64,000 nucleotides of DNA from an uncultured Alphaproteobacteria bacterium (GTDB taxonomy: Bacteria > Pseudomonadota > Alphaproteobacteria > Micropepsales > Micropepsaceae), in the NCBI GenBank assembly GCA_903897605.1, contig CAIUCH010000031.1, positions 1 through 64,000 on the forward strand, written 5' to 3'. This document shows, in pieces, positions 1 to 64,000 of the stretch. Position 1 is the first letter of the stretch. The number at the start of each line of letters is the position of its first letter. The notes under the pieces were generated by a model. It made no database searches. It was not told the DNA's origin and saw only the letters and a list, made by a program, of their open reading frames with translations. The position numbers were made by a program, and so were the translations under genes.

Positions 1-1349
1 ACAAAGGTCGGTGCGGTGGAAAGCTGGATGGTGGGCTGTGCGATGTAATTGTCGGGATCGGATTTTATCTTCTGGCCGAATTCCTCGCGCTCGGCCTGGC
101 TGGCATGCGGCCCGACCAGCATGCCATAGCCGCCGGATTCGCCCACCGCCTTCACCACCAGCTTGTCGAGATTGGCCAGGACATGGCCGAGCGATTTCTC
201 CTCGCGGCAGAGATAAGTCTCGACATTGTCGAGGATCGGTTCTTCGGAAAGATAATAGCGGATCAGGCGCGGCACATAGGCATAGATCGCCTTGTCGTCG
301 GCGACGCCGGTACCCAGCGCATTGGCGATCACCACATTGCCGGCGCGATAGGCGTTGAACAGGCCGGACACGCCCAGCGACGAATCTTCGCGGAAAATCA
401 GCGGATCGACAAAATCGTCATCGATGCGGCGATAGATCACGTCGATGCGTTTCAGGCCCGAGGTGGTGCGGGTATAGACGACATTGTCGTTGACCAAGAG
501 GTCGCGGCCTTCCACCAGCTCCACGCCCATCTGGCGGGCAAGAAACGCATGCTCGAAATAGGCGGAGTTGAAGACACCCGGCGTCAGCACGGCGATCGAA
601 ATATCCTGCTCGAACGGCGCCAGTTCGCGCAAGGTCGCCAGCAATTCCAGTGGATAATGCTCGATCGGCCGCACATTCATGCTGCGAAAGACACCGGGAA
701 AGGCGCGGCGCGCCACATCGCGATTGGCCAGCATGTAGGAAACGCCGGACGGCACCCTGAGATTGTCCTCCAGCACGACGAACTCGCCGGCCTCGTTGCG
801 CACCAGATCGCTGCCGCAGATATTGACATAGGCGCCGTGGGGAACGGGAAGCCCGCGCATCTCGCGGCGATAATTTTTGGAGCCGTAGATCATCTCGCGC
901 GGCACCACGCCGTCCTTCAGGACGCGGCCATCGCCATAAATGTCGCGCAGAAAAAGATTGAGGGCCTGGATGCGCTGCGTCAGACCCCGCTCGATCCGCG
1001 CCCATTCGCCGGCGGTGACAATACGCGGCAAAAGATCGGTGGGGATGATGCGCTCGGTTGCCTGGTTGTCGTTATAGACGGTGAAGGTGATGCCCTGATG
1101 CAGGAAGCTCTGCTCGCAGGCATGCTGGCGGCGCACCAGTTCCTCCAGCGGCAGGCTGGTGAGACGGGAATCGAGCGCCAGATAGGGCGGTCGCGGGCGG
1201 CCATCGGCCGCGAACATTTCGTCATAGGGAACGCCCAGCTGATATTGCGCGTAAGGGGCATCCTTGCCCGGCTGTGCCGCGCGTGCCGGTCCGGTCACCA
1301 GATCGGAGCCGCCAAAGTCTTCCGTATTCGCCAGCGCTTCCTGCTGCAT
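1..1349 (-). CDS. Circularly permuted ATP-grasp protein (DUF404/DUF407 type), 3' end off the window
   Basis: The reading frame stays open from an ATG at 1349 to the window edge, giving 449 residues; the last residues are missing. The N-terminal half carries the conserved stretches [29 protein letters not shown] and [16 protein letters not shown] typical of the circularly permuted ATP-grasp family. The middle holds [22 protein letters not shown] and [13 protein letters not shown], the nucleotide and metal-binding region. These proteins are thought to form peptide-type amide bonds and usually sit beside an alpha-E domain protein and a transglutaminase, which would lie left of the window. The exact substrate is unknown. 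The family assignment is secure. Confidence 0.9.
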
Positions 1350-1543
1350 GCTCGGAGTGTGGCGGCATGGTGCGGCGCGTCAAGGCCGGTCTCCATAAGG
1401 CGGTCTCCAGCCAGGCGGTAGCACCCATGGAAAAAGCGGACGACGATATTACGTCATCCGCGCCAGGGAGAGTTGGCGGCCGGGGCCAGCCTTAGGGAAG
1501 CCAATTACAATCATAGATTGTATTCAAGGCTACAAACACCAAC

Positions 1544-2236
1544 CTAAAGGATACCCAGCAGAGCAGCCTGGTTGGGGGCCTGGGCGATCCGTACCTCGGC
1601 AAAAGGCAAGGCGGCCAAGACCCGGGCGGTGTTGGCGCTGATACAGACCGCGATGATCCCGGCGGTCGGAAGCCCGGCCCGGGTCACGCAATCGATGAAG
1701 ACCCGGGCGCTGCGGGGTGAGAAGAACAGCGCCGCCTGCACCGAGCCTTGCCGCAGCGCCTGGACGGCAGCGGCCGGCAATTCGGTAGCAGCCTCGACGC
1801 GATAAAGGATTTCCCGCCGCACCTCGAAACCGCGTTCGCTCAGGGCTTGCGCCAACCCGCCGCTGCCGTCCTCGCCCGCCGCATGCAGCAGCACACCGGC
1901 CGCCGGATCCGCCCAGTGCGGAACAAGCCCGGCCAGCGCTACCGCATCGCCAGCTGCATTCCGTACACGGAGGAAACCGCGCCGCGCGGCGGCGTCCGCG
2001 GTTTGCGGCCCGACGGCGAAGAGTGGAATGTCCCGGCGCGTCGTCCGCCTGGCCAGCGCGCGCACGCCATTGGCGCTGGTGACCAACACCGCCTGCACGC
2101 CCTCCAGTGCCAAGGGAGCACCTGCGTGAAACTGGACCGACAACAACGGCGCCAGCAAGGCCTCATGTCCCAACCCTGCCAGAACACGCGCAATTTCCGC
2201 GCCGTCCTTGCTTGGCCTTGTGACCAGAATTCTCAT
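1544..2236 (-). CDS. hemD: Uroporphyrinogen-III synthase (HemD)
   Basis: A 230-residue protein beginning MRILVTRPSKDGAEIARVL, the usual HemD opening. It has the two-lobed HemD pattern with VLVTSANGVRAL in the middle, FAVGPQTADAAARRGF, and the C-terminal AALFFSPRSARVFID. It closes hydroxymethylbilane into uroporphyrinogen III, the branch point to heme, siroheme and corrins, in the cytoplasm. It is transcribed away from tsaD with 82 bp between the starts. In many alphaproteobacteria hemC lies between tsaD and hemD; no hemC is seen here, so the hemCD pair is separated in this genome. Its sequence is divergent, as usual for HemD. Confidence 0.88.
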   Translation of the reverse strand: MRILVTRPSKDGAEIARVLAGLGHEALLAPLLSVQFHAGAPLALEGVQAVLVTSANGVRALARRTTRRDIPLFAVGPQTADAAARRGFLRVRNAAGDAVALAGLVPHWADPAAGVLLHAAGEDGSGGLAQALSERGFEVRREILYRVEAATELPAAAVQALRQGSVQAALFFSPRSARVFIDCVTRAGLPTAGIIAVCISANTARVLAALPFAEVRIAQAPNQAALLGIL

Positions 2237-2318
2237 CTTTCGACCGCTTCGCGTTGCACGGCTTTCAGGGCCCGCTTTTCTAGTTTAGAGGAAAGCGCCT
2301 TTCGCGGATAACCACCAT

Positions 2319-3389
2319 TTGAACAGTCTGACGATATTGGGCCTGGAAACCAGCTGCGACGAAACCGCGGCGGCGGTAGTGCGCGGCACCCCGCCGGGAC
2401 CTGGCGTGATTCTCTCCAGCATCGTCTTCAGCCAAACCGAAGCCCATGCGCCCTATGGCGGCGTGGTGCCGGAAATCGCCTCCAGGGCCCATCTGGAAAT
2501 ACTGGACGGATTGATCGAACGCGCATTGGACGATGCGAATGTCTCGTTGCACGCGGTGGATGCGATTGCCGCCACGGCGGGACCGGGCCTGATCGGTGGC
2601 GTGATGGTGGGACTGACCACCGCCAAGGCATTGGCGCTTTGCATGGGCAAGCCGCTGATCGCGGTCAATCACTTGGCCGGTCATGCGCTGACAGCGCGGA
2701 TGACCGACGGTGTGGGTTTTCCATTCCTGCTGCTGCTGGTTTCGGGCGGTCATTGTCAGCTGCTGGCAGTGGCGGGGCCAGAGGATTACCGGCTCTATGG
2801 CACGACAATGGATGACGCGGTCGGCGAAGCCTTCGACAAGACCGCCAAAATATTGGGCCTGCCTTATCCCGGTGGACCGAATGTGGAAATTCATGCCGCG
2901 CGGGGCAATTCGCGCGCCTATCCGTTGCCGCGCCCATTGCTGGGCCGCCCCGGAATGGATTTTTCCTTTTCGGGTTTGAAGACCGCGGTGCGCCAATTGG
3001 CGCAGACCCAAGTGAACGTCGATGACGCCTGCGCGTCGTTCCAGGCGGCGGCGATCGATATTCTAAAGGACCGGACCGCACATGCCCTGACGCGTTTTCG
3101 TCAGGATTTCCCGCAAGCACCACATCCCATGCTGGTGGTGGCGGGCGGGGTTGCCGCAAATGCCGCCATCGGCGCGGCGCTCAGGCAATTGGCGGAAAGT
3201 CATGATTTCGACATCCGCGTACCGCCGCCAAAATATTGCACGGATAACGCGGCCATGATCGCCTGGGCGGGGCTGGAGCGGTTCGCGCTGGGAAAGCGCG
3301 ATCCGCTCGATTTCAGCCCCCGCGCGCGCTGGCCATTGGACGCGTCAGGCGACGACGGCCACAGTGGCAAGCGCCAGCAAGGCGCTTAG
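2319..3389 (+). CDS. tsaD: tRNA N6-threonylcarbamoyladenosine transferase TsaD
   Basis: A 356-residue Kae1/TsaD protein. It transfers the threonylcarbamoyl group from TC-AMP to A37 of ANN-decoding tRNAs, together with TsaB (encoded at 31817-32497) and TsaE. The N-terminus [16 protein letters not shown] is diagnostic. HLAGHALTA provides the two metal-binding histidines, and [13 protein letters not shown] and [16 protein letters not shown] are the ASKHA nucleotide-binding segments. No ATG lies near the expected N-terminus; the best start is TTG at 2319, four residues before the conserved ILGLETS. It is divergent from hemD, so both promoters must sit in the 82-bp gap. Its 3' end overlaps a possible small antisense gene. 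Confidence 0.96.
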
Positions 3390-3473
3390 GACAATCAGGA
3401 CGCCATTCAGCGATTCGATGACGAAACTGCCAAAATAGGTGCTGGCCTCGACGGGATGGGAATGAACACGCAT
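3345..3473 (-). CDS. Candidate 42-residue single-span membrane protein
   Basis: A short frame starting at ATG 3473, preceded by a strong Shine-Dalgarno AAGGAG seven bases upstream. It encodes about 20 polar residues ([17 protein letters not shown]...) and then one hydrophobic helix, roughly residues 23-42 ([18 protein letters not shown]), ending at the stop. It overlaps the last 45 bp of tsaD on the opposite strand. No family is recognised. The good ribosome-binding site and the clear hydrophobic helix are the only support. It could be spurious, as the C-terminal half is opposite tsaD coding sequence. Confidence 0.45.
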
Positions 3474-3694
3474 GGAAAAACTCCTTCAACAGACTGGTTC
3501 CGAAACATTCTGGAGCCATTTGCTGCACTGCAATATGGGCAGTATACGGAGCGATTCAAGAGAAGCTTTTGCTAACCTTACGCAACATTATTGCGCAGAA
3601 GCCATCTGCTATGTTGCTGAAAAACAATGATATTTCAAAGGGCTCTGCCCGCCCTCAGTCATTACGCAGTTGCAGCATGGAAGGGTTGCGTTTG

Positions 3695-4489
3695 ATGAAA
3701 ATTGCCACCTGGAACATCAATTCGGTGCGCCACCGCATCAACCTGGTGACCCGCTTCCTCAGGGAGCATCAGCCCGATGCCCTGTGCCTGCAGGAGACCA
3801 AGGTCATCAATGAATTGTTCCCCAAGGCGCCGCTGGCAAAACTGGGATACGAGCATCAGGCGATCCACGGCCAGAAGGCCTATCACGGGGTGGCGATCCT
3901 CTCGCGGCTGCCATTCAAGAAAACCGGCGTGCAGGATTTCTGCCGCGAAGGCCATGCCCGCCACATTGGCGTGACGTTCGAGAATGGCGTGGAGCTGCAC
4001 AATTTCTATGTGCCGGCGGGCGGCGACATTCCCGATCCGGCGAAGAACGACAAATTCGCCCACAAGCTGCACTTCCTGGGCGAGATGGAAAAATTCTTCG
4101 CCCGGCGCAAAAGCCATCGCAAGGATCCGGTGGTGCTGGTGGGCGATCTCAATGTCGCGCCGCTGGAGAATGACGTCTGGAGTCACAAGCAATTGCTGGA
4201 TGTGGTGAGCCACACGCCGGTGGAGACGCGGCTGCTGGGTGAGGTGCAGGCGGCATTCGACTGGACGGACTCCACCCGGGTTTTCATTCCGCCGGAGGAG
4301 AAAATCTATTCCTGGTGGAGTTATCGCGCGTCCGATTGGGAAGCCTCGGACCGGGGGCGGCGCCTTGACCATGTCTGGCTCAGCCCGGGATTGAAAGGCG
4401 CGCTGAAGTCCCAGACCATCCTGAAAAAAATGCGCGGCTGGCAGAAGGCGTCGGATCATGTGCCGGTAATTGTCGAGGTTGCGGTTTGA
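3695..4489 (+). CDS. xthA: Exodeoxyribonuclease III (XthA)
   Basis: A 264-residue EEP-superfamily nuclease that acts as AP endonuclease and 3'-5' exonuclease in base-excision repair. MKIATWNINSVRHR at the N-terminus and ALCLQETKV (catalytic Glu) are diagnostic. LVGDLNVAP carries the catalytic Asp and Asn, SWWSYR is the substrate loop, and GRRLDHVWLSP and ASDHVPVIVEV supply the C-terminal Asp and His. The start is ATG 3695 because the catalytic fold begins there; the frame is open further upstream without similarity. The downstream phosphatase overlaps it by 4 bp, suggesting a two-gene operon. Confidence 0.95.
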   Translation: MKIATWNINSVRHRINLVTRFLREHQPDALCLQETKVINELFPKAPLAKLGYEHQAIHGQKAYHGVAILSRLPFKKTGVQDFCREGHARHIGVTFENGVELHNFYVPAGGDIPDPAKNDKFAHKLHFLGEMEKFFARRKSHRKDPVVLVGDLNVAPLENDVWSHKQLLDVVSHTPVETRLLGEVQAAFDWTDSTRVFIPPEEKIYSWWSYRASDWEASDRGRRLDHVWLSPGLKGALKSQTILKKMRGWQKASDHVPVIVEVAV

Positions 4490-5079
4490 GAATCGCGTTC
4501 CTGCGCCACGGGCCGACGCTGTGGAACGCGCAGGGCCGCATCCAGGGCCATACCGATATTCCCCTGAGCAATGAAGGCTTGGCGATGATGCGCGCGCTTC
4601 TGCCACCCGCGCCCTTCGAACAGGCGCGGGTGTTTGCCAGCCCATCGCGGCGCGCCCGCCAGACTGCCGAGGCGTTGGGGCTGCATGATGCGACCTGGGA
4701 CGCGCGGCTGATGGAGCAGAATTGGGGTGACTGGGAAGGATTGAGCCGCGACGCCATTCTGGCGCGCGATGGCGAGGACGCATTCCAGCGCGCCGGCCGG
4801 GCGCTTGCGTTCCGCCCGCCCGGCGGTGAATCCACCGCCGAATTGCACGACCGGGTCGCTGCTTTCCTGCGCGATGCGATCGGCGATCCCAATGACGCCA
4901 TCGTGGTGGCGCATCTGGGTGTGCTGCGCGCCGCTTACACTTTGGCGACGGACTGGGACATGGCGACGCCGATGCCGCCGGACCTGGATGTTTCGAAAGT
5001 ACTGATTCTGAATCTTGGCGCCGATGGCACGCCCGGTCTTGACACCCTGAATGTGCCCTTCAGACCCAGAACGGCGTGA
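4486..5079 (+). CDS. Histidine phosphatase family protein
   Basis: A 197-residue cytoplasmic protein with the RHG motif at its very start (FLRHGPTLWNAQGRIQG), where the His forms the phospho-enzyme. FASPSRRARQTAEALG, a central acid region (WGDWEGLSRDAI) and VVAHLGVLRAAYTL with the second His complete a phosphoglycerate-mutase-like fold. It starts at TTG 4486, whose last two bases belong to the TGA stop of xthA, so the genes are translationally coupled. The substrate cannot be told from sequence; related proteins include broad phosphatases and cobalamin-pathway CobC. Its last 20 bp overlap the convergent CHAD gene. Confidence 0.85.
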   Translation: MRIAFLRHGPTLWNAQGRIQGHTDIPLSNEGLAMMRALLPPAPFEQARVFASPSRRARQTAEALGLHDATWDARLMEQNWGDWEGLSRDAILARDGEDAFQRAGRALAFRPPGGESTAELHDRVAAFLRDAIGDPNDAIVVAHLGVLRAAYTLATDWDMATPMPPDLDVSKVLILNLGADGTPGLDTLNVPFRPRTA

Positions 5080-6019
5080 CCTTGCGGAATTTCCGCCAAC
5101 GCTTGAGCGCCTTTTTCGCGATCAGCGGCCGCCGCGCCCGGTACCAGCCCGCCACCAGCCCCGCCGCGTAACGCTCGCCCGGCGAAGCGCGCTTGCCGTC
5201 GGTCTCGCGCAACATGGTGGTCATGCTGGCGCGGACATGAGCGATATCGTTGATCGCGCCCAGTTGTTCCTGCAGCCCGCGCAGTTTCTTGACATAGCGG
5301 CGGACTTTTTCCTTGGAATAAAGTGGTGATAGGAATTCGGCGGTGTAACGCAACTTTTTCAGGGCGATCCGCAGGCGATGCAGATCGCCTTCCTCGCCGC
5401 TCCGCGCCTTGCGGCCGCGCTTGACCGCGCGCTTCTGCTGGCGATCCAGCAGTCGCGCCGCAACACGATTCAGCCTGGTATCCGGCGCCATCGGCAGACG
5501 CGAATGCGCCAGCGCCGCCACATCGTCCACGAACAGGGCGAAATCCGTGCCGGTGATGCAATCGACCGCCTGCTTCCAGGCCTTGTCGCGCATCTCTTCC
5601 ATGCGCAGGCGCAGATTGGCGAACGCCTCGCGGTCGCCTTCCTCGGCGGGCACGTCCAGCAGCTGGGTAATAAAGACATCCAGGTCGCGCGCCGGACCCA
5701 GCCGGCTGGACAGGATCTTGGCGCGGCTGCGCAGATCGCCAAGCCATTCCTGCCGGAATTCCTCGCCGAACCCTTTCAGCGCCACTTCCAGCCGCCGCAA
5801 GGCGACGCGCAATTGATGCAGGCCCTCGACTGAACGTCCAGCTCGCAAAGTGGCGGCGTTGGCTGTCATTTGCACCAGGCAATCCGACAGGCTGGCGCGA
5901 AACGCATCTTCCGGCCGCATGGTGCGATTGATGCGCGTCGGCCGCGCCTTGACCGGCTGGGCCGGACCCAGGCCGTGGCGGGCGAGGGAATGAATCGAAG
6001 CGGGGCGGGGATCGTCCAT
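5060..6019 (-). CDS. CHAD domain-containing protein
   Basis: A 319-residue protein that is almost all alpha helix and very rich in Arg and Lys. CHAD signatures are seen in GLHQLRVALRRLEVAL, SSRLGPARDLDVF, HRLRIALKKLRYTAEFL and LQEQLGAINDIAHVRA, with paired histidine and basic residues facing a central pore. CHAD proteins bind polyphosphate and often sit on polyphosphate granules. It lacks the N-terminal CYTH triphosphatase domain often fused to CHAD, and no ppk or ppx gene lies nearby. The first 30 residues look disordered. It is followed upstream by hisF, 41 bp away on the same strand. Confidence 0.88.
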   Translation of the reverse strand: MDDPRPASIHSLARHGLGPAQPVKARPTRINRTMRPEDAFRASLSDCLVQMTANAATLRAGRSVEGLHQLRVALRRLEVALKGFGEEFRQEWLGDLRSRAKILSSRLGPARDLDVFITQLLDVPAEEGDREAFANLRLRMEEMRDKAWKQAVDCITGTDFALFVDDVAALAHSRLPMAPDTRLNRVAARLLDRQQKRAVKRGRKARSGEEGDLHRLRIALKKLRYTAEFLSPLYSKEKVRRYVKKLRGLQEQLGAINDIAHVRASMTTMLRETDGKRASPGERYAAGLVAGWYRARRPLIAKKALKRWRKFRKVTPFWV

Positions 6020-6060
6020 CCGGCGAACTTAAGTCAGGCGCGCACGAATGCAAGACGCAC

Positions 6061-6834
6061 TCAAATGATACGCACCGGCAGTCCCGCCTTGGCCAGCGCC
6101 AGCTTGGCATCGGCGATGCTGGCTTCACCGAAATGAAAGATCGAAGCCGCCAGCACGGCGCTGGCATGGCCTTCGGTGACGCCCTTGACCAGGTCATTCA
6201 GCGAGCCGACGCCACCGGAAGCGATCACCGGCACATGCACCGCGTCGCTGATGGCGCGGGTGAGTGGAATGTCGTATCCGGACTTGGTGCCGTCGCGGTC
6301 CATCGAGGTGAGCAGGATTTCGCCGGTGCCATATTCCACCAGCCTTTTGGCATGGGCGACGGCGTCGATGCCGGTGGCGCGGCGTCCGCCATGCGTAAAA
6401 ACCTCAAAGGGCGGGCCGTTATGAGCGTGGGCGCCCCGCTTGGCGTCGATGGCGGCGACGATGCATTGGCTGCCGAATTTCTCCGCCGCCTCGCGCACGA
6501 ATTCGGGCCGAGTCACCGCTTCGGTATTGATGGAAACTTTGTCGGCGCCCGCCAAGAGCAAGGCGCGAATGTCTTCCAGGCTCCGCACCCCGCCGCCCAC
6601 CGTCAGCGGCATGAAGCAGACTTCCGCCGTGCGCCGCACCACATCCAGCAATGTGCCGCGCGCTTCATGGCTGGCGGTGATGTCCAGGAAGCAGAGTTCG
6701 TCGGCGCCCGCCGCGTCATAGATGATCGCCTGCTCGACGGGATCGCCGGCATCGCGCAGCTGCTCGAAATTGATGCCCTTGACGACGCGGCCGTCCTTCA
6801 CATCCAGGCAGGGGATAATACGAACTTTCAACAT
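6061..6834 (-). CDS. hisF: Imidazole glycerol phosphate synthase subunit HisF
   Basis: A 257-residue TIM-barrel cyclase subunit. With HisH it turns PRFAR and ammonia into IGP and AICAR in histidine synthesis. [21 protein letters not shown] holds the first catalytic Asp, [13 protein letters not shown] and [11 protein letters not shown] are phosphate-binding loops, [17 protein letters not shown] holds the second catalytic Asp, and [13 protein letters not shown] is the C-terminal phosphate loop. The start was set at 6834 where the barrel begins; the upstream open frame is inside holA. It follows holA by 2 bp, and no hisH or hisA is adjacent. hisE is separate at 23981, so the histidine genes are scattered. 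Confidence 0.96.
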
Positions 6835-6836
6835 TC

Positions 6837-7859
6837 TCAGCGCGCCTTCGCCAGCGCGGCGATATTCATCAGGGTCCTGCCGCACACCGCTTCGGCGGGA
6901 ACGCCGGTGGTGCGGCTGAGGGCCTCCGCCTCCAGCAGCATGTCGAGTGCGTCGGCCAGCCTTTCATCGCTCCAGCGATTGGCCTGCGCCTTGAAGGATT
7001 GTTCGCGCAGGAAATGAATGGGCGGCCGCTGCCGCTTGACCACGGTTTCCAGGCTTTCGCCGCGATTGACGCTTTCGCGCACCGAAGCCAGGCGCTGAAA
7101 ATGCCCCATCGCGCCGCGCAGGATCTGGGCCACCGAGGCATCGGCGATCCATAGCCGCTCCAATGCCAGGTCGAGGCGGGCAAAGTCGCCGCTGCCCGCC
7201 GCATCCGAGGCTTCCTCGGCACGGGCCTCGGCTTCATCGCCCATCACCGCACGGACATCCTCGAGGCTGATGCTTTTCTGCCCTTGCGCGTAGAGCGCCA
7301 ACTTTTCCAGTTCGCGCCGGGTCACGCCCCGGTCGGAGCCCAGCCGCGACACCGCATCGGCCAGCGCGTCCGGCGCGATGGCAAGACCTTGGGCGCGCAA
7401 GCTGTCACGCACCACATCTTCCAGATTGCGCGCGGTATCGGCATAGCAGGCGATCGCCGCAGCCTTGTCGTCGCTTTCGAACAGCTTGCGCAGGCCTGTG
7501 CCTTTGGAAAGATCGCCCGCTTCCACCACCACCAGCGCATCGCCCGGCGGATCTTCAAGAAATTGCTCGAACAGATCGGTGAGATTGTTGCCGGCGCCGC
7601 GCACCCGCACCACCCGGCGCCCGCCCATCATCGAGATCGCCGCCGCTTCGTCCGCCAGCCGGGCCGGATCGGACGACAGCACGCTTTCACTCAGGTCGGA
7701 GACATTGAAAGGATCGGCCAGATCGGCGACCACGCTTTTCAGCAGTTTTTCGGCGCGTTCCTGCACCAGGCCGGCATCGGGGCCGAACACCAGGACCGCG
7801 CGCAGAGTCTTGGGCGGATTGGCGGCGAAACGATCCGCCTCCTGGGTCTTGACGATCAT
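6837..7859 (-). CDS. holA: DNA polymerase III subunit delta (HolA)
   Basis: A 340-residue clamp-loader delta subunit, which opens the beta sliding clamp. It has the family's loose pattern: [20 protein letters not shown] at the N-terminus replaces the Walker region, then [22 protein letters not shown], the helical domain [24 protein letters not shown] and the C-terminal collar domain ending [10 protein letters not shown]. Length fits the family (about 340). It is the third gene of leuS-lptE-holA, overlapping lptE by 4 bp, an arrangement common in alphaproteobacteria. Confidence 0.92.
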
Positions 7860-8335
7860 TTGCGGTCGCCGAAGAACACGCCCAGATCCATGCGGATGCG
7901 ATCGGCCAGGTCATCGGCGGCGCGGCGGTCGGAATCCTGCTGCACTGCCAAGGTCGAATAGGGCGAATTGGACACGTTGAACGAGGACAGGCTGGTCTGG
8001 GTGCCGCGCGTCACTTCGGTGCCCTTGGCATCGGTCAGGACATAGGTGGCGGTGATAGTGTCGTTATAGCGGGTGATGGTGGCGTCGTTCTGCAAGGTGA
8101 CGCCGTTCGACAATTCATTCAGCGTGAGTTTGAGCCGATAGGCCTTGCCGCCTTCGCGGCCATCGGAACCCAGCAGGTCGATCAGCTGGTTGCGCAGTTC
8201 ATAGCCATCGCGTTCCGCCAGCGGTTCGACATAGATCGAAGACAATTGCGGCGCCAACCGCCCGCCATACAGCGGATGAAAGCCGCACGCCGCCAAGGCG
8301 AGAGAAGCGCATGCAATGAGCAAAGCCTGCTTCAT
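7856..8335 (-). CDS. lptE: LPS-assembly lipoprotein LptE
   Basis: A 159-residue outer-membrane lipoprotein that plugs the LptD barrel during delivery of LPS to the cell surface. The N-terminus [24 protein letters not shown] has a lipobox (LAAC, lipidated Cys 17) followed by the GFHPLYG motif characteristic of LptE. The rest is an alternating beta pattern with RLKLTLNEL and the conserved C-terminal helix [16 protein letters not shown]. It lies between leuS and holA, overlapping each by 4 bp, so the three are translationally coupled. This context strongly supports the call. Confidence 0.93.
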
Positions 8336-11046
8336 GCGACAATGTTCACAATTCGGCCGGGAACAACAATTACTTTCTTCGGGACGGTGCCGTCCAGGGC
8401 GCGTTTTACGCCCTCTTCCGCCAAAGCCGCCGCTTCCACCGTCTTGTTGTCGGCACCGCGGGCCACCACCACTTCGCCCCGACGCTTGCCGTTGACCTGC
8501 ACCGCGATGGTGACGGTGTCGGTTTTAAGCAGTGCCGGGTCGTGCTTGAGCCAGGCCGTTTCGGCCACGAAGGTGTCATGGCCCAGCGAACGCCAGCATT
8601 CTTCCGCCAGATGCGGCATCATCGGCGCCGCCAGCAGCACCAGCGCTTCCAGCGCCTCGCGCCGTGTGGCAGCATCGGCCTTGGGCGCGTCGGCGATGGC
8701 GTTGGACAACATGTAGAGTTGCGCCACCGCACGGTTGAACCGCAGACCCGCCAGGTCTTCGGTCACTGCCGCAATCGCCTTGTGCGCCGATTGGCGTAGC
8801 GCTTTGGAAATATCGTCCACCGGCACCGCCGCGGTGCCAGGCGCGGGCAAGCCTTCCGCTTCGCTCACCAGACGCCAGACACGCTGAACGAAACGCCAGC
8901 AGCCTTCGGCGCCCGCATCGGTCCATTCGATGTCGCGCTCGGGCGGGGTGTCCGACAGCATGAACCAGCGGATGGTGTCGGCGCCATAATCGGAAATGAT
9001 CGCTTCCGGCGCGATCACATTGCGTTTCGACTTGGACATTTTTTCCGACGAGCCAATCTCGACCGGTGCGTGATTGTCCTTGCGGAATGCCTTGCCGCCT
9101 TCCTTTACCACCTCGTCGGGCGAAATCCAGCCTTCGGCGTCACGATAGGTTTCGTGACAGACCATGCCCTGGGTGAACATTCCCGCGAACGGCTCGGAGA
9201 TCGAAATCAAGCCCAGTCTGTGCATCGCCCGGGTGAAGAAGCGGGCATAGAGCAAATGCAGAATCGCATGCTCGATGCCGCCGATATACTGATCCACCGG
9301 CAGCCAGTAATCCACCGCGTCCTTGTTCACGGGCGTCTGCGCGTGGGGATCGCAGAAGCGCGCGAAATACCAGGACGAGTCCGCGAAAGTGTCGAGCGTG
9401 TCGGTGTCGCGGGTGGCGGGGCCGCCGCAATCCGGACAAATGGTGTTTTTCCACTTCAGGTCGCGGTCCAGGGGATTGCCGCTCTTGGAGAAATCGATCT
9501 TATCCGGCAGCAGCACCGGCAGGTCGCTTTCCTTCAGCGCCACCACGCCGCATTTGGGGCAATGGACCATCGGGATGGGACAGCCCCAGGGACGTTGGCG
9601 CGACACCAGCCAATCGCGCAGCCGGTAATTCACCGTGCGCTCGCCGATGCCCCTTTTCTCAATTTCTTGTACGGCACGATCAAATGCTTCTTGAATTGAG
9701 AAAACTTCATCTGCTCCAAAGAAATTCTCGTAATGATACCAATCTTGCTCTTCGTAACGTTTGAACTTCTCGATTAGCTTTTGGATTTTCGGCTGCTTTC
9801 TAAACGCCGCGGAATAAAAATGGTCATTGCGCCCGACGTCAAAAGCCTTAGTCGTGACTGCAAAAACCCCGTCTGCCTCATCATGCGCAGTGTAATAGGG
9901 ATTTTCAGCAAATTCCTTTTCATGAGTAGAGATTTCTTGGGGCGTCGCTTTCTTGGAAAGATACGGGCGAAGCGCAACTGTCACCGGCAGCCCATATTTA
10001 TGGGCAAAATCCAGGTCGCGCTGGTCGTGCGCGGGACAGCCGAAGATCGCGCCAGTGCCGTAGCCCATCAGCACGAAATTCGCCACCATCACCGGCAGCT
10101 TCCAATTCGGATCGAAGGGATGCGCGGCGGTGAGGCCGGTATCATAGCCCAGCTTTTTCGCCTTCTCGATTTCCGCTTCCGCCGTGCCGGTCTTGCGGCA
10201 TTCGGCGATGAAGTCCTGCAGCTTGAGATCGGTCTTGGCCAGTTCCTGGGTCAGGGGATGATCGGGCGACAGAGCGACAAAGCTGGCGCCGAACAAGGTG
10301 TCGGGTCTTGTCGTGAACACGTCCAGCTTCTCGCCGTCCGACAAGGTGAACTGGAATTTCAGCCCTTCGCTGCGGCCGATCCAGTTCTTCTGCATGATCC
10401 GGACTTTTTCCGGCCAGCGGTCCAAAGTATCGAGCGCGGTCAGCAATTCTTCCGCGAAGGCGGTGATCTTGAAGAACCATTGCGACAGTTTGCGCCGTTC
10501 CACCACCGCGCCGGAACGCCAGCCGCGTCCGTCGATCACCTGTTCGTTGGCCAGCACGGTCTGATCGACCGGGTCCCAATTCACATCTGCTTCGCCGCGA
10601 TAAACGAAACCGGCATGATAGAATTGCAGGAACAGTTTCTGCTGCTGGTGATAATATTCCGGATCGCAGGTGGCGAATTCGCGCGACCAGTCGATCGACA
10701 GGCCCAACATCTTCAGGCCTTCGCGCATATGCGCGATATTCTCATAAGTCCAGTCGCGCGGACTGACGCCCTTGTCGCGGGCTGCGTTCTCGGCGGGAAG
10801 ACCGAAGGCATCCCAGCCCATCGGATGCAGCACGTTGTAGCCCTGGGCGCGGCGGAAGCGGGCGAGGACGTCGCCCATGGTGTAGTTGCGGGCGTGACCC
10901 ATATGGATGCGCCCCGACGGATAGGGGAACATTTCCAGCACATAGCATTTGGGCTTGGTGCCGTGATCCGGCGTCTTGAACAGCTGCAGCCGTTCCCATT
11001 CGCCCTGCCAGTGCTTCTCGGATTCCTTGGCGTTGTAACGCGCCAT
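8332..11046 (-). CDS. leuS: Leucyl-tRNA synthetase
   Basis: A 904-residue class I synthetase charging tRNA-Leu. The N-terminus [14 protein letters not shown] leads into [19 protein letters not shown] with the HIGH-type motif. The CP1 editing domain follows with [21 protein letters not shown]. The zinc-like insertion shows CPKCG and CPDCGG, and the catalytic loop is [11 protein letters not shown]. The C-terminal domain ends [10 protein letters not shown], the usual LeuRS tail that contacts the tRNA elbow. The start at 11046 was chosen because it is where family similarity begins. It heads the leuS-lptE-holA operon. Confidence 0.98.
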
Positions 11047-11076
11047 GCAACAAGCCTTTCGTGGCTCTATGTTTGT

Positions 11077-11124
11077 CGCGGGGCCGGACGGAAAACCGCC
11101 GCACACTTTTCCTGGCCCCGCTCC
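11077..11124. repeat. Dispersed imperfect palindrome, copy 1
   Basis: The gap between leuS and the DUF3576 gene holds an imperfect inverted repeat: GGGGCCGGACGGAAAA on the left and TTTTCCTGGCCCCG on the right, which could fold as a hairpin. A related element with the same left and right ends but a longer middle lies at 16081-16170. Nothing else is seen in this gap. Confidence 0.55.
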
Positions 11125-11153
11125 CGAGCCCGTCGAACAGGCTTGGCCCTTAT

Positions 11154-11609
11154 TTACGCGCGGGGATTCAAGGTCGCCAGGCGCAGTTCACGCGCACGGG
11201 TGAGGATGGAGTCTTCCAGCTTGTGCGCCGTGTCGGGGTTGGGCGCCGCATCGCTCCAGCCGGTACCGGCGCGGGTCTGGCGGAAAACCACGACCTTGAG
11301 CCCGTCGGCGCGCAGATTGCGGTCCATGATGTAGATGGTGACTTTCAAGCGCTCGTCCGGCGCGTTGGGCGCGACATACCAGTCGGTGATGATGACGCCG
11401 CCAAAGGGATCGGCGCTGGCCAGCGGCATGAAGGACATGGTGTTGAGCGCGGCCTGCCAGAGATAGGAATTGACCCCCAGGGTCATCTTGCCCGAACCGC
11501 CCGCCACGATGGTGGCGCCGGTCTCCATGTCGGTGGATTTTTCGTCGCCGCTACAGGCCGCCAGGGTCGGCAGCGCCAGGGCGCACAGCAAAATGGGCAG
11601 GATTCGCAT
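11154..11609 (-). CDS. DUF3576 lipoprotein
   Basis: A 151-residue predicted lipoprotein. The start at 11609 gives [22 protein letters not shown], a signal peptide with lipobox LAAC. The mature part has [35 protein letters not shown], which is the hallmark of DUF3576, followed by beta strands ([24 protein letters not shown]) and a terminal helix [18 protein letters not shown]. It is found in alphaproteobacteria directly upstream of leuS, as here, and is probably co-expressed with leuS-lptE-holA. An envelope role is likely; the function is not known. Confidence 0.88.
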
Positions 11610-11749
11610 CAGGTTCGTTCCTTTGACGGTGCCCAACAGGGTTACCGTCCACCCCCTGGCCTGTGCGGCTTATACTGGCAGCGCGCGCCCCGCGCAACGG
11701 CGCGCGCCTTGTCGCAAGCGCCTCGGTTTGGCTTATGTTAGAAGGGCTT

Positions 11750-12949
11750 ATGACCGGGGCAGCATTTCAAAAAGGCAATGCAAGACGGCTTGGCTTGGCG
11801 GTGCTGGGGCTGTTTCTGGCTGCCGGATCGGCGGCGGCTCAGGATGCCGATAACTTTGCGCTTCAGCCTTTCCAGGCCTCCATCGGCGATGCCCAGCTTT
11901 CCGTGGGCGGCGTGGCCAGCGGCGGGGCGTTCGATTCCGGCCTCAAGCGCCAGCCCGCGGTTTCCGGCTCGGCCAAGCTCATGCCCCGGCTACACCGCGA
12001 CTATGACAGCGGATTGTCTTTGGGGCTGGACGCCACTTTGGCCGTCAGCGACCCCTTGTCGCGCGGGCGCTATGGCGGGGACTTTTTCGAGAAAGCCTAT
12101 GGCGAAGCGCGCACCGGCTTGGGGAGGGTTGAGATCGGTCAGACCGACGGCGCGGGTTACGCATTGGCGGTCACGGGTCCGAAAGTCGATGCCCAGGTGT
12201 CGCTGGACGATCCCCAGACCAGTTTCTTCCGCAATCCCCTCACCAACCGCGCCGTGATCGACATGTTCGCGCTGCGCACCGAAGTCGGCGCGTCGTCCAA
12301 TTACGCCAAGTTCGCCTATGTCAGCCCGGCCCTGTTCGGCGTGCAGCTGGCGATTTCCTTCACGCCCAATCAGGGCAAGGAGGTGCTCCCTTTTTTGAAA
12401 GCCGGTCCGCATCTGCCGGGCCGCCAGGCCGATATGTGGGAAGCGGGTCTGCGCTATAGCGACGATATCGGACCGGTAAGCGTGACAGCATCCGGTGGCG
12501 TCGCCGAAGGCCGCGCCGAGCACAAACTCGCGGGCCAGGAAGGGGTCAGCGATCTGGGTTTGGGTCTGCGCGCCGATTACACGGTTGATGACGATCTCAG
12601 CTTGTCGCTGGGCGGATCGTACCGCACCAGCAATGCCTATGCCTTCGATGTCACAAGCAGCTTTGACCGCGCCACCACCCGCGCCCTGCATGTCAGCGCC
12701 AGCGCGACCTACGGCCAATGGGTGGCGGGCGTCGAATATGGCAATGGCGTTGCCGGCAGCGTCGCGACCCAGCCTCGCATTGGCCTCAATGGGTATCAGG
12801 CGTCACTGGGGTATGTGCTGAACACCAACTGGCAGATCACCGGTGGCTGGCAAAAACTGGATTATGCCCGCTCCAGCGGATTGTTCTTCAACGGCGCGCC
12901 GAATCTGAGCATGGATGCGGGGTTCCTGCATCTCAATCTGCACGTCTAG
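11750..12949 (+). CDS. Outer-membrane porin, Gram-negative porin family
   Basis: About 399 residues. The start at 11750 has AGAAGGG just upstream and gives a signal peptide GLAVLGLFLAAGSAAAQ; an ATG at 11735 is possible. The mature protein is a run of amphipathic beta strands rich in Gly, Tyr and Asp, with porin phrases such as GEARTGLGRVEIGQTDGAGYAL, SSNYAKFAYVSPALFGVQLAISFTP and GYQASLGYVLNTNWQITGGWQKLDY. It ends FLHLNLHV, with alternating hydrophobics as in terminal barrel strands. A general diffusion porin is the likely role. It is divergent from the DUF3576 gene and overlaps the convergent ThiE-like gene by 4 bp. Confidence 0.8.
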   Translation: MTGAAFQKGNARRLGLAVLGLFLAAGSAAAQDADNFALQPFQASIGDAQLSVGGVASGGAFDSGLKRQPAVSGSAKLMPRLHRDYDSGLSLGLDATLAVSDPLSRGRYGGDFFEKAYGEARTGLGRVEIGQTDGAGYALAVTGPKVDAQVSLDDPQTSFFRNPLTNRAVIDMFALRTEVGASSNYAKFAYVSPALFGVQLAISFTPNQGKEVLPFLKAGPHLPGRQADMWEAGLRYSDDIGPVSVTASGGVAEGRAEHKLAGQEGVSDLGLGLRADYTVDDDLSLSLGGSYRTSNAYAFDVTSSFDRATTRALHVSASATYGQWVAGVEYGNGVAGSVATQPRIGLNGYQASLGYVLNTNWQITGGWQKLDYARSSGLFFNGAPNLSMDAGFLHLNLHV

Positions 12950-13440
12950 GACAAAGCCGTGATCGCGGCGATTCCGGAAAATCCAGACAACAATGCTGCG
13001 TTCTGCGTGTTGACGCCGCCCAACGCCAGCACGGGCAGCAACGCATGGCGCGCGATCAACCGTGCCCGCGCCGGGGTGAGCGCAAGGGGCTTGGGATGAC
13101 TTGTGGTGGCGAAGACCGGCGACAACAGTGCCGCATCGGCATAAGGAATTTGCAAGCCGCGCGCGGAATGCGCCGCCACGGTAATCACCCAATGCGGCCT
13201 CACCGCGCGCCAATGCGCTGCATCGCGGGCCCGTGCTTCCGGCAGGTGCAGTCCGTGCAACGTGTTCGCCAGCACAGGATCATCCGCCGCCAAAAGAATC
13301 AGGCCGCTGGTCTGGGCCCGCAAGGCTTCGCCCAGGGCGCGGCGGCGTTCGGTATCGCGCGAGCGTATGATCACCAGACTGCCCTTCGGCAGCGCGCGCG
13401 CCGCGCCGACCGGATCGGGCAATCGGTCATCATCTGTCAT
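12946..13440 (-). CDS. ThiE/TenI-like thiamine phosphate synthase family protein
   Basis: A 164-residue TIM-barrel protein starting MTDDDRLPDPVGAARALPKG; an ATG four codons upstream at 13452 is an alternative. LHGLHLPEARARDAAHWR, ADAALLSPVFATTSHPKPLAL and PVLALGGVNTQNAALL match the ThiE/TenI pattern, the last being the phosphate-binding loop. It is shorter than enzymatically proven ThiE (about 210 residues) and the N-terminal catalytic part is reduced. It may be a TenI-like relative rather than a true synthase. No other thiamine genes are nearby. It is divergent from the yggS gene. Confidence 0.72.
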   Translation of the reverse strand: MTDDDRLPDPVGAARALPKGSLVIIRSRDTERRRALGEALRAQTSGLILLAADDPVLANTLHGLHLPEARARDAAHWRAVRPHWVITVAAHSARGLQIPYADAALLSPVFATTSHPKPLALTPARARLIARHALLPVLALGGVNTQNAALLSGFSGIAAITALS

Positions 13441-13498
13441 TAATACGAGCATACCTGCGTTGAGGCGGGCGGCCGCTCTTGCTAGGGTCGAAACCGTC

Positions 13499-14164
13499 AT
13501 GAGCATTCCAGAGAATCTTGCCGCCATTCTGGCGCGCATCGACGCGGCGCGGAAGGCGGCGATAGCGCCTGCGCCGCACACACGGCTGGTCGCGGTCAGC
13601 AAGACGGTGGACGAAACCGGCATTCGTGAAGCCATTGTCAGTGGCCAGCGCCTGTTCGGCGAAAACCGGGTGCAGGAGGCACAGCGCAAATTTCCGCAAC
13701 TGAAAGCGGAATTTCCGGATCTGGAACTGCATCTGATCGGTCCGCTGCAGACCAACAAAGTCAAGGAAGCCGTGGCACTGTTTGACGCCATCCAGACATT
13801 GGACCGGGTCAAGCTGGCAGATGTGCTGGCGGCGGAGCGCGACAGAAGCGGCAAATGCCCGCGCCTGTTCCTGCAGGTCAATACGGGAGAAGAGCCGCAA
13901 AAGGCCGGTGTGATGCCGGCCGAGACCGAGACCTTGATCGCCTATGCCCGCAAGCTGGAATTGCCGCTGATCGGCCTGATGTGCATCCCGCCGGTCGAGG
14001 ACGATGTCGCGCCGCATTTTGCCTTCCTTGCCAAACTGGCGAAAGAGAACGGCCTTGGCGAACTCAGCATGGGCATGAGCGGCGACTTCGAGATGGCGGT
14101 GCGCTTTGGTGCAACCTATGTGCGGGTCGGCAGCGCGATCTTCGGCGAACGAGCGAAAATCTAA
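13499..14164 (+). CDS. YggS family pyridoxal phosphate homeostasis protein
   Basis: A 221-residue PLP-binding protein of the alanine-racemase N-terminal fold. RLVAVSKTVDETGIREAI has the Lys that binds PLP, followed by RLFGENRVQEAQRKF, LHLIGPLQTNKVKEAV, LFLQVNTGEEPQKAGV, LMCIPP and the C-terminal LSMGMSGDFEMAVRFGATYVRVGSAIFG. It balances free PLP and affects amino acid pools. The start at 13499 fits the family. It converges on the YkuD gene with a 4-bp stop overlap. Confidence 0.95.
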   Translation: MSIPENLAAILARIDAARKAAIAPAPHTRLVAVSKTVDETGIREAIVSGQRLFGENRVQEAQRKFPQLKAEFPDLELHLIGPLQTNKVKEAVALFDAIQTLDRVKLADVLAAERDRSGKCPRLFLQVNTGEEPQKAGVMPAETETLIAYARKLELPLIGLMCIPPVEDDVAPHFAFLAKLAKENGLGELSMGMSGDFEMAVRFGATYVRVGSAIFGERAKI

Positions 14165-14664
14165 CCGGTGATCCGGAGTTTGTCCCCGTTGCGCAATTGC
14201 GCCAGCGCGGCGCGCAGATCGTGATCGGTGAGCGCAACGCATCCCGCGGTGGGCGGATAACCGTCGCGCGCCAGATGCAGGAAAATCGCGCTGCCCGCGC
14301 CCGAGACCACCGGATCGTCATTGAAGCCGACAATCACGATAATGTCGTAGACATGACTGTCGAGCCAAAGATGTTCGGCGCTGACGGGATAGGGATGCTT
14401 CACCAACTTGTTGTAATTGGGATCGCCGGGGAAATCGCACCAGCCATCCTCGGGCACCAGCGCGCGCGACGGCAGAACACAGACCGGCTTATCCGTGCGG
14501 TCGGCGCGCCAGAACAATTGCCGCAGGGGAAAAACCCCAAGCGGCGTCTTGCCGTCGCCTTCCTTCTTCTGGCCCATGCCATGGGGACCGATGGCGCAGC
14601 GGCGCGGGCCCGCACCCCAGTCCATCACCGGTCCTGCCGGAGAATTGGAAACGATCAGATCCAT
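14161..14664 (-). CDS. L,D-transpeptidase family protein (YkuD domain)
   Basis: A 167-residue protein with the YkuD catalytic signature: HLARDGYPPTAGCVALTD, where His, Gly and Cys form the active site. GPHGMGQKKEGDGKTPLGVFPL upstream is the conserved substrate-side strand. These enzymes make 3-3 peptidoglycan crosslinks or attach proteins to peptidoglycan. No signal peptide is visible at the N-terminus (MDLIVSNSPAGPV), as in a subgroup of short YkuD proteins, so its route to the periplasm is unclear. It lies beside an uncharacterised gene read in the same direction 14 bp away. Confidence 0.88.
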   Translation of the reverse strand: MDLIVSNSPAGPVMDWGAGPRRCAIGPHGMGQKKEGDGKTPLGVFPLRQLFWRADRTDKPVCVLPSRALVPEDGWCDFPGDPNYNKLVKHPYPVSAEHLWLDSHVYDIIVIVGFNDDPVVSGAGSAIFLHLARDGYPPTAGCVALTDHDLRAALAQLRNGDKLRITG

Positions 14665-14678
14665 GTGGCGAGTTTAGC

Positions 14679-15233
14679 TTAACTGGCGGCCCCGGCAACC
14701 AGGGTGCCCGGCGTCATGTCCGGCAGGGCGATGGATTTGCGATAGGCCGCGAGCGCGCGGCGCGCCAGATCGCCATCCACGCCATTGCGGCTGAGCGAAG
14801 CCTGCAACGCCGTCATGTCGCTGGTCATGTCGGGCGCCTGGACATCGGTCGGCGCCGGCATTTTGGCGGACGGCGTGACCGTGACATTGGCGGCCAGCGC
14901 CGTGTTCGAGTGATGGCCGCTGAAAAGCGCCAGGACAGTGGAGCCGAAATCCTTGCCGGTGACCGCTTCGAAGGCGGCGTCGGCCGCGCCCGAAACCGCG
15001 CCCCACAATCCGCCATACAGCGCATCGCCCGCGATCTTTTCGGGGATGCCGATATGGGTGCCGGTGATGGCGCGGTAGATCGTGCCGATGATCGGCAGAT
15101 GTTCCAGCGGGTTGATGATGTCGAGCAGGTTGTGGAACGAAAAATCCCAGTCGGAGGATTTTGACGCGGGCTTCTGATCCGCCGACGGAAGGGCGGGCGC
15201 TGCGGCGGCTTGCGTGGTGGCGTCGATCCCCAT
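14679..15233 (-). CDS. Conserved hypothetical protein with glycine-rich helical segment
   Basis: A 184-residue protein with no recognised function. After an Ala/Ser/Pro-rich N-terminus comes HNLLDIINPLEHLPIIGTIYRAITG and then a glycine-zipper-like helix ALYGGLWGAVSGAADAAFEAVTG (about residues 71-93). The C-terminal third is polar and helical. The INPLEHLPIIGTIYR phrase occurs in uncharacterised alphaproteobacterial proteins. The small-residue spacing suggests helix packing, perhaps at a membrane. It precedes the YkuD gene in the same direction and could be co-transcribed with it. Confidence 0.6.
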   Translation of the reverse strand: MGIDATTQAAAAPALPSADQKPASKSSDWDFSFHNLLDIINPLEHLPIIGTIYRAITGTHIGIPEKIAGDALYGGLWGAVSGAADAAFEAVTGKDFGSTVLALFSGHHSNTALAANVTVTPSAKMPAPTDVQAPDMTSDMTALQASLSRNGVDGDLARRALAAYRKSIALPDMTPGTLVAGAAS

Positions 15234-15390
15234 TGGCTTGTTCCTAGCAAGCCCCTTGCCAGCGGAAAAATGGCTCTATTGCTGGAATTTCATCGCTTCC
15301 GCTGGGGTTTGCGGCAGTTTTTGCCGCCCTGGGCGGTTTTTTGGCAGGTGCAAATCACGCTAGTCTCCCCCACCCAGATCCCGGAGACCC

Positions 15391-16042
15391 ATGGCCAGCG
15401 CCAAGCGCGTTTTATTGGTGGATGACGATGCCGTCCTGCGCGCCTCGCTGGCCGAGCAGTTGGCGCAGGAAGGCCCTTATATCGTGATCGAGGCCGCCAG
15501 CGCCGCCGAGGCGCGCGCTGGCGAAAGAGGGCGGTTATGCCCTGGCCATTGTCGACCAGGGCCTGCCCGATGGCGCGGGCGATGCGTTGGCGCGTGAACT
15601 GAAAGCCGAAGGTTTTGACGCACCGATCCTGCTTCTGTGCGGGCCGGATGTGCCGCCTCCCGCCGCCGAACATATCGAAAAGCCGTTCCGGTTTGCCGAT
15701 CTGCTGACCCGGCTGAACCAGCATCTGAGCCGACACGCCGCCAGCGACGACACGCCGATGGCGATCGGGCCTTATCTTTTCCGGCCGGGCGCCAAGCTCC
15801 TGACCGAAGGCGCCCGCAAGGTGCGGTTGACGGAAAAGGAAACCGACATCCTGAAATTCCTCCATGCCGCCGGTGCCACGGTGGCGCGCGAAACTTTGCT
15901 GCATGAGGTGTGGGGCTATAACCCCGCCGTCACCACCCACACCCTGGAAACCCACATCTACCGGCTGCGCAAGAAAATCGAGGAAAATCCGGGAGAGGCG
16001 CGCATTCTGGTGACCGAGGACGGCGGCTACCGGTTGAGCTAG
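15391..16042 (+). pseudogene. OmpR-type response regulator, frameshifted in the receiver domain
   Basis: The first frame (15391 on) gives MASAKRVLLVDDDAVLRASLAEQL, a receiver domain start with the acidic pocket. At the GC run 15511-15519 the frame breaks. The downstream frame resumes with ALAIVDQGLPDGAGDALARELKAEGFD, where the Asp in IVDQGLPDG is the phospho-acceptor. The winged-helix DNA-binding domain is intact (LTEKETDILKFL, VWGYNPAVTTHTLETHIYRLRKKIEE, ILVTEDGGYRLS). Adding one GC pair would restore a single reading frame of about 218 residues. Either the gene is broken or the sequence lost two bases in the repeat. No partner kinase is adjacent. Confidence 0.85.
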
Positions 16043-16080
16043 GGAAATAGGCCTCAGTTCCTGGCCGTCGCCGTTTGATG

Positions 16081-16170
16081 TTGTCGCGCGGCCGGACGGA
16101 GTTGCTTAGCGCCAGCGTTGTGGCAACCGCTCGCCGCTTCGCGGCTCCCACTTTTCCTGGCCGCCGCTCC
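16081..16170. repeat. Dispersed imperfect palindrome, copy 2
   Basis: Between the response regulator and the PBP gene, this stretch begins TTGTCGCGCGGCCGGACGGA and ends CACTTTTCCTGGCCGCCG. Both ends match the element at 11077-11124, with about 40 bp of extra sequence in the middle that contains its own small palindrome CGCCGCTTCGCGGC. It looks like a dispersed extragenic repeat. Confidence 0.5.
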
Positions 16171-16225
16171 GGTGGTTAATAAATTCTTTAATCCTCGTTA
16201 ACCTTTGAGTCGCCACCATCTTTCC

Positions 16226-18319
16226 ATGAGCAAAAGGCGGCCGCCATCCGATTTCGACGACGACGAACCGCGTGTGTACCGCCGGGCCGCCGGGCCTGCG
16301 CCAAGGTTTGACGACGAAGCCATCGGCGAGGACGGTTTCGACGACGACGTCCTTGATGATGAAGGGAATGATTCCGAGCCCCGGCGCAAGCATGTCTGGC
16401 CCTATGTTTTGATGATGCTCCTGGTCTGGGGCGTGATCTTCGGCGCGATCCTGTGGTCGCATTTTCTCTCCGACCTGCCCGATGTGCGCAATCTTCTGGC
16501 AACGGCGATGCCGCGCGACGTCACCATTCTGGACGATCACGGGCGTCTGGTGGCGCGGCGCGGATTGACGCAAGGCGCGACGGCCAGTGTCGAAAGCCTG
16601 CCCTCTTACGTTCCCAACGCCTTCATCGCCATCGAGGACCACCGCTTCCGCGAACATATCGGCATCGATCCCGTCGGCATGGCGCGCGCCGGGGTGCAGA
16701 ACATGATGGCGGGTCATGTCGTGCAGGGCGGCTCGACCTTGACCCAGCAGCTTGCCAAGAATCTGTTTCTCGATTCCGGCCGCACCTTCGATCGCAAGAT
16801 CCAGGAAGCGATGCTGGCGCTGTATCTGGAGTCGCGATATTCCAAGAACCAGATTCTCACGCTCTATCTCAATCGCGTTTATTTCGGCGCCGGCGTTTTC
16901 GGCGTCGAGGCGGCGAGCGAGAAATTCTTCGGCAAGCATGCCGATCAATTGGGCCTGACCGAGGCGGCGATGCTGGCGGGCAGCGTCAAGGCGCCGGCGC
17001 GCTACAATCCCCTGGCGGACGCGGATGCCTCGCTGGCGCGCGCCGCCGTGGTTCTGCGTGCCATGCAGGACACTGGCTTCATAACCGACGCGGCACGGGC
17101 GCAGGCACAGGCGACGCGGCCACGCATCGTCTCCGGCAGCGGCACGCCGGAGGCCGGCTATTTCACCGACTGGGTGGTGTCGCAGTTGAACGGCATTCTG
17201 GGCCAAGAAAATGGTCACGGAACCGACGCGGTGGTGGTGGAGACCAGTTTCGACCTCGACACCCAGAATCTGGCCGAGCGAGCGGTGGCGCAAGGCATTG
17301 ATGCCGAAGGCGAGAAGATCCGCGCCAGCCAGGCGGCGTTGGTGGCAATGACGCCGGACGGCGCCATCCGCGCCATGGTGGGCGGGCGTTCCTATGCCCA
17401 ATCCAGCTTCAACCGCGCCACCGACGCGGTGCGCCAGCCTGGGTCCGCCTTCAAACCCTTTGTCTATCTCACCGCCTTCGAGCATGGCCGCACGCCCGAC
17501 GACATCATGCATGATGGACCGGTGAATATTCACGGTTGGAAGCCGTCGGATTTCGAAGGCGAATACAAAGGCGACATCACTTTGACACAGGCCTTCGCGG
17601 AATCCTCCAACACGGTGGCGGCCCAGCTCACCGATCAGCTGGGGCCCAAGGAAGTCGCGGCCACGGCGCGGCGGCTGGGCATCACCTCGCCGCTGGAGGA
17701 AGTGGCGTCGCTGGCATTGGGCACCTCGGGCGTGACGCCGCTGGAACTGACCGGCGCCTATACGCCCTTCGCCAATGGCGGCAACGGCATTGTTCCCTTC
17801 GCGATCCTGCGCGTCCGCTCCAGGACGGGAAAAATACTCTATGACCGCAAACCGGGTGGGCTCGGCGCGGTGATGTCGCCCGCCAACAACATGGCGATGA
17901 CCAGGCTGATGGTTCAGACCGTGACCACCGGCACCGGCAAGGCGGCGCGTCTGCTGGAGCGGCCCAGCGCCGGCAAGACCGGCACCACCCAGGATTTCCA
18001 TGATGCCTGGTTCGTGGGCTTCACCGCCGATCTGGTGACCGGCGTGTGGGTGGGCAATGACAATGCCGCGCCGATGAAAAAAGCCACCGGTGGCGGCCTG
18101 CCGGCGCATATCTTCCACGCGTTCATGGAAGATGCCGAACAGGACCTGCCGGTGCGGCCATTGGTGGGAAGCGAACTGATCGCCGATGCCAGCGATGCGC
18201 CGGTGGTGGCGTCGGCTGAACCTGTGCCTGAACTGGCGCCACCGCCTGCCCCAGTTGCGACCGCGAAGCCGCAAGATCCGTTCGAGAAAATCCTGAATAG
18301 CTTATTCGGCGGTACTTAA
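16226..18319 (+). CDS. Bifunctional penicillin-binding protein, PBP1A class
   Basis: A 697-residue class A PBP that polymerises and crosslinks peptidoglycan. About 50 acidic, disordered cytoplasmic residues precede a single membrane span ([18 protein letters not shown]). The glycosyltransferase domain has [22 protein letters not shown] with the catalytic Glu, and [15 protein letters not shown]. The transpeptidase domain has SAFKPF (Ser-x-x-Lys), SSN and KTGTT. The start at 16226 (MSKRRPP) avoids an unsupported upstream extension. The C-terminal tail is Pro/Ala-rich. It converges on the YgjP-like gene with a 4-bp overlap. Confidence 0.94.
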
Positions 18320-19068
18320 TTGTACCGAAGCAAACTGCGGCCGTGATCGCGCAGCCATTGGCGGGCGCGGGTGGCATCGGGAGACAAAGTCTTCACATGC
18401 GCCCAGAATCGCACCGAGTGATTCATTTCCTTCAGATGCGCCACTTCATGCGCCACCACATAGTCGCGCACGAATTCGGGTGCGAAAATAAGCCGCCAGG
18501 AAAATGACAGCGACCCAGCCTGGCTGCAGGAGCCCCAGCGGCTTTGGGTATCGCGTACACCAATGCGCGACGGCCGCGCGCCCAGCCGCGCCGCATAGTC
18601 CATCGCGCGGACGGCAAAAATTGCCTTGGCCTGGCGCTTGAAGAAATCGGACAGCCGGCGGGGCGCATGTTCCACGCGTCCGCTGATCAGGATCGCGCCA
18701 TCCTCGGTCCAGACCGGCGCCGGCCCCCGGGATAGGCTGTGACGGATGGGATGGCTCACACCAAGGAAAGGCACCACCGCGCCCGGCATCAGGGCCACCG
18801 GTTTGGGCATGCGCGCCAATTGACGTGCGATCCACTGTGTTTCACCGCGCGCAAAGGCCATCGCCGCGCCGGCGCCGCCACGGGTCGGGGCGGTGACGCT
18901 GACCTCGCCGGTGGTAGGGTTTACGCGCATGACGATGCGTCGCGCGCGCGGATTGAGCCGCACGCTAATCGCCACATCGGCGCCGTCTATTGCAAGCAGT
19001 TCACGGCGAACCGCTCGCTTTTCGACGCGCTTGGCTTTAATCTTGCCGCGCAACAGGGATTTCAACAT
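18316..19068 (-). CDS. YgjP-like M48-type metallopeptidase (DUF45)
   Basis: A 250-residue protein with the DUF45 layout: an N-terminal beta domain ([15 protein letters not shown]), a linker, then [22 protein letters not shown] and the zinc site [19 protein letters not shown], an HExxH motif with a third ligand downstream. No substrate is known; E. coli YgjP is poorly studied. The start codon at 19068 shares bases with the divergent VOC gene start, as the two ATGs form the sequence CATG at 19066-19069, so there is no intergenic space and each promoter must lie in the other gene. Confidence 0.9.
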
Positions 19069-19489
19069 GTCAGAACGTCCACGCTTTCATATGGCGTTTC
19101 CAGTGCGCGACCTTTCCGAAGCGCGCGCCTTTTACGGCGACCTGCTCGGCTGTCCCGAAGGCCGCTCGAGCGATGATTGGGTCGATTTCGATTTCTTCGG
19201 CCATCAGATCGTCGCACATTTAAGCCCGGATGAGGTCGGACACAAAGCACATAATGACGTGGACGGCGATTCGGTGCCGGTGCGTCATTTCGGTGCAATC
19301 CTTTCCATGAAGGATTGGAAAGCTCTCGCCGAAAAGCTGACAAAAAGAAAAACGTCCTTCATCATCGAACCCGGCATCCGTTTTGAAGGCCTGACCGGCG
19401 AACAGGCGACATTCTTTTTTCTCGATCCATCCGGCAATGCACTGGAGTTCAAGGCCTTCCATGACGACTCGGCAATCTTTGCGCGCTGA
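19067..19489 (+). CDS. VOC family protein (glyoxalase/dioxygenase fold)
   Basis: A 140-residue protein of the vicinal oxygen chelate fold. [27 protein letters not shown] supplies the first metal-side His, [10 protein letters not shown] and [20 protein letters not shown] the middle strands, and [17 protein letters not shown] the final strand with the Glu ligand. Reaction unknown; this subgroup is often called a glyoxalase-like or dioxygenase-like protein. The start overlaps that of the divergent peptidase, and the 3' end overlaps dsbB by 29 bp in the same direction. Confidence 0.85.
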
Positions 19490-19973
19490 TCAAATCGCCC
19501 TGCTGGTGGGCGCGGGCGGGACATGTCTGTTCCTGGGGGCGCTGGGCTTTCAATATCTTGGCGGCATTCCGCCTTGCGAGATGTGCCATTGGCAGCGCTG
19601 GGCGCATATCGGCGCGGCGTTGACCGGCATCATTGCGATCACCACGGCGAAAAACGATTCGACGGCACGCGGATTGGCCTGGATCGCGATCCTGTTCGTG
19701 CTGACCTCAGGCCTAATCGGCGCTTATCAGACCGGGATGGAATATCATTTATTGCCGGGGCCTGCCGCCTGCAGCGGCCACCGCTATGTCCTGGGCAGCA
19801 GCGGGCCGCCGCCGGAAGTGCAGTGCGATGTCGTGGCCTGGTCGTTGTTCGGAATCTCGATGGCGTCCTACAACGCGATCTGCTCGTTCTTGATCGCCGC
19901 GCTGGGAGCGTTCGGACTTTCGAAATGCGCCGCGACATCCGGCAACGGTGCGTTGGGCCAGCATGCCGCGTAA
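19461..19973 (+). CDS. dsbB: Disulfide bond formation protein B (DsbB family)
   Basis: A 170-residue inner-membrane protein with four hydrophobic spans. [13 protein letters not shown] just after the first span is the DsbB active-site CxxC that passes electrons to quinone. The periplasmic loop between spans three and four holds two further cysteines (PAACSGHRY and EVQCDVV) that react with DsbA. Start at ATG 19461 because the first span begins soon after. It overlaps the VOC gene upstream and coq7 downstream by 11 bp; pairing with a ubiquinone biosynthesis gene fits its use of quinone. No dsbA is in the window. Confidence 0.9.
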
Positions 19974-20505
19974 ACCCAAGCCCAAGGCACCCGGCGCGGC
20001 GCCCGATACCGATGCGATGATCCGGGTGGATCATGCCGGCGAGTATGGCGCGGTGCGTATCTATGAAGGCCAGCTCGCAATTTTGCGGAACCGCGCCAGC
20101 GCCGACACCATTCGCCACATGGCGGAGCAGGAACAGCATCATCTGAAGACCTTCGACCGCCTGATCAATGAACGCCGTGTCCGCCCGACCGCGTTGGAGC
20201 CGGTGTGGCGGGTGGCGGGCTTTGCCCTGGGCGCCGCCACGGCGCTGATGGGCGAGAAGGCCGCCTTTGCCTGCACCGCCGCCGTCGAAGAGGCGATCGA
20301 CGAACATTATGCCCAGCAGATCGCCGATCTGGGCGACCGCGATCCGGCGCTGAAACAGACGATCGAGGAATTCCGCGCCGACGAAGCGGTGCATCGGCAG
20401 ACCGCGCTGGACCATGGCGCGGAACAGGCGCCGGGTTATCGGCTACTCAGCACGGCAATCAAAGCCGGCTGCCGCGTGGCGATAAAATTGTCCGAGAAAA
20501 TCTGA
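19963..20505 (+). CDS. coq7: Demethoxyubiquinone hydroxylase (Coq7)
   Basis: A 180-residue di-iron carboxylate protein that hydroxylates 5-demethoxyubiquinone, a late step of ubiquinone synthesis at the membrane. The iron ligands are in RVDHAGEYGAVRIYEGQL (Glu), MAEQEQHHLKTFD (ExxH), AAVEEAIDEHYAQQI (Glu) and FRADEAVHRQTAL (ExxH). Start at ATG 19963, overlapping the end of dsbB by 11 bp. Its length fits the short bacterial Coq7 form. It converges on the HNH gene with a 9-bp gap. Confidence 0.94.
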   Translation: MPRKPKPKAPGAAPDTDAMIRVDHAGEYGAVRIYEGQLAILRNRASADTIRHMAEQEQHHLKTFDRLINERRVRPTALEPVWRVAGFALGAATALMGEKAAFACTAAVEEAIDEHYAQQIADLGDRDPALKQTIEEFRADEAVHRQTALDHGAEQAPGYRLLSTAIKAGCRVAIKLSEKI

Positions 20506-20514
20506 ACCGGCACT

Positions 20515-21075
20515 TCACGGCTCGAGTTCAGAATCCCAATACAAATAATCCGCCCAGGAATCGTGAAGATAATTCGGTGGGAATTTGCGCCCGCGCTCGC
20601 GCAGTTCCGTCACCGTGGGCTGATGCGGACGGTGACGCGGATGCATGCGGGCCTGCGCCGGCAGGCGCCCGCCTTTGAGCAGATTGCAAGGGCTACAGGC
20701 GGCCACGACGTTCTCCCAGGTGGTGCGGCCACCCTTGGAGCGCGGAACCACATGATCGAAGGTCAGGTCCTTGGGATCGCCGCAATATTGGCATTCGAAG
20801 CGGTCGCGCAGAAACACATTGAACCGCGTGAAGGCGGGATGGCGCGCCGGCTTGATATAGGTCTTGAGCGACACCACCGAGGGCAGGCGCATCTCGACGC
20901 GCGCCGAGCGCACCACCCGGTCATACTCCTCCAGAATGTGCACCCGCTCCAGAAACACCGCCTTGATGGCGTCTTGCCAGGACCAGAGCGACAGGGGGTA
21001 ATAGCTCAACGGACGGCAATCGGCGTTGAGCACCAAAGCCGGGCAATTGCTGGTGGACCGCAGAGGGGCTAGCAC
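20515..21075 (-). CDS. HNH endonuclease family protein
   Basis: A 186-residue protein, taking GTG 21075 as start (VLAPLRSTSNCPALVLNAD). LVLNADCRPLSYYPLSLWSWQDAIKAVF is a strongly conserved opening in alphaproteobacterial relatives. The nuclease core is RDRFECQYCGDPKDLTFDHVVPRSKGGRTTWENVVAACSPCNLLKG, with two CxxC zinc pairs and the D-H-V catalytic region. These proteins are near-universal in the class and probably act in DNA processing; the substrate is unknown. The frame stays open upstream to 21327 without similarity, so a longer start is rejected. Confidence 0.88.
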   Translation of the reverse strand: MLAPLRSTSNCPALVLNADCRPLSYYPLSLWSWQDAIKAVFLERVHILEEYDRVVRSARVEMRLPSVVSLKTYIKPARHPAFTRFNVFLRDRFECQYCGDPKDLTFDHVVPRSKGGRTTWENVVAACSPCNLLKGGRLPAQARMHPRHRPHQPTVTELRERGRKFPPNYLHDSWADYLYWDSELEP

Positions 21076-21200
21076 GAGGGCAATTCTGTGAAGGCGGCGT
21101 CTCCCATTATTCGCAGTCCGATTGTAAAGGCGATTCGAACCCGTCCTCAAGCCGGGGGAATCAGTCCCTGCCAAACTGCGATTTGTGTGTGACAGGCCTG

Positions 21201-21878
21201 CTAAAGCGGGCTTGAAAAAGGCCCATCCGCCTTCAATCGCCCGCCAAAGGCCAGCGCCAGGAACAGGCCCGCCAGGGCCAGGCCGTCCGGATCGATGCCA
21301 TGGGCCATGCCCGGCGCCAGATGCCATTGCACCGGCAGCCCGGCCTTGCCCAAGGCCCCCGCCGCCGCAAACATGGCGCCGACCGGGATCACGGTATCGG
21401 CATCGCCATGGGTGAGAAGGATCGGCGGGGTCGGACCATTCGCGGGCGGCGGACCCGCCAGCAGTCCCGAAAAACCGACAATGGCGGCCGGGGGGATGGC
21501 ACGGCGCAAGCCCAGATGCAGTGACAGCATCGCCCCCTGGCTGAACCCCACCAGCGCGAGTTTTTCGGGCGGAAGATTGAGCCGCGCCAGCTCGGCCTCC
21601 AGAAACGCCTCGATGCGGGGCGCCGCCGCGATCACGCCCTGCTGCATTTCACGCGGATCGATGCGGGAAATGGGAAACCATTGAAAACCGGAAGGCGCGC
21701 CCGGCACGGGGTCGGGCGCGTGCGGCGCGACAAAGGCGGCGCCGGGCAGAAGGTCCTGCCAATGCGGCGCCAGCCCAATCAGGTCATTGCCGTCGGCGCC
21801 ATAGCCATGCAGCAGGACGACAAGTTGCGTGGCCGGACCTTTGCGAGGATCGAGGCGCGGACCGGAGAGCAAAGCCAT
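21201..21878 (-). CDS. Alpha/beta hydrolase, phospholipase/carboxylesterase family
   Basis: A 225-residue serine hydrolase. LVVLLHGYGADGNDLIGLA forms the oxyanion side, LALVGFSQGAMLSLHLGL holds the nucleophile (GFSQG), ILLTHGDADTVIPV the catalytic Asp and APGMAHGID the His. It belongs to the Abhydrolase_2 group with acyl-protein thioesterases and carboxylesterases of broad specificity. The protein is cytoplasmic, without a signal peptide. It is divergent from gluQRS with a short gap. Confidence 0.88.
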   Translation of the reverse strand: MALLSGPRLDPRKGPATQLVVLLHGYGADGNDLIGLAPHWQDLLPGAAFVAPHAPDPVPGAPSGFQWFPISRIDPREMQQGVIAAAPRIEAFLEAELARLNLPPEKLALVGFSQGAMLSLHLGLRRAIPPAAIVGFSGLLAGPPPANGPTPPILLTHGDADTVIPVGAMFAAAGALGKAGLPVQWHLAPGMAHGIDPDGLALAGLFLALAFGGRLKADGPFSSPL

Positions 21879-21907
21879 GGGTGCGAAAAAATGTTTAAGT
21901 GTCCGCG

Positions 21908-22729
21908 ATGATGGTTACACGCTTCGCGCCGTCGCCGACAGGGTATCTGCATCTGGGCCATGCTTTTGCGGCCTGGACCGCATCCCGGTCCGGAACGCGC
22001 TTTCTGCTGCGGCTGGAGGATCTGGATACCGGCCGGGCGCGGGAGGAATTCGTCGCCGCGATCTTCGAGGACCTTGCCTGGCTGGGATTGTCCTGGGAGG
22101 AGCCGGTGCTGCGCCAGTCGCGGCGCACGGGAGCCTATCGCGAAGCGCTGGCCCGGCTGGCACCCTTCACCTATCCCTGCTTCTGCACCCGCAAGGAAAT
22201 CGCCGATGAAATCGCAAGCGCGATCGAGGCGCCGCACGGACAAGCACAGCGGGGGCCGGACGGACCGCTTTATCCCGGCACCTGCCGGCATTTGTCCGCC
22301 GATGAACGTGCGATGCGGATCGCGCGCGGCGATTCCTATGCGTTGAGGCTTGATGCGGCGAAGGCGGCGGCAAATGCCGGACCGCTCACCTTCATCGAGC
22401 AGGACCCGGCGCATGCCGTGGATCCGCTTTTGTTCGGCGATGTGGTGCTGGCGCGCAAGGATGTGCCGGCGTCCTATCATCTGGCCGTGGTGGTGGACGA
22501 TGCGTTCCAACACATCACCTTGGTGACGCGCGGGGAAGACCTGCTGCCGGCGGTGCATGTGCAACGATTGTTGCAGGCCTTGCTGGGGTATCCGGCGCCC
22601 CAATATGCCCATCACCGCCTGATTCTCGACAAGGATGGCCGCAAATTCTCCAAGCGCGATCAATCCGCGACGCTGCGAAGTTTGCGCGCGGCGGGCGTTA
22701 CGCCATCCGGGGTTGTGGCGCTGTTCTGA
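21908..22729 (+). CDS. gluQ: Glutamyl-Q tRNA(Asp) synthetase (GluQRS)
   Basis: About 273 residues, a truncated glutamyl-tRNA synthetase that puts glutamate on queuosine-34 of tRNA-Asp. FAPSPTGYLHLGHAFAAW has the HIGH motif and LRLEDLDTGRAREEF the Glu-binding segment. YPCFCTRKE and YPGTCRH form the zinc site, and GRKFSKRDQS is the KMSKS-type loop. The anticodon-binding domain is absent, separating it from GltX. Start at ATG 21908; a GTG at 21899 is possible. Its end overlaps the convergent GT87-like gene by 32 bp. Confidence 0.93.
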   Translation: MMVTRFAPSPTGYLHLGHAFAAWTASRSGTRFLLRLEDLDTGRAREEFVAAIFEDLAWLGLSWEEPVLRQSRRTGAYREALARLAPFTYPCFCTRKEIADEIASAIEAPHGQAQRGPDGPLYPGTCRHLSADERAMRIARGDSYALRLDAAKAAANAGPLTFIEQDPAHAVDPLLFGDVVLARKDVPASYHLAVVVDDAFQHITLVTRGEDLLPAVHVQRLLQALLGYPAPQYAHHRLILDKDGRKFSKRDQSATLRSLRAAGVTPSGVVALF

Positions 22730-23882
22730 ATTCGCGGCTCGCCAAACGGCCCAGAACAACAAGCAGAACAATCGCGGCGCCAGCCAATCCCATCGGGGCA
22801 TGCACGACCGTGAAGGCAGCCATCGCCAGCTGGGAAACCAGCAGCAACGCGGTCTCGCCGCGCGTGAAAGATTGCGCCCGCCAAAGAAAAGCGATCGCAA
22901 CCGACAGGATGGGAAAATCGTAGAAATAAAGATACGGCGTTGCCAGCAGGGCCGCGACGCAAAGGCCCGCGCATTTGAGCGCCAAGGGCCGCGCGCTTCG
23001 CCACAGCCAGGCGACAAATGCGGCCATGGCAAGGAACAGAATTCCCTGCCCGGCAAAGGCGGCGTGATCGCCAACACCCAGTGTCCTGAGCAGGCCATAC
23101 AGGCTTTGCTGCCGGTAGAAGGCGACAACGCCGCCACTGAGGAAATTGTCGCTCATGGGGCCAAGATGCGCGGCGAAAGCGGCGAGGCTGTCCGGCGTGA
23201 CCAACCATGACAGAATCAGAATTGCGCATGTCGCGACAGCCGCGGCAAGGAAGACGCGCCAATAACCGCCAAAAACCAGCGCCACGGGAATAAGCAGCCC
23301 AAAATGCGGCTTGTAGGTCAGCAGGCTCAGCAACAGGCCGGCAAGCAACGGACGCGTTTCCAGTTGCAGCAAGGCGCCGGCGAAAAGAGCCGCGGAGAGA
23401 AATCCGTTCTGCCCCACCATCACACAAGCGAACGTCGCCGGTGCGGCGACAGCGAGCAGCATGGCACCGCGATCTTGCGCGACACGGGCAATGGCGACGC
23501 AATAGAGCACGAGCGTGACAATCACCCAGGTCAGGAAGGACGCCGCGTACGGCATCAGCGCCAGCGGGATCGCGGCGAGGAAGAACAGCGGCGGATAGGC
23601 CCAGCCCAGATAGCCGCCCGGGTTCCGGCCCATCAGCTGATGCTGCAGCATATGCATGGCCGGCCAGTCATAGGCGGCGCTGGCGGGACCGGTCAGCGCC
23701 AGATGGCCCGCGCTCCAGAAAGACAGAAAGTCTTGCGCGATGGGATGGCCGAACGGATCCGTGATCCAGCCATGGCCGGCGAGTTGCCCGGCGAAATAGA
23801 CCAGATAAGCGAAGGCGACACCCCCGGCCATGGCAAGGGCCAACGGTGCAACCCGCGGCGGAAGGGATGACCCTTGGATCAT
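22698..23882 (-). CDS. GT87-like (DUF2029) integral membrane glycosyltransferase
   Basis: A 394-residue membrane protein with about ten hydrophobic spans, starting MIQGSSLPPRVAPLALAMAGGVAF. After the first span, HPIAQDFLSFWSAGHLALTGPASAAYDW has the Asp near the membrane face typical of GT-C glycosyltransferases that use polyprenyl-phosphate sugars. LGWAYPPLFFLAAIPLALMPY and LTYKPHFGLLIPVALVF are DUF2029 landmarks. The sugar and acceptor are unknown. The upstream frame to 23981 was rejected because it overlaps the divergent hisE region and is not hydrophobic. Confidence 0.82.
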   Translation of the reverse strand: MIQGSSLPPRVAPLALAMAGGVAFAYLVYFAGQLAGHGWITDPFGHPIAQDFLSFWSAGHLALTGPASAAYDWPAMHMLQHQLMGRNPGGYLGWAYPPLFFLAAIPLALMPYAASFLTWVIVTLVLYCVAIARVAQDRGAMLLAVAAPATFACVMVGQNGFLSAALFAGALLQLETRPLLAGLLLSLLTYKPHFGLLIPVALVFGGYWRVFLAAAVATCAILILSWLVTPDSLAAFAAHLGPMSDNFLSGGVVAFYRQQSLYGLLRTLGVGDHAAFAGQGILFLAMAAFVAWLWRSARPLALKCAGLCVAALLATPYLYFYDFPILSVAIAFLWRAQSFTRGETALLLVSQLAMAAFTVVHAPMGLAGAAIVLLVVLGRLASREFRTAPQPRMA

Positions 23883-23980
23883 GGCTGCATTTTGAGCCGC
23901 CAGCCCTTGCGGAGTGTTTAACCAGCCCGCCGGTCTCGGGCGGCTGGCCCTCAAGGACTGGCCCGTGCTAAAGCCCGCCA

Positions 23981-24310
23981 ATGAGCGAAATTCACCCCCT
24001 GGACCGCCTGTTTGCCACCATCGCGGCGCGCCGGGCCGCCGGTGACGCCGACCGATCCTACACCGCCAAGCTGCTGTCCCAGGGCGTGGAGAAATGCGCC
24101 AAGAAATTCGGCGAAGAGGCGGTGGAAACCGCGCTGGCCGCGATGACAGGGGATAAGGCGCATCTGGCGTCCGAAAGCGCCGACGCGCTTTATCATCTGA
24201 TGGTGCTGTGGGCCGCCGCGGGCGTTACGCCGGACGATGTCTATGCGGCGCTCAGAGCGCGCGAGGGCCAGTCGGGCCTGGCGGAAAAAGCGGCGCGCGC
24301 GCCCAAATAG
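23981..24310 (+). CDS. hisE: Phosphoribosyl-ATP pyrophosphatase (HisE)
   Basis: A 109-residue MazG-like protein catalysing the second step of histidine synthesis. DRLFATIAARRAAGDADRSYTAKLLSQGVEKCAKKFGEEAVETALAAM contains the metal-binding EEAVE helix, followed by SESADALYHLMVLWAAAGVTPDDVY. Length fits a stand-alone HisE. It lies far from hisF (6061) and is next to no other his gene; its stop directly abuts that of the convergent XRE gene at 24311. Confidence 0.95.
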   Translation: MSEIHPLDRLFATIAARRAAGDADRSYTAKLLSQGVEKCAKKFGEEAVETALAAMTGDKAHLASESADALYHLMVLWAAAGVTPDDVYAALRAREGQSGLAEKAARAPK

Positions 24311-24703
24311 TCAGGACGCCTCTTCCTCTTCGGCGAGGCTTTTGACCAGGTCCAGCACGCGCTTGCGCACTTTCGGATCCCGGATCTTCATGAAGGCGAG
24401 CGAAAGCTGCAGGCCTTCGCCGGACGAGACAAACTCCATCACTGGCGGCGTGGCATCAGAGGGACCTTCGTTGGGAACGCCAACCCCGTCATAGAAAAAG
24501 TCGATCGGCACACCCAGGATGCGCGAAATCTCGAACAGCCGGCCGGCGCCAATACGGTTGACACCCTTCTCATATTTTTGCACTTGCTGAAATGTCAGGC
24601 CAAGCATGTCGCCCAGCTTTTCCTGACTCATGCCGATCAGCATGCGCCGAATGCGCACACGATTTCCAACCTGAGCATCTATGGGATTGGCTTTTTTGTT
24701 CAC
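24311..24703 (-). CDS. XRE family transcriptional regulator
   Basis: A 130-residue regulator with an N-terminal helix-turn-helix: VGNRVRIRRMLIGMSQEKLGDMLGLTFQQVQKYEKGVNRIGAGRLFEISRILGVPIDFFY is the whole Cro/CI-type domain. The C-terminal half is polar with a basic helix KIRDPKVRKRVLDLVKSLAEEEE. The layout matches the PraR-like regulators of rhizobia and relatives, usually acting as dimeric repressors. It follows the lnt gene in the same direction but upstream of it, with a 74-bp gap that probably holds the lnt promoter. Confidence 0.88.
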   Translation of the reverse strand: MNKKANPIDAQVGNRVRIRRMLIGMSQEKLGDMLGLTFQQVQKYEKGVNRIGAGRLFEISRILGVPIDFFYDGVGVPNEGPSDATPPVMEFVSSGEGLQLSLAFMKIRDPKVRKRVLDLVKSLAEEEEAS

Positions 24704-24777
24704 GGTTTTTCAGGTGATTGAGCGGGCGGAACTTAGCCGCACGGTCACAGAACTGAAAGAAGTAATTGCCTGCTTAG

Positions 24778-26331
24778 TTACCGTGCCTCTTTTTGCGCCA
24801 GAACAAAGGCGACAACGGCCGCACCAACCAAAAGTATAAGAAATATTATATCGCCAAATTGCGCATAGGGCGTGGGCGCCAGCGCCGCCGGCAAGGATGC
24901 ATCCACCGCACCCATGCGGCCCAGATCAAGTGACGTTGTAATTCTACCCAGCGGATCGATCATCGCCGAGATTCCGGTATTGGCTGCACGCGCAACGGGA
25001 AGTCCCTCTTCGATAGCCCGGACGCGTGCAATCAGAAGATGCTGAAGCGGCCCGGCCCACGGACCGAACCAGGAATCGTCTGTGACATTAACCAGCCAGC
25101 CCGGGCGCTGACGCGGTGTCACCGCGCCCGGGAAAATGATCTCGTAGCAGATCAGCGGCGTGACGTCGGGGGCCCCCGAAATTTGATAGGTGTGCGGACC
25201 ATCCCCCGACGCGAATCCGCCCTGACCTTCCGTCAGTTTGGTAATGCCGATATGGCCCAAAATGTTGGCGAAGGGCACATATTCGCCGAACGGCACCAGA
25301 TGGAATTTGTCATAGACCGCCGCCGGCGATCCATTCGGCCCGAACATATAAAGCGCGTTATAAAACGAGATTCCATCACCCGCCGGCGCGGCACGGACGG
25401 AGCCGGTGATCAGGCTGCGCCCCCCGCGCGTGAGAATTGCGATCTCGTCCAACGCCACCGACGAGCGGTCGATCAGGAAGGGCGGCGCCGCCTCGGGCCA
25501 GATGATGTGGGTGACATGTCCGGGCCGGTTTGAAAGATCCAGCAGCCGTTGCCAATTTCGCGCCACATAGCGGCGCACATATTTCTCGTTCTGGGGAATG
25601 TCGGGCTGCACCAAACGCACCATCACACCCGGCACCGTGCGGGCCGGCGCGTCGGCCAGCCGCAGGGCGCCAAAGGTCCAAAGCCCGGCGAAGAGCAGGA
25701 TCATGATGGCCGGCATCGCCATTCGGCGCGGCGTGCCGCAGAAATCGGCCAGCGACGCTCCCAGAAGAATGGTGAGGAACGACAGGCCATAGGCGCCAAA
25801 CAAAACGGCGCTTTGCATCACCGCCAGCGACGCGCCCCAGCCATAGGCGGGAAGGTTCCAGGGAAAGCCGGTGAGCGCATGGCCGCGCACCCATTCGCCG
25901 ATGGCGTATAATATAGCGAACACGAGCAGCCGGGCGGGACCGTCCTGCCAGAAAATGACCGCCAGGGCGCAAGCGATGCCGGCATAGAGCGCCAAGCCAC
26001 CGGCAAGAAACAGGATGGCGAACGGCATCTGCCACAGATGCGCCGAGGGATCGACCATGAAGGCGTAGCCGATCCAGTGCCAGCCAATCAGATATTGCCC
26101 AAAGGCGAAGGCCCAGCCCGCCACCGCGGCCTTGCGGAAGGGATGCGGGCTTTGTTCCGCGCCGTCCAGCAGTAGCACCAGCGCGGCGAAGCCCAGCAGA
26201 AGCGCCGGAAAAAAATTCACGGGCGCGAAACCGAGCGCGGATACCGCACCGGCTGCAAACGCCAGCAGGAACCGCCGCCAGCCCGTCAGACTGCGAATTG
26301 CGACACCCAGGCGGTCGAGCCAAGCCATCAT
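24778..26331 (-). CDS. lnt: Apolipoprotein N-acyltransferase (Lnt)
   Basis: A 517-residue inner-membrane enzyme that adds the third acyl chain to lipoproteins, such as the LptE and DUF3576 lipoproteins encoded here. About seven N-terminal spans precede a nitrilase domain on the periplasmic side. IIWPEAAPPFLID holds the catalytic Glu, YDKFHLVPFGEYVPFANIL the Lys, and TPLICYEIIFPG the Cys nucleophile. A final span (FLILLVGAAVVAFVLA) follows. It overlaps corC by 4 bp, the usual alphaproteobacterial order corC-lnt. Confidence 0.96.
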   Translation of the reverse strand: MMAWLDRLGVAIRSLTGWRRFLLAFAAGAVSALGFAPVNFFPALLLGFAALVLLLDGAEQSPHPFRKAAVAGWAFAFGQYLIGWHWIGYAFMVDPSAHLWQMPFAILFLAGGLALYAGIACALAVIFWQDGPARLLVFAILYAIGEWVRGHALTGFPWNLPAYGWGASLAVMQSAVLFGAYGLSFLTILLGASLADFCGTPRRMAMPAIMILLFAGLWTFGALRLADAPARTVPGVMVRLVQPDIPQNEKYVRRYVARNWQRLLDLSNRPGHVTHIIWPEAAPPFLIDRSSVALDEIAILTRGGRSLITGSVRAAPAGDGISFYNALYMFGPNGSPAAVYDKFHLVPFGEYVPFANILGHIGITKLTEGQGGFASGDGPHTYQISGAPDVTPLICYEIIFPGAVTPRQRPGWLVNVTDDSWFGPWAGPLQHLLIARVRAIEEGLPVARAANTGISAMIDPLGRITTSLDLGRMGAVDASLPAALAPTPYAQFGDIIFLILLVGAAVVAFVLAQKEAR

Positions 26332-27212
26332 GCGGAGGCGGAATTTTCGCCACGGCGGATGCGAAGCCGTTTGACCCGGCGCGGATCGGCCTCCAGCACC
26401 TCGAATTCATAGCCCACCGGATGGGCGATGATCTCGCCCCGCTGCGGCACCCGCCCCAGCAGCCAGGCGGCAAGTCCGCCCAGCGAGTCCACATCCGCAT
26501 CGGTTTCCGGCGTGGCGAGATCGATGCCGGTCTGGGTCTTGAAGTCCTCCAGCTCCAGCCGCGCATCGGCGATGAAATCGTCACCATCGCGCTTCAGGGC
26601 AGGCGCCTCTTCGTCATGCTCGTCGGCGATGTCGCCCACGATCTCTTCGATGATGTCCTCGATCGAGACCAGGCCGTCGGTGCCGCCATACTCGTCGATC
26701 ACCAGCGCCAGGTGGGTGTGGGTCGCCTGCATCTTGAGCAATAGATCGAGAGCCCGCATTGACGGCGGCGCGAACAGCACCGGGCGCTTGATCCGCGCGA
26801 TGGAAGACGGGGTCGGGCGATAGCCGCCGGTGCCATCGGGCTCCAGCAAGGCCAGCGCGTCCTTCACATGCACCAGCCCGGTGGGATCGTCGAGGGTCTC
26901 GCGATAGACCGGCAAGCGCGAATGTTTGGCATCGCGGAACAGCGCCACCAGCTCCGCCATCGGCATTTCCTCGTCCACCGCCATGATCTGGGCGCGCGGC
27001 ACCATCACGTCTGAGACTTTGAGCTCTCCGAAGCCCAACATGTTGGCAAGCATCACCCGTTCCTGCTGCGACAGGGCCGGCTCCTTGCGATCGCTCTCCT
27101 CGATGACCTCTTCCAGGCTTTCACGGATCGCGGCGCTGGACGGGCTTTCGCCGCGCAGCCGCTGCATCAGGCGCTTGAGGAGCGGCGAATGGCCGTTGGG
27201 AGCATCGGTCAT
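26328..27212 (-). CDS. CorC/HlyC family CBS-domain protein
   Basis: A 294-residue cytoplasmic protein. Two CBS domains span roughly residues 65-190 (KVSDVMVPRAQIMAVDEEMPMAELVALFRDAKHSRLPVY and IKRPVLFAPPSMRALDLLLKM), with GGTDGLVSIEDIIEEIVGDIADEHDEE at the junction. The C-terminal transporter-associated domain follows (LEDFKTQTGIDL...GEIIAHPVGYEFEVLEADPRRVKRLRIRR). Such proteins are linked to magnesium and cobalt efflux. It lacks the DUF21 membrane domain, as in E. coli YbeX. It sits between ybeY and lnt with 4-bp overlaps. Confidence 0.94.
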   Translation of the reverse strand: MTDAPNGHSPLLKRLMQRLRGESPSSAAIRESLEEVIEESDRKEPALSQQERVMLANMLGFGELKVSDVMVPRAQIMAVDEEMPMAELVALFRDAKHSRLPVYRETLDDPTGLVHVKDALALLEPDGTGGYRPTPSSIARIKRPVLFAPPSMRALDLLLKMQATHTHLALVIDEYGGTDGLVSIEDIIEEIVGDIADEHDEEAPALKRDGDDFIADARLELEDFKTQTGIDLATPETDADVDSLGGLAAWLLGRVPQRGEIIAHPVGYEFEVLEADPRRVKRLRIRRGENSASA

Positions 27213-27685
27213 GGCGCCGCCTCATAAGGATCGGCGATGCCGAGACGATCGAGAATCCCGATTTCCAGTTTTTCCATCACCCTGGCGTCGCGGGCGCGCA
27301 CATGGTCATGGCCCGCCAGATGCAGCACGCCATGCACCACCAGATGGGCCGCGTGATCGGCCAAACTCTTGCCGGTCAGTTTTGCTTCACGGCGGGTGAC
27401 GCCCAGCGCCAGCGCGATATCGCCGCGATAGCCGTCACGGTTGGGGGCCGCTGGAAAGGACAGGACATTGGTAGGCTTGTCCTTGCCGCGAAATTGACGG
27501 TTCAGCGATTTCAGTTTGCGGTCGCCGGCCAAAAGCACGGTGAACGAGGAGGAGCCGCGAAATTTCGCCGCCTTTTCCGCCGCGGCAGCGGCGCGCTTCA
27601 GCCGCGGCAAAAGCCCACGGAATTTGCGCCAGCCCGGATCGTCCACCACTACCAGAATGCCTTGTTGAAGCCTTGGGGCGGTCAT
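27209..27685 (-). CDS. ybeY: Endoribonuclease YbeY (rRNA maturation)
   Basis: A 158-residue metal-dependent RNase for 16S rRNA 3' end maturation and ribosome quality control. The zinc site is HLVVHGVLHLAGHDHVRARDA with three histidines. LLAGDRKLKSLNRQFRGKDKPTNVLSFPA is the conserved upstream part. It overlaps phoH and corC by 4 bp each, the classical miaB-phoH-ybeY-corC-lnt order, so the whole run is probably one transcript read right to left. Confidence 0.96.
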   Translation of the reverse strand: MTAPRLQQGILVVVDDPGWRKFRGLLPRLKRAAAAAEKAAKFRGSSSFTVLLAGDRKLKSLNRQFRGKDKPTNVLSFPAAPNRDGYRGDIALALGVTRREAKLTGKSLADHAAHLVVHGVLHLAGHDHVRARDARVMEKLEIGILDRLGIADPYEAAP

Positions 27686-28656
27686 TTTCCGCTGGCACTA
27701 TAGGCGGCGACGACGCGGCTGACGAGGGCATGACGCACCACATCGCCTTCACCGAAACGCGCGATGCCGACGCCTTCGACGCCCTCAAGGATGGAAAGCG
27801 CCTCGTTGAGGCCGGAGGCGGTATTGCCGGGCAAGTCGGATTGTGACGGATCGCCTGTCACCACCAATTGGCTGTCCTCGCCCAGGCGGGTCAGCATCAT
27901 CTTCATCTGGGCCGCCGTGGTGTTCTGGGCTTCGTCCAGGATGACAAAGGCGCGCGTGAGCGTGCGGCCGCGCATGAAAGCTAGGGGCGCCACCTCGATC
28001 ACGCCTTGTTCGATCAGCCGTGTGGTCTGGTCGCCCAGAACGTCGAATAGCGCGTCATAAAGCGGCCGCAGATAGGGATCGATCTTGTCCTTCAGATCTC
28101 CAGGCAGGAAGCCAAGCCGCTCGCCCGCTTCCAGCGCGGGACGCGAGAGGATCAGCCGTTCCACCCGGCGCTGATGCAGCATGTGGGCGGCGAAGGCGGC
28201 GGCGAGATAAGTCTTGCCGGTGCCAGCCGGACCGATGCCGAACACCAAGGGGTGTTCGCGCATCAGATCGAGATAGGCGCTCTGCGCCGGACTGCGCGGC
28301 CGGGTGATGCGCGAGGACGCCGTGCGAATGGAGCCTTCGGCGGCGGCGCGGTTGCCGACCGGATCGGTGAAACGGATTTCGGCGTCCACTTCCGCCAAGG
28401 TGACGCTTTCGCCCGCTTGCAGCCGGGCGTAGAGCGCGCGCAAGATTGCGGTGGTGCGCGCCCGGGTATCGGCGGTGCCCGCGACCGCGATCAGATTGCC
28501 GCGCTGGGTGATGAGAACCGACAAGCGTTGTTCCAGCCTCGCGAAATGTTTCTGGTGCGGTCCCGACAAGGCGGCCACCAGTCTGTTGTCGGCGAATTCC
28601 AGGGTGACCTGTTCGGCATGGGCCTTGCGAGGCAGGGACTTGGAGCGCGCGCTCAA
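27682..28656 (-). CDS. PhoH family ATPase (PhoH-like, YbeZ type)
   Basis: A 324-residue P-loop ATPase. [17 protein letters not shown] is the Walker A motif and [43 protein letters not shown] contains Walker B and the sensor. A KH-like N-terminal domain precedes it. The frame is open up to 28977, but family similarity begins near [11 protein letters not shown], and a TTG at 28656 overlaps the miaB stop (TTGA), giving the normal length. It partners functionally with YbeY in rRNA processing in other bacteria. Confidence 0.93.
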
Positions 28657-29981
28657 GCCAGGCTGCCTTTCACGCTGTTGGCGGTCAGCGCTTCGATCCG
28701 CACCGGGCGAACCTTTCCGATCAAAGACATCGGCGCCTGGACATGGACGGGGTTCAGATAGGGCGTGCGGCCCACGATCTGATCGGCATTGCGGCCGGGC
28801 TTCTCGAACAGCACGTCGAGAGTTTTGTCCATGATCGCCAGATTGGCGGCATCCTGCTGCGCCAGGAGCAGTTTCTGCAACGTGTCGAGGCGCGCGGTCT
28901 TCACGGATTCGGAAATCTGTTTTCTTGCTGCCGCCGCGGGCGTGCCGGGGCGCGGGCTGTATTTGAACGAGAAACATTGCGCATAGCCGACATCGCGCAC
29001 CAGCTGCAACGTTGCCTCGAAGTCCGCATCGCTCTCGCCTGGAAATCCGACAATAAAATCGGAAGAGAACGCGATATCGGGCCTGCGCTCGCGAATGCGC
29101 CCGATCAGGCGCCGATAGTCGGCGGCGGTGTGCTGGCGGTTCATCGCTTCCAACACGCTGTCCGAACCCGATTGCACCGGCAGATGCAGGAAAGGCATCA
29201 GCTTTCCGATGCCGCCATGCGCCTCGATCAGATCGTCGTCCATATCGCGGGGATGGCTGGTGGTGTAGCGGATGCGCAGGACATCCTCGATTCCCGCGAT
29301 GGCTTCGATCAGGCGCGCCAGGGGCCAGCTTCTGCCGCTCGCGTCCATGCCGCGATAGGCGTTGACGTTCTGGCCCAGCAGAATGATCTCGCGGGCACCG
29401 CGCGCCGCGAGCATACGGGCTTCGGCAAGAATTTTTTCCGGCGGACGCGAATGTTCCGGCCCGCGCGTGTAAGGCACCACACAGAAAGTACAGAATTTAT
29501 CGCAGCCTTCCTGCACGGTGAGAAAGGCGCTGACGCCGGTGTCCGAAACCGCGTCCGGCAGGGCGTCGAATTTTTCCAACGCCGGGAAATCGGCTTCGAT
29601 CCGCTCGCCCGAGCCCCGCGCCAGCCGCGCGATCATTTCCGGCAACCGGTGATAGGATTGCGGTCCCACCACCATATCCACCATCGGCACCCGGGCGAGA
29701 ATTTCCTCGCCTTCAGCCTGTGCGGTGCAGCCCGCCACTGCCACCAGCATGCGATGGCCGCTTTTAGCCTTGCGATCCTTCAATTTCCGCAGACGGCCCA
29801 GTTCGGAATAGACCTTCTCCACCGCCCGCTCGCGAATATGGCAGGTGTTAAGGATCACCATATCGGCGTCCGCCGCTGTCTCGGTGCCGGCATAGCCCAA
29901 CGGCGCCAGCAAATCCGCCATGCGCGCCGAATCGTAGGCGTTCATTTGACAGCCATAGGTCTTGATGAAGAGCTTCTTCAT
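28653..29981 (-). CDS. miaB: tRNA-2-methylthio-N6-isopentenyladenosine synthase (MiaB)
   Basis: A 442-residue radical SAM methylthiotransferase acting on i6A37 of tRNAs reading UNN codons. The N-terminal UPF0004 domain opens [20 protein letters not shown] with the first cysteine. The radical SAM cluster is [19 protein letters not shown] (CxxxCxxC), followed by [10 protein letters not shown] and the C-terminal TRAM domain ending NSVKGSLA. Start at ATG 29981, where similarity begins. It heads the miaB-phoH-ybeY-corC-lnt run. Confidence 0.97.
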
Positions 29982-30069
29982 GGGGCGCAGGTTATCGCGG
30001 CCTGGGCCACTATATTCAATACTGCCAAAAAACACGGGAAAACTCAGGCTTTCTTCCCCGTGAGGCCGA

Positions 30070-30120
30070 TGAGCCAAAGCTCCGGTGGAGCTTTGGCCGG
30101 CCGAACGCCCGCGGAGCGGG
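30070..30120. repeat. Hairpin pair in the miaB/plsC gap
   Basis: The 168-bp gap between miaB and plsC contains a near-perfect hairpin, CCAAAGCTCC and GGAGCTTTGG separated by GGT, followed by a GC hairpin GCCCGCGGAGCGGGC. No T-run follows. It may be an extragenic palindrome or a processing or attenuation site between plsC and miaB. Confidence 0.5.
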
Positions 30121-30149
30121 CAGCGAATGACCGGGCAAAGTGAGGCTAG

Positions 30150-30920
30150 CTAAAGATTCCCCGCTAGCGCAGCCGCCTGGCCTTTTCGCACCGTATCCCA
30201 GGCCAGCCGGGCAAGTTCCTTGCGGTCCATGGGCCCCAAAGGCTCGTGAAATTGCACGATTACATCCAGCGGGCCGGCTTTCAGCGCTTCCCACAGATGG
30301 GGCACCAGTTCCATGTCGCCATACCAGGCGTAAAGCGGGCGGTTCTCGCGGCCCATCGGAATGCCCTGGCGCGCCACATAGGCGGTGGAAACCGGCTGCA
30401 CCGGCACCCGTGTTCCGTCCTCCAGCACCGTTTCCGCCGCCCCCAAAAGCGCGCTTCGGAATGGCAACACGGCATTGCCGTCATTCGATGTGCCTTCCGG
30501 AAACAGCACCAGCACATCGCCTTGCGCCAAGCGCTGGGCGATGGCGTCACGCGCCATGCCGGTCTCGCTGCGCCGTGCCCTGGTCACGAACACGGTGCGC
30601 TGCAGCCGCGCCAGGGTGCCGAAAAAAGGCCAGTTCCCCACTTCCGACTTGGCGACAAAGCAAAGCGGCGCCACTGCCGAAAAGATCACGATATCCAGCC
30701 AGCTCGAATGATTGGCCAGAAGCAAGGTGGCTTTCTTCGGCGGTGTGCCCTGGACGCGGATATGAATGCCAAACAGGCGCGCGACAAAGCGATGATAACG
30801 GTGCGGAAAGGTTCGCCGCGCGGGCAAGCCTAAAGTCAGCAGCAGCCACTGCCAGGGAATGAGGATGAGCGTGACGACGAGAAAGACCGCCAAGATCACG
30901 GCTGCGCGGAAGGTAGGCAT
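30150..30920 (-). CDS. plsC: 1-acyl-sn-glycerol-3-phosphate acyltransferase (PlsC)
   Basis: A 256-residue membrane acyltransferase making phosphatidic acid from lysophosphatidic acid. One strong N-terminal span (AAVILAVFLVVTLILIPWQWLLL) precedes the catalytic LLLANHSSWLDIVIF (HxxxxD) and VLVFPEGTSNDGNAVLPF (FPEG) motifs. Its first codon overlaps the fur stop codon, so it is probably co-transcribed with fur. Confidence 0.94.
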   Translation of the reverse strand: MPTFRAAVILAVFLVVTLILIPWQWLLLTLGLPARRTFPHRYHRFVARLFGIHIRVQGTPPKKATLLLANHSSWLDIVIFSAVAPLCFVAKSEVGNWPFFGTLARLQRTVFVTRARRSETGMARDAIAQRLAQGDVLVLFPEGTSNDGNAVLPFRSALLGAAETVLEDGTRVPVQPVSTAYVARQGIPMGRENRPLYAWYGDMELVPHLWEALKAGPLDVIVQFHEPLGPMDRKELARLAWDTVRKGQAAALAGNL

Positions 30921-31345
30921 TAAGGCTTGAGCTTCTTGCCCTTGGGCACGCCGTAAAGCTCCAGCCGGTGGTCCACCAGCTCGAACCCCAGTTCTTCAGC
31001 GACGCGGCGCTGCAGCTTTTCAATCTCTTCGTTGCGGAATTCGATCACGCTGCCGGTCTGCACATCGATGAGATGGTCGTGATGGCTCTCCGGCGCCTCT
31101 TCATAGCGGGCCCGGCCGTCGCGAAAGTCGTGCCGCTCCAGGATGCCGGCATCCTCGAAGAGCTTGACGGTGCGATAGACGGTGGCGATGGAGATATGCG
31201 GGTCCAGCGCCGCGGCACGGCGGTAAAGCTCTTCCGCATCGGGATGGTCTTCTGCTCCCGACAGGACGCGCGCAATGACGCGGCGCTGCTCGGTCATCCG
31301 CAGACCCTTGTCGACGCAGAGTTTCTCGATCCGCGTCACCTTCAT
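30920..31345 (-). CDS. fur: Fur family transcriptional regulator
   Basis: A 141-residue metalloregulator. The winged helix spans MTEQRRVIARVLSGAEDHPDAEELYRRAAALDPHISIATVYRTVKLFEDAGILERHDF. The dimer domain shows APESHHDHLIDVQTGSVIEF, the His-rich metal site. It lacks the C-terminal CxxC zinc pair of E. coli Fur, as is common in alphaproteobacterial Fur/Mur. It may therefore respond to iron, manganese or haem status. It lies 28 bp below rimI and overlaps plsC. Confidence 0.93.
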   Translation of the reverse strand: MKVTRIEKLCVDKGLRMTEQRRVIARVLSGAEDHPDAEELYRRAAALDPHISIATVYRTVKLFEDAGILERHDFRDGRARYEEAPESHHDHLIDVQTGSVIEFRNEEIEKLQRRVAEELGFELVDHRLELYGVPKGKKLKP

Positions 31346-31373
31346 CCCCGTCTGTGACTATTGCCGGACGAGG

Positions 31374-31820
31374 TTAGGCGAAATCAGGGGGATTCGGAAG
31401 CGGAAGGATAACCTTCAGGACATGGGCATCCTGACCCGCATAATAGGCCTTGCGCGTACCGGCCTTGGCGAAGCCGAGCCCCGTATAAAGCCCTACCGCC
31501 GGACCGTTATGGGTTGCGACTTCCAGAAACAGGGTTTCGGCGCCCAGCATTTCGGCGTGAGCCGCCGCCGCCCGCACCAGGGCGCGTGCGAGCCCCTGGC
31601 GGCGCGCGGAAGGGGTGACCGCGAGAGTCAGGATTTCCGCTTCGCCCCCCGCCGCCCGGGCAAGGATAAATCCATTGGGCAGCAGAAAAGCGAATACACC
31701 CGGAGTTGCGAACAAGTCGCGGAAGGATGCGGCGCTCCAGGCGTCTGGAAAGGACGTCGCGTGCAGCGCTGCCAGCGCCGCGGCATCTTCGGTCCGATGA
31801 TCGAACAGGCGCGGGTTCAT
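31374..31820 (-). CDS. rimI: Ribosomal-protein-alanine acetyltransferase RimI-like GNAT
   Basis: A 148-residue GNAT acetyltransferase. GEAEILTLAVTPSARRQGLARALVRAAAAHA is the acetyl-CoA loop (RRQGLA), and ETLFLEVATHNGPAVGLYTGLGFAKAGTRKAYY matches the RimI pattern with the active-site tail. RimI acetylates the N-terminus of ribosomal protein S18. The start at 31820 overlaps the tsaB stop by 4 bp, the classical tsaB-rimI pair; upstream frame to 32015 is inside tsaB and rejected. Confidence 0.92.
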   Translation of the reverse strand: MNPRLFDHRTEDAAALAALHATSFPDAWSAASFRDLFATPGVFAFLLPNGFILARAAGGEAEILTLAVTPSARRQGLARALVRAAAAHAEMLGAETLFLEVATHNGPAVGLYTGLGFAKAGTRKAYYAGQDAHVLKVILPLPNPPDFA

Positions 31821-32497
31821 CGTGGAGCGGCGGTCGCCGGAAGCTTGGCATCGGGCGCCCGCAGATAAAGCGGCGCCGGCGTTTGATCCGGCAGGGGACG
31901 CGTCATCGCCAACCGCGCCACCCAAATTGCATCGGGCTGTCGGATGTCCGTCAATGTAAAGCCATCGCCCAGCGCGGCGGCGGCCATGACCGCACCAGTG
32001 CCGCACAACGTGCAAGGCCCGAAGCCACGGATGCGCGCCACCGCATCGTCAAACGGCATCACGGCGGGCGCGAGAATTGTCGCGCCATGCTCCCACAGCA
32101 ACAAATACGCCTCGTCACGCTTGGCATCATGGATCGCGGCCGCGCGATCAGAGGCCGTGGCCGCCGCCATCGCCTCCAAGGTGGTGATGCCGATAAGGGG
32201 TTTCTTCAACCCCACGCGCATGCCGCGCATGAAGGCAAGGCCCACACGCTGGCCGGTAAAGGTGCCGGGGCCGGTGGTGACGGCCAGGCGGTCAAGCGCG
32301 GCGAAGGCGATGCCAGCCTTCTGCATCGCTTCGGCCACCATCGGCGCCAATGCCTCGGCATGGCCGCGCGTCATCTCTTCAAAGCGATGGGCAAGAACGG
32401 CATCGCCGTCCAGCACCGCGACCGAGCAGGCGCCCAGCGCGGTATCAACGGCCAGAATCGATTTATTATGGTCGCTCTCGCTCACGCGAACGCTCAT
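31817..32497 (-). CDS. tsaB: tRNA threonylcarbamoyladenosine biosynthesis protein TsaB
   Basis: About 226 residues, the ASKHA partner that TsaD needs for t6A37 synthesis. ILAVDTALGACSVAVLDGDAVLAHRFEEM and the strongly conserved LAVTTGPGTFTGQRVGLAFMRGM are diagnostic. The N-terminus is uncertain: an ATG at 32497 gives MSVRVSESDHNKS before the conserved ILAVDTA, but these extra residues come from one copy of a 27-bp tandem repeat (32469-32527). A shorter start is possible. It is followed by rimI. Confidence 0.92.
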   Translation of the reverse strand: MSVRVSESDHNKSILAVDTALGACSVAVLDGDAVLAHRFEEMTRGHAEALAPMVAEAMQKAGIAFAALDRLAVTTGPGTFTGQRVGLAFMRGMRVGLKKPLIGITTLEAMAAATASDRAAAIHDAKRDEAYLLLWEHGATILAPAVMPFDDAVARIRGFGPCTLCGTGAVMAAAALGDGFTLTDIRQPDAIWVARLAMTRPLPDQTPAPLYLRAPDAKLPATAAPR

Positions 32498-32527
32498 TGG
32501 TGGTCGCTCTCGCTCGCGCGAACGCTC
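32469..32527. repeat. Tandem 27-bp repeat at the tsaB start
   Basis: Two near-identical copies, 32469-32495 and 32501-32527, differ at one base (CTCACGCG against CTCGCGCG) with a 32-bp period. The left copy encodes the first residues of the annotated TsaB and the right copy ends at the stop codon of the nitroreductase gene. It leaves little room for a separate tsaB ribosome-binding site. Confidence 0.8.
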
Positions 32528-33123
32528 TAAAGGATCTTGCACGCTTCGTCGAAGGACAGGCGCGGATTGCGGGGGAACGCACCGGCCGGATCGCCATGGC
32601 CGACCGCGCAGATGAAGTTGGACTTGATGTTGGTGCCGGTGAAGAACTCCTTGTCCACCGCATCATTGTCGAAGCCCGACATCGGCCCGCAATCAAGCCC
32701 CAGGGCGCGGGCGGCGACGATGAAATAGGCGCCCTGCAGGCTGGAATTGCGCAAGGCGAAGGTCCGGATGAATTCCTCTTTCCCGGTGAAGACTTCCTTC
32801 ATCTTGGGATTGTTGGGGAACAGCCGTGGAAAATGTTCCGGAAAATCCAGGTCCATGCCGATGATGGCGACCGCGGGCGCCGCCATGGTCTTTTCCTGGT
32901 TGCCGGGACTGAGATGCGGCTTCAAGCGATGCTTTGCGGCGTGGGTGGTCAGGAAATAGAAACGCGCCGGCGAAGCGTTGGCGGAGGTCGGACCAAACCG
33001 CATGAGGTCATAGATCGCCATCAGATGGGCGTTGGAGACCGGCTTGTCCTGCCATTTGTTCTGGGTGTGGGCATCACGGAAAATTATGTCGAGCGCTTCA
33101 TCGCTGACCGCGTGGGATGTCAT
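32527..33123 (-). CDS. Nitroreductase family protein (RutE/HadB-like)
   Basis: A 198-residue flavoprotein. LMRFGPTSANASPARFYFLTTHAAKHRLKPHL binds FMN phosphate, and QGAYFIVAARALGLDCGPMSGFD is the second half of the FMN site. The arrangement matches the malonic semialdehyde reductase RutE group. No rut genes are nearby, so the substrate is open; it may be a general nitroreductase or dehydrogenase. It ends CKIL inside the tandem repeat next to tsaB. Confidence 0.88.
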   Translation of the reverse strand: MTSHAVSDEALDIIFRDAHTQNKWQDKPVSNAHLMAIYDLMRFGPTSANASPARFYFLTTHAAKHRLKPHLSPGNQEKTMAAPAVAIIGMDLDFPEHFPRLFPNNPKMKEVFTGKEEFIRTFALRNSSLQGAYFIVAARALGLDCGPMSGFDNDAVDKEFFTGTNIKSNFICAVGHGDPAGAFPRNPRLSFDEACKIL

Positions 33124-33150
33124 GGCAAACTCCGAACGAATGATGGGATA

Positions 33151-33714
33151 TTAGACAGCTTCGACCGCGGTCACTTCCGGCACATAATGCCGAAGCATAT
33201 TCTCGATACCGTTGCGCAGCGTCATGGTCGAGGACGGACAGCCGGCGCAGGAACCCTGCAGATGCAGCGCGACGATGCCGGTGGCGCCGTCGAAGCCCTT
33301 GAAGATGATATCGCCGCCATCCTGGGCGACGGCGGGGCGCACACGGGTTTCGATCAACTCCTTGATCTGGGCGATCACTTCGGGATCGCCGCCCTCGCCA
33401 TAGGAGGTTTGGTCTTCCTCTTCCGCGCCGCCTTCGATCAGCGGCAGATCACGGGTGAAATGCTCCATGATGATGCCCAGCAGCGCCGGCTTCAGATGCT
33501 TCCAGTCGCCGTCGCGCTTGGTGATGGAAATAAAGTCCGAACCGAAAAACACCCGCGACACGTCCGGCGTCGCGAACAGCGCCCGCGCCAGGGGTGAGCG
33601 GCCGGTCTGTTCGACCGATGGAAAATCCGCCACCGCGCCCTCGCCCATCACGGTACGGCCGGGGAGGAATTTCAGGGTGGCGGGATTGGGGGTGGCTTCG
33701 GTCTGGATGAACAT
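33151..33714 (-). CDS. NifU family Fe-S scaffold protein (Nfu type)
   Basis: A 187-residue iron-sulfur carrier. The N-terminal Nfu_N domain (MFIQTEATPNPATLKFLPGR, SPLARALFATPDVSRVFFGSDFISITK) is followed by the NifU C-terminal domain IKELIETRVRPAVAQDGGDIIFKGF with the cluster-binding LQGSCAGCPSSTMTLRNGIE (CxxC). This is the mitochondrial NFU1-like form common in alphaproteobacteria. It delivers 4Fe-4S clusters to enzymes such as lipoate synthase. Separate gene, read the same way as the nitroreductase. Confidence 0.95.
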   Translation of the reverse strand: MFIQTEATPNPATLKFLPGRTVMGEGAVADFPSVEQTGRSPLARALFATPDVSRVFFGSDFISITKRDGDWKHLKPALLGIIMEHFTRDLPLIEGGAEEEDQTSYGEGGDPEVIAQIKELIETRVRPAVAQDGGDIIFKGFDGATGIVALHLQGSCAGCPSSTMTLRNGIENMLRHYVPEVTAVEAV

Positions 33715-33778
33715 GGTCGGGTCCTAGCAAGGCTATCCCCTTTTACATGGACCTTGGCCCGGGCCCGATCAAGCACAC

Positions 33779-33982
33779 TCAAAAGTCGGAAATCAGGCCT
33801 TTTTTCTCCCAATCCCCGTACCTTGTGGGCTCTGGTCCCTTGGGGCCGCCCCGTTCCGGCGGCAGCTGCAGCGGCTTGGCGGCGGCGCGGCGGGCCTCGG
33901 CTTCTTGATTGGCCCGCTTGGCGGCCTCGGCGAGACGGGCAGCGATCTCTTCCGGAGATGAAGCTTTTTTCGGCGTGTCCAT
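33779..33982 (-). CDS. DUF1674 protein, SDHAF4-like succinate dehydrogenase assembly factor
   Basis: A 67-residue protein. After a helical, Ala/Lys/Glu-rich stretch it ends with PPERGGPKGPEPTRYGDWEKKGLISDF, the DUF1674 signature shared with mitochondrial SDHAF4, which binds flavinylated SdhA during complex II assembly. Start at ATG 33982, dropping an unsupported upstream extension. It is divergent from htpX. No sdh genes are in this window. Confidence 0.9.
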   Translation of the reverse strand: MDTPKKASSPEEIAARLAEAAKRANQEAEARRAAAKPLQLPPERGGPKGPEPTRYGDWEKKGLISDF

Positions 33983-34042
33983 GAGCGCTTGACCCTGTCG
34001 GAACAAAGCATACATCACTGTCATCACTAGGGATATTCCAGA

Positions 34043-34900
34043 ATGAACCTGTTCAAAACCGTCTTTCTAATGTCACTCCTGACCGGTCTTTTCCTGGTCA
34101 TCGGAGCGCTGATCGGCGGTGGACCGGGCATGGTCATCGCCTTCCTGTTCGCGGCGGGGTTGAATCTGGCCGCCTATTGGAACTCGGACAAAATGCTGCT
34201 CTCCATGTATGGCGCGCGGCAGGTGGACGCCAGCACCTCTCCCGATCTGGTACACATCGTGGAACGGCTGGCGGCCCAGGCACACCTGCCCACGCCCAAA
34301 GTCTTCATTTCCGAAAATCCGCAGCCCAACGCTTTTGCCACCGGCCGCAGTCCCGCGCATGCCGCCGTCTGCGTTACCAGCGGCCTGTTGGCCACCGTCA
34401 GCAACGAAGAACTGGCGGGCGTGATCGCCCATGAGTTGGGGCATGTGAAAAATCGCGACACCCTCACCATGACCATGACCGCGGTGATCGCGGGCGCCAT
34501 CGGCATGCTGGCGAATTTCGCCTTCTTCATGGGCGGGCGGCGCAATCCCTTGGGCCTTGTCGGTGTACTGTTGGTGACCTTGCTGGCGCCGATCGCCGCC
34601 ATATTGGTGCAGGCGGCGATCTCACGCTCGCGCGAGTTCGAGGCGGACCGCGCCGGCGCCGAATTGACGGGCCGCCCGTTATGGCTTGCCGATGCATTGG
34701 CGCAGATTGATCGCTCGGCGCAGAAGACCTTGAACGCGCCCGCCGACGCCAATCCCGCCACCGCGCACATGTTCATCATCAATCCGCTGCATGGCGGCAT
34801 GAGCGGCTTGTTCGCCAGTCATCCCGCCACCGCGGAACGCATCGCGCGCCTGCGCGCCATGGCGGGCGTGGCGGACCAGCAAGCCGGTCCGTGGGGATGA
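34043..34900 (+). CDS. htpX: Membrane protease HtpX
   Basis: A 285-residue zinc metalloprotease of the inner membrane that degrades misfolded membrane proteins. Two N-terminal spans ([36 protein letters not shown]) precede [16 protein letters not shown], then [18 protein letters not shown] (HExxH), two more spans and [17 protein letters not shown] with the third zinc ligand Glu. Length is typical. It overlaps rsmB by 4 bp (ATGA), so the two are co-transcribed. Confidence 0.96.
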
Positions 34901-36186
34901 GCGACGCCGCGGCGGACCGCGCGGGCCTGGCTGCGCGCAAGGCCGCGCTTGCCATTTTTTCCCAAGTGCAGCGGCAACGCCGTCCGTTGGATACCCAACT
35001 TGACAGCTTGAAAAATTTACCGCCGCGCGATGCGGGTTTCGCGCGCGCGCTGGCGAGCGAGAGTTTGCGCCATTTCGGCGCGCTGGACGCGGTGGTCCGT
35101 CATTTCGTTCCCAAGCCGCTCCCGCCGCACAAGGCGGGACCGGCGACGGAAATCCTGATGCTGGGCGCCTGCGAGCTTCTGATTCTGAAAGTGGCGCCGC
35201 ATGCCGCGGTGGATGCGGCGAACGATCTGGCAAGTGCCGACAACAAGGCGGTCCATTTCAAATCCCTCATCAATGCGGTGCTGCGCCGGATCGCGCGCGA
35301 AGGCGAAGCCGTCCGCGCTGGCCGGGATACGCCCCGTCTCAACACGCCGGATTGGCTATGGTCGCGCTGGGCCGCGCAATATGGGGACAACATCGCGCGC
35401 AGGATCGCCGAGGCGCATGCCAAGGAAGCGCCGCTGGACATCACGTTAAAGCGGACCGATGCGGTCCATCCCGAAAGCGTGCCGTTATTCGGCCTGTCAC
35501 GCCGGGTATCGGATCAGGCCCGGGTGGAAGACCTTGCCGGCTTCGCCGATGGCGGCTGGTGGGTGCAGGACGTGGCGGCGACATTGCCGGTTGCTCTTCT
35601 GGGTGATGTCGCTGGCAAACGGGTGATCGATCTGTGCGCAGCGCCCGGCGGCAAGAGCTTGCAGCTTGCGGCACGGGGCGCAGAAGTGACGGCGGTGGAA
35701 ATGGATTCTGTGCGCGCCGGGCGCATCCGCGAAAATCTTGAACGCACCGGCCTGAATGCGCATGTGGTGCAAAGCGATGTCCGTGATTTTCAAGGCACCG
35801 CGCCCCTGGTGCTTCTGGATGCACCCTGCACCGCCACCGGCACCATCCGCCGTCATCCCGATCTGCCCTGGATCAAAAGCGCCGCCGATGTGACGGCGCA
35901 AGCGGCGGTCGCCTATGATCTCTTGGAAAGCGCCGCTGCGATGGTCGAACCGGATGGCCTGTTGGTATTTTCGGTCTGTTCGCTGGAACGCGAAGAAGGC
36001 GAAGAGCAGATCGCGTCATTTCTGGCGGCGCATCCGGAATTCGCCCGTGTCCCAGTCACCGCGCCTGAAGTTTTCAATCATGCCGAATGGATTTCACCAC
36101 AAGGCGATCTGCGCACCTTGCCCTGTCATCTGTCCGAGATCGGCGGAATGGACGGCTTTTACGCCGCGCGGCTCAGACGCTTATAA
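34897..36186 (+). CDS. rsmB: 16S rRNA (cytosine-967 C5) methyltransferase-like protein (RsmB)
   Basis: A 429-residue RNA m5C methyltransferase. The N-terminal NusB-like domain ([35 protein letters not shown]) is followed by the Rossmann domain: [28 protein letters not shown] binds [23 protein letters not shown] holds the first catalytic Cys and [18 protein letters not shown] the second. Start at ATG 34897, overlapping the htpX stop. Its end overlaps the convergent TipN-like gene by 6 bp. Confidence 0.94.
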
Positions 36187-38265
36187 CCGTCCGAGCGCGT
36201 AAGCGATGGCGAGATAAATCTTGCCGGTATCCGCCGAAAGAATGGAAGACGTCAGAAGTCCGCCGCCATCACCCTCACGGGTGCGCGCCAGCAGCGCCTC
36301 GAATTCATTCAGATAGGCATCCGCGGCGTCATGAAACCGCTCATCCTCGCGATAGAGCGTGGTGATCCGGTCGATCGCGCCATCGTCGATGGCGCTTGCC
36401 AGCTTGCGCGCGAACACGGCGCGGTCGCCCGCCAGATAATGTTTCCATTCGTCATTGCCGGGGACGGCCTCGGAGCTGATGGCTTCCAGATCCACCGCCA
36501 TGTCGGCGAGTGCCGCCTGCAATGCGCCCATCGCGGCGGCCGCATTCGCATTGGCGATATCACGGACCGTCGGCTCGTTGCTTTCCGCCGCCGCCAGCAG
36601 GGTTTTCATCTCCCAGGTCTTTGCGTCGCTTGCTCTGTCATTGCCGCGCATATCGACATTCTTCTTGGGCCGCTGGGTCAGTTTGCGCGCCAGGCCCTTG
36701 AGGCCATCGCCTTCTGCCGCCGCTTCAACGGGCGGTGCGCCGGTTTGGTGCTGCAGCAACAGCGCACGGCTGCCCTGGGTGTTGCGCGAATGGATCGAGG
36801 AAATCGTGCGGGCCGACAGATCCAGCATCTCGTTGGTTTCGGCTTGCACCATCTGGCGAATGCGCTGGGCCTCGCCCTGCGCCACGGTGGGAAGCCGCGT
36901 CAGATGATGCTCCACATCCGCAATTGTTTTGGCCAGGTTCTCGCGGATCTGGGTCGCTTCGGCGCTCATCTCGCCGGCAACCCGCAGCAGCCTCTCGCAT
37001 TCGGCCATCGCCTCGCCCACCAGGGCATGGGCGTCCTGCTTGGCCTGGGCCGCGCTTTCGCCGATCAAGGTCTGGGCGCCGCTGCCCGCATCGCGCAAAG
37101 TCCCGACCAGGCTGGTCAGCATGGCGTTGGCGGTATCGGAGGTTTCCTTCAACCGCGTTGCCTCTTGCGCAAAAGCGGCCGTGAGCTGGGAAGCACGCGC
37201 GGCGGCGTTGGACATGATGACGTCCATATGCTGCTCGGCATCGCCGGTTACCGCTTCCAGCTTCTGGGCTTCGCCGCCAAAGGCGCCGATGGCGGCTTCC
37301 ATGCCGGCATATTGCTTGGTCAAGGCGGATTCGAATTGGGCACTGTCTTCCTTGAGCTTGCCCAGCAATTCCGACATCGCGCCGCGATGCTTTTCCTGCC
37401 GCGCCAGCACGAATTCGGCACGCTGGATCGCTGCATCGGCAATCGCTTCGATTTTTCTTGCCTGGCTGTCCAGCTCGACGGCGGCGGCATGGGGCGCTTC
37501 GGCGGCGGCCTGGGTGGCGGCGCGAAAACTTGCCGCCTGAACATCCAGCGATTGCGACGCCATCTTGAGCGAGCCTTCCGCCGTCTCGATGGCGGATTTC
37601 AATTGCGCCGAGCGGCCGGCCACGGTTTCGGTGGCGCGCGATGCGACTTCGGAAAGATTTTCGGAGACCGATTCCAGCCGCTGGCTTTCCTGAGAGAGGC
37701 GCGCGGCAATGGCTTCGCCCCGCACTTCGGTGCGCGCGCCGGCTTCGTCCAGCGCCACGATCTGGTTTTCCAGCGCCGTCTCCAATGCGCGCAGGCGGCC
37801 GAAGGCGCCATCCAGTCCGGCGTTCAGGGCATCGATCTCCCGGCGCACCACCCGGCCAAGGTGGGCAGCGTTGCGCGAGATGCTTTCATCGGTGGAAAAA
37901 AGATTCTCGGCGGAACCCCGCAGGGTCTCCGCCATGCGTCCCATGCGATTGGCGAGGGCAAACGCGGCCGCGACGGCGACAAACAGAAAGGGCGGCAAGA
38001 AGATCGCGGCCGCGAACAAGGCGACCTGCTGCAATTCAAGGCCGAGAAGCCCGGTGGGACCGAAATAACCCCACAGATAAGCGCCCCAGACTCCGACCCA
38101 AAAAAAGGATGCAACGGCGGCAAAGAACACCGCCATGACGCCGAACCGGCCGGGACCGGGAGCCTTCAGGACGACCCGGCCATCGCCCTGTGCGAGCGGG
38201 ATTTCCCCGCCGACATCGACAGGCTCCATTACAACTGGCTGATTTCGCTCGAAATTCCGTACCAT
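36181..38265 (-). CDS. Large coiled-coil membrane protein, TipN-like
   Basis: A 694-residue protein. About 40 polar residues precede two membrane spans (GVMAVFFAAVASFFWVGVWG and VALFAAAIFLPPFLFVAVAA). Roughly 400 residues of coiled coil rich in Ala, Glu and Gln follow. The C-terminal part is globular: GNDEWKHYLAGDRAVFARKLASAIDDGAI, then ITTLYREDERFHDAADAYLNEFEALL and [21 protein letters not shown]. The layout of two N-terminal spans and a long coiled coil resembles Caulobacter TipN, which marks the new pole. The match rests on layout and the C-terminal pattern only. Confidence 0.6.
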   Translation of the reverse strand: MVRNFERNQPVVMEPVDVGGEIPLAQGDGRVVLKAPGPGRFGVMAVFFAAVASFFWVGVWGAYLWGYFGPTGLLGLELQQVALFAAAIFLPPFLFVAVAAAFALANRMGRMAETLRGSAENLFSTDESISRNAAHLGRVVRREIDALNAGLDGAFGRLRALETALENQIVALDEAGARTEVRGEAIAARLSQESQRLESVSENLSEVASRATETVAGRSAQLKSAIETAEGSLKMASQSLDVQAASFRAATQAAAEAPHAAAVELDSQARKIEAIADAAIQRAEFVLARQEKHRGAMSELLGKLKEDSAQFESALTKQYAGMEAAIGAFGGEAQKLEAVTGDAEQHMDVIMSNAAARASQLTAAFAQEATRLKETSDTANAMLTSLVGTLRDAGSGAQTLIGESAAQAKQDAHALVGEAMAECERLLRVAGEMSAEATQIRENLAKTIADVEHHLTRLPTVAQGEAQRIRQMVQAETNEMLDLSARTISSIHSRNTQGSRALLLQHQTGAPPVEAAAEGDGLKGLARKLTQRPKKNVDMRGNDRASDAKTWEMKTLLAAAESNEPTVRDIANANAAAAMGALQAALADMAVDLEAISSEAVPGNDEWKHYLAGDRAVFARKLASAIDDGAIDRITTLYREDERFHDAADAYLNEFEALLARTREGDGGGLLTSSILSADTGKIYLAIAYALGRL

Positions 38266-38379
38266 CGGCGAGGACCCCTTATCCAGGCACGATACCGCAA
38301 AGGCGACAGGGCGGGAAGGCTAGCAGGCCTGGCGTTAACGTGACGTTAGCCTTTTGGTTACCAGGCTTGGTTATCGCAA

Positions 38380-40297
<1,918 letters not shown>

Positions 40298-40354
40298 AAA
40301 GCCGCTCGCTAGAACCCGGAATAACAGGCTGTGGCCGCTTCCGGGGAGGTCAAA

Positions 40355-40747
40355 TTGAAAATCACGACTGCCCTGATCCTTGCCGCTTATCTGGCCTCGC
40401 CGGCGGCGGCCTGGTCGCAGGATGCCCCGATCAAGATCTATACGGCTCCACTATTCTCAACACTCCATCACAGGGATTGGGCCGGTGTCCGCGAGAATAT
40501 ATTGGCGGATGCCGTGCGGGCCGCCTTTTTACAGGCGCAATTCCAATCAGCGCCCGGGCCTGGCGCCGACATATTAACGCTCGCGGCGCCGGATGGGGTT
40601 AGTAAAGATAAGGAAGACTATATTTTCACGGTCGTGTTTTCACGGGACGGCACAAAAATTGGCGAAGCCGTCGAATCCTGCCCCATCAAAAAGCTAACCG
40701 ATTGCACGGACCAATTGGTTTTGGACATAAAGACTGCCGCCCAGTGA
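40355..40747 (+). CDS. Small secreted protein of unknown function
   Basis: About 130 residues from TTG 40355, which has a good site (GGGGAGG) eight bases upstream; GTG 40331 is an alternative. The signal peptide is KITTALILAAYLASPAAAWSQ. The mature part is mostly beta, with KDKEDYIFTVVFSRDGTKIG and a pair of cysteines (SCPIKKLTDCTD) likely to form a disulfide. No family is recognised. It is followed by a hairpin at 40784-40806. Confidence 0.65.
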   Translation: MKITTALILAAYLASPAAAWSQDAPIKIYTAPLFSTLHHRDWAGVRENILADAVRAAFLQAQFQSAPGPGADILTLAAPDGVSKDKEDYIFTVVFSRDGTKIGEAVESCPIKKLTDCTDQLVLDIKTAAQ

Positions 40748-40889
40748 GCGGCGACCGCCCGTAGCGTCAGCGTATGGGCGGGCAAAACGATCCTGCGGAT
40801 CGTTTTGAGCCGCGAACGCCGCGAGCACGAGCGAGTGGCGGCGACCGCCCGTAGCGTCAGCGTAGCGCGACGATCGTTTTGAGCCGCGA
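40748..40889. repeat. Imperfect tandem repeat just upstream of comM
   Basis: An identical 27-bp segment occurs at 40748-40774 and 40838-40864, 90 bp apart. A second shared segment, GATCGTTTTGAGCCGCGA, occurs at 40798-40815 and 40872-40889. The units include CGAGCAC(A/G)AGCGAG-type runs. They lie between a small secreted gene and the broken comM gene. There is no CRISPR spacing. Confidence 0.75.
40784..40806. terminator. Bidirectional intrinsic terminator-like hairpin
   Basis: AAAACGATC and GATCGTTTT form a perfect 9-bp stem with a 5-nt loop CTGCG. It has U/A tracts on both sides and lies 37 bp after the secreted-protein gene. It is embedded in the tandem repeat. Confidence 0.6.
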
Positions 40890-40998
40890 GCACAAGCGAG
40901 CGGCGGTTGTGGACTCGCCAGCTTTCTGAATTCTGATTAGTGTCTCCGCCAGTTGGGGGCGGAATGACTGTCGCGCATATTTACACGGTTGCGTTCCA

Positions 40999-41005
40999 GG
41001 GGATC
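40999..41005. repeat. Target-site duplication, left copy (GGGGATC)
   Basis: The seven bases GGGGATC abut the left inverted repeat with one extra base A, and recur at 44146-44152. IS1595 elements normally duplicate 8 bp, so the eighth base has probably mutated. Confidence 0.88.
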
Positions 41006-41006
41006 A

Positions 41007-41030
41007 CTCCATTATGCAGCAAGCACACCT
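41007..41030 (+). repeat. Left terminal inverted repeat
   Basis: This 24-bp sequence begins CTCCATTATGCAGC and ends AGCACACCT. It is the exact reverse complement of 44122-44145. It also forms the last codons of the truncated comM frame. Confidence 0.95.
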
Positions 41031-41403
41031 AAGGTCGATCGTTTTTCTGATATGGAACGGTAGGGAAAGAAGTCCATATATGGGTAACCGCCGTCGTGTA
41101 ATCATCCAGCGGATTTGTCGCGCAGTAGTCCCGAATGGCCGCTTCCTGAGTTTGGTAGCTTGATGCCGCAAGGTCTTTCGTAGGGTGGAGGACGGCGTGA
41201 GCAATTGCATTTAGGCCGCTCATGTATCCCTGCGCCCAAGTGTAATATTCGGCCTCGATAGCGACATTCTTTTTGTAATCCTGGTCGAACAGAGCGCAAG
41301 TTGTTGCGCCTTTACCCCTTAGCATCGCTGTGTCTATGGCCCTCGCTGGTAGCGTGGCCAGGACCATCAATATCGCGCAAGAGAATGCCCACTTCATACC
41401 CAA
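41029..41403 (-). CDS. Passenger: small secreted protein with Rap1a/Tai-like pattern
   Basis: A 124-residue protein with a signal peptide (MKWAFSCAILMVLATLPARA). The mature part reads ATTCALFDQDYKKNV, YYTWAQGYMSGLNAIAHAV and AAIRDYCATNPLDDYTTAVTHIW. The WxxGYMSGxN and YCxxNPLxxY spacing, with two cysteines, recalls small periplasmic helical proteins such as the Rap1a/Tai immunity group. That link is tentative. Its stop codon lies on the inner edge of the left inverted repeat. As cargo of a transposon it might be a protective or immunity factor, which is inference. Confidence 0.65.
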   Translation of the reverse strand: MGMKWAFSCAILMVLATLPARAIDTAMLRGKGATTCALFDQDYKKNVAIEAEYYTWAQGYMSGLNAIAHAVLHPTKDLAASSYQTQEAAIRDYCATNPLDDYTTAVTHIWTSFPTVPYQKNDRP

Positions 41404-41707
41404 CCCTCCCCAGAAGCCGGGACAGGCTATCCCGTGCCCCTCAGTCGGGGAATGGCGACCCGGGTGAGCCGCAAAATGTGGGACGATAGGCCGTTAACGT
41501 CCAGAGATGTTGCAAAAAAATCCTCTCTTGAGTCTCTGCGACTAACCCCTTGATCTGGTGACAATATTTTTCTCACCGAATCAAAGAGATAAGCAAGACG
41601 TGTTCCCGGTTCGACCCTCTATGGGCTTGTCTGGTCCAAGACAGCCATTGCAAGAGAGTAAGAGGGGGAATATACGGCAAGAGAGAGGTTTTCTTGAGTT
41701 TTAACTC
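41404..41707. other. Intergenic gap inside the transposon
   Basis: A 304-bp AT-richer gap between divergent passenger genes. A small palindrome, GAGTT-TT-AACTC (41696-41707), directly precedes the ATG at 41708 and may be an operator. No promoter is clear and no further gene is seen. Confidence 0.4.
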
Positions 41708-42091
41708 ATGCGTGACATTCGGGAAGATTTGAAAGAGCGGATCAGGGTCGAACATGCCCGCCGCGAACCGCACCAAGAGGCGCTGAAGCAGATCGACGAC
41801 AATATCGCCGGTCTGGAGCGCCTACTGGCGACGGAAGAATCGCGGTCGAACGGCAACGGTAGCGTCGCTGCAATACTCCCGCGCCCCGCTGGCAACCTCA
41901 CCGACTACCTGACCAAGATGCTTAAGAAGGCCCCGCGAACCTTGGACGAAATGCGAGACGCCGCCGTGGCGGCGGGATATTTCGAGGGCGCTAAGGAAAG
42001 CCCCGGTCGGGCAATCCACGGCAAACTTTTGAACCCGATACGCGCGGGCCGGGTCATCAAAGATGCGGAAGGAAAATATCACGCGATATGA
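41708..42091 (+). CDS. Passenger: coiled-coil plus winged-helix-like protein
   Basis: A 127-residue protein. The first 45 residues are charged helix (LKERIRVEHARREPHQEALKQIDDNIAGLERLLATEE), likely a coiled coil. After a short Ser/Asn/Gly linker, LTDYLTKMLKKAPRTLDEMRDAAVAAGYFEGAKESPGRAIHGKLLNPIRAGRVIKDAEGKYHAI looks like a winged helix with the recognition helix near GRAIHGKL. No family is recognised. Its layout parallels that of the minus-strand passenger at 43580-44077. It may bind DNA for element regulation or transposition. A perfect GC hairpin follows the stop. Confidence 0.65.
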   Translation: MRDIREDLKERIRVEHARREPHQEALKQIDDNIAGLERLLATEESRSNGNGSVAAILPRPAGNLTDYLTKMLKKAPRTLDEMRDAAVAAGYFEGAKESPGRAIHGKLLNPIRAGRVIKDAEGKYHAI

Positions 42092-42094
42092 AAA

Positions 42095-42117
42095 CCCCCG
42101 GCCTTAGGGGCCGGGGG
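42095..42117. terminator. Hairpin after the coiled-coil gene
   Basis: CCCCCGGCC and GGCCGGGGG form a perfect 9-bp stem with a 5-nt loop. Four A bases precede it, so read on the minus strand it ends in a T tract; there is no T tract on the plus side. It separates the protein gene from the tRNA. Confidence 0.6.
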
Positions 42118-42127
42118 GATCTGAATT

Positions 42128-42219
42128 GGAGACGTGACTGAGAGGCAAAGTACCGGAAGTCCTAATCCGGCGTCGGCGTCGCGAGCGCCGCGAGGGTTCG
42201 ACCCCCTCCGTCTCCGCCA
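42128..42219 (+). tRNA. Class II tRNA (serine-type body) with abnormal 8-nt anticodon loop
   Basis: A complete cloverleaf. Acceptor stem GGAGACG/CGTCTCC pairs perfectly, discriminator G and CCA are encoded (42216-42219). The D-arm is ACT...AGT with 3 pairs, A14, GG and A21. The long variable arm is a stem GGCGT/GCGCC with a CGCGA loop, and the T-arm is GAGGG-TTCGACC-CCCTC. G73 and the long arm point to serine identity. The anticodon stem CCGGA/TCCGG encloses eight bases, AGTCCTAA. With A57 or A58 bulged the anticodon would be CCT; with an 8-nt loop, quadruplets TCCT or CCTA are alternatives. It is transposon cargo. Confidence 0.8.
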
Positions 42220-42220
42220 A

Positions 42221-42243
42221 TCTCCCGGGTCCAATCCGGGAGG
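42221..42243 (+). terminator. Stem-loop just 3' of the tRNA
   Basis: CTCCCGG and CCGGGAG pair as a perfect 7-bp stem around the loop GTCCAAT, starting two bases after the CCA end. There is no T-run, so it may be a processing or stabilising hairpin rather than a true terminator. Confidence 0.5.
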
Positions 42244-42264
42244 CATAAGAAGAAGGAAGTGACC

Positions 42265-42302
42265 AAACCGCCTTGGGTCCAAACCAGGGCGGTTTGTGTT
42301 TT
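42265..42302 (+). terminator. Intrinsic terminator between tRNA and DUF6471 gene
   Basis: AAACCGCC and GGCGGTTT pair over 8 bp, with inner TTGG/CCAA pairing, followed by GTGTTTT. It would end transcription from the tRNA side and separate it from the convergent DUF6471 gene. Confidence 0.65.
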
Positions 42303-42344
42303 AGGCCCCCATGGACGGAGGCGCAAGTAACGATATCGGTATGA

Positions 42345-42593
42345 TTATGGCGTTTCCGTCGCCTTCGCGTCCGGCATGGGCAGGGACTTCACGCCGATGG
42401 CGCACATACATTGCAGCAGGAAGGCCGCTGAGAAGCCGCCCCGACTGAGCTTGTTGGCGATATTCGCCGGGCTTTCCTTTATCCCAATCTTTTCAAGGCG
42501 TTGGGATAGCTCCTTTTGGGTAATCCCGTTGGCGGCCAACTGAGCCTTCAAGAGCCGCGTGGCCTTTTCCTGCCAATCTTTGTCCGTCACCAC
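42345..42593 (-). CDS. Passenger: DUF6471 domain protein, possible repressor
   Basis: An 82-residue protein starting at GTG 42593. WQEKATRLLKAQLAANGITQKELSQRLEKIGIKESPANIANKLSRGGFSAAFLLQCMCAIGV is the whole DUF6471 domain, which folds like an XRE helix-turn-helix: AELxxRGITQKELSQRL, then NIANKLSRG as the recognition region. It is read away from the transposase across a 103-bp gap with two matching palindromes, one on its own -10 box. A role as repressor of both genes is inferred. Confidence 0.8.
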   Translation of the reverse strand: MVTDKDWQEKATRLLKAQLAANGITQKELSQRLEKIGIKESPANIANKLSRGGFSAAFLLQCMCAIGVKSLPMPDAKATETP

Positions 42594-42611
42594 GACCGCG
42601 TTTCCGGTAGA

Positions 42612-42633
42612 AATATATCGTATTCGATATATT
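42612..42633. promoter_or_regulatory. Palindromic operator 1 over the DUF6471 promoter
   Basis: Perfect palindrome: AATATATCG, spacer TATT, CGATATATT. On the minus strand a promoter TTGCAT (42649-42654), 17-bp spacer and TATATC (42626-42631) reads toward DUF6471, and the palindrome covers its -10 box. Confidence 0.65.
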
Positions 42634-42637
42634 CCTA

Positions 42638-42666
42638 TTGACTACGTTATGCAACACTATCATATT
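42638..42666 (+). promoter_or_regulatory. Candidate sigma-70 promoter of the transposase gene
   Basis: TTGACT (42638-42643), a 17-bp spacer, and CATATT (42661-42666). The -10 box matches the consensus at four of six bases. It faces the divergent DUF6471 promoter within the same 103-bp region. Confidence 0.5.
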
Positions 42667-42684
42667 CGATATGGATATATCGAA
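42665..42684. promoter_or_regulatory. Palindromic operator 2 over the transposase promoter
   Basis: Palindrome TTCGATAT, spacer GGAT, ATATCGAA, sharing the half-site ATATCGA with operator 1. It begins at the end of the -10 box CATATT (42661-42666) of the plus-strand promoter and ends 12 bases before the transposase ATG. Confidence 0.62.
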
Positions 42685-42696
42685 ATCGTGTATAAA

Positions 42697-43662
42697 ATGA
42701 CCCAACACTTCCTCCTCTCCTCGAAAGCCCGAACCCTCTCGCTGGCTCAGGTCATGCGCATGACTGATTCGGAAGCCTTCGACCTTTTCGTGGCCCTTCG
42801 GTTCGCTGAGAACAGCGGCAAGCCCTACTGCCCGAAATGCGGCGGCTTGGACGTGTACCGCTACGCAAGCCGTCCCATCTTCAAATGCAAAGGGTGCAGC
42901 GCCCAATTCAGCGCAACCAGCGGGACCGTTTTCGCCAGCCGCAAGCTCGCTATCAAAGACATTCTCGCCGCCGTCGCCATCTTCGCCAATGGCGCGAAGG
43001 GTCACAGCGCCTTGCAGCTTTCGCGGGACATAGATTGCCAATATCGGACGGCTTACGTCCTGGCCCACAAGCTGCGCGAGAGCATGACGGCGGAAACCAA
43101 GGACGTTACGCTGTCGGGCACGGTCGAAATTGACGGCGCATATTTTGGCGGCCACGTGAAGCCCGCCAATTACAAGGACGACCGGATTGACCGCCGCCTG
43201 TCTGAGAACCGGACCGGCAAGCGCCGCTGCGTTGTGGTCATGCGCGAACGTGGTGGCCGCACCATCACCACCGTTGGCAATTCAGAACTGGCCGCCGTTC
43301 CTACCGTCATGGCCCGCGTTGCCCCTGGTACCGTCATCCACGCCGATGAGGCGACCTCCTGGGATGGGTTGCAGGCTCACTACGAAATGCGCCGCATCAA
43401 TCATAGCGTTTGCTATTCGGACGGCATGGCTTGCACGAATGGCGCTGAGAGCTTTTTCAGCCGCCTCCGTAGGGCAGAACTCGGCACCCATCACAGCATC
43501 AGGAAGGCTTATCTCGGAGCGTATGCCGCCGAAATGGCGTGGCGCGAAGATCATCGCCGCGAGAGCAACGGCGCTCAGTTTATTGGGATTGCGAAGTCAG
43601 CAGCGCAATCGCCCGTTTCCCGCCAGTGGAAAGGCTATTGGCAGCGCCACCTTCCGAAGTAA
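42697..43662 (+). CDS. IS1595-family (ISXO2-like) transposase
   Basis: A 321-residue DDE transposase, taking ATG 42697. The N-terminal zinc ribbon is YCPKCGGLDVYRYASR and FKCKGCSAQFSATSGTVF. The catalytic domain has GTVEIDGAYFGGHVKP (first Asp), VIHADEATSWDGL (second Asp) and NGAESFFSRLRRAELGTHHSI (Glu). Start codons further upstream would overlap operator and promoter sequence and are rejected. It ends inside the antisense passenger gene with 83 bp of overlap. Confidence 0.94.
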   Translation: MTQHFLLSSKARTLSLAQVMRMTDSEAFDLFVALRFAENSGKPYCPKCGGLDVYRYASRPIFKCKGCSAQFSATSGTVFASRKLAIKDILAAVAIFANGAKGHSALQLSRDIDCQYRTAYVLAHKLRESMTAETKDVTLSGTVEIDGAYFGGHVKPANYKDDRIDRRLSENRTGKRRCVVVMRERGGRTITTVGNSELAAVPTVMARVAPGTVIHADEATSWDGLQAHYEMRRINHSVCYSDGMACTNGAESFFSRLRRAELGTHHSIRKAYLGAYAAEMAWREDHRRESNGAQFIGIAKSAAQSPVSRQWKGYWQRHLPK

Positions 43663-44077
43663 GCCGCCAGATGCAACGGCCCCGCTGCTTCGGAAGTTTC
43701 TCGACCAAATAGCGGCGGCTCATCCCGCGCAATGATTGCAGGACACTAAAGCCGATGGAGCGCGCAAGCACTCTATCGGCGGCGTCCAATCCCTTTGCGG
43801 TCATGACGTGTTTTGCAAGATCCGGGGTCGAAAACGGCCCCTCTGTCAGCTTGGCGCGGCATAGGGCGGCAATCTCTCCATATCGGAAGGCCCGGCACAG
43901 GTGAGTGTAAGGCCGCTGTGAGCCGGGTCTGTCGCCTGCGTCGAAAATCGCCAGCGCCGCCGTGATATGCGCGAAGTCCGCCTTAGCACGCTCTAACTCC
44001 CGTTCGTAATTGACGATAGCAGCGGCGATTTCCTCGCGCTTTGCTCTCAGGATCGTGACGGTTTGGGACTCGGCCAT
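43580..44077 (-). CDS. Passenger: coiled-coil plus winged-helix-like protein
   Basis: A 165-residue protein. Residues 5-45 (ILRAKREEIAAAIVNYERELERAKADFAHITAALAIF) form a likely coiled coil. YGEIAALCRAKLTEGPFSTPDLAKHVMTAKGLDAADRVLARSIGFSVLQSLRGMSRRYLVEKLPKQRGRCIWRL then looks like a winged helix with a beta wing at the end. The order of parts matches the plus-strand passenger at 41708. No family is recognised. It overlaps the 3' end of the transposase antisense. Confidence 0.68.
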   Translation of the reverse strand: MAESQTVTILRAKREEIAAAIVNYERELERAKADFAHITAALAIFDAGDRPGSQRPYTHLCRAFRYGEIAALCRAKLTEGPFSTPDLAKHVMTAKGLDAADRVLARSIGFSVLQSLRGMSRRYLVEKLPKQRGRCIWRLTSEGGAANSLSTGGKRAIALLTSQSQ

Positions 44078-44121
44078 GCGCCGAAATTACCCCCGGACCC
44101 CCGAAGTACAACTAAATCTCT

Positions 44122-44145
44122 AGGTGTGCTTGCTGCATAATGGAG
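44122..44145 (-). repeat. Right terminal inverted repeat
   Basis: This 24-bp sequence, AGGTGTGCTTGC...ATAATGGAG, is the reverse complement of the left end. Bases just inside differ between ends, so the repeat is exactly 24 bp. Confidence 0.95.
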
Positions 44146-44152
44146 GGGGATC
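44146..44152. repeat. Target-site duplication, right copy (GGGGATC)
   Basis: GGGGATC follows the right inverted repeat directly. The next base G starts the GAG codon of comM residue 15. Confidence 0.88.
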
Positions 44153-45625
44153 GAGGCGCGCGACGTGGACGTGCAGGTGCATGTCGGCGATTCGGGCGGC
44201 GGGCAATTCAACATTGTCGGCTTGGCCGACAAGGCGGTGGCGGAAAGCCGCGAGCGGGTGCGCGCCGCCCTCACCGCCATCGGGTTGGCGCTGCCGTTCA
44301 AGCGCATCACGGTCAATCTGGCGCCTGCCGATCTGCCCAAGGAAGGCTCGCATTATGACCTGCCGATCGCGCTGGGTCTGCTGGCGGCGATGGGCGTCTT
44401 GCCCGCCAGCGAGATGGCGAATTATGTCGCGCTGGGTGAATTGTCGCTCGACGCGCACGTGACGGCGGTGGCCGGTGTGCTGCCGGCCGCGATTGCGGCG
44501 TCGGCAGCGGGGCGCGGCCTGATCTGTCCGGCGGCGTGCGGCGCGGAGGCGGCGTGGGCGGGCGATCTCACCATCCTCGCCACCCCGTCCCTGATCGCCT
44601 TGGTCAATCACATGAAGGGCGTCACGGTGCTGACACCGCCGACGCCGAAACTCGCCAGCACATCACGCGCCGTGCCGGACCTGAAAGATGTCAAAGGACA
44701 GGAAAGCGCCAAGCGGGCGCTGGAGATCACGGCGGCAGGCGGGCACAATTTGTTGATGATCGGCCCGCCCGGCGCGGGCAAATCGATGCTGGCGCAGCGC
44801 CTGCCCGGGCTATTGCCGCCGCTGGATGCGCGCGAGGCATTGGAGATCTCGATGGTGCGCTCTTTGGCGGGCGAGTTGACCGATGGCACGATCAGCCGCG
44901 AACGGCCGTTCCGCAATCCGCATCATTCCGCCTCCATGGCGGCGCTGGTGGGCGGCGGCCTGAAAGTGCGGCCGGGCGAAGTCTCGCTGGCGCATCTGGG
45001 CGTGCTGTTTCTGGACGAGCTGCCGGAATTCCAGCGCGGTGTGCTGGACAGCCTGCGCCAACCAATCGAGACCGGCGAAGCGGTGGTGGCGCGCGCCAAT
45101 GCCCATGTGCGCTATCCCGCGCGCTTTCAATTGGTGGCGGCGATGAATCCCTGCCGCTGCGGTTATCTCAGCGACCCCGCGCAAGCCTGCTCGCGCGCGC
45201 CCAAATGCGGCGCCGATTACCAGTCGCGCATCTCCGGGCCGCTGTTCGACCGCATCAATCTGCATGTCGAAGTGCCCGGCGTGCTGGCCAGCGATCTGGC
45301 CTTGCCGCCGCCGGCAGAAGGCAGCGCCGAAGTCGCCGCCCGTGTCGCCCGCGCCCGCGATATCCAGCGCACGCGATTCGAAGGCACGGCCATCCGCACC
45401 AACGCCGAAGCCGAAGGCGAATTGCTGGACCGCATCGCCACGCCGGAAGCATCGGGCGTCAAGCTTCTTACCGAGGCGGCGGAACGGATGCGGCTGTCGG
45501 CGCGCGGCTACAGCCGGGTGCTGCGGGTGGCGCGCACCATCGCCGACCTTGCCGGTTCGCCGCAGGTACTCAGGCCGCACATCGCCGAGGCCTTGTCCTA
45601 TCGCAGGTTGAATCTTCAAAGCTGA
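44147..45625 (+). pseudogene. comM: comM (yifB) 3' part, AAA+ Mg-chelatase-like helicase
   Basis: This 492-codon stretch continues codon 14 of comM: GIEARDVDVQVHVGDSGGGQFNIVGLADKAVAESRERV. All functional parts remain: the N-terminal Lon-like domain, Walker A (IGPPGAGKSMLAQRL), Walker B (GVLFLDELPEF), and the C-terminal lid (SARGYSRVLRVARTIADLA). Only the first 14 residues and the start codon are cut off. Translation might restart at GTG 44165 with AGGGGG upstream, giving a 486-residue protein lacking the first beta strand. It is probably inactive or impaired. Confidence 0.88.
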
Positions 45626-45717
45626 ATCCGGCCCCGCAGCCAGTGGACGGGCCTGGCGGATTTGCGCAGAATGGTTCCACCCGCGACGCACGCGCCGCGA
45701 CAGGCAGGGCCCCGGTC

Positions 45718-46071
45718 ATGCATTCGAGAATAATTGCGATCCTGATTCTAGCGTCCGCTGTTCCCGCGCTTGCCAATGCGCCGGGCGCGAACCCGCCAGC
45801 CAGCAAGCCCGCCAAGCCCATCGGGCATTCGCCGCATCCGTTTCTGGATGTCGGCCGCATCGATCTGTTTCACGGCTATCTTTGCGGGGGAGCAGACTGC
45901 CTGCTGCACCAGCAAGGCTATCAATGGGGGGCGGATCACAACATCGTGAATCCCAGGGACTGCCAGGGCACGTCGGAAGAATTCCTCGAAGGCTGCCGCG
46001 CCTTCGCCGGGGTTGTCGGGCCATTGGGCGAGCGCGACTTCGACGCGAGTTTCCCGCATCAGATGGATTGA
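45718..46071 (+). CDS. Small secreted cysteine protein, paralog A
   Basis: A 117-residue protein with signal peptide MHSRIIAILILASAVPALANA. The core is GHSPHPFLDVGRIDLFHGYLCGGADCLLHQQGYQWGADHNIVNPRDCQGTSEEFLEGCRAFAG. Four cysteines probably pair in the periplasm. It is a tandem paralog of the next gene, two bases downstream. No family is recognised, and the GHSPHP start and DLFHGYxCG box are the clearest markers. Confidence 0.8.
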   Translation: MHSRIIAILILASAVPALANAPGANPPASKPAKPIGHSPHPFLDVGRIDLFHGYLCGGADCLLHQQGYQWGADHNIVNPRDCQGTSEEFLEGCRAFAGVVGPLGERDFDASFPHQMD

Positions 46072-46073
46072 GC

Positions 46074-46409
46074 ATGCCTTGGAAAACTGCCGCGATCCTG
46101 TTCATTGCTCTTGCGCTCGGTTCGCTGGGTGCGACGGCAGCCGCGCAGACCAATAAGGCCACCGCCAGGCCGGCCGGACATTCGCCGCATCCGGTGCAGG
46201 ATGTCGGCCGTGCCGATCTGTTTCACGGCTATGCCTGCGGCGTGGACTGCTCCATCCATCAAGAGGGTTACAAATGGGCGGCGGACCATAGGATCATCAA
46301 TCCGGTGGATTGCCAGGGCAGCTCTGAAAGCTTCATCGAAGGCTGCCGGGCATTCGCGGGATTGGAAGGCCCGCTTGGCGAAAGAGAGATCTTCCAGGAC
46401 GAAGATTGA
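46074..46409 (+). CDS. Small secreted cysteine protein, paralog B
   Basis: A 111-residue protein with signal peptide ending SLGATAAAQ. Its core, GHSPHPVQDVGRADLFHGYACGVDCSIHQEGYKWAADHRIINPVDCQGSSESFIEGCRAFAGLEGPLGER, is about two-thirds identical to paralog A by eye. The two are separated by 2 bp and surely co-transcribed. The cysteines are conserved between copies. The pair looks like a recent gene duplication. Confidence 0.82.
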   Translation: MPWKTAAILFIALALGSLGATAAAQTNKATARPAGHSPHPVQDVGRADLFHGYACGVDCSIHQEGYKWAADHRIINPVDCQGSSESFIEGCRAFAGLEGPLGEREIFQDED

Positions 46410-46478
46410 AAGCGCGCTTATCGCCAATGGAACTTAAGTTCCTTGGTCCCGTTTCCTTGACTTAACGGGAGGCACCTG

Positions 46479-46697
46479 ATGAAACCCATGACCATTCTGG
46501 GCATCGTTCTGATCCTTGGCGGCATTTTCGGGCTTTTCTTCAGCCGCGTGAGCTGGACCGAGACCAAGCCGCTGATCAAGGCCGGACCGATCCAGATCGA
46601 TCATGATGAGGATCACACGGTCTGGATTCCCACCGCCGCGGGCGTGATTTCGGTGATCGCGGGTCTTGGTCTGGTGATGGTCAGCCGAAGGGCTTGA
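46479..46697 (+). CDS. Small two-span membrane protein
   Basis: A 72-residue protein with two hydrophobic helices (MTILGIVLILGGIFGLFFS and TAAGVISVIAGLGLVMVS) around a polar loop (WTETKPLIKAGPIQIDHDEDHTV). Such proteins are usually called DUF3185-like. A clear site GGGAGG precedes the ATG by 8 bases. Function unknown. Confidence 0.75.
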   Translation: MKPMTILGIVLILGGIFGLFFSRVSWTETKPLIKAGPIQIDHDEDHTVWIPTAAGVISVIAGLGLVMVSRRA

Positions 46698-46710
46698 GTC
46701 TTCGCCGGCG

Positions 46711-47046
46711 CTAGACCTTCAACTTCGCCAACGCTTCCAGATCCGCCTTGATCGCGCGGGTGGCGCGGCGCTCGGCGCTGCGGAACAGCTTGACGATGTC
46801 GCGGCCACGCGCATTGAGCGCGGCGCCGCCGCCGGACTTGCCGCCGGTGCGCCGCTCCAGCACCGCGCCGCCGAAAACTTTCTCGATGTCCTGCAGCAGC
46901 AGCCAGGCCCGCCGATAGCTGAGCTTCATCTTGCTGGCGGCCGCCCGGATCGAGCCGGTTTCGTCGATCAGCTCCAGCAGCCGCGCCTTGCCGGGCCCCA
47001 GATTGCCGGATTCTCCAATCGGAATTCGTAGAAACAGCCCCGCCAT
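46711..47046 (-). CDS. ModE-type DNA-binding protein (N-terminal domain only)
   Basis: About 111 residues, the LysR-like winged helix of ModE: GKARLLELIDETGSIRAAASKMKLSYRRAWLLLQDIEKVFGGAVLERRTGGKSGGGAALNARGRDIVKLF. The C-terminal molybdate-binding domains of E. coli ModE are absent, as in many alphaproteobacterial forms. It is divergent from modA and probably controls molybdate uptake. Start at ATG 47046. Confidence 0.88.
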   Translation of the reverse strand: MAGLFLRIPIGESGNLGPGKARLLELIDETGSIRAAASKMKLSYRRAWLLLQDIEKVFGGAVLERRTGGKSGGGAALNARGRDIVKLFRSAERRATRAIKADLEALAKLKV

Positions 47047-47145
47047 GCGAGGCATCCTGACGCGGCGGGGCCATAACGGGCAAGGGTTTTGCACGGGCGC
47101 GGAACGTGATATTCACCAGGACATCACGATCCATGAGGGGGATTT

Positions 47146-47910
47146 ATGACGAGATTTCTGCGCGCCCTGGCCGCGAGTTTGTTGCTGGCGCTGACGCCGC
47201 TGCCGGCCTTTGCCGCCGATGTCACGGTATTCGGCGCCGCCTCGCTGTCGGATGCCCTGAAGGAGATCGCCGCCGATTACCAGAAGCAGAGCGGCAAGCA
47301 GGTGGCGGTGTCGCTGGCGGCCTCCTCAGTGCTGGCGCGCCAGATCGAAGCGTCAGGCGGCGCGGATGTCTTTATCTCCGCCGATCTCGACTGGATGGAT
47401 TATCTCGACAACAAGGGCCTGATCCAGCACGACACCCGCGAGAACCTGCTGGGCAACCGGCTGGTGCTGGTGGCGGGCAAGGATGTCAGCACCAACATTA
47501 CAATCGCGCCACATTTCGATCTGCTGGGCGCGCTCAAGGGCGGTCGTCTCGCCATGGCCGATCCGGATTCGGTGCCTGCGGGCAAATATGGCCGCACCGC
47601 GCTGATATCGCTGGGTGCGTGGAATGGCGTGGTCAATCATGTGGTGAATGCCGAGAATGTGCGGGTGGCGCTGGCCTACGTGTCGCGTGGGGAAGCGCCC
47701 TTGGGCATCGTCTATGAAACAGATGCCAAGGCGGATGCGAATGTGAGAACCGTGGGCGTCATTCCGGACAACAGCCATCAGCCAATTCTGTATCCTGCCG
47801 CGCTGGTCAAGGACGCCAAGCCGGAAGCGCGCACCTTCCTGGCCTATCTGGCGTCGCCCGCGGCGCGTGCGGTATTTGAGAAAGACGGCTTTACGTTTCT
47901 GGTCAAATAA
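47146..47910 (+). CDS. modA: Molybdate ABC transporter substrate-binding protein (ModA)
   Basis: A 254-residue periplasmic protein with signal peptide LAASLLLALTPLPAFAADV. DVTVFGAASLSDALKEIAADYQKQSGKQVAVSLAASSVLARQIEASGGADVFISAD is the classic ModA domain-one ligand pattern. It ends with ARTFLAYLASPAARAVFEKDGFTFL. It captures molybdate or tungstate for ModBC. No modB or modC follows, so the permease must be encoded elsewhere. It lies opposite the modE-like gene. Confidence 0.94.
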   Translation: MTRFLRALAASLLLALTPLPAFAADVTVFGAASLSDALKEIAADYQKQSGKQVAVSLAASSVLARQIEASGGADVFISADLDWMDYLDNKGLIQHDTRENLLGNRLVLVAGKDVSTNITIAPHFDLLGALKGGRLAMADPDSVPAGKYGRTALISLGAWNGVVNHVVNAENVRVALAYVSRGEAPLGIVYETDAKADANVRTVGVIPDNSHQPILYPAALVKDAKPEARTFLAYLASPAARAVFEKDGFTFLVK

Positions 47911-47972
47911 CGCCGGGAATGAGAAGAAGAAATCCGGCTGACGACCAGCCACACGTGACTTGAGGGGACAAT

Positions 47973-49616
47973 ATGAGACGGATTCTTTTGATGAGCGCCG
48001 CCGCCGCCATGATGGCCGCCGCAGCGCCTTCGGCTTTCGCCGCCGACGACAGCGCGGTGATGAAGCGCCTGGATCAGATGCAGAAGATGATCGATGCGCA
48101 GCAGAAGCAGATCGAATCGCAGAAGCAGGAAATCGGCGGCTTGAACCGCGCCCTGGGCCGCAAGGGCATCACGGTGCCCGCGCCGGAACCTGTCGCGACA
48201 CCTGTCCCTGCCGCACCGCCCGCGCCGTCGCCGATGATCGAGACCCGGCTGCAACAGCAAGATCAGAAGATCGACGATGTGGTGGCGAAATTCGCCGCCG
48301 AACAGGATGCGCGCCGTTTCGCCACCCAGGAACAGGCGGTGCCCAGCGTCGCCAATGGCCGCTTGCAGATCGCGTCAGCCGATGGCCGTTTCACGGCGGC
48401 GCTGCGCGCCACCGTGCAATACGACATGGGCTATTACATGCAGGGCAACCATGCCCGCACGCTTGCCACCGGTCCCGATCTTTCCAGCGGCAACAATTTT
48501 CGCCGCGCCCAACTGGGTCTTCAAGGCAAGGTGTTCGGCGACTGGTCCTATTACGTCAATATCGATTACGGCTCGGGCGGCTCGACCGGCACGGAAACGC
48601 CGGGCCATGTCCAGCAGGCCTATATCGAATATGACGGACTGGCGCCGTTCGTCTTCCGCGTCGGGGCGCATCCGCCATCCGTTGGCCTTGATGATTCCTA
48701 TGCCTCCACCGATCAGTTGCTGCTGGAGCGTTCTGCGCCAGGTGATCTGACCCGCAACATGGCGGGCGGCGACGGCCGCGATTCCCTTGAACTGGTTTAC
48801 CAGGGCGACAGTCTCTATGGCAGCTTCGCCTATACCGGCGACAAGGTGCAGGAGACCACTTTCCTGTTCGACGAACAGCAGGCGATCGTGGCGCGCGTCA
48901 ATTATTCCCCGGTCGCCAATGCCGATTGGCGCTGGGTGGTGAGCTTGGCCGGCACCGATGTGTTCCGCCCCGGCGATTCAACATCAGCATTGAACTCCCC
49001 CCGGACCTTCACGCTGTCCAATCCGCCGGAACTGAACGTGGATGACAACAGCACCAAGCTCGTCAATTCCGGTACAATCGCCAATGTCACCGACGCCTGG
49101 GCGTGGAATCTGGAAAGTGCCGTCACTTATGACAATTTCCTGACTCAGGCCGGCTACTTCAAATACGGCGTCGACCAGCGCGGAATCACAACTCTGCGCG
49201 GCTTGGGCTTCAATGGCTGGTATGCGGAAGCAAGCTGGGTTCTTACCGGTGAAAGCCGTGGCTGGTCGGCCGCCAATGCTTCTTTCACCAATCCCAAGCC
49301 GCGGGTCAATTTCTCGGCCGATGGCGGCGGCTGGGGTGCCTGGGAATTGGCCGGGCGGTTCAGCACGCTCGATCTCAACGACAATCAAGGCGTGATCGGC
49401 GGGGCGCTACCGGCCGGCGGCTTGCGCGGCGGCGAGCAGCGCATCGGCACCCTCGGCATCAACTGGTATCCCAACCAGGTGCTGAAATTCACTTTGCAGG
49501 CGCAGAATGTTCAGGCGAGCAAGATCGGTACCACCGCCGTGGCGCCGATCACGGCCAACGCCAATCTGGGCCAGAATTTCAACACCATCGCATTCCGGTC
49601 CCAGCTCGCGTTCTGA
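47973..49616 (+). CDS. OprO/OprP-type porin
   Basis: A 547-residue outer-membrane protein with a signal peptide (MSAAAAMMAAAAPSAFA). A short helical stretch (MKRLDQMQKMIDAQQKQIESQKQEIGG) precedes Pro-rich linker and a 16-strand-like barrel: FRRAQLGLQGKVFGDWSYYVNIDYGSGGST, YIEYDGLAPFVFRVGAHPPSVGLDDSYAS and the last strand NFNTIAFRSQLAF. It matches phosphate-selective porins O and P. pstCAB lies 2.1 kb away, fitting phosphate uptake. A strong terminator follows. Confidence 0.86.
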   Translation: MRRILLMSAAAAMMAAAAPSAFAADDSAVMKRLDQMQKMIDAQQKQIESQKQEIGGLNRALGRKGITVPAPEPVATPVPAAPPAPSPMIETRLQQQDQKIDDVVAKFAAEQDARRFATQEQAVPSVANGRLQIASADGRFTAALRATVQYDMGYYMQGNHARTLATGPDLSSGNNFRRAQLGLQGKVFGDWSYYVNIDYGSGGSTGTETPGHVQQAYIEYDGLAPFVFRVGAHPPSVGLDDSYASTDQLLLERSAPGDLTRNMAGGDGRDSLELVYQGDSLYGSFAYTGDKVQETTFLFDEQQAIVARVNYSPVANADWRWVVSLAGTDVFRPGDSTSALNSPRTFTLSNPPELNVDDNSTKLVNSGTIANVTDAWAWNLESAVTYDNFLTQAGYFKYGVDQRGITTLRGLGFNGWYAEASWVLTGESRGWSAANASFTNPKPRVNFSADGGGWGAWELAGRFSTLDLNDNQGVIGGALPAGGLRGGEQRIGTLGINWYPNQVLKFTLQAQNVQASKIGTTAVAPITANANLGQNFNTIAFRSQLAF

Positions 49617-49637
49617 GCCGACTTAGACTTTGCCAAA

Positions 49638-49668
49638 GGGGGCGGTGCATTGCGCCGCCCCCTTTTTT
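49638..49668 (+). terminator. Strong intrinsic terminator after the porin
   Basis: GGGGGCGG and CCGCCCCC form a perfect 8-bp stem around a 9-nt loop, followed directly by six T bases. It isolates the porin from the cupin gene. Confidence 0.9.
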
Positions 49669-49708
49669 GCGCCTAGCATCGCGCATCAGACCTATTCGGG
49701 AGGCAATC

Positions 49709-50161
49709 ATGCGTCTTTTCCGTATCGCGCTTGGCGGCGCGGCATTCCTCGTTTGCATGGCCGCCGCGTCCGCCCAGAACAGCAAGCCAGATCCGGCCCA
49801 TATCGTCTTTACATTGCCCAAGGACATTGCGTGGAAGTCCGGCGACGGCTCCGACCAGGCGGTGATCTTCGGCGATCCCGGCAAGCCGGGCCTTTACGGC
49901 ATCCTGATCCGCTGGAAGCCGGGGCATTTCAGCCGCCCGCATTTCCACAGCAGCGACCGCTACGCCTATGTCATATCGGGCACCTGGTGGGTGAGTTCGA
50001 GTGACACCTACGATATCTCCAAGACCTATCCCATGCCCGCCGGCAGCGTGGTCACCGACCTGGCGGGAACCGTGCATTATGATGGCGCCAAGGATACGGA
50101 AGCCTTATTGGAGCTGGTCGGAATGGGCCCAGTGACGACCACGCCGGCGGAAAAAAAGTAG
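49709..50161 (+). CDS. Secreted cupin-domain protein
   Basis: A 150-residue protein starting at ATG 49709 after GGGAGG. The signal peptide ends AAASA. The cupin core is GILIRWKPGHFSRPHFHSSDRYAYVISGTWW (HxH ... and YVISGTW), then AGSVVTDLAGTVHYDGAKDTEALLELVG, with the metal-binding His pair and a second His. It is probably a periplasmic metal-dependent enzyme or sensor. It is 19 bp ahead of the symporter gene. Confidence 0.85.
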   Translation: MRLFRIALGGAAFLVCMAAASAQNSKPDPAHIVFTLPKDIAWKSGDGSDQAVIFGDPGKPGLYGILIRWKPGHFSRPHFHSSDRYAYVISGTWWVSSSDTYDISKTYPMPAGSVVTDLAGTVHYDGAKDTEALLELVGMGPVTTTPAEKK

Positions 50162-50180
50162 ACAAGGGATTTTGGGGGGC

Positions 50181-51743
50181 ATGGCGCACGGACTTGAGGC
50201 CGATCCCGTCACCGTGACGGTATTCCTGTTGCTGTTCGTGGGCGTGGCGGGTGCGGGATTGTTTGCCGCCCGTTGGCGCCGGGGCGATCTTTCGCAATTG
50301 ACCGAATGGGGACTTGGCGGGCGGCGCTTCGGCACGCTCATCACCTGGTTCCTGCTCGGCGGTGACCTCTACACCGCCTATACGTTTATCGCCGTGCCGG
50401 CCTTGATGTTCGGCGCCGGCGCGACCGGCTTCTTCGCCATTCCCTATGGCATGCTGGCCTACCCGCTTCTGTTCATCGGTTTTTCCAGATTGTGGTCGGT
50501 GGCACAGCGCCATGGCTATGTCACCGCCGCCGATTTCGTGCGTGGCCGTTTCGGCTCACGCAGCCTGGCATTGGCGGTGGCGCTTACCGGCATTGCCGCC
50601 ACCATTCCCTATATCGCGCTGCAACTGTTCGGATTGCAGGTGGTGATCGCGGCCCTTGGGATCCAGACTCTGCCTGGCCTGTCGGCGATTCCCAACCTGC
50701 CGCTCCTGATCGCTTTCCTGTTCCTGGCCTTCTACACCTATTCCAGCGGACTGCGCGGTTCCGCCCTGATCGCCATCGCCAAGGATTTGCTCGTCTACAC
50801 CACCGTCATCGCCGCGATCATCGTGATTCCCATCGAACTGGGCGGTTACGGCAAGATCTTCGCCAGCATCGATCCCAAGCTTTTGCTGTTGCCGCATAGC
50901 ACGCCGACCAATCTGGGCGGCGGTTTTGCTTATTCCTCGCTGGCGCTGGGCTCCATATTGGCGCTGTTTCTGTATCCCCACGCCACCACCGGGATGCTGT
51001 CGGCGGGCAGCCGCGACGTGGTCGAGCGCAATTCCATCATCCTGCCGATCTATTCCTTCGCCTTGGCGTTGATTGCGCTATTGGGCTTCATGGCGGTGGC
51101 GGCGGGGGTGAAAGCGATGCCGGGTTTTGCTCCCGGCTTTGCCCACTTCGGCAACAATTTCGCGGTGCCGGCCCTGTTCCTCTCCATGTTTCCCAACTGG
51201 TTCGCGGGTATTGCATTCGCCGCCATCGGCGTTGGGGCGCTGGTGCCGGCCGCGATCATGTCCATCGCCTGCGGCAATCTCTTCACCCGCAATATCTATC
51301 GCGACTTCATCGATCCCAACTGCACGCCGGAGCGCGAAGCACGTGCCGCCAAGATCGCGGCCTTTGTGGTCAAGCTGGGGGCGCTGTTCTTCGTGCTGGC
51401 CCTGAAAAGCTCCTATGCCATCGAGCTGCAATTGCTGGGCGGCATCTGGATCTGCCAGACCGTGCCGGCGGTGCTGGTGGCGCTGTTCACCCGCGCCATG
51501 CATCCGATGGCGCTTTTGATCGGCTGGGCTTGCGGCATCGCCGCCGGCACCGCGATGGCCTGGAGCCTGGAACTCAAAAGCTCGGTCTATGTGCTGCACA
51601 TCTTCGGCGTGGCGGTACCGTGCTACGCCGCGCTGAGCGCATTGGCGCTCAATCTCACCGTCGGGATTGTGCTGAGCTTGGTGTTCAACGCGCTTTCGTC
51701 GGGCAGCAAGCCCGACGAAACCGTGGCAGCGGATTATGTCTAG
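50181..51743 (+). CDS. Sodium:solute symporter family transporter
   Basis: A 520-residue SSS-family permease with about 13 spans, starting at ATG 50181 after [44 protein letters not shown] and [35 protein letters not shown] are typical. The pattern resembles monocarboxylate/proline-type carriers (MctP). The substrate cannot be assigned. It converges on pstB with a 4-bp overlap. Confidence 0.86.
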
Positions 51744-52522
51744 CCGAAGCGTCCCGTAATATACTGCTCGGTGCGCTTGTTATCGGGCGCAGTGAAGATT
51801 TTCTCCGTGGCGCCATATTCCACCAGCTCGCCCAGATACATAAACGCGGTGTAGTCGGAGGCGCGCGACGCCTGCTGCATGTTGTGGGTGACGATCACGA
51901 TGGTGTATTCGGCCGACAATTCATCGATCAGCTCTTCGATCTTGGCAGTGGAGATCGGATCGAGCGCCGAACAGGGTTCGTCCAGCAGAATGACTTCCGG
52001 GCGCGTCGCCACGGTGCGGGCGATGCAGAGCCGCTGCTGCTGGCCGCCCGATAGCGAAAGACCGGAGGCGTGCAGCTTGTCTTTCACTTCGGTCCAGAGC
52101 GCGGCGCGGGTGAGTGCGTTTTCGACACGCAAGTCCATTTCGGAGCGCGGCAGGCGCTCATAAAGTTTGATGCCGAACGCGACATTGTCATAGATCGACA
52201 TGGGAAATGGCGTCGGCTTCTGGAACACCATCCCGATGCGGGCACGCAGAAGATTGAGATCCTTGACCTTGAGAATGTCCTCACCGTCGAGGGTGATCGC
52301 GCCTTCGGCATGCTGGTTTGGGTAAAGTTCATAGATGCGGTTGATGGCGCGCAGCAACGTGGATTTGCCGCAGCCCGAGGGACCGATGAACGCCGTCACC
52401 TTGCGATCATAGAGCGGCAAGGTGATGTTCTTCAGGGATTTGGTCGCGCCATAGAAGAAGGACAGATCCTGGACATCGATCTTGGTCTTTTCCTGGTGGG
52501 AGATGCCGTTGGCGGAATCCAT
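51740..52522 (-). CDS. pstB: Phosphate ABC transporter ATP-binding protein (PstB)
   Basis: A 260-residue ABC ATPase. [17 protein letters not shown] is Walker [38 protein letters not shown] holds the signature and Walker B, and [28 protein letters not shown] is the PstB-specific end. It powers high-affinity phosphate import with PstC and PstA. No phoU follows, as its stop meets the convergent symporter gene. Confidence 0.97.
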
Positions 52523-52526
52523 AAGA

Positions 52527-53372
52527 TCAGTTCCGTTTGGTTTCGAGCAGGCGGGCGATAATGGAAAGAGTCAGTACCGTGGCGGTGACCAGCAGCGCGC
52601 CGGCCCAGGCCAGCTTGTGCCAGTCGTCATAGGGCGACAGCGCATATTGGAAGATCACCGCCGGCAGCGATGCCATCGGCGCATTGAAGTTGGTGGTGAG
52701 GAATTGGTTGTTGAGCGCGGTGAACAATAACGGCGCGGTCTCGCCGGATATGCGGGCGACCGCCAGCAGCACGCCAGTGACGATGCCCGCCTGGGCCGCC
52801 TTCCAGGTCACGCTGCGAATGACAAAGCTCATCGGCGCGCCCAGTGCGCTGGCGGCCTCGCGCAAGCCACCCGGCACCAGGATCAGCATGTTCTCGGTGG
52901 TGCGCACCACCACCGGGATCACGATCACCATCAAGGACAGTGCGCCAGCCCAAGCCGAGAAATGACCCATCGGCAACACCACGATCTCATAGATGAACAG
53001 GCCGGTGACAATGGACGGGGCGGAAAGAAGAATGTCGTTCACGAAGCGAACGACGAATGCAAAGCGGGTATGCTTGCCATATTCGGCGAGATAAGTGCCG
53101 GCGAAGAGCCCAATGGGCGTGCCGAAAAACACCGCCATCCCGCTCATCAGCACACTGCCCAGAATGGCGTTCGAAAGACCGCCCGGCTGGCCGGGCGGCG
53201 GCGTCGATTGGGTGAAGAGAATCGGCGAGAGCGCCGAAAAGCCCTCGGACAACAGGGCGGAAAGAATGAACCCCAGCCAGACCAGGCCGAAGAGAGCGGC
53301 AGAAACCGACAAGGTGGTGAAAATGCCGTTGGTGATGCGGCGGCGAAGATAAAGCATTTCCGACGGGCTCAT
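52527..53372 (-). CDS. pstA: Phosphate ABC transporter permease PstA
   Basis: A 281-residue permease starting [18 protein letters not shown] at 53372, overlapping the pstC stop (ATGA). Six spans; [17 protein letters not shown] is the ABC-permease loop, and [46 protein letters not shown] is the EAA loop region. It partners with PstC. The upstream open frame lies inside pstC. Confidence 0.94.
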
Positions 53373-54364
53373 TTGGTGCTTGCCTGCCGTTCCAGCGTGC
53401 GCAGCATCAATTGCGCGCAAGCCAGCACGATGAAGGTAATGAAGAAGAGGATCAGGCCGAGCGATATCAGCGAGGAGGTGTAGAGCGCGCCGGTTGCCTC
53501 GGTGAATTCGTTGGCGATGGTGGCGGAAATGGTGGTGCCCGGGGCGAACAGGGACGAATCGATGGTGTGGGCGTTACCGATCACGAATGTGACCGCCATG
53601 GTTTCACCCAGCGCACGGCCCAGCGCCAACATCCCGCCGCCCACCACGCCCGAGCGCGCATAGGGCAGCACGACGCGCCACATCACTTCCCAGGTGGTGC
53701 ATCCCAGGCCGTAGGTCGCTTCCTTCAACATGGTCGGCACGGTCTCGAAGACATCGCGCGTCACCGCTGAGATGAAAGGAAGGATCATGATCGAAAGAAT
53801 CAGGCTGGCGGTGAAGATGCCGATGCCATAGGGGGCGCCGCCGAACAGGGTGCCGATCAGGGGAATGCCAGCGGTGGCGTCGATGATCGGCTGCTGCACA
53901 TGGGCCTGAAACCAGGGCGCGAACACGAACAGCCCCCAGATGCCGTAGATGATGGAAGGAATGCCCGCCAGCAATTCGATGGCGATACCAATCGGACGGC
54001 GCAATGGACGCGGACACAGTTCGGTCAGGAAGATCGCCACGCCGATGCCGATTGGAACCGCAAGGATCATTGCCAGCGCCGACGTCACCAGGGTGCCATA
54101 GATCGAAGGCAGTCCGCCAAACCTGTTCGCGGTCGGATCCCAGGCGCTTGAGGTCAGAAAGGAAAAGCCGAAAGCCTTAAAAGCGGGAATGGAGCCGATC
54201 ACCAAAGAGGCAATGACCCCCAGGAAGATCAACAGAACAGTGGCCGCTGCCGCCAGGGTGAGAAAATGAAAGCGGGCGTCGCCACGGCTGGCGCGGCGCG
54301 TGACTTCCGCGCGGGTGGCCAGATCGGCGATGGCGTTTGCTTCGGTCAAGGCGATATCGGCCAT
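53369..54364 (-). CDS. pstC: Phosphate ABC transporter permease PstC
   Basis: A 331-residue permease. About 30 cytoplasmic residues precede six spans. [50 protein letters not shown] and [51 protein letters not shown] are PstC hallmarks. It is the first gene of pstCAB here; no pstS lies upstream, where a divergent hybrid kinase is found instead. A possible Pho box lies 60 bp above the start. Confidence 0.95.
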
Positions 54365-54630
54365 AAATCATGAAGCCTGTTGGGCGATCGAGTGCCAATT
54401 CACATGGCTCTCACGCCACGAACATCACAGTTCTGCAAAGCTTTTGTGACGGCAAGGGCGGCAATTGCCAGGCCCTATCTAAACTACTGATAATAAAAGA
54501 ATATATGCCATTTTGACGAACGCTGGGCCTGCGGATGGCTTAATCGACGCTAACCAAGGAACTTTAAGCTTTTTTGGGTGTGCGGTCAAAATAAGGCAGG
54601 AAAACCAGAAAACGGAAAGACGTAGGCCAC
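54365..54630. other. Intergenic region between pstC and the hybrid kinase
   Basis: A 266-bp divergent promoter region. Apart from the candidate Pho box, an AT-rich stretch near 54484-54513 (CTACTGATAATAAAAGAATA) may be a promoter for the kinase. No gene is seen. Confidence 0.4.
54424..54452 (-). promoter_or_regulatory. Candidate Pho box upstream of pstC
   Basis: On the minus strand CCGTCAC, then after 22 bases CTGTGAT, resemble the half-site CTGTCAT with 11-bp periodicity. The middle copy (GCTTTGC) is poor. It lies about 60 bp upstream of pstC. Confidence 0.35.
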
Positions 54631-56913
54631 GTGACGGCGGCACGGGTGATCAGGGCTGTATTCGGAGCAATCGCGGGCCTGATGCTCATCCTGGCCGTCG
54701 GCGACATCATATGGTCAGGCCATCTGACCATCATGTCGCCCACCAACTTCGGCGCCCTGCTGGCCATGGCCCTGGCCTTTCTGATTTCCAATCTTCTCAA
54801 TGCCCGCGAGCGCGACAAATTACTGACCCGCCAGGCAGGCGAAATGCGCGCGGCCGCGCATCGGCTGGAGAATTCGCTGCGCAATGCCGCGGCGGTGAAT
54901 TCACGGCTCTATCAAAGCGAGCTTCGCTACAAGGGCCTGGTGGATGCACAGGGCGATGCCATTTTCCGGCGCGATGCATCCAGCCGCCTCTCTTATGCCA
55001 ACGACGCCTTTCTCAAAATGTTCGGTCTCGATCCCGCCCAAGCGCTGGGCTATCCCTTCGCGCCCGAGCTGCATCCGGAAAGCCGTGCGCCATTGTTCGG
55101 CAGTTTCGCGGCCGTCGAAACCGGCCGTGGCCGCTTCCATTATGACCAACATGTACGCACCACGTCCGGCTGGCGCTGGATCTCGTGGGAAGATTATGCG
55201 GTGCGCGATGGCTTAGGCCGTCTGGTCGAAGTGCAAAGCGTCGGGCGCGATGTCACCGAGCGCAAGGCCTTGGAAGATGCGCTGACCGAAGCGCGCGACA
55301 ATGCCGAAGCCGCCAGCCGGGCAAAATCCGGATTCCTCGCCACCATGAGTCACGAGATTCGCACACCGATGAACGGCGTGCTGGGCATGGGGCGATTGCT
55401 GCTGGAAACCGATCTGAAACCCGAACAGCGCACTTATGCCGAAGCGATCACCCAGTCGGGCGAGGCGCTTCTCACCCTGATCGGAGATATTCTGGACTTC
55501 TCCAAGATCGAATCCGGCACACTCACGCTTGACGAAGACGAAGTCGAAGTCCGCGCCATGATGGAGGGCGTCGCCGAACTTCTGGGTCCGCGTGCCCATT
55601 CCAAGAATATCGAGATCGCCACCGCCGTGGCCCGCGATGTGCCCCGCGCCATTCGCGTCGACCAGGTGCGCCTGCGTCAGGTGCTGACCAACCTGATGGG
55701 CAACGCCGTCAAATTCACGGAGAAAGGCGGCATCTGCGTCACCGTGACGATGATCCAAGGCCGTGACGGCGCGTTCTTGCGGGTGGAGGTTCGCGACACT
55801 GGCGTCGGCGTGCCGCCGCAGAAGCGCCAGGAGATTTTCCAGGAATTCGTTCAAGCCGATTCCAGTCACGCCCGCAAGTTCGGCGGCTCGGGATTGGGGC
55901 TCGCCATTTCCAAGCGCCTGGTCGAGACCATGGGCGGGGAAATTGGCATCGAAGCGGGGCCAGACAATGGCTCGATCTTCTGGTTCACCTTGCCGGCCGA
56001 CATCGTGGCGCCGGCCAGCCTGGAAAACCTGCCGCTTCAAGGCAAGCGCATCGCGATTGCCAGCCGCAACAAGATTCTGCGCGAAGGCCTGGCGCTTCAG
56101 ATCGAGACCCAGGGCGGCGAAGGCGTCAATTTCTCCCATCTGCCGCCGGGTGGAAGAATTGACGCGGTCCTGATCGATTCCGGCACCGACAGCGCGCCCG
56201 ATCCCCTGGTGCCGCCCGACCTGGCGGTACCCACATTGGTGATGGTGACGCCTGCGGCCCGCTCGCGGTTGCGAGATCTGCGCGCGATGGGTTTTGCCGG
56301 CTATCTGGTCAAACCGGTGCGGGAGGCCTCGCTCTCCGAGCAATTGAATCTCTGGCTGACGCCGCCGCATGGCCTTCCGGCGATTGCCGCCGCTTCTTCC
56401 CCCGCTGCCGCGCCAGAGACGCCGGATCCCGCCGCGATCGCGCCGCCATCGATCGCAACCGAGCCGGAACCGCCGCCGCTGGTCTGCGGCAAGGCTTCGA
56501 TCGAGACCGGTCTCAAGATTCTGCTGGCCGAGGACAATCCGGTGAACGCGCTTCTGATCCGCGAATTGCTGCGCCGGCGCGGCCATCAAGTCAGGGAAGT
56601 CACCACCGGCACCGGCGCCCTCAGCGCGATGGAAAGTGAAGACTTCGACCTTTTGCTCACCGACATCCATATGCCGGGCATGGATGGTGTCGAAGCCACG
56701 CGCGCGATCCGGGCGATGGAGCGAAGAAATCTGCGTCCACGAACACCCATCGTGGCGCTGACGGCCGATGCAATGGAGACCGGCAAGCGTGCCTGCCGGG
56801 AGGCCGGCATGGACGGCTTCCTCACCAAGCCAGTCGATCCCGCCGAACTCGAAGAGATGTTCCGGGGGCTGTTTCCTTCCCAGGATGGACTGCCGCATAA
56901 TGCGGCGGCATGA
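54631..56913 (+). CDS. Hybrid sensor histidine kinase, PAS-HisKA-HATPase-REC-REC
   Basis: A 760-residue kinase. Two membrane helices are near residues 8-28 and 37-57, then a coiled coil and a PAS domain (95-212). The HisKA box is FLATMSHEIRTPMNGVLGM with His241, and the ATPase has NLMGNAVKFTEKGG and DTGVGVPP...GGSGLGLAISKRLVETMGG. A first receiver domain is degenerate (IDSGTDSA in place of the acidic phospho-site). The second has LLAEDNPVNALLIREL and DIHMPGMDG with Asp678. The next gene overlaps it by 4 bp. GTG 54631 is the likely start. Confidence 0.9.
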   Translation: MTAARVIRAVFGAIAGLMLILAVGDIIWSGHLTIMSPTNFGALLAMALAFLISNLLNARERDKLLTRQAGEMRAAAHRLENSLRNAAAVNSRLYQSELRYKGLVDAQGDAIFRRDASSRLSYANDAFLKMFGLDPAQALGYPFAPELHPESRAPLFGSFAAVETGRGRFHYDQHVRTTSGWRWISWEDYAVRDGLGRLVEVQSVGRDVTERKALEDALTEARDNAEAASRAKSGFLATMSHEIRTPMNGVLGMGRLLLETDLKPEQRTYAEAITQSGEALLTLIGDILDFSKIESGTLTLDEDEVEVRAMMEGVAELLGPRAHSKNIEIATAVARDVPRAIRVDQVRLRQVLTNLMGNAVKFTEKGGICVTVTMIQGRDGAFLRVEVRDTGVGVPPQKRQEIFQEFVQADSSHARKFGGSGLGLAISKRLVETMGGEIGIEAGPDNGSIFWFTLPADIVAPASLENLPLQGKRIAIASRNKILREGLALQIETQGGEGVNFSHLPPGGRIDAVLIDSGTDSAPDPLVPPDLAVPTLVMVTPAARSRLRDLRAMGFAGYLVKPVREASLSEQLNLWLTPPHGLPAIAAASSPAAAPETPDPAAIAPPSIATEPEPPPLVCGKASIETGLKILLAEDNPVNALLIRELLRRRGHQVREVTTGTGALSAMESEDFDLLLTDIHMPGMDGVEATRAIRAMERRNLRPRTPIVALTADAMETGKRACREAGMDGFLTKPVDPAELEEMFRGLFPSQDGLPHNAAA

Positions 56914-58214
56914 CGACTCGCCGCCGTTATTCCATCCGCGAATATCTGAGTCCCAAAGTCCTCACCATGTTGGCGTTGGGCTTTTCGTCAGGGCTGCCGT
57001 TCCTGCTTGTCGGCAACACATTCGGCTTTTGGCTACGGGATGAGGGCACCACGCTCAAAGCGATCGGCTTTATTTCCTGGGTCGGGCTCGCCTACTCACT
57101 GCAATTTGTCTGGGCGCCGTTGCTGGATCGCGTACCGACACTGAGGGTGCTGGGCCAGCGTCGCGACTGGATGCTGCTGTCGCAGATATTCGTTGCGGCG
57201 GGGCTGTTCGCCATGGCGTTCGTGGGCACGCGCTATGGCCTGGGCATACTGGGCGCCTTTGCCCTGCTGGTGGCCTTTTCCTCCGCCACGCAGGATATCG
57301 CCATCTCGGCCTGGCGGATCGAAATTGCCGCCGATGCCGATGAGCTGGGGCTTCTCACTTCGGCGTACCAGCTGAGTTATCGCGTCGCCATGCTCTGCAC
57401 CGACTCGCTGATCCTGGTGTCGGCGCAGCATCTGGGATGGCCGCTATCATATACACTCTGCGGGATCGGCATGGCGGTCGGGCTGATTGCCAGCATCGTC
57501 GCGGATGAACCGGTCGGCGCGGAAAATGCGCTGGCGCGCAAGGAGGCGGAAAAGCCGCTCTGGACGGTGCGCGGTTTCTTTGATGCCGTGGCAGGACCTT
57601 TTATCGTCTTCTTCAAGACCCATGGACCGGCGGCGTTGGTGATGCTGCTGGCGATCAGTTTCTACCGGTTGCCCGATTTTATTCGCGGCCCGATGCTCAA
57701 TCCCTTCTATCACGACATCGGCCTCAGCAAGGACCTTATCGGCGTGGTGCGCGGCACCGCCGGCCTGGCCGCCATCTTCGCCGGTATCGCGGCGGGCGGA
57801 TTTTTTTCCCTGCGGCTTGGTTACATGCGCGCCCTGCTGCTGGGCGGTGTGCTGCAAGCGATCGGCATTGCCGCCTTCGCGCTTCTTAGCTTTAGCGGCC
57901 CCAATGTCGGACTGTTCACGGCGGTGATGGTGTTGGACGATTTCTCGATCAGTGTCGCGGGGGTCACGCTTGTTGCTTATATGTCGAGCGTCACCAGTCT
58001 GGGATATACCGCCAGCCAATATGCGCTTTTGTCCTCGACCTATGCCTTGGCAGGCAAGCTCCTCAAGGGCTTCTCGGGCGCGATGGTTGAAGCGCTTTCG
58101 TCTCATTTCGGGCTACTGACGGCCTATGCCCTGTTTTTTGTGGGCTGCGGCGCCGTCGCGGCTCCATCGCTGGCCTTGTTCTGGCTTCTGACGCGGCGCC
58201 AAAACCCCGCTTAA
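56910..58214 (+). CDS. AmpG-like MFS transporter
   Basis: A 434-residue protein with about 12-14 spans. LTMLALGFSSGLPFLLVGNTFGFWLRDEGTTLKAIGFISWVGLAYSLQFVWAPLLDRVP is the AmpG opening, and LLVAFSSATQDIAISAWRIEIAADADELGLLTSAYQLSYR follows. AmpG imports GlcNAc-anhydroMurNAc peptides for cell-wall recycling. Its start overlaps the kinase stop (ATGA), so both are in one operon, perhaps linking sensing to wall fragments. Confidence 0.88.
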   Translation: MTTRRRYSIREYLSPKVLTMLALGFSSGLPFLLVGNTFGFWLRDEGTTLKAIGFISWVGLAYSLQFVWAPLLDRVPTLRVLGQRRDWMLLSQIFVAAGLFAMAFVGTRYGLGILGAFALLVAFSSATQDIAISAWRIEIAADADELGLLTSAYQLSYRVAMLCTDSLILVSAQHLGWPLSYTLCGIGMAVGLIASIVADEPVGAENALARKEAEKPLWTVRGFFDAVAGPFIVFFKTHGPAALVMLLAISFYRLPDFIRGPMLNPFYHDIGLSKDLIGVVRGTAGLAAIFAGIAAGGFFSLRLGYMRALLLGGVLQAIGIAAFALLSFSGPNVGLFTAVMVLDDFSISVAGVTLVAYMSSVTSLGYTASQYALLSSTYALAGKLLKGFSGAMVEALSSHFGLLTAYALFFVGCGAVAAPSLALFWLLTRRQNPA

Positions 58215-58324
58215 CCCCGACTGTCACAATCGATTGCGCGCGCCCAACCCGTTGGGCTAGATTATAAATCTGTCGCAGAAGGGGCCTATGCCACTGCGCA
58301 GACAGCGCCCAAAAAGGGAATCGC

Positions 58325-59161
58325 GTGGTCAATATTTATGAAGCTGGACCTTTCGAAGGTCGCGCCGAGCAGTGGCCGGTTCTGGCTGTCTCGGGCGCGC
58401 TGGAAGTGCGCCTGGCCGAGACCGATCACGAAGTCGAACTGGCGCAGCGGCTTCGCTATTCCGTTTTCTATGAAGAGATGAATGCGATCCCCTCGCCCCA
58501 GATGCGCGATGCGGGACGCGACTTCGATAAATATGACGATGTCTGCGACCACCTTCTGGTGGTGGACCGCGAAGCCCATGGCGAGGACGGTCAGCCGCTG
58601 GTGGTGGCGACCTATCGGCTGACCCGCGAGAAAGACGCGGCTCGGGCCGGTGGCTTTTACACCGCTAGTGAATATGACATTGCCCCGATGCTGAGCGGCC
58701 TGCCGGCACACACCAAGTTCCTGGAGCTGGGCCGTTCCTGTGTGCTGAAAAGCTATCGCGCCCGCCCCGGCACCATGCAGTTATTGTGGAAAGGCTTGAT
58801 GGCCTATGTCGCGCGCTTCGACATCGACTTGATGTTCGGTTGCGCCAGCCTGGCGGGCACCGATCCCGACGCCCTGCCGCTATCCTATCTGCATCACTTC
58901 CATGCCATGCCGGAAAATCTGCGCGTGCGGGCGCGGCCGGAACTGTATGTGGACATGAACCGCATTCCCAAGGACGCCATCGAGGCGCGTGAGGGATTGC
59001 GCAGCCTGCCGCCGCTGCTCAAGGGCTATGTGCGGGCGGGTTGCTGCATCGGCGACGGCGCGGTGATCGACCGGCAATTCTGCACCACCGACGTCTTCAT
59101 CTACTTCCCGCTCTCGGGCATCGACGCGCGGTACAAGAGCCGGTTCGGTTTGGTGAAGTAA
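58325..59161 (+). CDS. OlsB-like N-acyltransferase (ornithine lipid synthesis)
   Basis: A 278-residue GNAT-like acyltransferase. LEVRLAETDHEVELAQRLRYSVFYEEMNAIPS opens the family, with DYVCDHLLVVD-type core (YDDVCDHLLVV), FLELGRSCVLKSYRARPGTMQLLWKGLMAYV and LMFGCASLAGTDPDALPLSYLHHFH. OlsB makes lyso-ornithine lipid from ornithine and acyl-ACP. No olsA is adjacent, but plsC at 30150 is a paralogous family member. Assignment to OlsB itself is by overall pattern. Confidence 0.8.
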   Translation: MVNIYEAGPFEGRAEQWPVLAVSGALEVRLAETDHEVELAQRLRYSVFYEEMNAIPSPQMRDAGRDFDKYDDVCDHLLVVDREAHGEDGQPLVVATYRLTREKDAARAGGFYTASEYDIAPMLSGLPAHTKFLELGRSCVLKSYRARPGTMQLLWKGLMAYVARFDIDLMFGCASLAGTDPDALPLSYLHHFHAMPENLRVRARPELYVDMNRIPKDAIEAREGLRSLPPLLKGYVRAGCCIGDGAVIDRQFCTTDVFIYFPLSGIDARYKSRFGLVK

Positions 59162-59177
59162 CCTTCTTTCTTTCACC

Positions 59178-59200
59178 ATGGGCGGGCTTGACCCGCCCAT
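59178..59200 (+). repeat. REP-like palindrome left of the GIY-YIG gene
   Basis: ATGGGCGGG and CCCGCCCAT form a 9-bp stem with loop CTTGA, followed by CCAG. It is an inverted partner of 59519-59541. Confidence 0.75.
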
Positions 59201-59221
59201 CCAGTTTTCCAAACTGGTGCA

Positions 59222-59512
59222 ATGTCCAAAGGCATTGTCTACGCCCTGGCAAGCAAAAGAAACGGCACGCTCTATGTCGGCGTCACTTCAGATCTTTTGA
59301 GGCGCATGCAGGAACACCGGAATGCAACCGCCTCCGCTTTCGTAAAACGTTATGGTGTTTATCGCTTGGTTTATTTCGAGGAATATCCGCTGTATGTGGA
59401 TGCCATTCGCCGCGAGACCAATCTGAAGCGCTGGAAACGGGCATGGAAAATTGCCCTGATCGAAAAACACAATCCGAACTGGGATGACCTTCTGGAAGGA
59501 TGGAACCGCTGA
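59222..59512 (+). CDS. GIY-YIG nuclease family protein
   Basis: A 96-residue single-domain nuclease: GIVYALASKRNGTLYVGVTSDLLRRMQEHRNATASAFVKRYGVYRLVYFEEY. The GIY/YIG triads (VYA and LYVG), Arg in DLLRRMQEH, Glu in RRETNLKRW and the Asn-rich tail NPNW fit the minimal family (UPF0213-like). It would make single nicks, though specificity is unknown. It sits alone between two inverted palindromes, with 20 bp on the left and 7 bp on the right. Confidence 0.92.
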   Translation: MSKGIVYALASKRNGTLYVGVTSDLLRRMQEHRNATASAFVKRYGVYRLVYFEEYPLYVDAIRRETNLKRWKRAWKIALIEKHNPNWDDLLEGWNR

Positions 59513-59518
59513 TCCTGG

Positions 59519-59541
59519 ATGGCCGGGTCAAGCCCGGCCAT
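59519..59541 (-). repeat. REP-like palindrome right of the GIY-YIG gene
   Basis: ATGGCCGGG and CCCGGCCAT form a 9-bp stem with loop TCAAG. With flanking CTGG it is the reverse complement of the left unit apart from one base, so the gene is bracketed by inverted copies. Confidence 0.75.
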
Positions 59542-59555
59542 GGCGAGTCAACAGG

Positions 59556-60254
59556 TCAAGCCAAATCAAACAACAACACTTCAGCTTCGGTCCGCGAGCG
59601 GAGCGCGATCTGGTCCTGATCGGTCACGGCAGCGCCATCGCCCGCCTTCAAGGTTTCCTCGCCGATGCTGACTTCGCCTTTGGCCACCTGGATCCAGGCG
59701 CGCCGTCCCGGAGACAAGAGATGGATGGCTTCGATATCGGCGTCCAGCCTGGCAGCCCAGATTTCCGCATCCTGCACCAGACGGACTTCATTCGGCTGCG
59801 GGTCCGGTCCGGCGATGCGGGCGAATTTGTTGGCCACCGCCTTGAGGTCGATCGCCTTCTGTTCATAGGACGGCGCGAGGCCACGGCGAGACGGCATGAT
59901 CCAGATTTGCAGGAGGTGACAATCGCGGTCGCGGCTGGCATTGAATTCGGCGTGAACCACGCCGGAGCCTGCGCTCATGCGCTGGATCTCACCGGGCCGG
60001 ATGACGCCGCCGCCACCACTGGAATCCTTGTGCTGCAGCGCGCCTTCCAGAAGATACGTGACGATCTCCATGTCGCGATGCGGATGGGGCGGAAAACCGG
60101 CGCCGCCCCGGATCCAATCCTCGTTGATCACTCGTAGCGCGCCAAAACTTTCAAAAGCCGGATCGTAATATTCGCCGAACGAGAAACTGTGCTTGGAATC
60201 AAGCCAGTCGATCTTGGTGGTTCCGCGCTCGGCGGATCTGCGGACGGCGATCAT
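59556..60254 (-). CDS. Pirin family protein
   Basis: A 232-residue bicupin starting [17 protein letters not shown] at 60254. [29 protein letters not shown] and [55 protein letters not shown] hold the metal-binding histidines and Glu. Bacterial pirins include quercetinases and redox-responsive proteins; substrate unknown. Its start overlaps the gshB stop by 3 bp. Confidence 0.93.
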
Positions 60255-61195
60255 GCTGACACCTTGGCCTGGATGGAATCCCACACCAGCTTGGCGATAT
60301 CGGCGCCGCCGAACCGTTTGACTTCCTGGACGCCGGTGGGCGAGGTCACGTTGATCTCGGTCATATAGTCGCCGATCACGTCGATGCCGGTGAAGATCAA
60401 GCCGCGGCGTTTCAGCTCCGGGCCGATGGCGGCGCAGATGTCGCGCTCGCGCGCCGTCAACTCTGTTTTTTCCGGACGCCCGCCGACATGCATGTTGGAG
60501 CGCGACTCACCGGCCGCGGGCACCCGGTTGATGGCGCCGGCGAATTCTCCGTCCACCAGGATGATGCGCTTGTCACCCTTGCGGACTTCCGGCAGATAAC
60601 GCTGCACAATCACCGGCTCGCGATAGAACTGGGTGAACATTTCCAGCAGCGAGCCCAGATTCTCGTCCCCCGGACCGATGCGGAAGACGCCGGTGCCGCC
60701 ATTGCCGTAAAGCGGCTTGATGATGATTTCCTTGTGACGATCGCGGAAATCGCGCACTTCACGCGGGTCGCTGGTGATCAGGGTCGGGGGAATAAAATCG
60801 GCGAATTCGGTGACGAAAAGTTTTTCCGGCGCGTTGCGCACTTCGCGCGGATTGTTGACCACCAGGGTCTTGGGATGGATGCGCTCCAAAATGTGGGTCG
60901 CCGAGATATAGGCCATGTCGAAGGGTGGATCCTGGCGCATCAGCACCACGTCGGCGGCGGACAGATCGTAGACAAAGGCTTCGCCCAGCGCGAAATGATC
61001 GCCCTTCACGGCGCGGACATTGAGCGGCCTCACCCGCGCCGTCACCTTGCCTTCGCCGTAGGAGAGATCGCGCGGGCCATAATATAAAAGGCCATGACCC
61101 CGTGCCTGCGCTTCCAGCGCCAGTGCAAAGGAGGAATCGCCGCCAATATCGATCTTCTCGATCGGGTCCATCTGGATCGCGACCGTCAACGTCAT
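60251..61195 (-). CDS. gshB: Glutathione synthetase (GshB)
   Basis: A 314-residue ATP-grasp enzyme joining gamma-Glu-Cys to Gly. [33 protein letters not shown] opens it; [17 protein letters not shown] is the ATP-grasp loop, [28 protein letters not shown] and [25 protein letters not shown] complete the active site. A start at 61207 (MGER) is possible. It lies between yraN and the pirin, as is usual in alphaproteobacteria. Confidence 0.96.
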
Positions 61196-61199
61196 GCGT

Positions 61200-61559
61200 T
61201 CACCCATCTATTCGCCAGGCATCCCGCAAATGTCTGGGGATTCCGGCAATCGTGACAATGTCAAACCGTGCCCCGCGCCGCGCCAAGGCAGGCCGGGACG
61301 CAAGATATAGGGAGGCCGCCCGGGCAATGCGAGTCCGCTGCTCCGGCGTCACCGCTTCTGCGGCATCGCGTGCCTGGCCCCGCGCCTTCACCTCGATAAA
61401 ACAGACCGGCCCGAAGGGACAAAGCGTCACCAAGTCGATCTCGCCGGCATGGGTCTTGACGCGCCGGCCCAGAATGCGATGGCCCTTGAGCCGCAGCCAC
61501 CAGGCCGCAAGGGCTTCGCCGCGATGTCCGCGCGCCTCCGCCTGTCTGCGGTCAGCCAT
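61200..61559 (-). CDS. YraN family protein (UPF0102)
   Basis: A 119-residue nuclease-like protein starting [66 protein letters not shown]...FIEVK is the PD-(D/E)XK-type core seen in UPF0102. It may act on Holliday junction-like DNA in some species, but its function is unproven. It overlaps rsmI upstream by 8 bp. Confidence 0.93.
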
Positions 61560-62493
61560 TCTTCTTCTCGAGGCCCCTTGCATAGACCGCCTTGCGCGAA
61601 ACGCCGGTCAGGTCCGCGATCATCTCGGAGGCGGGCTTGAGCGGCATGAAAGCCAACGCCGCCGTCAACGCCGCATCCACCGCCACGAAATCGGTCTCGG
61701 CGGCATGCGGCGGCGATACCAGCAAGGTGACTTCACCCTTTGGCGCCGCCTCTTTTTCATAAGCCGATGCCAGATCGGCCAAGGTGCCGCGCCGCACCTC
61801 TTCATGGAATTTCGTCATTTCGCGCGCCACCGCGCCACTGCGCACGCCCAATATGTCCGCCATCTGCCGCAGACTTTGCGCCAAGCGCGGGCCGGACTCG
61901 AAAAAGATCAGAGTGGCGCGAATGCTCTTCAATTCCTCCAATGCGGTCTGGCGCTCCCCGGCCTTGGCGGGCAGGAATCCGGCGAACAGGAAGCGATCCG
62001 ACGGCAGGCCCGACAGCACCAGCCCGGTCAACGCCGCCGAGGCGCCCGGCAGGGCGTGGACCGGCAATCCCTCTTCGATCGCGGCCCGCACCAGCTTGAA
62101 GCCGGGATCGCTCACCAGCGGCGTCCCCGCATCGCTGACCAGGGCGATGCGCGCGCCATCGCGCAGCCGGCCAAGCAGCCGCGGCCGCTCGCGGGCGGCA
62201 TTGTGATCGTTATAAGCCATCAGCGGTTTGGAAATGCCGTGGATGGCGAGCAGCTTGGCGGTGACGCGGGTGTCCTCGGCGGCGATGAGGTCCACGGCCT
62301 TCAGCACGTCCAGCGCCCGCAGCGTGATGTCGCGGGCATTGCCGATGGGCGTGGCGGTGACGTAAAGACCGGAGGCCAGCCCCTCCTTCAAATCGCCCAG
62401 ATGTTGCGGTTTACCGGCGGCGGCGCGCGTTTTAATGTCGCCCTGCCGCTGCTGGCCTTCCTGGGAAGTCTTTGATGATCCGCGCTGCTTCAT
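61552..62493 (-). CDS. rsmI: 16S rRNA (cytidine-1402 2'-O)-methyltransferase (RsmI)
   Basis: A 313-residue tetrapyrrole-methylase-fold enzyme. GLYVTATPIGNARDITLRALDVL is diagnostic, followed by VTAKLLAIHGI, DGARIALVSDAGTPLVSDPGFKLVRAAIEEG and the SAM site LPGASAALTGLVLSGLPSDRFLFAGFLPAK. A basic Ser/Gln-rich N-terminus (MKQRGSSKTSQEGQQRQ) comes from ATG 62493, which overlaps the divergent lipoprotein start by 19 bp; a shorter start may be real. It precedes yraN. Confidence 0.95.
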   Translation of the reverse strand: MKQRGSSKTSQEGQQRQGDIKTRAAAGKPQHLGDLKEGLASGLYVTATPIGNARDITLRALDVLKAVDLIAAEDTRVTAKLLAIHGISKPLMAYNDHNAARERPRLLGRLRDGARIALVSDAGTPLVSDPGFKLVRAAIEEGLPVHALPGASAALTGLVLSGLPSDRFLFAGFLPAKAGERQTALEELKSIRATLIFFESGPRLAQSLRQMADILGVRSGAVAREMTKFHEEVRRGTLADLASAYEKEAAPKGEVTLLVSPPHAAETDFVAVDAALTAALAFMPLKPASEMIADLTGVSRKAVYARGLEKKNG

Positions 62494-63716
62494 TCCGCCC
62501 GAAGGTCCGTTGGGGCCGCCTTTGTGCCATCCTCGGCGCGACCGCGATAGCGGTGAGTGCCTGCACGCCCCCGCCACCACCGCCGCCGCCCAAAGTGGTG
62601 GTGCCCCTGCCGCCCGTGGCCGGCAATCCGCTGGACCGGGATCAACCCGCCTATCTGCGCCTGCCCAACAATGCGCCCGGTTCCGTTCCGGTGCGGGTGG
62701 GCATCATTCTGCCTTTCTCAAGCTCCACGTCCGGCACCCGCAATCTGGCGGCGGCGATGCTGAAGGCAGCGGAGCTGGCGGTGTTCGACGGCGGCAACCG
62801 CGACGTCCTTCTGATTACCGCCGATGAAGGCGCCACCCCGGATGCGGCCGGCGGCGCCGCGCTCAAGCTTCTTGGCCAGGGCGCGGAGATCATCATTGGG
62901 CCCTTGTTCGGGCCTTCGGTCTCGGCCATCGCGCCGCTCGCGCGCGATCGCGGCGTGCCGGTGCTGGCCTTCTCGACCGAGCGCAGTGTGGCGGGCAACG
63001 GCGTTTACCTGCTCTCCTTCCTGCCGCAAAGCGAAGTCAAGCGCGTGGTGAGCTATGCGGTATCGCAGGGCCATCACAAATTCGCCGCGATGGTGCCCGA
63101 GACGGCCTATGGCGATGTCATCGCCGGCGCCTTCACCGATGTCGTGAAAAGTGCCGGGGCGACTTCGGTGGATATCGAGCATTTCGCGCCCAATTCCGCC
63201 ACGGTGATGGCGCCCGCCACGACCATCGCCAAAGGCAGCGCCGATGCCGTGATGATCGCCCAAGGCGGCAGTGTGCTGCGCGCCATCGCGCCGTCGCTGG
63301 CTTTCAACGGCCTGGACCCCGCCAAGGTGAAATTGCTGGGCACCGGACTTTGGGACGATGCCAGTGTGGTCAAGGAGCAGACCTTGACCGGCGGTTGGTT
63401 CGCTGCGCCAGAGCCCAATGCCGATGAAGCCTTCAATGAAAAATATCGCGCGACCTATGGCGCGGCGCCGCCGCAACTGGCGTCGCTGGCTTATGACGCG
63501 GTGACCCTGGTGGCTCTTTTGTCCACCGGCACGCCCTATCACCGTTTCACCAACGCCGCGCTGATGGATCCCAACGGCTTTGGCGGCGTCAACGGCATCT
63601 TCCGCTTCAATGCCGATGGCACCTCGGAGCGCGGCCTTGCGGTGCTGGAAGTCCAGCCCGACGGCTTTCATGTCGTCAGCCCCGCGCCGCGCACTTTCCA
63701 GGCGCAAAGCTTTTAG
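62475..63716 (+). CDS. LpoA-like penicillin-binding protein activator lipoprotein
   Basis: A 413-residue lipoprotein with lipobox AVSAC just before a proline run (TPPPPPPPPKVVVPLPP). The mature part is a periplasmic-binding-protein fold: VRVGIILPFSSSTSGTRNLAAAMLKAAELAVFDG, GAEIIIGPLFGPSVSAIAPLARDRGVPVLAFSTERS and AYGDVIAGAFTDVVKSAG. This matches the C-terminal half of LpoA/YraM, which stimulates PBP1A. It is divergent from rsmI, the classical neighbour. Start at ATG 62475. Confidence 0.9.
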   Translation: MIRAASFRPKVRWGRLCAILGATAIAVSACTPPPPPPPPKVVVPLPPVAGNPLDRDQPAYLRLPNNAPGSVPVRVGIILPFSSSTSGTRNLAAAMLKAAELAVFDGGNRDVLLITADEGATPDAAGGAALKLLGQGAEIIIGPLFGPSVSAIAPLARDRGVPVLAFSTERSVAGNGVYLLSFLPQSEVKRVVSYAVSQGHHKFAAMVPETAYGDVIAGAFTDVVKSAGATSVDIEHFAPNSATVMAPATTIAKGSADAVMIAQGGSVLRAIAPSLAFNGLDPAKVKLLGTGLWDDASVVKEQTLTGGWFAAPEPNADEAFNEKYRATYGAAPPQLASLAYDAVTLVALLSTGTPYHRFTNAALMDPNGFGGVNGIFRFNADGTSERGLAVLEVQPDGFHVVSPAPRTFQAQSF

Positions 63717-63745
63717 AAACGTATTTCAAGAAATTGATGCGCTGC

Positions 63746-63882
63746 TGTCATGGCCCGCAAATGCGGGCCATCCAGGTGAGGCAAACTCACTTGCCAGTGT
63801 GGAGCGCCGCTCAACTGGATGGCCCGCACGGAGTTTACGCTCCGGCCGCGCTTTGCGCGGACTGGGGTGGCGGGCCATGACA
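63746..63882. repeat. Nested REP-like palindrome cluster
   Basis: TGTCATGGCCCGC at 63746-63758 pairs with GCGGGCCATGACA at 63870-63882, and inside it are ATGGCCCGCA/TGCGGGCCAT (63750-63771) and CCATCCAG/CTGGATGG. The whole 137 bp can fold as a branched hairpin. The same ATGGCC(C/G)G core brackets the GIY-YIG gene at 59178 and 59519. Confidence 0.8.
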
Positions 63883-63915
63883 ATGTAGCTTCAACTTCGC
63901 ACTGGAATGCGAACC

Positions 63916-64000
63916 TTAGTTCAGCAGCGCCGCGATGACGGCGTTGAGCACCAGACGCCCTTGCGGCGTGGCGGCAAGGATTTCGCCGTCCTGGCGAAGC
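63916..64000 (-). CDS. hemW: HemW C-terminus (partial, runs off the window)
   Basis: The last 27 codons read LRQDGEILAATPQGRLVLNAVIAALLN with a TAA stop at 63916-63918. This matches the end of the radical SAM heme chaperone HemW (TPEGRLVLNAVI-type), and its location beside rsmI/lpoA is the usual alphaproteobacterial order. The rest lies right of the window. Confidence 0.8.
   Translation of the reverse strand, partial: LRQDGEILAATPQGRLVLNAVIAALLN

What the first reader, a model, noticed from the sequence alone, without database searches (positions are those of the whole stretch)
42128..42219. Class II tRNA gene with 8-nt anticodon loop carried by a transposon
Seen: a full cloverleaf with perfect acceptor stem, encoded CCA, 3-pair D-stem, long variable arm, G73. 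The anticodon loop AGTCCTAA has eight bases, not seven. Known: G73 and the long arm are serine identity elements, and SerRS ignores the anticodon. Inference: it may put serine at AGG (anticodon CCT, with one A bulged from the stem), or read a four-base codon AGGA or UAGG, a +1 frameshift suppressor. Carried by a mobile element, it could affect translation of element or host genes.
Basis: partly seen in the sequence, partly recalled or inferred. Interest (0 to 1): 0.78.

Follow-up and report, generated by a model that had tools for sequence, protein, structure and literature searches.

The report
Transposon-borne serine tRNA with arginine anticodon
A small bacterial transposon carries a serine-type tRNA gene whose anticodon reads an arginine codon, and its own transposase keeps that codon at a place where relatives have serine or alanine, so the element may be re-interpreting the genetic code for its own transposase; this is an inference from sequence and is untested.

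Summary
The tRNA gene is real (42128-42219). It lies inside a complete 3,139-bp IS1595-family transposon (41007-44145; inverted repeats identical over 25 bp, 7-of-8-bp target duplication, empty site in two related genomes). Two further genomes of the genus carry the same tRNA in homologous elements with perfect 8-bp target duplications. All three tRNAs have a serine-type body (closest to the host's tRNA-Ser(GCU)) and anticodon CCU, which reads the arginine codon AGG. The relatives have 7-base anticodon loops, so the 8-base loop is a one-base insertion in this copy; the frameshift reading is not supported. The serine-at-AGG reading gains support: the transposases of this clade carry AGG at two sites, the same in 4 of 4. 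Site 269 is Ala or Ser in 80 of 81 other IS1595 transposases examined (the one Arg is the end of a truncated match); site 259 is Arg in 79 of 81. Best reading: a SerRS-charged element tRNA makes AGG ambiguous, giving Ser at 269 while host tRNA-Arg(CCU) gives Arg at 259. Charging and decoding are untested. Other IS1595 elements carry other mismatched tRNAs (Leu body with UGU, Arg body with CUG) without such a codon signature.

The parts
41007..44145 (.). Complete IS1595-family transposon, 3,139 bp
   Evidence: TIRs and target duplication; both TIR copies are the only TIR matches in G000; joined flanks align without a break to G028 and G065
40999..41006 (.). Left target-site duplication GGGGATCA
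   Evidence: 7 of 8 identical to the right one
44146..44153 (.). Right target-site duplication GGGGATCG
41007..41033 (+). Left terminal inverted repeat
   Evidence: identical to the right one over 25 bp
44119..44145 (-). Right terminal inverted repeat
42128..42219 (+). Class II tRNA gene, serine-type body, anticodon CCU, encoded CCA
42158..42165 (+). Anticodon loop AGTCCTAA (8 nt; TTCCTAA in both relatives)
42161..42163 (+). Anticodon CCU (reads AGG)
   Evidence: alignment with two 7-nt-loop relatives called CCT by ARAGORN
42095..42117 (+). GC-rich hairpin just upstream of the tRNA
   Evidence: a counterpart in G028 folds too, in G065 seen by eye
42221..42242 (+). Hairpin just downstream of the tRNA
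42264..42296 (+). Terminator-like hairpin with T-rich tail
   Evidence: 3 terminator-like sites found in the region against 1.7 expected in shuffles
42345..42593 (-). DUF6471 gene between tRNA and transposase
   Evidence: PF20075, 101.6 bits; relatives in G028 and G065 elements
42697..43662 (+). IS1595-family transposase, 321 aa
   Evidence: PF12762 and PF12760, NF033547
43471..43473 (+). Transposase codon 259, AGG (family residue Arg)
43501..43503 (+). Transposase codon 269, AGG (family residue Ala or Ser)
41708..42091 (+). Passenger ORF, 127 aa, no family found
43580..44077 (-). Passenger ORF, 165 aa, no family found; overlaps the transposase end
41029..41403 (-). Passenger ORF, 124 aa, no family found

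Best explanation
An IS1595-family transposon carries its own serine-type tRNA with the arginine anticodon CCU. SerRS does not read the anticodon, so the tRNA should be charged with Ser and compete with the host's tRNA-Arg(CCU) for AGG codons. The element's transposase has AGG at two sites: Arg at 259 (from the host tRNA) and Ser at 269 (from the element tRNA) would give the family-consensus enzyme, so the element tRNA partly re-interprets AGG in its own transposase and could thereby enable and also limit transposition. Shown: element boundaries, tRNA body and anticodon, three homologous element-borne copies, AGG at the same two codons in four transposases. Inferred: serylation, decoding of AGG as Ser, the regulatory use. 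The 8-nt loop of this copy is a one-base insertion that may weaken it.
For: tRNA inside TIR-bounded elements in 3 genomes with pair-preserving changes and a body closest to host tRNA-Ser(GCU) among 32 host tRNAs. A class II CCU tRNA pattern matches 3 of 69 genus genomes, all in the element, and only G000 of 385 genomes in a class sample. AGG at codons 259 and 269 in 4 of 4 clade transposases. Position 269 is Ala 42, Ser 38, Arg 1 in 81 other IS1595 transposases, the Arg being the end of a truncated match. Of 24 conserved sites with a rare codon in the three full-length transposases only the two AGG sites are identical in all three, against 2 of 22 AGG-bearing Arg sites and 20 of 453 rare-codon sites in 23 host genes of the same genomes. 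A profile of 62 relatives prefers Arg259+Ser269 over Arg+Arg by 2.9-3.0 bits in each of three copies. Residue 269 directly precedes a helix in an AlphaFold2 model.
Against: No charging or decoding data. Codon 259 is AGG at an almost invariant Arg: reading both AGG as Ser scores like reading both as Arg (519.3 and 519.4 bits in the window copy), and Ala269 scores like Ser269. One element without a detected tRNA, L296, also has AGG259, and 28 of 81 other transposases contain at least one AGG. Residue 270 is changed too (Lys in the clade, Gly in 60 of the 80 others with a residue there), so 269 could be part of a local change to Arg-Lys. The retention test is p 0.022, but 0.13 if only the 8 host sites with AGG in G000 are used. 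The four transposases share descent, so they are not four independent events. The model is only moderately confident near 269 (block mean 66). Other elements with mismatched tRNAs show no codon signature.
Confidence: 0.45

Rival explanations
1. The tRNA is serine missense cargo: it mistranslates host AGG codons at a low level (stress adaptation, defence or addiction), and the AGG codons of the transposase are coincidental.
For: Other IS1595 elements carry tRNAs with other body/anticodon mismatches and no codon signature in their transposases. IS1595 elements in these searches carry varied passengers. AGG is 4.66 per 1000 codons in 36 long ORFs of the window, so host proteins would be affected.
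Against: AGG at 269, where 80 of 81 other transposases have Ala or Ser, in 4 of 4 clade members; AGG kept at both sites.
Confidence: 0.27
2. The tRNA is charged with Arg (or by both enzymes) and simply helps translate AGG in element genes, as suggested for some phage tRNAs.
For: Codon 259 is AGG at a nearly invariant Arg; a DUF6471 and other passenger genes also contain AGG.
Against: Serine-type body with long variable arm and G73; the host already has tRNA-Arg with CCU and UCU; Arg at 269 would be out of line with the family.
Confidence: 0.12
3. A captured tRNA-Ser(GCU) gene that is drifting or decaying, without function.
For: The window copy has a one-base loop insertion and a shorter D-loop; G065 has an A-C mismatch in the acceptor stem. 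Some relatives sit directly beside host tRNA genes, a possible capture route. L249's anticodon stem has a T-T mismatch.
Against: Three copies at the level of 73% identity keep the cloverleaf, the CCU anticodon and CCA, with pair-preserving changes and flanking hairpins.
Confidence: 0.13
4. A +1 frameshift suppressor reading a four-base codon.
For: Eight-base loop in this copy.
Against: Seven-base loops in both relatives; transposase frame intact; AGG is followed by G at codon 259 and by A at 269 in all four, so no one four-base codon is kept.
Confidence: 0.03

Closest known systems
tRNA-Ser(CAG) of CUG-Ser yeasts (ambiguous CUG decoding in Candida)
   Same: A serine tRNA with another amino acid's anticodon; SerRS ignores the anticodon; one codon with two meanings (PMC11415595, passages)
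   Different: Nuclear genome-wide reassignment in yeast; here a transposon-borne gene in a bacterium that keeps its tRNA-Arg(CCU), with the codon kept in the element's own transposase
tRNAProX with ProRSx (Streptomyces, Kitasatospora)
   Same: Bacterial tRNAs with body and anticodon of different amino acids, thought to mistranslate deliberately (PMC11415595, passages)
   Different: Proline body, A33 and A34, own synthetase; here serine body, U33, C34, and no synthetase among the element ORFs searched
Allo-tRNAs
   Same: Natural serine-type tRNAs with odd anticodons; one pseudogene overlaps a transposon-related ORF (PMC7609411, passages)
   Different: Allo-tRNAs have 8/4 or 9/3 acceptor/T-stems; here 7/5 (sequence)
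Phage tRNAs with altered anticodon loops
   Same: tRNA genes on mobile DNA with changed anticodon loops (PMC10264068, abstract and outline)
   Different: There body and anticodon agree (recalled), and escape from host tRNases is proposed; here identity is mismatched
IS1595-family transposons with passenger genes
   Same: Transposase family, TIRs, 8-bp target duplications, passengers
   Different: Carries a tRNA of mismatched identity and the matching codon in its own transposase; no report of this was found in my searches

Membership tests
IS1595-family transposon | IS1595-type DDE transposase | tested here: met
   PF12762 148 bits, PF12760 39.5 bits; NF033547 143.8 bits against a cut-off of 75
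IS1595-family transposon | Terminal inverted repeats | tested here: met
   25 bp identical
IS1595-family transposon | 8-bp target-site duplication | tested here: met
   8 of 8 in G028 and G065, 7 of 8 in the window; empty site in G028 and G065
tRNA-Ser | Class II body with long variable arm and G73, closest to host tRNA-Ser | tested here: met
tRNA-Ser | A serine anticodon | tested here: not met
   CCU, an arginine anticodon, in all three copies
tRNA-Ser | Charging with serine by SerRS | not testable with these tools
   needs an aminoacylation assay
+1 frameshift suppressor tRNA | Eight-base anticodon loop kept in the family | tested here: not met
   7-base loops in G028 and G065
+1 frameshift suppressor tRNA | A frameshifted gene that needs it | tested here: inconclusive
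   the transposase frame is intact; other genes were not tested
Allo-tRNA | 8/4 or 9/3 acceptor/T-stem | tested here: not met
   7/5 by sequence
tRNAProX | tRNA-Pro body with A33 and A34 and a ProRSx gene nearby | tested here: not met
   serine body, U33, C34; no synthetase family among the window ORFs searched (6, 5)

The most novel reading that the evidence does not exclude
A self-recoding transposon: the element supplies a serine adaptor for AGG, and its transposase is fully active only when AGG259 is read as Arg by the host's tRNA and AGG269 as Ser by the element's tRNA. Activity would follow p(1-p) of the serine-reading fraction: nil without the element's tRNA, falling again as the tRNA accumulates with copy number. 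Other IS1595 elements with mismatched class II tRNAs would be further variations on a tRNA cargo slot.
Probability: 0.27. Interest if true: 0.93.

Novelty: new variant of a known kind. Interest (0 to 1): 0.78.

Why it matters
If AGG is read as Ser here, a 3-kb transposon changes the meaning of a sense codon for its own transposase: control of transposition by ambiguous decoding, of which my literature searches found no report (the library lacks most subscription papers and all preprints). It would also be a mobile source of missense tRNAs, bearing on how sense-codon reassignments begin. The prediction is sharp: one codon, one residue, one tRNA.

Tried and rejected
Fold energy as evidence: z -1.16, not informative. 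Plasmid DNA search with the tRNA region: no match. Plasmid and phage protein searches with the transposase: 299 plasmid records, all below 60% identity, and 2 phage records at 27-31%; not followed up. Same-signature test in other tRNA-bearing elements: no ACA (L249), GAC (L261; the invariant Asp146 is GAC), ACC (L253) or CAG (L057/L086) codon stands out as one explained by the tRNA body, so the recoding idea rests on the CCU clade alone. tRNAs next to relatives but outside the element (L085, L229) or beside elements whose ends did not pass the threshold (L089, L231) were not counted as cargo. A nucleotide-level constraint over the AGG region (AGGAAGG looks like a ribosome-binding site) was considered; no conserved start codon follows and neighbouring synonymous sites vary among the four (read by eye). 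Solved-structure search: four weak matches (E 0.13-0.6), none an IS1595 transposase. In one search (repeated) 107 loci were given, 106 had a match, and matches not covering both codons or identical in DNA were dropped: 85 rows kept, 4 clade and 81 others.

Full report
WHAT IS THERE. ARAGORN finds one tRNA gene in it, at 42128-42219, and the Rfam tRNA model scores it 43.5 bits. ARAGORN's label Ile(aat) comes from a shifted reading of this loop; aligned with its relatives the anticodon is CCU, which reads AGG (Arg).

THE ELEMENT. Two inverted repeats, identical over 25 bp, begin at 41007 and end at 44145, flanked by GGGGATCA and GGGGATCG, a 7-of-8 target duplication. With the element left out in a script, the joined flanks align without a break to the syntenic loci of two related genomes, G028 and G065. 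It is a complete 3,139-bp IS1595-family transposon, the only place in G000 where its TIR pattern occurs at up to 2 mismatches; its transposase matches PF12762 and PF12760 and NF033547. An antisense DUF6471 gene lies between tRNA and transposase. The tRNA has a GC-rich hairpin 10 nt upstream, a hairpin downstream and a terminator-like hairpin; counterparts fold in G028 and are visible in G065.

RELATIVES. A search of 69 genomes of the genus with the transposase gave two close relatives, G065 (78%) and G028 (76%), and a truncated one in G010 (77-78%, in-frame TGA, contig beginning inside the gene). The G028 and G065 elements have the same kind of TIR, perfect 8-bp target duplications and the same tRNA in the same place. 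G028's tRNA is 73% identical to the window's over its full length. Their anticodon loops are TTCCTAA, seven bases. So the eighth base, and a D-loop two bases shorter, belong to the window copy alone, and the four-base-codon idea falls. Among the three tRNAs three acceptor pairs and two anticodon-stem pairs change with pairing kept, and one acceptor pair is broken, in G065. All three are closest to the host's tRNA-Ser(GCU) among 32 host tRNAs. A pattern for a class II tRNA with CCU, G73 and CCA matches 3 of 69 genus genomes and only G000 of 385 genomes in a class sample. It matches 96 stretches of genome contigs and 27 of viral contigs. Of these 123, only L133 has a related transposase in the fetched stretch (tblastn at 1e-5). 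The listed others are mainly archaeal tRNA-Arg genes with introns, other tRNAs caught in another register, or chance, apart from a few unusual ones noted below. The pattern is strict, and relatives with another T-arm or without encoded CCA would be missed.

THE CODON. The host has tRNA-Arg genes with CCU and UCU, so AGG is normally Arg; AGG is 4.66 per 1000 codons in 36 long ORFs of the window. The three full-length clade transposases each contain exactly two AGG codons, 259 and 269, and the truncated G010 copy has AGG at both. In 81 other IS1595 transposases position 259 is Arg in 79, Asn in 1 and Lys in 1; its codon is AGG once, in L296, where no tRNA was found in the locus. Position 269 is Ala in 42, Ser in 38 and Arg in 1, and that Arg (L244) is the last residue of a truncated match. 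Of the 81, 53 contain no AGG at all, the rest 1 to 5. Where 269 is Ser, AGC is the commonest codon (24 of 38), one base from AGG, just as CCU is one base from the GCU of the closest host tRNA. Read with Ser, the clade has S-K-A-Y-L; the eight most distant sequences all have Ser here, followed by Lys, Arg, Glu or Ser. A profile from 62 relatives prefers Arg259+Ser269 over Arg+Arg by 3.0, 2.9 and 2.9 bits; Ala269 does as well as Ser, and Ser at both sites scores like Arg at both. In an AlphaFold2 model (38 sequences, mean pLDDT 81.2) residue 269 directly precedes helix 270-285, a helix-cap-like place, with only moderate confidence there (block mean 66). Against this, residue 270 is also unusual (Lys in the clade; Gly in 60 of 80 others, Lys in 3), so a local change to Arg-Lys is possible.

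IS THE CODON KEPT? Third-base identity at four-fold sites between the window transposase and the other two full-length ones is 38 of 84 and 37 of 78, and 60 of 92 between those two. Of 24 conserved sites with a rare codon in at least one of the three, only the two AGG sites are identical in all three. In 23 host genes of the same three genomes (third-base identity 828, 779 and 802 of 1,474), 2 of 22 conserved Arg sites with AGG in at least one genome are AGG in all three, and 20 of 453 rare-codon sites are identical. Fisher's test gives p 0.022, or 0.13 when restricted to the 8 host sites where G000 has AGG, of which 2 are kept. The retention is suggestive, not overwhelming.

HOW IT MAY WORK. 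SerRS does not use the anticodon (review passages, PMC11415595), so a serine-bodied tRNA with CCU should bring Ser to AGG codons in competition with the host's tRNA-Arg(CCU). The transposase would be made as a mixture, and only molecules with Arg at 259 and Ser (or Ala-like) at 269 match the family consensus. Transposition would then depend on the element's own tRNA and fall again if that tRNA became too abundant. The tRNA's identity features and the codon positions are shown; charging, decoding and regulation are inferred.

OTHER ELEMENTS. Of 86 IS1595-bearing loci given to one script, 42 had recognisable ends and 6 of those held a tRNA inside: the three above, an Arg-bodied tRNA with CUG (L086), a Leu-bodied class II tRNA with UGU at nearly the same place before the transposase (L249), and a class I tRNA called Thr(GGU) (L253). 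A seventh, Leu-bodied with GUC, lies about 1 kb from the transposase of L261, of which only a right-end-like repeat was found. Their transposases show no codon signature. This points to a wider habit of IS1595 elements of carrying tRNAs with mismatched identity and favours the cargo rival. Some relatives sit beside tRNA genes (L085, L229; also L089 and L231, ends not found), a possible route of capture (inference).

LITERATURE. Eight full-text searches (listings only unless named) showed no report of a tRNA carried by an IS1595 element or of a transposon recoding its own transposase. Closest: ambiguous CUG decoding in yeasts and tRNAProX in actinomycetes (PMC11415595, passages), allo-tRNAs including a transposon-linked pseudogene, and a mitochondrial tRNA with an 8-base anticodon loop used in a sense-codon reassignment (PMC7609411, passages), and phage tRNAs with altered loops (PMC10264068, abstract and outline).

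VERDICT.

Noticed in passing
L249:3354-3442 (same contig as L223:2354-2442): Leu-bodied class II tRNA with anticodon UGU (Thr codon ACA) inside another IS1595 element, at nearly the same place before the transposase; its anticodon stem has a T-T mismatch.
   Followed up: partly
L261:5985-6075: Leu-bodied class II tRNA with anticodon GUC (Asp) about 1 kb after an IS1595 transposase; only a right-end-like repeat was found.
   Followed up: partly
L086:6882-6957 (-): Arg-bodied class I tRNA with anticodon CUG (Gln) inside an IS1595 element (3888-8524).
   Followed up: partly
L253:5306-5382 (-): Class I tRNA called Thr(GGU), body unclear, acceptor mismatch, inside an IS1595 element.
   Followed up: no
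L085, L229, L089, L231: IS1595 relatives lying directly beside tRNA-Gln(CUG) or tRNA-Arg(CCU) genes, which may be a target preference and a route by which tRNAs are captured.
   Followed up: no
L199, L204, L206 (viral contigs), L128 (Parachlamydia MAG): tRNA-like sequences with a CCT loop on a long anticodon arm, a T-arm and CCA but no evident D-arm.
   Followed up: no
L127:2541-2595 (-) and L203:3044-3097 (+): Class II tRNAs with anticodon CCT in a Hermodarchaeota MAG and in a viral contig, with no related transposase in the fetched stretch.
   Followed up: no
L082:3912-4012: Match to the skipping-rope RNA family (37.7 bits, cut-off 36.7) inside the G028 element.
   Followed up: no
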